DNA of 21,532 bases from a virus, in IMG/VR virus record IMGVR_UViG_3300040801_002480, positions 1 through 21,532 of that record; one strand, written 5' to 3'. The notes beneath the pieces are model-generated. The model saw nothing but the letters and a program-made list of their open reading frames with translations, was not told where the DNA came from and did no database searches. Each line of letters begins with the position of its first letter. Position 1 is the stretch's first letter. The translations under genes and the position numbers were made by a program. Below, piece by piece: positions 1 to 21,532 of the stretch.

Positions 1-606
1 ATCCGGTTTACCCTGGGCCACTGAAAAGCTAAGCGCTCTCCAGTCCGTTTCATCTCCAGGCTGTGACCAGTTGAATTGCCCGGATCCTACAACGTTAGCT
101 AAAATATAACTATCTATAAATGCGACGTGAGTCACAGTTGTCGGAGCGTCCGGATCAGAGATCTCTTCCAGGGTGGCTGCATCATCACTAAAATGGATCT
201 TCCCTCCAGCTGCCATTAATGCAGTGAACCCTGTTAATGTGCTGCCGGTTTCATCGAATGTAACAAGCGTTCCAGAATCGATAGTGTCCCCGGTAAGCTG
301 TGTTGCTGTTAATGTGCCACTTGAATTGGTGATCTTAAACACCTTGCCATCAGAAACAGCCAGGACGATCTTGCGACCGTTCCACCAATAAAGACCATCT
401 ACCGGTTTGTCTGTGCCAAGATCTACCTTCGCAGTGCCAAGCGCTGGCCGTGCCCTGGTTATTTTTTTATTCTCGCCAGGGATAGTTTCAATAACACCAT
501 TGATCAGAACTTCCCCTAAAACACTTATAGCCTCTTCGCTTGTGTTCTTATATGGGATCTCGTTGACCGGGACCGGTAATGCTTTTATGTCGTCTTTTAA
601 TGGCAT
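1..606 (-). CDS. P22 gp10-like tail hub / packaged-DNA stabilisation protein (3' end outside window)
   Basis: The first 202 codons of a gene that continues past the left edge. The start is the ATG at 606-604, preceded by AAGGAG seven bases upstream. Visible segments are a basic and proline-rich N-terminus, a stretch resembling the opening of a beta-propeller-like tail protein (GLYWWNGRKIVLAVSDGKVF), and further on FIDSYILANVVGSGQFNWSQ followed by a D-W-R-A-L-S-F-S-V-A-Q-G-K-P-D ending. The pattern of a solved-value check, then 'FID.Y', then 'W....D...LSF..AEG.PD' is characteristic of P22 gp10-type tail accessory proteins. In P22 that protein closes the portal channel after packaging. It lies last in the visible late operon, after the gp4-like adaptor and two fibre-type genes, which fits. 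The family assignment is by eye and the C-terminus is unseen. Confidence 0.72.
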   Translation of the reverse strand, partial: MPLKDDIKALPVPVNEIPYKNTSEEAISVLGEVLINGVIETIPGENKKITRARPALGTAKVDLGTDKPVDGLYWWNGRKIVLAVSDGKVFKITNSSGTLTATQLTGDTIDSGTLVTFDETGSTLTGFTALMAAGGKIHFSDDAATLEEISDPDAPTTVTHVAFIDSYILANVVGSGQFNWSQPGDETDWRALSFSVAQGKPD

Positions 607-617
607 TGATCATCTCC

Positions 618-1631
618 TTATGCTATTGCTGGGCTTGATGTTGACCCAGTATAATCTCCCTCAACGTGTATCCTACCTACTGAACCAGCACCACCAGCAG
701 TACAGTATTCGTTTGGTGCAACCCCACAGCGTGGCCAACTCGCCCCACCTACTGCCGTAACATTATCTGTGCCAAGCGTTGCGATACCCTTAGTGGCAAT
801 ATATACAGTACCCCCAGCACCACTTCCTGGTTGAGAGTGTTGATCAGCACAATCTGACTGTGGATATTCTCCGTCTGCTGAAATTGTGCCCGATGAATTA
901 TCCACAATTTGTGCATAAATTCTTACTGCGCCGCCACCCCAGCCGCCGTCATAAGCGTTACCGATAACTACACTTGCTGCCGCATAATTATTTTCCCCTG
1001 CGCTACCTGAAGCAGCGTGACCGCCACCGCCACCAGCACCACCAGGTGCAGTTGCTGTTGCACCTCGAACACCACCACCACCGCCAGAACCGTATAAATG
1101 CGACCAAGTTGTTAATGGTATATCAGATGAGCCATAAGAACTGCCCCCAGCACCACCGTTATAAGGTGAATACCTGTAGCCACCCTCACCGCCGCCAGGC
1201 CCAAGTCCATTATCAGCTTGGCCTGAGCCACTATTAAACGGATCGCCACCTTCATAGCCCAACTCATCAACATTAACGGTTCCTTCATTGGTGAATTTTC
1301 TAAGACAGCCTATAAACACTATCCCATTTTTGTTACTTGCCCCTGTTCCCATAGCTGTACCGTGAGTAAGTGTTGCCCCTGAGCTGATCGTGAAGTCTAT
1401 ACAATCTATAAATGCTCCATTTTCTGGATCATAGCTGCCAGCGCCTAAATTTAAACCCTTGTCAGCGCCACGCTTGGTTGTTACTCCAGTAACAACGTCA
1501 TTCTCATAAATATCCTCGATGTTTACTGTGCCTGAATTGACAACAATCGACTCATGTTTGCCAGTAACGGTAATACCATCCTGCTCAAAATAAAGAGATG
1601 TTACTTCATCACTGTGAATCAATACTGTCAT
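618..1631 (-). CDS. Glycine-rich virion surface / receptor-binding-type protein
   Basis: A 337-residue protein whose ATG (1631-1629) overlaps the stop of the upstream fibre gene as TAATG, so translation is probably coupled. The N-terminal third is beta-rich and mentions repeated turns (SGTVNIEDIYENDVVTGV). From about residue 120 to 290 it is dominated by glycine clusters (GGGEGG, GGAGGSSYGSS, GSGGGGG, GGAGGGGG, GGWGGGA), mixed with Ser, Ala and Tyr and a few Cys. Such glycine-rich blocks occur in phage adhesins that fold as polyglycine-II lattices, for example the S16-type gp38 adhesin, and in Gly-rich surface proteins of gut phages. Its position between a fibre gene and a gp10-like gene supports a tail-tip role. 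The exact family is not recognised, so the receptor-binding function is inferred. Confidence 0.6.
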   Translation of the reverse strand: MTVLIHSDEVTSLYFEQDGITVTGKHESIVVNSGTVNIEDIYENDVVTGVTTKRGADKGLNLGAGSYDPENGAFIDCIDFTISSGATLTHGTAMGTGASNKNGIVFIGCLRKFTNEGTVNVDELGYEGGDPFNSGSGQADNGLGPGGGEGGYRYSPYNGGAGGSSYGSSDIPLTTWSHLYGSGGGGGVRGATATAPGGAGGGGGHAASGSAGENNYAAASVVIGNAYDGGWGGGAVRIYAQIVDNSSGTISADGEYPQSDCADQHSQPGSGAGGTVYIATKGIATLGTDNVTAVGGASWPRCGVAPNEYCTAGGAGSVGRIHVEGDYTGSTSSPAIA

Positions 1632-2749
1632 TATAGATCTACCTGGACCTTTACTTGAATTAAAAGATCGGTTTGCTCGCCAGAGCCACCTTCTCTTAAA
1701 TCATCTATATGTACTCCTAAATAATTCCCTGCAGTGACCGCTGTCCCTGATGCAAAAGAAGTTATCTCTTCTGCCGAAGTTGCGATAAGATTATCATAAG
1801 TATCGTCAGTGGAACTGTCTCCCAATACTTGCGTACCATTATTTATTATGTCGATCTCGTTAGCGCCAGTGGGAGATCCTGTACGAACAGCCCCCCAATA
1901 AGCCTTAATACTTACAATGTCTCCAGTTCTATATAAAATCTGCTTTCTAATATTGTCATCATAATCGTCAGCCGTTTGCTCATAAGGAGCTGGAATAAAA
2001 AAATTATAAATATCATAGTCCTGCGGCTCATAGTTAATATCAACTAAAAGCTCTGTTGTAGATTGTGCAACACCAACAAAAATATTTGTTTTAGTAGTGC
2101 CCAGAGTACTGTCGCTTTGAACATAGTAATCAGAACCTATAGTTAAACCACTAAGCCCAGTAGCCAACCCACTTAGCACAACCTTGTTATCTGAAATATC
2201 AGTGACGACACCTTTTAATGCAGAACCATCAGAGGCTGTCGCTTTTTCCCATTGATTAGAATTAGTGAATTTAACTAAATTGCCAACTGCTATCCCTGTA
2301 TCAAATGTTTGGCCAACAACTATATTCTTATCTGCAATCTCTGTAGCAAGATTCGTATAGCTGTTCCCAGCAGTGTCAGTAATGCTGGTAGTGAACTCCA
2401 GCTCTGTTGCCTTTACTTTCCCTGGAGTGGTTTGCCCTATATCTATACCATCAAAGTCTGTGCCACCTATAGGGATCATCTCAACATTATCAATATCCCA
2501 AACAGAAGAGTCATCAGAATCAGTAACAACTACCTTATATATACCATCAGCATAAATCTCTGCCCGGCCATAAATATCTAAAACAACCGGGTTCGATGCT
2601 GCCGTTGTTTTGTCACGATCAAGATAAACGCTTTGTGGAGTTGTTGTCCCAGCCTCATAAAAATAAACTTTACCACCAGCTAATGGATTGCCTTCATCAT
2701 CCATGATCCCAGAGGCTAAATCAATTATCATCAATCCCTTTGTTCCCAT
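1631..2749 (-). CDS. Tail fibre / tail spike protein with virion-anchoring N-terminus
   Basis: A 372-residue protein with an ATG at 2749-2747 and a GGGGG-type ribosome site just upstream. The N-terminal ~75 residues have the signature of many phage fibre anchors: 'GNPLAGGKVYFYEAGTTTP' then 'VYLDRDKTTAASNPVVLD', 'GRAEIYADGIYKVVV.DSD' and 'VWDIDNV'. A middle beta-rich stretch (residues ~130-230) follows, with repeated 'VGNLVKFTNSNQWEKATASDGSALKG' type turns as seen in phage surface proteins. The C-terminal ~130 residues form a separate domain without recognisable enzymatic motifs. It probably attaches to the tail and binds the host surface. The downstream Gly-rich gene overlaps its stop codon, so the two may act as fibre and tip. 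Confidence 0.72.
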   Translation of the reverse strand: MGTKGLMIIDLASGIMDDEGNPLAGGKVYFYEAGTTTPQSVYLDRDKTTAASNPVVLDIYGRAEIYADGIYKVVVTDSDDSSVWDIDNVEMIPIGGTDFDGIDIGQTTPGKVKATELEFTTSITDTAGNSYTNLATEIADKNIVVGQTFDTGIAVGNLVKFTNSNQWEKATASDGSALKGVVTDISDNKVVLSGLATGLSGLTIGSDYYVQSDSTLGTTKTNIFVGVAQSTTELLVDINYEPQDYDIYNFFIPAPYEQTADDYDDNIRKQILYRTGDIVSIKAYWGAVRTGSPTGANEIDIINNGTQVLGDSSTDDTYDNLIATSAEEITSFASGTAVTAGNYLGVHIDDLREGGSGEQTDLLIQVKVQVDL

Positions 2750-2761
2750 AATAATCCCCCT

Positions 2762-3733
2762 TTAAAATGCCGGCTCTATGAACTCATTGTCAACGTCCTC
2801 TTTGTTCGTTGACATATATTGCTGGACCATTCCTGCTAACTCTTTTCTAAGATCTTCTTTGTCCCGGTAAGTCAAGCCATACTCCGGAGCCAACCTTAAT
2901 GCCAGGCCAAAAGTTAACATATCATAATAAGCGCTGAACATATCCGGGTTCGCACCAGGCAAAACCAGATCATCAATAACTTCCTCAGCGTTGATCATCA
3001 GCTCAAAATAAGTTTTATTCTCAGGCAGGTCCCTGAAAAACAACCGCTGCCTGATCTGTTTATCTACCCAGGCAAAATCCGGTGTGCTCGCTGTATCATT
3101 TTTATCTATTAACCGCTCGAAATCTAAACCAGAAATAAGCTCTATCGGGTATTCGTTGCCAGATTCTGTTTCCTTATACCACACCTTTAACACCGATAAT
3201 GTTTCTACCGGTAATAAAACATCACCGATACTTGTATATGCAGTATCTGTCACCCAGGTATCATAAGTAGTGTCTTGATCCCAGTTCGCAATGTCGCCAG
3301 CGAAAGTTGCGCCAGCTGTATGCGCTGCTGTACAGGTATAAACTTTATACCCGGTATAATCAACGTAAATTTGATCACCAATTTCATAATCAGTTCCTGT
3401 TGCCCAGGCGTTATAATTGGTATCTGTTTTATTCCAGAGTGATTGGTACTCGTTGCCGGTGATCGGCTGAGTGTCACTGGAAGATGTGTGCCCTCTTAAA
3501 CAGTCATATATATAGCCGTCGCTGCCAATAACGCTGTCTGTATCATTTAACTGAAGTGAATATGTCCGGACTTTCCATAGCTTTGTCCCTACATTAAAGG
3601 ACTTCATTAATGAATTGAGGGCATCGGAACCATCAGCTAACTGATCAGCGAAAGGGGAATCCCCTTGCGGAACAGCGCCAATAAGCCGCAATGCCCTCGA
3701 TATGATCTTGTTCCTTGTAAGATCCCAAGCCAT
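2762..3733 (-). CDS. P22 gp4-like tail adaptor (head completion) with inserted double Cys-Trp module
   Basis: A 323-residue protein. The N-terminus (NKIISRALRLIGAVPQGDSP, then DALNSLMKSF and the W at residue 53) and the C-terminus (VDKQIRQRLFF.DLPENKTYFEL, DMLTFGLALRLAPEYGL) match the pattern of P22 gp4-type adaptors that bind the portal ring after packaging. P22 gp4 is about half this length. The extra material is at residues ~75-155 and contains two similar units, YDC..GHT...W (75-100) and YTC..AHTAG.TF...W (132-151). These look like the small carbohydrate-binding-like modules often grafted into phage tail proteins. The start ATG is at 3733-3731. The adaptor role is well supported by the fold pattern and by its place after the capsid genes; the module's function is inference. 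Confidence 0.75.
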   Translation of the reverse strand: MAWDLTRNKIISRALRLIGAVPQGDSPFADQLADGSDALNSLMKSFNVGTKLWKVRTYSLQLNDTDSVIGSDGYIYDCLRGHTSSSDTQPITGNEYQSLWNKTDTNYNAWATGTDYEIGDQIYVDYTGYKVYTCTAAHTAGATFAGDIANWDQDTTYDTWVTDTAYTSIGDVLLPVETLSVLKVWYKETESGNEYPIELISGLDFERLIDKNDTASTPDFAWVDKQIRQRLFFRDLPENKTYFELMINAEEVIDDLVLPGANPDMFSAYYDMLTFGLALRLAPEYGLTYRDKEDLRKELAGMVQQYMSTNKEDVDNEFIEPAF

Positions 3734-3742
3734 AACTTAGAC

Positions 3743-4309
3743 CTACAGGTCCTTCATCTTGACTTTGTTCTGTCCAGAACTCATAACCCCAAGATCATAA
3801 ATCACAATATTCATTGAAGTTGTGGTATCCCAATCAGTGGTAGCTGCAGTAAATCCTGCAGTATTATCACTGTCAAGAGTAACCTCAATAGCAGCAAGCG
3901 GAGTGTAGCCATCTATAATAGATGGGAACCAATCGCCGTTAGATCTATTGACCTTGTATGCTCCAGAAGAATCAACGTGGATGCCGTAAATAACAGTCGG
4001 AACCGCTGCACTGTAAGTGTGCTGATCCTCCGCTGATCCTACCAACATTCCTGCTGTCACCGGAAAAGCCGCTGAACCCAAGTTGTATATCTTGCCGTTG
4101 TTCTTATACTCAATAGCTGTAGCAACATTCAATGAAGTTGAGCTGTTAACTGTTGCTATATCCGCACTACCAAGTGTTTGATACAACTCGGCATAATGCA
4201 GATTGTTGAGCAGAGTATAAAGATCCCCCTGGTTGATACCATTCGGGTCCAAGTCTCCGGCAAAAGTCAATCCTACTAAAACCAAAAGTGAAACTAAAAG
4301 TCTTTTCAT
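3743..4309 (-). CDS. Unknown structural-operon protein with a Sec-type signal peptide
   Basis: A 188-residue protein not recognised as any family. Its N-terminus is a textbook signal peptide: MKR, then LLVSLLVLVGL as the hydrophobic core, then TFAG followed by D, with signal peptidase I cleavage likely after residue 17 or 18. The rest is predicted beta-rich, with 'IEYKNNGKIYNLGSAAFPVTAG' and 'PLAAIEVTLDSDNTAGFTAA' stretches and no cysteines or catalytic motif. An ATG at 4309-4307 follows a GGGGAGG-type site. It sits between the likely decoration gene and the gp4-like adaptor, where a virion protein is expected. A second protein with a nearly identical leader is encoded at 7475-7867. Export from the host cell, or a host-derived leader on a virion protein, are both possible. 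Confidence 0.7.
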   Translation of the reverse strand: MKRLLVSLLVLVGLTFAGDLDPNGINQGDLYTLLNNLHYAELYQTLGSADIATVNSSTSLNVATAIEYKNNGKIYNLGSAAFPVTAGMLVGSAEDQHTYSAAVPTVIYGIHVDSSGAYKVNRSNGDWFPSIIDGYTPLAAIEVTLDSDNTAGFTAATTDWDTTTSMNIVIYDLGVMSSGQNKVKMKDL

Positions 4310-4331
4310 TATTTCCTCCCCTCAGTAGACT

Positions 4332-4355
4332 ACCAGGGAGCCAAAGCCCCCTGGT
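4332..4355. other. Hairpin between decoration and signal-peptide genes
   Basis: ACCAGGG at 4332-4338 pairs with CCCTGGT at 4349-4355 around a ten-base loop that can itself form a GGC/GCC turn. No run of T follows on either strand, so it is not a typical intrinsic terminator. It resembles the GCCAGGG/CCCTGGC arms of the leader terminator at 12457-12478. It could slow polymerase, protect an mRNA end, or be a degraded terminator. Confidence 0.45.
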
Positions 4356-4366
4356 GTTGTAACTAA

Positions 4367-4816
4367 TTACAGGCTGTCAGATGCTGGACTGGGGTTGCCA
4401 GTTGCTTTTAACAGTCTAAAAGAAACCTTTGCTGCGTCAAGAGCATGATCTGTAACCAGATCAATAGTATCAGCAGCAGTCATTTTGTAACCAACTAAAG
4501 CGTCAGTCCCAGGAATAGACGCTCCCTGCATACCTGTGGAGTTGAAGTTAACTGCATCATCAAGACCATTCGGATCAGTGGTAGTGATACCAATGTCACC
4601 GGTTGCGGCCCCACCTTCTGCAGTATCAACATCAACATAGATACCAAGAATAACGTCACCCTTAGCTACATTAAATAGCTGGACAATATCCCCGGCGCCT
4701 ACATTAAAACTGGAGAAATCAATAGAAAGTTCTTCCTGAATAACTTCTCCCCCAATGCGCTGAATTGCTTGTGCGCCATTATCTGAATCAACATAATCTG
4801 TGTATGTACTTGCCAT
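4367..4816 (-). CDS. Probable capsid decoration / minor head protein
   Basis: A 149-residue, acidic, beta-rich protein immediately downstream of the major capsid gene (25 bases apart). It has no recognised motif. Segments such as 'SIDFSSFNVGAGDIVQLFNVAKGDVILGIYVDVDTAEGG' followed by 'GDIGITT' look like a compact beta-barrel, which is the usual build of capsid-cementing or head-fibre proteins encoded at this position. The ATG is at 4816-4814 with a GGGGAGGTAAAG-type site. The function is inferred from gene order; a small tail component is the alternative. Confidence 0.6.
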   Translation of the reverse strand: MASTYTDYVDSDNGAQAIQRIGGEVIQEELSIDFSSFNVGAGDIVQLFNVAKGDVILGIYVDVDTAEGGAATGDIGITTTDPNGLDDAVNFNSTGMQGASIPGTDALVGYKMTAADTIDLVTDHALDAAKVSFRLLKATGNPSPASDSL

Positions 4817-4840
4817 TTTGCTTTACCTCCCCTTTATTTT

Positions 4841-5854
4841 TTATAAGTCACTAATCTGAGTTCTGGCAGTCTGAATTGCTGCAATAGCATAATCAAACGT
4901 GTTACTACCCTTAGTGAACTTAGGTTTTGCAGCTTTACAGGTCATACGAACTGCATAGCCAAACTCTTCTTCATAGTCGAAATCTCTCTCAACTACATTC
5001 GGTCTCTGACCCCAAGCCATAACAAGTGCCTGTGCACCCATAAACAAAGAGGTTGAACCAGGAAGATCCCCACCTGAACCATAAGTGGTAACGTCCGCAA
5101 GGTCCTGCATCAGATCATGAGAATGGATAACGATGTTATCCCAGATCCCTGCAGCACCAGTGAACAATGGGTTGTCAGAACCTCTGTCTGCAGCCTCTCT
5201 CTGGGCCTGTTGCCATGCAGAGGACTGTCTTATATCAAACAAAACATCCGGAGAACAAAGATAAAAGTAGTAATTCTGTCCTTTTACCTTGATCGGGCGA
5301 AATGGAACCTGGGTCCTTGCCCATCCAGTTCTGGCTCCGGTTTTGATCTTAGAAAGCAGCTCTAAACTCATCTTGTCAGAAGAAGTAAGAGCAGCAGTAT
5401 TAGCAGCAGATCCACCATAAAGGATCTTTGTCGGGCTGTTAAGCGCCGCACCAAAAAGCAGCCTGTCTGTTTTTTCTGAGATCCAATCCTGAAGCGCACT
5501 TCTGGACTCTTCTCTTAGGTCATAAATCGGCCTGCGTCTTGAAAGATCACCATCATCACGAACACCGTGTCTGTATCTTTCCAATTCAACACTAAAATCC
5601 GATGTGCTTAACTTTTCTTCACGACCTTCAAGAGTCTGGGTACCAGTAACACCAGCACCGGTAAGTCTATACCGAATACCAAATGTCTCTTTGTCCCCTC
5701 TTTTCTTTTCAAGATCAGTTTTTTCCTGGACCAGGGCTTCGGATCCGCCCATAAACTGATTGAAGTAGGATCCTTCCCTACCATCACGATATAACTCTTC
5801 TTCCCAAATCTGGACTCTCAAGTTATCAGTTGTAGATACACCTGTTTTTGCCAT
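4841..5854 (-). CDS. Major capsid protein, DUF4043 / N4-gp56-like
   Basis: A 337-residue protein matching the DUF4043/N4-gp56 capsid pattern. It has an N-terminal 'FNQFMGGSEALVQEKTDLEKKRGD' region, then 'FGIRYRLTGAGVTGTQTLEGREEKLS' (the conserved 'L.G.gv.G...leG.Ee.L' stretch), then 'VELERYRHGVRDDGDLSRRRPIYDLREESRSALQDWISEKTDRLLF'. The C-terminal part has 'LFMGAQALVMAWGQRP' and an ending rich in beta strands. This family has the HK97 capsid fold and occurs in many podoviruses. The gene follows the scaffold by 25 bases and precedes the likely decoration gene, the normal order. The ATG is at 5854-5852 with GGGGAGG upstream. Family assignment is by eye from these blocks. Confidence 0.85.
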   Translation of the reverse strand: MAKTGVSTTDNLRVQIWEEELYRDGREGSYFNQFMGGSEALVQEKTDLEKKRGDKETFGIRYRLTGAGVTGTQTLEGREEKLSTSDFSVELERYRHGVRDDGDLSRRRPIYDLREESRSALQDWISEKTDRLLFGAALNSPTKILYGGSAANTAALTSSDKMSLELLSKIKTGARTGWARTQVPFRPIKVKGQNYYFYLCSPDVLFDIRQSSAWQQAQREAADRGSDNPLFTGAAGIWDNIVIHSHDLMQDLADVTTYGSGGDLPGSTSLFMGAQALVMAWGQRPNVVERDFDYEEEFGYAVRMTCKAAKPKFTKGSNTFDYAIAAIQTARTQISDL

Positions 5855-5879
5855 TGTATTCCTCCCCTATTTTCTATTT

Positions 5880-6995
5880 TTAATCGATTTGTCGCTTTAG
5901 TTTTTCAAGCTCGTCATTAGATAAAGTGGATAGATCCAGTTTACCATTATTAAGTTGTCGTAAATTATCGGCAACTGACCTTTCTTTCTTATCGTTGCCT
6001 GTCCCCCTCAAAGGATTTGTCTTCCTTTGAGCCTTGTTGATTTTCTGAGCAATATCTTCTTTCTTTTTCCTATCGATTTCTGCGTCCTGCTTTTTTTCTT
6101 TTACTTGCTCGTTGTCCTGTGTTTTCTTAGTGCCAGCATTTTGCTTTTTCAATGCAACTGCTTTGCTCCTAAGATCCATTAAAACTTCAAAACTCTCTTG
6201 GTAAGGTTTCGAAGCAAAAGTTTCTATATCTTGTTCTGAAAAGCGACCCATATCACGAAGAATTTTTTTAGTCTCCGGGATCAACTCTTCAAAACTATAT
6301 TCAGATTCAGCATCAACGTTAGCCATTAGCTCCTGGTTCGTTAATTCTAAATCCCTGACCATAGCCTTTGTTAATTCTTCCTCGCCCTGCTGGTCCTCTT
6401 TTTCATACTCTCTTATAACCTTTTGAGTACCAACCGGATCTTCATGGTATCTTTCATTTAACTCTTCTTCAGATAGCCGCTGTTTCTTTTTGTTCTCAAA
6501 CTCTTCCCGGATCTTGTTTAATCTCTCCCGGTTCGCTGCTCTCTCCTGTCTCTTCTCTTCTTTTAGCGTTTCAATAAAGCTATCTTTATCATTGATCCGT
6601 TTGTTCTGGACATGGATTATTTTTTGCAGTTCCTTTATATCATACTTAGATAGGTCCTGCTTTTCATCAACGTCTTTTAAGAATTGATCAACATATCGTT
6701 GTCTATCTTCTGGATCGTCGAGGTTAACATCTTGTCCAGTTTCTTCAAGGTCCTCGCCATCTGCTTCGCCTGGTTCTGGTTTATCTTGATCTTCATCCCC
6801 TTCCCCGGATTGATCATCACTTCCTTTATCCTCATCGTCACCCTCTTTAATTTTTTCTTCATCATCTTCTGAATCTGGGGTTTCCTTAAGTGTTTCTTTA
6901 GATGGATCTTCATCAAGATCTTCCTTCAGTTTATCAATTTCCTCTGCCTTTAAATTAGCAATATCTTCTCTTGTAAGTTCCTGGGTACTTTCCAT
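5880..6995 (-). CDS. Capsid scaffolding protein
   Basis: A 371-residue protein that is extremely charged and almost free of aromatic residues. Residues ~10-105 are acidic (long Asp/Glu runs with Lys, Gly, Ser), ~110-200 are likely coiled coil (KELQKIIHVQNKRINDKDSFIETLKEEKRQERAANRE in pieces), and the C-terminus is Lys-rich with 'LSTLSNDELEKLKRQ' at the end, suited to capsid contact. This composition and its place directly before the capsid gene mark a scaffold needed for procapsid assembly. The frame is open further upstream to a GTG at 7019, but the ATG at 6995-6993 has AGGGAGGAC at the right distance and is preferred. A promoter (7027-7055) lies just upstream. No protease motif is seen. Confidence 0.82.
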   Translation of the reverse strand: MESTQELTREDIANLKAEEIDKLKEDLDEDPSKETLKETPDSEDDEEKIKEGDDEDKGSDDQSGEGDEDQDKPEPGEADGEDLEETGQDVNLDDPEDRQRYVDQFLKDVDEKQDLSKYDIKELQKIIHVQNKRINDKDSFIETLKEEKRQERAANRERLNKIREEFENKKKQRLSEEELNERYHEDPVGTQKVIREYEKEDQQGEEELTKAMVRDLELTNQELMANVDAESEYSFEELIPETKKILRDMGRFSEQDIETFASKPYQESFEVLMDLRSKAVALKKQNAGTKKTQDNEQVKEKKQDAEIDRKKKEDIAQKINKAQRKTNPLRGTGNDKKERSVADNLRQLNNGKLDLSTLSNDELEKLKRQID

Positions 6996-7026
6996 AATTT
7001 GTCCTCCCTTTTTCCCCACTACAATA

Positions 7027-7055
7027 ATTGTATAATATTAAACAGGCATCGTCAA
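7027..7055 (-). promoter_or_regulatory. Sigma70-type promoter for scaffold/capsid genes
   Basis: On the minus strand, TTGACG (7055-7050), a 17-base spacer and TACAAT (7032-7027): 5 of 6 matches at each box. Transcription would begin near 7020, about 25 bases before the scaffold ATG and just upstream of its ribosome site. This gives the capsid genes their own supply of message inside the late operon. Confidence 0.6.
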
Positions 7056-7105
7056 TTCCAATTAACACTCCTATAATATTCTTCGTACCAAACAACAACC
7101 CCTAA

Positions 7106-7129
7106 CTCAAAAGCCGGGTTCGGGAACCC
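7106..7129 (-). terminator. Weak leftward terminator-like hairpin
   Basis: On the minus strand, GGGTT (7129-7125) and AACCC (7120-7116) form a five-pair stem with a four-base loop, followed by GGC and TTTT (7112-7109). It lies in the 7020-7142 gap between the small membrane-protein gene and the scaffold promoter, where partial termination of upstream message would make sense. The stem is short and the T-run has only four bases, so read-through is likely. Confidence 0.4.
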
Positions 7130-7142
7130 AACGTTCATACCA

Positions 7143-7448
7143 TTAGTGTTTCTTCTTTTTCCGCCCTGATTCTCGTCTAATATTTTTAGTAGCTCCTGGA
7201 GCACCTAATAATACCCCCAACATTTTTTCTGTAAGTTTCCGCATCTCAGATATATCTTCACGCATAGCCAGTATTGCCATATCGCTAACTTTACGATTAT
7301 TGACACACTCAACTTTTCTCATATACCTTTCATCATTGCTTGATCGTTGCTGGTCCAGAATATACTTCACATAGAATCCAATCAACGCACTGAAAACTGA
7401 GGCCATAGCCGTAAGTATCAGCCAATCTACTTTAGATAAAATAAACAC
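7143..7448 (-). CDS. Small single-span membrane protein, possible holin or spanin-like
   Basis: A 101-residue protein starting with GTG (7448-7446) behind a strong GGGGGAG site seven bases upstream. Residues ~8-30 (DWLILTAMASVFSALIGFYV) form one membrane span near the N-terminus. A charged helical region follows, with 'MAILAMREDISEMRKLTEKMLGVLLG', and the tail is very basic (RRESGRKKKKH). One N-terminal span plus a positive cytoplasmic tail is compatible with small phage holins or with an inner-membrane spanin. No lysin gene is seen next to it, so a lysis role is only a suggestion. It sits between the signal-peptide gene and the scaffold. Confidence 0.55.
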   Translation of the reverse strand: MFILSKVDWLILTAMASVFSALIGFYVKYILDQQRSSNDERYMRKVECVNNRKVSDMAILAMREDISEMRKLTEKMLGVLLGAPGATKNIRRESGRKKKKH

Positions 7449-7474
7449 TCAATATCTCCCCCTCTGCTATAAAT

Positions 7475-7867
7475 CTACTTAGTGATCAAAAAATTAATCG
7501 TCACATTCCTGGTAACACTCGGTGTAGGAATAGTGAATTTATAATAAGCAGAATAAATACTTGTCGTTGCCGTTTCTGCAGTGATCGTCTGAGCATCAGC
7601 CGAAGGTATCGCAACCTTGCTCGCAAACACAGCCTGGGCAGAAAGTGTCGGAACATTACCATAATATAATATAGTAGAATATCCACCAATTTCCCTGGCA
7701 TAAAACTCAATAGCGCTGGCATCAACTGAAGTCTGCTGCTCACCTTGAATCTCCAGCTGAATATAACCATCACCATTCCTGGCAATACCGTTGGTCATAG
7801 ACTCTTTAATATCAGCACCAGCAAAAACCAATCCAGTTAATAATAAAACTCCTAATATCCTTTTCAT
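7475..7867 (-). CDS. Second signal-peptide protein of unknown function
   Basis: A 130-residue protein with the leader MKRILGVLLLTGLVFAG, a basic start plus hydrophobic core, ending A-G before ADIKES. The mature part is beta-rich, with 'GYIQLEIQGEQQTSVDASAIEFYAREIGG' and a C-terminal 'YYKFTIPTPSVTRNVTINFLITK'. Its ATG (7867-7865) directly abuts the portal stop codon, with AAGGAGG inside the end of the portal gene, so the two are translationally linked. The leader is strikingly like that of the 3743-4309 protein (MKRLLVSLL...LTFAG). No family is recognised. It could be an exported accessory protein or a virion component. Confidence 0.68.
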   Translation of the reverse strand: MKRILGVLLLTGLVFAGADIKESMTNGIARNGDGYIQLEIQGEQQTSVDASAIEFYAREIGGYSTILYYGNVPTLSAQAVFASKVAIPSADAQTITAETATTSIYSAYYKFTIPTPSVTRNVTINFLITK

Positions 7868-10141
7868 TTATACCCCTCCTTGCGGTTGTTGTTCTGTTTG
7901 TCCTCCAATGTCCATCTGGCTAATTGCCATTAATAGTCTCGGATCACTCTTTTGTTCTTCAGGCAAAGCAGCTATAATTGTTTTCTTAAGCTCTGTCTGC
8001 TGCTTATTGTCCATCACTCCCTTTTCCTGTGATGCCTGTTCCTGTTCCACTTTCTGGATCTGTCGTTTAATCGAAGCCGGCAGATCTGATAGCTCATAAA
8101 ATAGCTGTGGCGGAATCTGCAACCCGGCCTGAGCAAGATCCAACATATACTTGAACACTGACTGTCTCTTTGTCGGGGACTGCATAGACTCACCAACAAC
8201 AACATCATAATTCTCAAGGTCAGTGTCCTGTAGTTTTCTTATTATCTCTTCTTCAGGATACTTTGTAAAATCCTGGTTGCCAACCATTACCTGATTTCCT
8301 CTCTGGATCCGGTTCTGTAATAACCGGTAGATCCGTTCTGGATCATTACCGTAAACGATCTTGATCGCTTTAAGTAACGCCCGGCCCAACATACGTTTAG
8401 CTAAAGATGAATTATCAAATAAATATTCGTTGCCAACTAAAGCCCCCTCTCTCTTTTGGATAAAGCTCGCTCCAGATTGCTGTGACTGTGAGCTCTGCCC
8501 AACCATCTCTGGGTTGATATTAGAAATTTCCATCATTTTCCTGGATAATAACTCTTGCTCCTGGACCAGCTCTGATGGGAACTTTGCACCCTCATATTTC
8601 ACTGGTGGTCTACCTACATCAGCTATCTCAACAACAAAGCCCGGAGATGATGCGTTGTTTTTAAACTTATCTTTTGCAGAATTGTTTGGAAATGTATTCT
8701 GATCATAAGCCCAACCATAAGCTGACATTCTGCTAATAATATCAACCGTATTACTGTGGATCTTATTCATCATCCGTTGATGATCTTTAATAGTATGAAC
8801 CTTACCCCAAACCTTGCTGCCTCGTTTTTTTGCATAGTCCGGGATCAGCGTCCAGTTATTGCCAAGCTCTGACTCTTCTTTAGATAATAATGTGCCGCCA
8901 GCTGTTTGAATGATTGCTATAGTTTCTATTGTCCTGGGGATCAATGCCATACCAGGAATAGACTTGATCTTTCTTCTGGCCTCCGGATCTATGTCCTCAT
9001 AAAAGAACTGATCCTCAATATAATCATCAGCCAGGTTTGAAATAATGTTAACTTTATCGTAAACCTTTTTATGGAGCTCAACGACTCTGTATGATTTTTC
9101 CTTTTCCTTAACAAACTCCGGATCCTTTAAAAATTTAATCCAATCCGTAGTATTATCCATCTTACTTTCAAGCTGGTATTTTTTCTTTGCATCTTCTGGA
9201 ATATCTGAAACATCAGTCTTTCCTTTAATAAGATCATATTCAAGTCCGATCTGGTCAGCCTTATCCGGATAAAGCTGCTTTATCTTTTGCAAGCTCATCC
9301 ACTGCCAGGAAACCAAATACTCCAGATCATCACAGTCTTTATCTTTATGTTCGCCGTAAGCCACCTTGTCATAAGGAAAGTCTCTTATGATAATATCGCC
9401 CCGGATATCTTTATTATAATCTATCCATACTTTAAAATTACCCCGGCCAGTGATAACCTTGTCCTCAAAAACTTCAACTTCTCTATAGTCAAAGTTGTTC
9501 TTTTCCTGGATATGCTTAACCAAATTACTCAAGATGTCTGCGATCATCTCGTCGCCATCTTCAACCGGGAAGTAAGTTATGTCGTATCTGTTCTGGCGAT
9601 AGAATCCAGAAAGAACGTCAATCTTGCCCTCTGTTTCATTAATAGTAAGAGCTGCTCTCTTCTGAGCTTTAAGCCTATTCTTATCTTTGCCGTCCCACTG
9701 TTCGCCAGAATAAAAATCCTCATCCTCGGCAGCACTCTTTAAAAATTCTCCGTCGTGATCCTTTGCCCTTTGATACAGCTGCCTGGTCTCAACAACATCT
9801 TCTTCTTCTTCTTGTTTCAACCACTCCGGAGTCCGCTCAATTATCTTAAGCTCTTCGATCGTATGAATATGCGGATCACCCATCGTGTTTTCTTCTATCT
9901 TAATACTGCCCGGCACTGCCTCTTGTGTTACCTCACCGATCTCATTGCGGACCTCTGGCAACCCGGCCTCATAAATAACCTCATGATAATGCGGATCGTC
10001 AGATTTGCGATCAGCGTCAACGGACGTTTTACCGATAGAGATCTCAGTCTGGCCCTCTGGCATCTCAACGTTATCATCTACTTTTATATAAGCTAAATGG
10101 AAATGTTTTCCGGTAACGGAAGTTTGTTTTAGTTCTATCAT
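7868..10141 (-). CDS. Portal protein, P22 gp1-like, with HxH-repeat N-terminal extension
   Basis: A 757-residue protein. From about residue 120 it follows the P22-type portal pattern: 'LYQRAKDHDGEFLKSAAEDEDFYSGEQWD' then 'RAALTINETEGKIDVLSGFYRQNRYDI', 'VITGRGNFKVWIDYN', 'DFPYDKVAYGEHKDKD', and a C-terminal Gln-rich helical region (barrel-like). The portal forms the dodecameric ring for DNA packaging and tail attachment. The first ~105 residues are unusual, with three units carrying HxH motifs at residues 13-15 (HFH), 51-53 (HYH) and 91-93 (HIH), about 39 residues apart. The ATG is at 10141-10139 with GGGGGAG upstream. It follows the large terminase gene, as expected. The portal call is firm; the role of the extension is unknown. 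Confidence 0.85.
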   Translation of the reverse strand: MIELKQTSVTGKHFHLAYIKVDDNVEMPEGQTEISIGKTSVDADRKSDDPHYHEVIYEAGLPEVRNEIGEVTQEAVPGSIKIEENTMGDPHIHTIEELKIIERTPEWLKQEEEEDVVETRQLYQRAKDHDGEFLKSAAEDEDFYSGEQWDGKDKNRLKAQKRAALTINETEGKIDVLSGFYRQNRYDITYFPVEDGDEMIADILSNLVKHIQEKNNFDYREVEVFEDKVITGRGNFKVWIDYNKDIRGDIIIRDFPYDKVAYGEHKDKDCDDLEYLVSWQWMSLQKIKQLYPDKADQIGLEYDLIKGKTDVSDIPEDAKKKYQLESKMDNTTDWIKFLKDPEFVKEKEKSYRVVELHKKVYDKVNIISNLADDYIEDQFFYEDIDPEARRKIKSIPGMALIPRTIETIAIIQTAGGTLLSKEESELGNNWTLIPDYAKKRGSKVWGKVHTIKDHQRMMNKIHSNTVDIISRMSAYGWAYDQNTFPNNSAKDKFKNNASSPGFVVEIADVGRPPVKYEGAKFPSELVQEQELLSRKMMEISNINPEMVGQSSQSQQSGASFIQKREGALVGNEYLFDNSSLAKRMLGRALLKAIKIVYGNDPERIYRLLQNRIQRGNQVMVGNQDFTKYPEEEIIRKLQDTDLENYDVVVGESMQSPTKRQSVFKYMLDLAQAGLQIPPQLFYELSDLPASIKRQIQKVEQEQASQEKGVMDNKQQTELKKTIIAALPEEQKSDPRLLMAISQMDIGGQTEQQPQGGV

Positions 10142-10205
10142 TTTTCTCCCCCATCAAACGTCATTGTGATCTTACGAAACATCAATGCGAAGTTGAGTCC
10201 TTTGA

Positions 10206-10264
10206 GAGCTCCGTGTAGGAGCTCCCACAAGAAAGCACTTTCATTATAATAGCACACCAATCAA
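10206..10264 (-). promoter_or_regulatory. Portal leader: hairpin and possible promoter
   Basis: The 128-base gap between terminase and portal contains a perfect seven-pair stem, GAGCTCC (10206-10212) and GGAGCTC (10218-10224), with a five-base loop and no T-run. On the minus strand a TATAAT box (10248-10243) lies upstream of it. The best -35 candidate, TTGATT (10073-10268 region, at 10273-10268), is 19 bases away, which is too long for a confident promoter. The hairpin would sit in the 5' leader of the portal message. Confidence 0.33.
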
Positions 10265-10269
10265 TAAAA

Positions 10270-11916
10270 TCAAATACCCATCCAGGATACGTCAGTCCCC
10301 CCGGATTCCTTTTTCCTAAAAGCCTTCTCGTAAGGATCTTCTTCTTCTCGCTTACCATATCTCAAAACCCTGTCCTCAGAGTAAAACGTTAACATCAAAG
10401 CATCAAACTTATTCGGTGAAGAAACACCCCGGCTCTTCATCCGGCGCTTACTCTCAACCTGGATCCTGCCCTTATTATCATCAAACGTAGGTTCCCCAAG
10501 CTGTTCCTTTAGCTCATCATCATCCGGGATAGCTATCAAGCCATTCTGGAATGCCTCCCTCATTCGCCAGGATAACTGGTCCCGGAGCTGGAAAAACTGC
10601 CCTTCATCAAAAGCATTGTTCCTCACGTTGATCCCTTTAACCCTGACACCATCTTCTCTCATCTTGTCATAAGCGCCCTTGCCCAGCCCGACCATGTCCA
10701 TCGTAACCTCGTCCGGATCCTCATCAGCTATATGGCCCATAAGCCACCGGGCCGTCTTCATTGTATCCTCACTCTTATATGTAAGGAACGGATAAACCAG
10801 CCCTCCCTTGCGTTCACACAGTTCCGTTGTGTCACCACCGGCACCTACATCTATTCCCATCTTGACCGGATCAAAATCATCTAAATTCTCCTTGATCAGC
10901 GCCCGGCGCTCCGGTGACGCTGCAGCATCTATCCAATCCCAGGGAATAAGCTTGCCTTCCTCGCTCTTTGGCGGTAATCCCAGTACCCTGATCCGGTAAA
11001 TGTTGCTCTCTTGTGGATCACCTTCACGAACATATTTGTTCCTCATGAACTCGATATGTTCCTTTGATACGTTCTCACTCTCTTCAGCGTTCCAGCGCAA
11101 TGCTATCCACTGAGATCGCTCTTTGGTCTGGGTTTCCAGGGCGAACCCTGATGTCCTTGTCGGGTTGAATATGATCAGCGCAAAGTTACACAGCCCTGTC
11201 ATGGTACCTTCCAGTGGTTTGAACACCGGATCCGGGACACCTGACGCCTCATCAACGACGAACATCTGATAGTCTTCATGGAATCCTGCCAGGGTTTCTG
11301 CCTGGTCCTCAGCGCTCGCTTTGGTGTTAGCTGTCCTGGCCAGTGCGAACCACTCTTTACCGCCACGTTCTTTTAAAAACACCTTTGTCTTCTGCCACTC
11401 CAGGATCTCATCTACTAAGCTCTCGATGTATTTGCCATCTTTTGCGTTGTGGCTATTCCGCAGCCACTTGCTTATCTCTGCCCACAATATATCGTTCAGC
11501 TGGTGTGCCGTTGGCGCTGTGCAAGGGATCTTAGGATTCACAAAACATACCAGGAACCATAATATCGCCCACGCTGCAAAAGCATCTTTACCTGTACCCT
11601 GCCCGGACATTATCGAAATACCCCTCTTCTTCGCATAATAAACTATGTCCGCATCAATATGCTCTTCAGCATACTCCATTACTGCCTTGTGCTGGACGTC
11701 AGCATCATCCCAGGTCTGATTAGCCAGGAACCGCTGGACCTTGAAATTGTAATCGATCTTTGCATTAACCAGCTTGCCCAGCTCCCTTAATGCCTCTCGC
11801 TGCTGGCCGCTTAACCCTCTGCCGCCATACTTAGGATGGACCTTTAACTCTTCCTCAACAAACAATACCGGATCAAGACTCCACTGCTTTATCAGATCCC
11901 TCAGCTGCTGGCTCAT
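10270..11916 (-). CDS. terL: Terminase large subunit (ATPase/nuclease of DNA packaging)
   Basis: A 548-residue protein. The ATPase half shows Walker A SGQGTGKD (residues 104-111), Walker B MFVVDEA (218-224) and the coupling NPT (251-253). The nuclease half shows the RNase H-like acidic residues in MGIDVGAGGD (Asp356), TMDMVGLGKGAYD (Asp407) and NKFDALML near the C-terminus. This enzyme pumps DNA into the procapsid and cuts the concatemer. The frame is open to a TTG at 11919, but the ATG at 11916-11914 has GGGAGG six bases upstream and is preferred. It overlaps the small-subunit gene by 44 bases, which suggests coupled translation. Length is normal for the family. Confidence 0.93.
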   Translation of the reverse strand: MSQQLRDLIKQWSLDPVLFVEEELKVHPKYGGRGLSGQQREALRELGKLVNAKIDYNFKVQRFLANQTWDDADVQHKAVMEYAEEHIDADIVYYAKKRGISIMSGQGTGKDAFAAWAILWFLVCFVNPKIPCTAPTAHQLNDILWAEISKWLRNSHNAKDGKYIESLVDEILEWQKTKVFLKERGGKEWFALARTANTKASAEDQAETLAGFHEDYQMFVVDEASGVPDPVFKPLEGTMTGLCNFALIIFNPTRTSGFALETQTKERSQWIALRWNAEESENVSKEHIEFMRNKYVREGDPQESNIYRIRVLGLPPKSEEGKLIPWDWIDAAASPERRALIKENLDDFDPVKMGIDVGAGGDTTELCERKGGLVYPFLTYKSEDTMKTARWLMGHIADEDPDEVTMDMVGLGKGAYDKMREDGVRVKGINVRNNAFDEGQFFQLRDQLSWRMREAFQNGLIAIPDDDELKEQLGEPTFDDNKGRIQVESKRRMKSRGVSSPNKFDALMLTFYSEDRVLRYGKREEEDPYEKAFRKKESGGTDVSWMGI

Positions 11917-12433
11917 CAAGGTCCTCCCTTCTCCGGTGTATCCCCTCTACTATACTCGAAAATTGCATCGATACGTTGCCTGTGCTCTTGTTATCATTTA
12001 ACCGCTCTTTATCAAATAACTTGTCATACGCATATACCAGATCCCTTAACGGTGCCTCTGCTATTCTGACATCATCAATAGCACTTAACATCTTCTGCTG
12101 CTTTTCACGGAGTAAATGCGATCGTAACCCCTCATAAACCGCAACATCTTTTAAATCTATGTCCGGTTTGAACTTGTCAATATATCTGCGGAGCCACTTG
12201 ATCACCCTCGGATTTTCAGGATTTAAACCCTCAATCTTCGCTATGTCCGGGACCGATAGCCCCTTAAGCTTTAACTCTACACACTTTGCTATGTCCACAT
12301 TATATCTGAGATTGCCACGCTTGCGATTGTCCAACCAGATTCGAAGATCAGCCGGGTTCTGGCTAACCTCAACTAAAGCCTTCTCCCTGGAGACTCTGTC
12401 AGATCCTAAATCCTGCTTATCTATTATCCCCAT
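11873..12433 (-). CDS. terS: Terminase small subunit
   Basis: A 186-residue protein encoded just before and overlapping terL. The N-terminal half carries a helix-turn-helix-like stretch (KCVELKLKGLSVPDIAKIEGLNP then PRVIKWLRRYI), suited to binding the packaging site. The middle (~110-150) is helical with 'LLREKQQKMLSAIDDVRIAEAPLRDLVYAYDKLFD', the expected oligomerisation part. The ATG is at 12433-12431 with GAGGGG eight bases upstream. It is the first gene of the late operon. An intrinsic terminator and a consensus promoter lie immediately upstream, so its expression and that of everything after it probably depends on terminator read-through. Sequence similarity between small terminases is low, so the call rests on HTH content and gene order. 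Confidence 0.82.
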   Translation of the reverse strand: MGIIDKQDLGSDRVSREKALVEVSQNPADLRIWLDNRKRGNLRYNVDIAKCVELKLKGLSVPDIAKIEGLNPENPRVIKWLRRYIDKFKPDIDLKDVAVYEGLRSHLLREKQQKMLSAIDDVRIAEAPLRDLVYAYDKLFDKERLNDNKSTGNVSMQFSSIVEGIHRRREDLDEPAAEGSDKAVES

Positions 12434-12450
12434 ACTTTAGTCCCCTCTTT

Positions 12451-12478
12451 AAAAAAGCCAGGGTGGGCAAGCCCTGGC
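12451..12478 (-). terminator. Intrinsic terminator in the late-operon leader
   Basis: On the minus strand GCCAGGG (12478-12472) and CCCTGGC (12463-12457) form a seven-pair GC-rich stem with an eight-base loop, followed directly by six T (12456-12451). It lies between the consensus late promoter and the terS ribosome site. A transcript starting near 12490 would end after about 40 bases unless an antitermination mechanism acts. Confidence 0.8.
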
Positions 12479-12496
12479 ACTGATTGGCATACCATC

Positions 12497-12525
12497 ATTA
12501 TATAATCACCATAGCACAGTGTCAA
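12497..12525 (-). promoter_or_regulatory. Late promoter, perfect sigma70 consensus
   Basis: On the minus strand TTGACA (12525-12520), a 17-base spacer, then TATAAT (12502-12497). This is exact consensus at both boxes with optimal spacing. The predicted start is about 12490, only ~12 bases before the leader terminator stem and ~57 bases before the terS ATG. It is the obvious promoter for the late genes. Confidence 0.85.
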
Positions 12526-12538
12526 TGTGATACCGTGC

Positions 12539-12569
12539 CACCGTGGTGCTGTGCTGTGATGTCACGGTG
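12539..12569. promoter_or_regulatory. CACCGTG inverted repeat upstream of the late promoter
   Basis: CACCGTG at 12539-12545 and its complement CACGGTG at 12563-12569 form an inverted repeat with a 17-base gap. Extra direct copies of ACCGTG lie at 12532-12537 and 12655-12661 (CACCGTG). The site is roughly 15-45 bases upstream of the late -35 box, where an activator or repressor would bind. Confidence 0.4.
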
Positions 12570-12572
12570 TTG

Positions 12573-12871
12573 AGTGGCACTTAACGAATCTGGAAAATTG
12601 TTCCGGGGTAAAAGTGGTACTATGTATATATATCTGGGGCGAAAAAAAAATTGGCACCGTGACCCCCCCCACCCCTGTTAAGTGTCACTGAATACGTCGT
12701 ATAATATATCTTATGTAAAATAATAATAATACTAAAAGTGATACTTAACATTACTGTATAATAATAAACAATCGGTATAACAAAATATAATAATGTTATA
12801 GTGTTACATTGGCATATAAACTGCTAATTATTGGCATAAAAAGTGTAAAGTACTAAGTGTTAAGTGACACT
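12573..12871. repeat. AGTGnYACT repeat family (five copies)
   Basis: A 9-bp, self-complementary-type core AGTGnYACT occurs at 12573-12581, 12613-12621, 12681-12689, 12737-12745 and 12863-12871. The core is extended to AGTG.CACTTAAC or its inverse GTTAAGTG.CACT in four of the five copies. A weaker copy is at 12800-12808. The copies flank a tract that is mostly A and T. Each is a plausible dimer-binding site, or a set of origin repeats. Confidence 0.6.
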
Positions 12872-12873
12872 GT

Positions 12874-13157
12874 TTGCCCTACTTGCCCTACTTGCCCCTA
12901 AAAAAAATGGCCATTTGCCCCTATTTTTTTTCGCATACCTACAACAAAAAATACCAGAAAAAAGAGTTTTAGGGCAAGTAGGGCAAGTAAATCTGATATA
13001 GATTATTTGCGAAAACGTATTTTAGCCGTTTTTAGGCCTTGTAATAATCTGACATAGTAAAAAACTTGCCCTGATGCCCTACTTGCATTTTTTTTGCTAT
13101 ACTTAAAGCAAAAACATAGGGGCAAAGTAACACTGCAACATAGGGCAAACAGGGCAA
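12874..13157. repeat. Iterons TTGCCCTAC, both orientations
   Basis: Copies of TTGCCC(C)TA in the + orientation lie at 12874, 12883, 12892, 12915, 13066 and 13075. Inverted copies (TAGGGCAA) lie at 12970, 12979, 13117, 13141 and 13150. Within clusters the period is exactly 9 bases. The + cluster at 12880-12903 and the inverted cluster at 12967-12989 are complementary over about 22 positions with a single bulge. The element resembles iterons recognised by a replication initiator, or a multi-site operator. Confidence 0.65.
13095..13103 (+). promoter_or_regulatory. Possible rightward extended -10 promoter
   Basis: TGCTATACT is an extended -10 element (TG, one base, then a box matching TATAAT at 5 of 6). 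There is no good -35 box. Transcription would start near 13110 and run toward the early operon, through the operator-like repeats. Confidence 0.35.
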
Positions 13158-13166
13158 GTTTTGACC

Positions 13167-13316
13167 TGCTCAAAATTGAACAGAAAAACAGGCAATTGAT
13201 CAAAATTGAACACCTGGCTGTCTTCCTTATATAGGCTGGTGTCAACATGGCAAGGTGTCATTTTTAGCCTACATAAAGCAAAAACGCTTACCGGCGGATC
13301 TGTTCAAAATTGAACA
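13167..13316. repeat. Three 16-bp operator-like sites, TGnTCAAAATTGAACA
   Basis: The sites are at 13167-13182 (TGCTCAAAATTGAACA), 13197-13212 (TGATCAAAATTGAACA) and 13301-13316 (TGTTCAAAATTGAACA). The third is a perfect inverted repeat of TGTTCAA around AA; the others differ by one base in the left half. The first two are exactly 30 bases apart (three helical turns). The second overlaps TTGAAC-16-TATATA (13206-13233), a weak rightward promoter-like sequence. The layout is that of a repressor operator set. Confidence 0.62.
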
Positions 13317-13321
13317 ATTTT

Positions 13322-13344
13322 TAGCCATTTTCGGGCTATTTTTT
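13322..13344 (+). terminator. Rightward terminator-like hairpin upstream of the early operon
   Basis: TAGCC (13322-13326) and GGCTA (13334-13338) pair around a seven-base loop, followed by six T (13339-13344). The stem is only five pairs, so efficiency may be modest. It lies about 120 bases before the first early gene. Its loop (ATTTTC) resembles that of the hairpin at 19300-19324. Confidence 0.45.
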
Positions 13345-13417
13345 GGCATATCGAGTGAACTTTAGCAGGGTGTAGACACGGCAATTGCCGCAGACCATTG
13401 ATAATTGAATATTAACA

Positions 13418-13436
13418 GCGCACCTGAACCGTGCGC
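13418..13436. other. Hairpin/inverted repeat upstream of first early gene
   Basis: GCGCAC (13418-13423) and GTGCGC (13431-13436) are perfectly complementary with a seven-base gap. A TATAAT-like box follows at 13443-13448 but sits too close to the ribosome site (13451-13458) to be its promoter. It may be an operator or a message 5' structure. Confidence 0.35.
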
Positions 13437-13463
13437 ACACACTATAATATTGGAGGTGACAAC

Positions 13464-13595
13464 GTGGGGATAGACAGAGCCAGAACAACAGCCGAGCGCT
13501 ACAAGGCAAGGCAGATAATGACACTGTGCTACAGGGCAGTGTTTGAGTTTCAATTTTCTGGTATGAGTTATTTCATTGGATTGAAGTTAAAATAA
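13464..13595 (+). CDS. Small basic protein of unknown function
   Basis: A 43-residue gene beginning with GTG and ending with TAA. It is preceded by TTGGAGGTGAC, the same extended ribosome site used by several genes further on, which is the main reason to accept it. The N-terminal half is basic and helical (RARTTAERYKARQIMTLCYR). The rest is more hydrophobic (VFEFQFSGMSYFIGLK). No family is recognised. It is the first gene of the rightward early operon and is followed 16 bases later by the SSB-like gene. Confidence 0.55.
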   Translation: MGIDRARTTAERYKARQIMTLCYRAVFEFQFSGMSYFIGLKLK

Positions 13596-13611
13596 TTTTT
13601 GGAGGTTAAAA

Positions 13612-13920
13612 ATGAAATCATTTAACAGCGTAACGTTAGTGGGCAAGGTAGAAAACTACTATCAGGCTGGAGGTAGTAAAGCAAAATTAAACTTGAAAGT
13701 TAAAGATAATTTGATTGTTCCGGTTGAGGTTGAAAGTGAACGCTTGAGCGATATTTTCAAGCAATATGCAGAGCCAAGCAGTTATATTTTAGTAAAGGGT
13801 ATTTTGTCAATTCCAGTCAATGACAATGTATCAAGGCCAAGCGGACTTGTAGTTATTGCGGAAAGTTTGAATATTTTGCGATACAGTAAAGAGAACAATA
13901 CGGCTGATATTGTCGAGTAG
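13612..13920 (+). CDS. Short SSB-like OB-fold protein
   Basis: A 102-residue protein with an ATG behind TTTGGAGG. It reads like a minimal single-stranded DNA-binding protein: 'FNSVTLVGKVENYYQ' (the usual first OB strand, N.VtLvG.l), 'KAKLNLKVKDNLIVPVEVESE' (strands 2-3), and 'SSYILVKGILSIPV' then 'VVIAESLNIL' (the 'vyVeG.l' and final strands). It lacks the acidic C-terminal tip typical of bacterial SSB, although the end (NNTADIVE) is mildly acidic. It is probably a replication or recombination protein coating single-stranded DNA. The short length and missing canonical tail make a more general OB-fold protein the alternative. Confidence 0.65.
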   Translation: MKSFNSVTLVGKVENYYQAGGSKAKLNLKVKDNLIVPVEVESERLSDIFKQYAEPSSYILVKGILSIPVNDNVSRPSGLVVIAESLNILRYSKENNTADIVE

Positions 13921-13961
13921 TTTTTTAGCTGGCCTGTACATCAGGCCAGCACTAAAGGCTA
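13921..13961 (+). other. Structured RNA element, copy 1
   Basis: Immediately after the SSB stop codon, GCTGGCCTG (13928-13936) pairs with CAGGCCAGC (13942-13950). An outer TTTA (13924-13927) pairs with TAAA (13953-13956) across a two-base bulge, and GGCTA follows. No T-run follows, so it is not an ordinary terminator. A related element with compensating base changes is at 14421-14459. Both precede a gene with the same GGAGGTGACAAAGTG start. Confidence 0.6.
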
Positions 13962-13989
13962 TTAAAAATAAATAAATGGAGGTGACAAA

Positions 13990-14148
13990 GTGAGACAGGA
14001 AAAGCACAGCGACTGGAAAAGGCGCAAACTGGAACAGCTGGACAATGTTAAGGCAGATATTCGCCGCAACATTGACAGCGGCAAGGATATAACAGAGTTA
14101 ATTGCTCAAAAAAATATCCTGAAAAATGAGATTAATGGGAGGTTGTAA
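13990..14148 (+). CDS. Small charged helical protein, unknown
   Basis: A 52-residue gene with a GTG start behind TGGAGGTGACAAA. It is highly charged and probably all-helical (RQEKHSDWKRRKLEQLDN then 'ADIRRNIDSGKDITELIAQK'), ending NEINGRL. There are no cysteines and no recognisable motif. The ribosome site of the next gene (GGGAGG) lies within its last codons and the next ATG comes two bases after its stop, so the two are tightly linked. Confidence 0.6.
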   Translation: MRQEKHSDWKRRKLEQLDNVKADIRRNIDSGKDITELIAQKNILKNEINGRL

Positions 14149-14150
14149 AG

Positions 14151-14417
14151 ATGGAAAGATATTACTTAGAGCCGGATCATGACAGCGCTAAAAGCTTTTA
14201 CAATAAAGCGGAGGTGCGAGTTATGAAACACGGCGCATTGACAGTCAAGGTTTTAACAAGTTATGAAACGGAGGTAGCACAGATAATTGGTGACAATGTA
14301 CTAATAGAAGACACTTACAGCGCAACAACACTGCGCCATATTAAGGAATTTTTGAGGCAGAACGGATTTAAGGCAGAATCAAAAAAGCAGATAGAGCAGG
14401 ATTATATCAAACAATAG
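14151..14417 (+). CDS. Hypothetical phage protein with possible internal start
   Basis: An 88-residue protein with an ATG behind GGGAGG. The C-terminal two thirds contain 'LTSYETEVAQIIGDNVLIEDTYSATTLRHIKEFLRQNG', a pattern I associate with small phage proteins of unknown role, where the 'YSATTLRHIKEFL' motif is distinctive. Its function is not known to me. In-frame ATG 14223 is preceded by GGAGGTGCGAGTT, a ribosome site as good as that of the annotated start, so a 64-residue shorter form may also be made. It follows a small helical gene by two bases and is followed by the second structured RNA element. Confidence 0.62.
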   Translation: MERYYLEPDHDSAKSFYNKAEVRVMKHGALTVKVLTSYETEVAQIIGDNVLIEDTYSATTLRHIKEFLRQNGFKAESKKQIEQDYIKQ

Positions 14418-14420
14418 CTT

Positions 14421-14459
14421 TTTAGCTTGCCTGGGCAGCCGGGCAAGCGCTAAAGGCTA
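14421..14459 (+). other. Structured RNA element, copy 2
   Basis: Just after a stop codon, GCTTGCC (14425-14431) pairs with GGCAAGC (14442-14448), extended by T-G, G-C and G-C to a four-base loop. An outer TTTA (14421-14424) pairs with TAAA (14451-14454) across a two-base bulge, then GGCTA. It matches copy 1 (13921-13961) in shape and flanks, but the inner pairs differ while staying complementary (TGG/CCA against TTG/CAA). Confidence 0.6.
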
Positions 14460-14487
14460 CTTAAAAAAAAGTATTGGAGGTGACAAA

Positions 14488-14673
14488 GTGGCAAAGCAAA
14501 AAGATATAATTGAAAACAAAGTTAGAGAAAAACTTGACACGGTTTTTGAGGAATTGGCCAGCGAATACGGCTTGAGCGCTGGAGACATTGCACCAGAAAA
14601 TCAGATGTTATTCGAACATCATACAATTGAGATTATTGATATTGTTAATAATTGGTTTGAAAATAATAAATAA
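14488..14673 (+). CDS. Small acidic helical protein, unknown
   Basis: A 61-residue gene with a GTG start behind TTGGAGGTGACAAA. It is a helical, acidic protein (ENKVREKLDTVFEELASEYGL, then 'FEHHTIEIIDIVNNWFENN'). No motif is recognised. It is followed by a zinc-ribbon gene after 17 bases that hold another GGAGGTGA site. Confidence 0.58.
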   Translation: MAKQKDIIENKVREKLDTVFEELASEYGLSAGDIAPENQMLFEHHTIEIIDIVNNWFENNK

Positions 14674-14690
14674 ATGGAGGTGATTTTAAA

Positions 14691-14927
14691 ATGTATAATG
14701 GAGTATTGGAAATGATGCCGGACGGATCATCGATGCTTGACCTTGAAAATGTATTAGCTGATGGCATGGATGAGTTTTGTCAAGATTGCGGGTGCAGATT
14801 GCCATCAGAAAATTATATTAACGGCGACGATTATTGCGATAAATGTTGGAGTAAATACTACCTTGAATTATCGGCAATGTATTTTATAGCTACTTATAAA
14901 AATAAAGTATTGGAGGTGACAAAATGA
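14691..14927 (+). CDS. Small zinc-ribbon protein
   Basis: A 78-residue protein with an ATG behind TGGAGGTGATTTTAAA. A four-cysteine zinc-ribbon-like pair is visible: CQDCGCRL (residues 30-37) and CDKC (48-51), separated by a short loop. A helical, hydrophobic tail follows (SKYYLELSAMYFIAT). Such small ribbons often bind nucleic acid or RNA polymerase, but the partner here is unknown. Its final codons contain the GGAGGTGAC site of the next gene and the two genes overlap as ATGA (14924-14927), so translation is coupled. Confidence 0.65.
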   Translation: MYNGVLEMMPDGSSMLDLENVLADGMDEFCQDCGCRLPSENYINGDDYCDKCWSKYYLELSAMYFIATYKNKVLEVTK

Positions 14928-15352
14928 AAAAGCAAAAATTGATCGAGGAAATATTAGCGATCGTAACGGCAGAATCTAACAGCACGGATTTGTACTTAAT
15001 GGATCATATCAGTGAACCGGAGGTAGACCAGATATTGACTGATCTGGATTATGATCCGGAGGATCCAAACTTTTACGCAGTAGCGGAGGCGATAACAGAG
15101 CACTTTGAGAACGCAAACGAGGATCGCCAGATCACGGACGAGGAGGTTATTTATTACGGCGTGGCAATGGAATATCTAAAAGAGAACGATCCGAGTTTAA
15201 GAGAAAGTTTGGATATTGCTATGGAATATGGATTTGATGGGAATAATCTTAGTAGTGAAACATTGGCAAGCTTACTGAAGTCAAGGAATAACGAAACTGA
15301 TTTTATTGATGCGCTGGAGGAAATACAAAACCAGATCGAAAACTTAGGATAA
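14924..15352 (+). CDS. Acidic helical protein, unknown
   Basis: A 142-residue, very acidic, predicted all-helical protein. It starts with an ATG overlapping the previous stop and ends with 'FIDALEEIQNQIENLG'. Regions such as 'EPEVDQILTDLDYDPEDPNFYAVAEAITEHFENANED' resemble no family that I can name. A DNA-mimic or protein-binding role is possible for such acidic early phage proteins but nothing in the sequence shows it. It is followed by a GGCCGG/CCGGCC hairpin and then the next gene. Confidence 0.6.
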   Translation: MKKQKLIEEILAIVTAESNSTDLYLMDHISEPEVDQILTDLDYDPEDPNFYAVAEAITEHFENANEDRQITDEEVIYYGVAMEYLKENDPSLRESLDIAMEYGFDGNNLSSETLASLLKSRNNETDFIDALEEIQNQIENLG

Positions 15353-15364
15353 TAAGTATTAATT

Positions 15365-15383
15365 GGCCGGAGTTGATCCGGCC
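15365..15383 (+). other. GC-rich hairpin upstream of the 15399 gene
   Basis: GGCCGG (15365-15370) pairs with CCGGCC (15378-15383) around a seven-base loop. It is directly followed by GGAAAGGAC, the ribosome site, with no T-run. It might modulate translation or mark an mRNA processing point. The frame is open through it from a TTG at 15363, but that start is not favoured. Confidence 0.4.
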
Positions 15384-15398
15384 GGAAAGGACAAAAAA

Positions 15399-16055
15399 AT
15401 GCAAGCAATAGAAACGATCGAATATAAAGGGTTTGATATTTGTATCTACCCTGATGAGATACTTGAAAGTCCCAGAGAATGGGGGCAATCAAGTGAAATT
15501 GTCGGGTATTGCAGGGATTATGCGATATATGACACAAAGAACCCTTATGCCGGAGAATACGGCAGCCATAAGGCAGATTTTAAAGCTTATTTGGAGGACG
15601 AAAGGCTGACACTGGATCAGGTGATATACTTGCCAGTATCTGCACATATTCACTCCGGAGTATCACTATCAATCGGGAGACTATCCGGATGGGATCGAGG
15701 ACAGATCGGCTATATATATGAGGTAAAGGATCAGATCAGGAAAGAGTTTAAAGTTAGCCGGATCAGCAAAAAGCTGGAGGATAAGATCAGGGATCGTATG
15801 ACTCATGAGATCAAAATCTTTAATCAATATATTACTGGTGCAGTTTACGGTTATCAAATTGAGGATCAGGACGGCAGAGAACTTGATTCACTTTGGGGAT
15901 TTTACGGCTATGACTTTGAGGAAAGCGGCTTGATCAATGAGGCAAAGAGCCAGATCGATAATTATCTGGAGGAACAGCGCAAGGCCAGACAGCAAAGGGT
16001 TAAGATCATGATCAAGCACCGTGTACCTTTGAGTGCACGGCCACAGTTTATATAA
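15399..16055 (+). CDS. Conserved phage protein of unknown function (WGFYG-type)
   Basis: A 218-residue protein from ATG 15399, chosen over an upstream TTG (15363) because AAAGGAC lies seven bases before it. The pattern is one I recognise from many early-region phage proteins, in gut phages among others: 'LPVSAHIHSGVSLSIGRLSGWDRGQIGYIYEVK', then a helical middle, then 'FNQYITGAVYGYQIEDQDG.ELDSLWGFYGYD'. Its function is not established to my knowledge. The C-terminus is basic and Arg-rich (RKARQQRVKIMIKHR). It precedes a run of small genes with very similar ribosome sites, consistent with a nonessential early accessory gene. Confidence 0.68.
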   Translation: MQAIETIEYKGFDICIYPDEILESPREWGQSSEIVGYCRDYAIYDTKNPYAGEYGSHKADFKAYLEDERLTLDQVIYLPVSAHIHSGVSLSIGRLSGWDRGQIGYIYEVKDQIRKEFKVSRISKKLEDKIRDRMTHEIKIFNQYITGAVYGYQIEDQDGRELDSLWGFYGYDFEESGLINEAKSQIDNYLEEQRKARQQRVKIMIKHRVPLSARPQFI

Positions 16056-16068
16056 GGAGGTGAGTAAT

Positions 16069-16392
16069 ATGTATTGTATTAATATAGTAGATCATAAAGA
16101 GGTAGAGATTTTCTGGTGCAGTGATCCGCTGGAGGCATCAACTTATGAAAATTTCAGTAGTTTAGTGGAGGCAAAGAACGCCTTGATCGGTTATGAGATC
16201 GATCCGGACATTGTTGAGGACGCCGTGCGACACTTCAACACTGTAACAAACTGGGAAATGACAGAATCCGGAGACAATGAGCCTATGACGGAGGCAGAGA
16301 AAGCTTGCCTTGATATGTTTGGTACTAAGGACTTTGATACCCTTGCTATGATCTGGAAAAAAGCTATACAATTAAATGAGGGAGGTGAATAA
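16069..16392 (+). CDS. Small acidic protein, unknown
   Basis: A 107-residue protein. The ATG at 16069 is preferred over an upstream in-frame start at 16033 because AAGGAGGTGAGTAAT precedes it directly. It contains 'WCSDPLEASTYENFSSLVEAKNALIGYEIDPDIVEDAV' and a helical acidic C-terminal part. No family is recognised. The AGGAGGTGA plus AAT-ATG layout recurs at the next two genes. Confidence 0.6.
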   Translation: MYCINIVDHKEVEIFWCSDPLEASTYENFSSLVEAKNALIGYEIDPDIVEDAVRHFNTVTNWEMTESGDNEPMTEAEKACLDMFGTKDFDTLAMIWKKAIQLNEGGE

Positions 16393-16393
16393 T

Positions 16394-16618
16394 ATGGGCA
16401 GGAAATTATCAAAAGAATTGATAGATCAAATTGAATCTGGAGATGCAATAGCATTGATCTGGCAGATCGAGGACGTGATCAATGAGGGCAAAGAGATCGG
16501 TATCACAGTGACACCGGAGCAAGCCAGAGAAGTGTTAGAAGAAGTAGAGTCAAACCATGACTGCACAATGGGAGTCAGCTGGGAGTCAATCAGAACGGCT
16601 ATGGATACTATATTATAG
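16394..16618 (+). CDS. Small helical protein, unknown
   Basis: A 74-residue protein with its ATG one base after the previous stop and GGGAGGTGAATAAT in the end of that gene. It is helical and acidic, with 'KLSKELIDQIESGDAIALIWQIEDVI' then 'GITVTPEQAREVLEEVE.NHD...GVSWESIRTAMD'. The second half resembles the small helical phage proteins that follow one another in such operons. No function can be assigned. Confidence 0.62.
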   Translation: MGRKLSKELIDQIESGDAIALIWQIEDVINEGKEIGITVTPEQAREVLEEVESNHDCTMGVSWESIRTAMDTIL

Positions 16619-16631
16619 GGAGGTAAGTAAT

Positions 16632-16967
16632 ATGAGACTAAGAGTAAGAGACTTGATCAAAGAATTAGCAGATTGCAATCCTGATGCCAGAGTGTCCATT
16701 GTTGCAGGAGATGAAGACGACAACATTCTTGATACCTATGACTTTGAGATCCACGCAAAAGATGTTGATGAGTATATCGAGTTATTTGTATACACAGGCG
16801 ACAATGAGGATATCAAAAAGTACAGGGCAGTAATAAAGTATGATGAGGGTACGTTTAGCTTAGTAACAACGGCATCAAGCGCCAGAGCAGCGATCAATAA
16901 GATAATGGAGGCAGAGGGCTGTCCGGAGCGATCAATAATTAAACTGACATTGGAGGATGAATTATGA
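16632..16967 (+). CDS. Small acidic protein, unknown (paralogous style to next gene)
   Basis: A 111-residue protein. The ATG at 16632 is chosen because GGGAGGTAAGTAAT precedes it, although the frame is open further upstream inside the previous gene. The N-terminus 'VRDLIKELADCNPDARVSIVAGDEDDNI' has the layout seen in many small phage proteins (short helix, then '...D.DV.....DDEGN'), and the following gene repeats it. The rest is beta-rich and acidic. Its stop overlaps the next ATG as ATGA. Confidence 0.6.
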   Translation: MRLRVRDLIKELADCNPDARVSIVAGDEDDNILDTYDFEIHAKDVDEYIELFVYTGDNEDIKKYRAVIKYDEGTFSLVTTASSARAAINKIMEAEGCPERSIIKLTLEDEL

Positions 16968-17176
16968 AAATATCGGAGATGATAAGCAAGCTTGAACAGA
17001 TCAAGCATCATATTGGAGACGTTGATGTGATCCACTCAATGGACGATGAGGGTAATATTTACAGGGAGATCGACAGATCATCAGTGGTATTCTCTTTTCT
17101 GGAGACAGATAGTGATGATGAAAGCAGAAAGTATGCAGTAGTTATTTACCCTGGCGAGAAAGAGGTGCTTGTATAA
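16964..17176 (+). CDS. Small acidic protein, unknown
   Basis: A 70-residue protein whose ATG overlaps the previous stop. 'MISKLEQIKHHIGDVDVIHSMDDEGNIYREID' then 'VVFSFLE' gives the same helix, then D.DV, then acidic-turn plan as the previous protein, suggesting that the two share an ancestor or fold. Its TAA stop overlaps the next ATG as TAATG. No function is known. Confidence 0.6.
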   Translation: MKISEMISKLEQIKHHIGDVDVIHSMDDEGNIYREIDRSSVVFSFLETDSDDESRKYAVVIYPGEKEVLV

Positions 17177-17310
17177 TGAAAGGAATAGAGCAATTAAACA
17201 GGGTGATCAATCATCCAAAGACTGCAGAGCACGTTAAGAATATGTATATTTATATCCGGATCGATCTGGAGAACGGCGAAGAATTGAAATTGAAGATCAG
17301 CAAAAATTAA
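17176..17310 (+). CDS. Very small protein, unknown
   Basis: A 44-residue gene starting with the ATG that overlaps the previous stop (TAATG), which implies coupled translation. It contains 'QLNRVINHPKTAEHVKNMYIYIRIDLENGEEL', a short helix then two strands. It is accepted because of the coupling and full codon-like composition. No family is known. Confidence 0.5.
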   Translation: MKGIEQLNRVINHPKTAEHVKNMYIYIRIDLENGEELKLKISKN

Positions 17311-17344
17311 TGTATAATTGATGTTTACATAGGGAGGTTTACAA

Positions 17345-17485
17345 ATGAAAAGTTATATTCAACAAGCATGGGGTATGTTTACACTGTTAATTGTTATCAT
17401 TTTAGTTATAATCGGATGGGTAGTGAAGATAATAAAGGACTTCAAAGATATTTTTGGGGACATGATGGGAGGATCCAATGAGTAG
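17345..17485 (+). CDS. Very small single-span membrane protein
   Basis: A 46-residue gene with an ATG behind AGGGAGGTTTACAA. Residues ~12-30 (FTLLIVIILVIIGWVV) form one clear membrane span, followed by a Lys/Asp-rich tail (KIIKDFKDIFGDMM). Its last codons overlap the next gene by eight bases (ATGAGTAG). Possible roles include superinfection exclusion or lysis timing; none is shown by the sequence. Confidence 0.58.
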   Translation: MKSYIQQAWGMFTLLIVIILVIIGWVVKIIKDFKDIFGDMMGGSNE

Positions 17486-17693
17486 AGAGATCAAAGAGTG
17501 TCAGGAATGCAAAACAAAACCCTATTCGCTTGCGGATCAGGAGTATTTGAGAATATTTGGGAACTGCTGGACGTGCGATCGTAAAAAATGGGACGCCGGA
17601 GAACTATCGCTGGAGGAATTTGAGAAAAGAGAAACAAAAGCATTCGATTCAGCCGAGGAAAAACTAAGTCAGACTATGAGGGAGGGATTTTAG
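17478..17693 (+). CDS. Small zinc-binding protein (two CxxC)
   Basis: A 71-residue protein beginning inside the previous gene. Two CxxC pairs, CQECK (residues 8-12) and CWTC (30-33), are spaced 18 residues apart as in a treble-clef or zinc-ribbon knuckle, followed by an acidic helical tail. The ATG has GGGAGGATCC upstream. A nucleic-acid or protein-binding role is likely but its partner is unknown. The next gene starts directly after its TAG stop. Confidence 0.62.
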   Translation: MSREIKECQECKTKPYSLADQEYLRIFGNCWTCDRKKWDAGELSLEEFEKRETKAFDSAEEKLSQTMREGF

Positions 17694-17927
17694 ATGGATA
17701 TTGAAGACTTGATATATGAATTAATGTTAAACCCAGAGTTAACTATCGAATTTTCTTATAGATATGCAGATAACAAAGCCGTTGTCGTAAAGATCAAGGA
17801 CACAAGGACAAGAACTGTACTCGCAACTGCAATCGATTGCGGATCACTGGTATCAATGAAAAGAATTATCAAAGACCTGATCAAAGACAACATCAAACAG
17901 CTAACTGACTATAGAAAATATGTATAA
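17694..17927 (+). CDS. Small protein, unknown
   Basis: A 77-residue protein whose ATG immediately follows the previous stop; GGGAGGG lies in the end of that gene. It is alpha/beta in appearance: 'IEDLIYELMLNPELTIEFSYRYADNKAVVVKIKDT' then 'LVSMKRIIKDLIKDNIKQL'. No motif is recognised. AAAGGAGGTGAGAACTA follows it and serves the next gene. Confidence 0.58.
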   Translation: MDIEDLIYELMLNPELTIEFSYRYADNKAVVVKIKDTRTRTVLATAIDCGSLVSMKRIIKDLIKDNIKQLTDYRKYV

Positions 17928-17942
17928 AGGAGGTGAGAACTA

Positions 17943-18233
17943 ATGAGTGAGAATTTATATTACATGGAACCGAGTGATCATATATTTAATGAAGTCAAGA
18001 AAGCAGCAATTGAATTATGGACAGACATAGCAGATCATCCATCATATCTGGAAGAGAAAACTGGCAAACTTAAATCTTTAGAGAATGTCAGAGATAACTT
18101 CATGTACATAGTGGCAATGTTTGACCTGAACAATCAGCACAAGCTATCGTTTAGGATCAGCAAAGATGCGAGGGAGGCTATCCACGATCGGTTGATCGCC
18201 GGAGGCCAGCCCAGAGATCTGATAGTATTCTAA
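17943..18233 (+). CDS. Conserved phage early protein, unknown function
   Basis: A 96-residue protein with an ATG behind the very strong AAAGGAGGTGA. It contains 'FNEVKKAAIELWTDIADHPSYLEEKTGKLKSLENVRDNFMYIVAMFDLNNQHKLSFRISKDAREAIHDRL.AGGQP', a layout I recognise from small proteins in many phage early regions: 'A..iW...D...Y..eK...i..l.N..DN.myiVAMFD..NQ'. Its role is unknown to me. The pattern is conserved enough to make the gene certain. Confidence 0.72.
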   Translation: MSENLYYMEPSDHIFNEVKKAAIELWTDIADHPSYLEEKTGKLKSLENVRDNFMYIVAMFDLNNQHKLSFRISKDAREAIHDRLIAGGQPRDLIVF

Positions 18234-18244
18234 AGGAGGGCAAC

Positions 18245-18487
18245 ATGAAATCAGGAACACAAATAATTGAAGAGGCTATGATGTTCTACTTAGAACCGGA
18301 GACTGACGATCCGGAGGCTAAGACACACTGGACAATTGGTAGCTATTCACTTGATTCAGTTGAAGTTGATCACAACAATCAAAAATATGAGATCGATTTT
18401 CTGGATCGGGGAGGCAACAAGCATCACCTGTCAGTGAACAAGGAAGAGTTTGATCGCTACATTAATAAAATAAAATTGGAGGACTAA
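18245..18487 (+). CDS. Small acidic protein, unknown
   Basis: An 80-residue protein with an ATG behind AAAGGAGGGCAAC. It has a helical N-terminus and a beta-rich remainder ('THWTIGSYSLDSVEVDHNNQKYEIDFLDRGGNKHHLSVNKEEFDRYI'). No family is recognised. Its last codons (AAATTGGAGGAC) contain the ribosome site for the next gene, one base after its stop. Confidence 0.6.
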   Translation: MKSGTQIIEEAMMFYLEPETDDPEAKTHWTIGSYSLDSVEVDHNNQKYEIDFLDRGGNKHHLSVNKEEFDRYINKIKLED

Positions 18488-18488
18488 A

Positions 18489-18923
18489 ATGACAAGCAAA
18501 CACAAGGCAATAAGTTTTCGATTAAATCCACAGGACAGTGAAGCCTGGGCTCAGTTAGCATACCAGGAGGGATTAACTCCGGGTACCCTGGCCAGGAGAA
18601 TATGCACACTGCACCTGAAAGATAAAGTCAAAACAGTAGACTATGAGATCGAGCCTGATCATAACGATGATGCTCTGGTCAGACCGGCAGAACCAAAAGT
18701 GGAGACTGTGAAAGAAAAACAAGAGAAGACTATGATCGACAACACAATGGCACTGGAAGACGATGAGAAGTTAACATTCGTTGAAGAGTCATACACCGGA
18801 GAGAGAGACAGCGCAGAGTTTCGCCGGATGATGGGCAAAACTGATCGGGACATGACAGAAGAAGAGGCTGATGAGATATTCGGCAGCAGAGATGATGATG
18901 AATGGAGGGTTGCCAGTGAATAA
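18489..18923 (+). CDS. Ribbon-helix-helix-like DNA-binding protein with acidic tail
   Basis: A 144-residue protein. Its first ~40 residues, 'KAISFRLNPQDSEAWAQLAYQEGLTPGTLARRICTLHLKD', fit a ribbon-helix-helix plan: a beta strand, a helix, then a second helix after 'EGLTPGTLARR', as in small plasmid and phage repressors and Arc/MobC-like proteins. The rest is an acidic, disordered-looking tail containing the repeated 'DDDE' type. It may regulate the operon or bind DNA as a dimer. No operator can be assigned. The next gene overlaps its end by eight bases. Confidence 0.55.
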   Translation: MTSKHKAISFRLNPQDSEAWAQLAYQEGLTPGTLARRICTLHLKDKVKTVDYEIEPDHNDDALVRPAEPKVETVKEKQEKTMIDNTMALEDDEKLTFVEESYTGERDSAEFRRMMGKTDRDMTEEEADEIFGSRDDDEWRVASE

Positions 18924-19287
18924 GAGGCATTTCAATAAGCTTTATTACATGGTACTGGGGATCAAACTCCACAAGGCCGGAGTAAAAGATCTGGATCAGG
19001 TATGTGAGGTGTTATCTAAACTCAAGAGATCCGCCACAGAATACAAGCAGCAATGTGACAATATATCAGAGGGACACGGCACCGTAAACGGAGAATACTA
19101 TCAGGGAGATCTGGCAGTTTTTGTAGAGGAAAAGAAAAAGGTTCAGGATCGGATCATCAAACGGCTGCAGTGGATCAAAGATGCAAAGCCAGACTTTTGG
19201 TCCGACGGATCGATCGATGTTTATATTAATGGAGTTTACATTGATTTGGAGGAATTTAACCGAGGGTTATACCCTTCAGGGCATTAG
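18916..19287 (+). CDS. Hypothetical protein, helical
   Basis: A 123-residue protein starting with a GTG (18916) behind GGAGGG six bases upstream. The frame is open further upstream inside the preceding gene, but that start lacks a comparable site. It contains 'LGIKLHKAGVKDLDQVCEVLSKLKRSATEYKQQCDNISEG' and a C-terminal 'WSDGSIDVYINGVYIDLEEFNRGLYP'. No family is recognised. It is the last of the dense small-gene run and is followed by a terminator-like hairpin. Confidence 0.6.
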   Translation: MNKRHFNKLYYMVLGIKLHKAGVKDLDQVCEVLSKLKRSATEYKQQCDNISEGHGTVNGEYYQGDLAVFVEEKKKVQDRIIKRLQWIKDAKPDFWSDGSIDVYINGVYIDLEEFNRGLYPSGH

Positions 19288-19299
19288 AAAAATTGATTG

Positions 19300-19324
19300 T
19301 AGGCCATTTTCAGAGGCCTATTTT
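19300..19324 (+). terminator. Terminator-like hairpin after the small-gene run
   Basis: TAGGCC (19300-19305) and GGCCTA (19315-19320) form a six-pair stem around a nine-base loop, followed by TTTT. The T-run is short, so read-through into the next membrane-protein gene is plausible. The stem-loop resembles that at 13322-13344. Confidence 0.5.
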
Positions 19325-19341
19325 AGTGGGGAAGTGACAAA

Positions 19342-19539
19342 ATGATAGCAAAGATCAAAGAATTAGCAATAGTAATGTCGTTAGCATTCATGATCATCAA
19401 GGTTGAGGATCTGGTGATCACAATCAAGCCAGCATTCCATAACGGATCACCCTGGAATATTATATGGCTGCTGCTGGGATGGGCAGTGATCATTGGAGTG
19501 ACAGCATTTACATTCTGGTTAACAAAAGACGAATTTTAG
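19342..19539 (+). CDS. Small membrane protein, two spans
   Basis: A 65-residue protein with an ATG behind GGGGAAGTGACAAA, a variant of the usual site. Two hydrophobic segments are seen: residues ~6-20 (ELAIVMSLAFMII), a short polar stretch, then ~39-60 (WNIIWLLLGWAVIIGVTAFTFW), with a charged ending (LTKDEF). Membrane location is likely and function unknown. A hairpin lies just upstream and a promoter for the helicase begins within a few bases of its stop. Confidence 0.6.
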   Translation: MIAKIKELAIVMSLAFMIIKVEDLVITIKPAFHNGSPWNIIWLLLGWAVIIGVTAFTFWLTKDEF

Positions 19540-19541
19540 TA

Positions 19542-19570
19542 TTGACTTATAAATGACAGCATGATATCAT
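19542..19570 (+). promoter_or_regulatory. Promoter of the helicase gene, overlapped by a palindrome
   Basis: TTGACT (19542-19547), a 17-base spacer, then TATCAT (19565-19570): 5 of 6 at each box with ideal spacing. A perfect 14-bp palindrome GCATGATATCATGC (19559-19572) covers the -10 box, so a dimeric repressor could block it. The predicted start is near 19577, about 20 bases before the helicase ATG. Confidence 0.65.
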
Positions 19571-19596
19571 GCAGTCTCAGTGGGAGGACAAATCAA

Positions 19597-21532
19597 ATGG
19601 ACAAATTTTTTAAAGTAAAACCGTTCGATCATCAGCAAGAAGTATTTGAAGAGATAAAAGATAGAGACTACCATGCCCTTTTCTGGGAGATGGGTACTGG
19701 GAAAACTTTTGAGTTGATCCATGTGCTCAGATGGAAAATGAATCACGGCATGACCAATCCTATATTAATCGTATGTCCCCTGGCAGTAGTTGAGAACTGG
19801 AGAAGAGAATTTATAATGTTCTCGCCAAACCAGAGGATGGATGATTACATTCAGGTGCTGACCGGTCCCAAAGAATCACGGCTCGAAAAACTTATGGATC
19901 CGCACGCAAAAATATTTATTATTAACTATGAGGGTGTCGGCAGGATCAAAGAGATTGAATATATATTGCGATCAAAAAAATGGGGAGCAATGGTTCTGGA
20001 TGAAGCGCAAAGATGCTTGCATTATGATTCACAAATTGAAACAGATCAGGGCATTTTAAGGATAGGAGATATTGTTAATAACAATATAGATTGCTCTGTT
20101 ATTTCTTTAAATTCTGAAAGCAATGTGTTAGAATATAAAAAAGTAACACATAGGTTTAAGAATAAAAGAACATTAAGGGTATTGGAGATTAGCTGTGGTA
20201 AGAAAAAAATACGATGCACAGAAAACCATAAAATCTATTGTAATGGTGAATGGAAAGAAGCAATACAAATACAAAATGGAGATTGTTTGTCTATATTGTG
20301 GGAGGAAGAAACTGGTTTCAAGATACCACAGTGGAAAATTTTGCTCAACAAGTTGTGCCTCATTAGCAAGAAGCAGCGAATTATCAGAAAGAATGAAAGA
20401 AAACAATCCGATGTTCAACCCAGAAACAAAAAAGAAAATTTCAAAAATGTTCAAAGGAAAGCCATTCAAAGGCGCAAGGGGAGGAAATGGGGGATTAACG
20501 AAACAGCAAAAAATTATTGCAAAGCTGACAGGGCTCCCCACGGAATTTGCAATAGCAACCCAAAGGAAAAAAGGTTCAAGCTATCCAACTTGCTACAAGG
20601 TAGATCTTGCAATCCCCAAAAAGTTTGTGGCAATAGAAATAGATGGTCGTGGGCACAAGTATGGAAAGAAAAAAGAACAAGACAAAAAGAAAGAGCAACT
20701 ATTAAATCAGTTAGGGTGGACAGTGTTAAGATTTTGGAACTGGGAAATAGATCAGGATTTAGACAGGGTAGTAAAGAAGATTACTTCTATGATATAGAAG
20801 TAGAAGACAACCACAACTATTTTGCTAATGGAATACTTGTTCATAATTGTAAGAACCACAAAGCAAAACAAACCAAAGCGATCCTGGCTATAGCTAAAAA
20901 TGCTGAGACCAGATGGATCGCTACCGGGACGCCGATACTTAACTCGCTCATGGATATCTTTCCACTATATTTATTCCTGGATCGAGGGAAAAGGTTCGGG
21001 GAGAATTACTTTGAATTTCAGAACAGGTATTTCAGAGATGCTAATGCGTCCTGGAAAGGTAAGCCTGGATATTTCCCGGACTGGCAGCCAAAGAAAGAAA
21101 AGATGGACAGTGTTAATAAGCTGATCTATTCATGTGCTGACCGCCGGATGAAATCTGAGTGTCTATCACTGCCGGATAAAGTTTATGAAAAACATTACGT
21201 TGAAATGGGCCCCAAACAAGCTAAGATTTATAACGACATGAAGACTGAACTGATCAGCTACTTTGAATCAGAGTTTGCAGTGGCATCAACGGCACTGGTT
21301 AAAATGTTAAAACTGAACCAGATCACATCAGGGTTTGTTACGACCGTTGATGAGGCCGGGACAGAGAAACTTCAGGACATTAGCAGCGACAAGATCGACG
21401 CACTAAAAGAACTTGTCGGCGATCTGACTCCAAACAAGGTCATTATCTGGGCATTCTTTAGACATGATATTGAAAAGATCCAGCAAGCGCTGGCTAAATA
21501 TAATCCAGTAACAATATATGGCGGTACAAAGG
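19597..21532 (+). CDS. SNF2/DEAD-like helicase interrupted by an intein (3' end outside window)
   Basis: An open frame from ATG 19597, behind GGGAGGA, to the window end with no stop. Visible motifs before splicing: Walker A EMGTGKT (residues 31-37), 'PLAVVENWRREF' (motif Ia region), 'FIINYEGVGR', and motif II LDEAQ (134-138). Motif II is interrupted after Arg139 by the intein (residues 140-417) and resumes as CKNHKAKQTKA. Then comes ATGTPILNSLMDIFPLY (motif III), as in SNF2 enzymes. Joining the two sides gives DEAQRCKNHKAKQTKA, the usual 'DEAQ.IKN...' pattern, so splicing restores the helicase. It probably remodels or unwinds DNA in replication. It has its own promoter and a palindrome just upstream. 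Confidence 0.88.
   Translation, partial: MDKFFKVKPFDHQQEVFEEIKDRDYHALFWEMGTGKTFELIHVLRWKMNHGMTNPILIVCPLAVVENWRREFIMFSPNQRMDDYIQVLTGPKESRLEKLMDPHAKIFIINYEGVGRIKEIEYILRSKKWGAMVLDEAQRCLHYDSQIETDQGILRIGDIVNNNIDCSVISLNSESNVLEYKKVTHRFKNKRTLRVLEISCGKKKIRCTENHKIYCNGEWKEAIQIQNGDCLSILWEEETGFKIPQWKILLNKLCLISKKQRIIRKNERKQSDVQPRNKKENFKNVQRKAIQRRKGRKWGINETAKNYCKADRAPHGICNSNPKEKRFKLSNLLQGRSCNPQKVCGNRNRWSWAQVWKEKRTRQKERATIKSVRVDSVKILELGNRSGFRQGSKEDYFYDIEVEDNHNYFANGILVHNCKNHKAKQTKAILAIAKNAETRWIATGTPILNSLMDIFPLYLFLDRGKRFGENYFEFQNRYFRDANASWKGKPGYFPDWQPKKEKMDSVNKLIYSCADRRMKSECLSLPDKVYEKHYVEMGPKQAKIYNDMKTELISYFESEFAVASTALVKMLKLNQITSGFVTTVDEAGTEKLQDISSDKIDALKELVGDLTPNKVIIWAFFRHDIEKIQQALAKYNPVTIYGGTK
20014..20847 (+). 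mobile_element. Intein of 278 residues in helicase motif II
   Basis: The intein starts at Cys140 of the helicase (TGC 20014-20016) and ends His-Asn (20842-20847), with Cys as the first C-extein residue. Block A is CLHYDSQIETDQG followed by LRIGDI. Block B has the TxxH pattern CTENHKIY (Thr69, His72). Blocks F/G show YDIEVEDNHNYFANGILVHN. These blocks account for only about 130 residues. The middle (about residues 105-250) is a Lys/Arg/Asn/Gln-rich stretch without LAGLIDADG or other in-frame nuclease motifs, and looks like an open but unselected reading frame. The real nuclease gene occupies that stretch in the +1 frame. The intein frame is continuous, so no frameshift or split is needed. Confidence 0.9.
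20195..20797 (+). CDS. Overprinted homing endonuclease, Vsr/EDxHD-like, nested in the intein in the +1 frame
   Basis: A 200-codon gene starting at GTG 20195, seven bases after GGAG (20184-20187), entirely inside the intein but in the +1 frame. Domains: a zinc finger with Cys32, Cys35, Cys50 and Cys54; a NUMOD3-like DNA-binding stretch at residues 70-90 (NNPMFNPETKKKISKMFKGK); then a Vsr/DUF559-like nuclease core with KVDLAI (Asp137), VAIEIDGRGH (Glu148, Asp150, His154) and GWTVLRFWNWEI (174-185). This family includes free-standing endonucleases found between halves of split inteins. It should cut the intein-free helicase allele and drive homing of the element. The stop TAG lies within the block F coding region. 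The out-of-frame location is the oddity, and function is inferred. Confidence 0.85.
   Translation: MVRKKYDAQKTIKSIVMVNGKKQYKYKMEIVCLYCGRKKLVSRYHSGKFCSTSCASLARSSELSERMKENNPMFNPETKKKISKMFKGKPFKGARGGNGGLTKQQKIIAKLTGLPTEFAIATQRKKGSSYPTCYKVDLAIPKKFVAIEIDGRGHKYGKKKEQDKKKEQLLNQLGWTVLRFWNWEIDQDLDRVVKKITSMI

Follow-up and report, generated by a model that had tools for sequence, protein, structure and literature searches.

Organization of the locus

The window, by which we mean the whole stretch of DNA that was analysed, is a 21,532-base record of an uncultivated virus and is probably a fragment. Leftward from position 12433 lie, in order, the gene for the small terminase (terS), the gene for the large terminase (terL), the gene for a P22-type portal, two small genes, the gene for a scaffold-like acidic protein named from its position and composition, and the gene for the major head protein, which matches phrog_334 and PF13252. 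Rightward from about 13430 run approximately 20 small early open reading frames (ORFs), mostly without known function, followed by an SNF2-type helicase gene that continues off the end of the record. The region between the two arms (12434-13464) contains no convincing gene and several repeat families. The features on which the analysis relies are as follows.

11873..12433, minus strand: terS, small terminase of 186 aa, with Shine-Dalgarno (SD) sequence AGAGGGG and ATG at 12433; assigned because it precedes terL and is 44% identical to the ORF found at the same position in the related contig L016, with no PHROG or Pfam match
10270..11919, minus strand: terL, large terminase (phrog_2, phrog_5902)
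7868..10141, minus strand: P22-type portal (PF16510)
12520..12525, minus strand: -35 hexamer TTGACA of the terS promoter, exact consensus
12497..12502, minus strand: -10 hexamer TATAAT of the terS promoter, exact consensus, after the 17-nt spacer CTGTGCTATGGTGATTA
12483..12491, minus strand: 9-mer TATGCCAAT over the start site, positions -1 to +8; the third copy in the window, with the others at 12838 and 12816
12457..12478, minus strand: terminator stem-loop GCCAGGG-8-CCCTGGC, a 7-bp stem with six G-C pairs and an 8-nt loop
12451..12456, minus strand: T6 tract of the terminator, from the sequence
12449..12490, minus strand: predicted terminated leader RNA of ~35-40 nt, from sequence and folding

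The rightward arm harbors a second element of note. The SNF2/ResIII helicase gene (19561-21532, plus strand) carries an intein (PF14890, E 3e-14) inserted after DEAQR, and within the intein, in the +1 frame, an ORF at 20195-20797 encodes a DUF559/Vsr-like nuclease with an HNH hit. This overlapping ORF possibly encodes a homing endonuclease, for which the 'hidden HNH' element of PMC11855218 provides a comparison.

A consensus promoter followed by a predicted terminator

The order of elements on the minus strand is TTGACA-CTGTGCTATGGTGATTA-TATAAT-GATGGT-ATGCCAATCAGT-GCCAGGGCTTGCCCACCCTGGC-TTTTTT-AAAGAGGGGACTAAAGT-ATG. The promoter is the only 12/12 site among those listed for the window, and whole-window dinucleotide shuffles, with both strands counted, contain an average of 0.02 exact promoters each. 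Its predicted +1 is A12490, 7 nt past the -10 hexamer, and only the 12 nt of ATGCCAATCAGT separate this start from the terminator stem. The isolated terminator hairpin has a predicted energy of -13.1 kcal/mol, and the 42-nt leader folds at -14.3 kcal/mol, a value equalled by 18 of 200 shuffles. The hairpin is directional, because its plus-strand side carries no T run. It ends ~24 nt upstream of the terS ATG and leaves the SD uncovered, which makes it unlikely to be merely a translational element. A promoter scoring at least 10/12 and followed within 70 nt by a strong hairpin and T run is found once in the window, compared with 0.02 per shuffled window. The initial annotation had described an exact leftward TTGACA-17-TATAAT and, about 12 bases past its start and just before the terS ribosome site, a seven-pair GC stem with six T; the promoter lies at 12525-12497 (minus strand) and the terminator at 12478-12451, as described. 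An ATG at 12488-12490 (minus strand) lies exactly on the predicted +1. The 13-codon ORF that starts there crosses the hairpin and ends with a TAA right past the T6 tract; this ORF may be due to chance. No Rfam match was found for the leader RNA.

Conservation of the layout in relatives

Searches with TerS returned nothing among viral contigs or annotated phages, and a genome scan with TerL revealed no prophage relative. TerL alignments retrieved ~85 contigs, among which L016 is clearly the closest, with identities to the window of 62% for the portal, 66% for the major capsid protein, 44% for TerS, and 64% for the best segment of TerL; the L016 terL has an in-frame gap of ~115 codons relative to the window. 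The two contigs have the divergent layout in common, and their intergenic elements, namely TTTGTTGTAGGTATGC, the TATATGCCAAT copies, the ACTTAACA elements, and the terS promoter, follow in the same order and orientation. Directly upstream of terS, L016 contains a promoter-like TTGATA-18-CATAAT (10/12) and, 31 nt past the -10, an interrupted G-rich hairpin of -17.9 kcal/mol that ends in TTTATTTTTT. Such a promoter/terminator pair was obtained in 0 of 100 shuffles of L016. The letters of this promoter and hairpin are unrelated to those of the window, such that the layout is common to both and the sequence is not, as would be expected for a gate. The promoter-then-terminator layout therefore looks selected, given its presence at the same place with unrelated sequence in L016, the only relative that shares it before terS. 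In L016, the stretch of the terS frame from the hairpin to its conserved part lacks a standard start codon. Translation may start upstream of the hairpin (ATG 5613), or, in view of this and of the gap in terL, the contig may have an error or differ in detail.

In five of the more distant relatives (L006 682, L013 9137, L022 1954, L039 206, L051 8065), only 5-8 nt separate a near-consensus promoter from the terS ATG and there is no terminator; their terS is predicted to be expressed from a leaderless transcript. Similar leaderless starts are present before other genes in L012, L015, and L024. The offset from the -10 to the ATG is 6 nt in the window and 7 nt in L016, compared with 5-8 nt in the relatives with leaderless terS; in L016 the ATG that corresponds to the window's 12490 ATG is directly followed by TAA. 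Since the leaderless arrangement without terminator is found in the more distant relatives, the leader with its terminator appears to have been added behind an ancestral leaderless-type promoter in the lineage to which the window and L016 belong.

Repeats of the intergenic region

The 9-mer TATGCCAAT is present in three copies in the window (12838, 12816, 12491, minus strand) and three in L016 (5382, 5406, 5428), all of them located between the two arms and oriented like the late genes. The copy on the start site is a possible protein site and the one candidate cis element, as the 9-mer is otherwise confined to tandem copies in this intergenic region and in that of L016. Matches to TATGCCAAT in viral contigs other than L016 look like coding or simple-repeat coincidences. 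TTAGCAGTTTATATGCCAAT is identical in the window and L016.

Further repeat families extend toward the early genes. Five pseudo-palindromic, operator-like sites of the TTAAGTGNCACTTAAC type lie at 12573-12872; one is weak, and the four strong ones are the window's four best matches. These sites are at about -87 to -377 relative to the terS promoter; simple steric repression via AGTGNCACT-type operators is unsupported, as the strong operators at these distances are off the promoter. Units of TTGCCCTAC and GGGCAAGTA repeated on both strands at 12874-13158 are possibly origin iterons, with one GGGCAAG present in the terminator loop (12465) as well, and three copies of the TGNTCAAAATTGAACA palindrome at 13167-13320, on the early-gene side, look like repressor operators. 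A candidate regulator of the intergenic operators is the early protein encoded at 18489-18923 (plus strand), which is conserved in L016 (3136-3483, minus strand) and displays, by eye, a ribbon-helix-helix-like N terminus and a C-terminal FxEExYxGExDSAxF. The searches gave neither an informative family match nor a match in phages for this protein. For the CopG/ribbon-helix-helix-like early protein, the AlphaFold model (mean pLDDT 47) is too poor for a fold search or for confirmation of the fold; the model of a 138-aa protein at 18871 (pLDDT 60) is likewise too poor for a fold search.

Extent of the gate

The transcription of the capsid genes bears on how much of the late region the promoter before terS could control. 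Two features of the late block are relevant.

7027..7055, minus strand: promoter-like TTGACG-17-TACAAT (10/12) before the scaffold gene, at the place homologous to the exact promoter of L016
7113..7132, minus strand: second terminator-like hairpin, located in the late block immediately upstream of the scaffold promoter; -10.1 kcal/mol, not better than shuffles

In L016, an exact TTGACA-17-TATAAT stands directly before the scaffold gene (9924-9952, plus strand) and is ungated, and an 11/12 promoter precedes the portal gene. The scaffold promoter of the window, taken alone, has a P of about 0.05. With further promoters before the scaffold gene in both contigs and before the portal gene in L016, one gated promoter serving the whole late region is unlikely, and the capsid module looks like an independent transcription unit. 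The terS-terL-portal unit would be under the control of the gate, which the capsid genes need not pass. The proposal of a gate that opens the late operon, as in lambda, is not upheld.

Comparison with known systems

The initial annotation had likened the locus to lambda pR'/tR', where a Q-type antiterminator acts. The layout on which the comparison was built is real and kept in L016: as in lambda and phage 21, a constitutive sigma70-type promoter of strong consensus is followed by a start-proximal intrinsic terminator, with head and packaging genes beyond. The leader RNA of phage 21 is ~45 nt. The window differs from these phages in that it has no recognised Q homologue, no Q direct repeats, and no good pause element, and its other late genes apparently have their own promoters; the comparison is only partly supported. 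The phage 21 Q binding element consists of two 6-bp direct repeats 8 bp apart between the -35 and the -10 (PMC6606751). The corresponding spacer in the window, CTGTGCTATGGTGATTA, has no 6-bp direct repeat and only GTG..GTG 8 bp apart. In the window, the initial 20 bases of the transcript contain no -10-like pause element with A2 and T6, the only resemblance being GATGGT (3/6) at -6, and the initial transcribed region of L016 contains TAAACT at +4 and TATGTT at +13. No early protein scanned in this probably incomplete contig matches a PHROG or Pfam antiterminator, in line with the earlier statement that no antiterminator was recognised. A nut or put RNA site has no room between start and terminator, as only ATGCCAATCAGT lies upstream of the stem.

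Other systems resemble the locus in different respects. The alpB promoter of Pseudomonas aeruginosa is followed by a short leader and, from +54, by the intrinsic terminator tB immediately before the operon's first gene (PMC7969949). The window shares this arrangement but has no recognised AlpA-like protein, and its hairpin begins at +13 rather than +54. Given the position of tB, Q-like loading does not conflict with a short leader, although the 12 nt of the window are shorter still. In Escherichia coli greA, about two thirds of the transcripts end at 37-59 nt, with a leader of only 19 nt before the terminator (PMC6829880). Like this GraL attenuator, the window has a short leader, an intrinsic terminator, and a gene immediately beyond, with short RNAs and partial read-through predicted; the difference is that greA is a cellular gene autoregulated by GreA, whereas the gene here belongs to a phage terminase unit. 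The view that the leader is unusually short was rejected on the basis of these two systems (37-59 nt for greA/GraL, PMC6829880; tB at +54 for AlpA, PMC7969949). A literature search for phage terminase attenuators found none. Xp10 p7 and P23-45 gp39 are small early phage proteins that allow the polymerase of the host to read through terminators and need no site at the promoter to do so. Such a protein would fit the absence of cis elements in the window, but none of the window's early proteins matches these families.

The layout was also sought in viral contigs by scanning for TTGACA-17-TATAAT with T6 within 28-52 nt, a good hairpin being one that scores 16 or more directly before the T6. Of the 83 matches listed, which include the window and a few mutually related contigs, 14 have a good hairpin, against an expectation of 0.9 from shuffling of the intervening bases. 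Among the matches listed, these pairs stand before various genes and in contigs of unrelated viruses, and the predicted promoter-proximal terminator is thus a recurrent phage device rather than peculiar to this phage. An exact promoter with an immediate terminator is also present at ~10174-10239 of L353 and ~6945-7011 of L303 (reverse strand counts), where the downstream genes presumably are of the gp33-gp59-gp32 type of T4-like phages.

Interpretation of the promoter-terminator pair

The best reading of the sequence is that a promoter-proximal attenuator would throttle terminase expression. The strong sigma70-type promoter would fire leftward before terS, and most RNA polymerases would be released ~35-40 nt on, at the intrinsic terminator, with terS, terL, and the portal gene reached by read-through transcripts only. 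The packaging unit would be specifically throttled, while the scaffold and capsid genes downstream would use their own promoter. Later in infection, a phage product would make RNA polymerase ignore the terminator. With only a 12-nt leader before the hairpin, such a product would have to act at or near the promoter, in the style of Q or AlpA, or modify the polymerase generally, in the style of Xp10 p7 or P23-45 gp39, and not through a nut-type RNA site. We infer a working promoter, a working terminator, relief of termination, and an agent of that relief from the sequence, and the evidence points to a control gate of a known general kind and not of a new kind. That the gate is relieved by a phage factor acting on the polymerase, at the promoter or generally, has close to an even chance. 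It is unlikely that an orphan early protein is a new, cis-element-light antiterminator that acts on a polymerase with barely 12 nt of RNA and serves the packaging unit only.

Relief may not be needed if the terminator simply has a constant leak that holds terminase at a low level relative to the capsid protein with no dedicated antiterminator, as for greA/GraL. Such a fixed attenuator is a serious contender, although the odds are against it. Terminase is needed in few copies, the scaffold and capsid genes apparently have their own promoter, no Q-like site or protein was found, and greA offers a precedent, with ~two thirds of its transcripts ending at 37-59 nt (PMC6829880); a set leak would explain most of the same facts as a relieved gate. 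However, an exact consensus promoter before a strong terminator is a wasteful route to low output, and similar layouts are antitermination targets in lambdoid phages and at the alp locus (PMC6606751, PMC7969949). A gate relieved by a phage factor is somewhat favored over a fixed throttle.

The remaining explanations are considerably weaker. The terminator could mainly block leftward transcripts arising upstream, for example in the origin-like, repeat-rich region of 1 kb, from entering terS, and a study of Tn916 describes terminators that guard mobile elements (PMC11658703). A blocking element placed past the phage's own strongest promoter would, however, block that promoter too, and the interval from 12525 to the divergent early genes shows no apparent leftward gene, which leaves an insulator very unlikely. 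The ~40-nt RNA could itself be the product, as a small RNA or as an origin primer or activator transcript, with terS expressed otherwise; iteron-like repeats adjoin, and phages do make short promoter-terminator RNAs. This is also very unlikely, as the leader has no Rfam match, the hairpin sequence is wholly different in L016 where an RNA product would tend toward conservation, and terS with its SD lies immediately downstream. It is likewise very unlikely that the pair arose by chance, with a hairpin that is not a working terminator or a promoter that is not used: the leader is just moderately more stable than its shuffles and the 8-nt loop is not ideal, but only 0.02 pairs are expected per window and L016 has the same layout. 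The least probable explanation has 70S ribosomes start at the +1 AUG (12490) and translate 13 codons across the hairpin, blocking its formation. The match of the ATG offset to that of the leaderless terS relatives and the span of the ORF agree with such a gate, but the L016 AUG meets a stop codon at once, the ORF is perhaps a product of chance, and the polymerase would arrive at the terminator too early for a ribosome to load on the short RNA made by then.

Biological significance

If the gate that would be relieved by a phage factor works as proposed, this group of uncultivated phages uses early termination to control packaging independently of capsid synthesis, and some early protein without known function would be a new antiterminator. 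The combination of an exact promoter and an immediate terminator provides a searchable marker of hidden antitermination or attenuation circuits.
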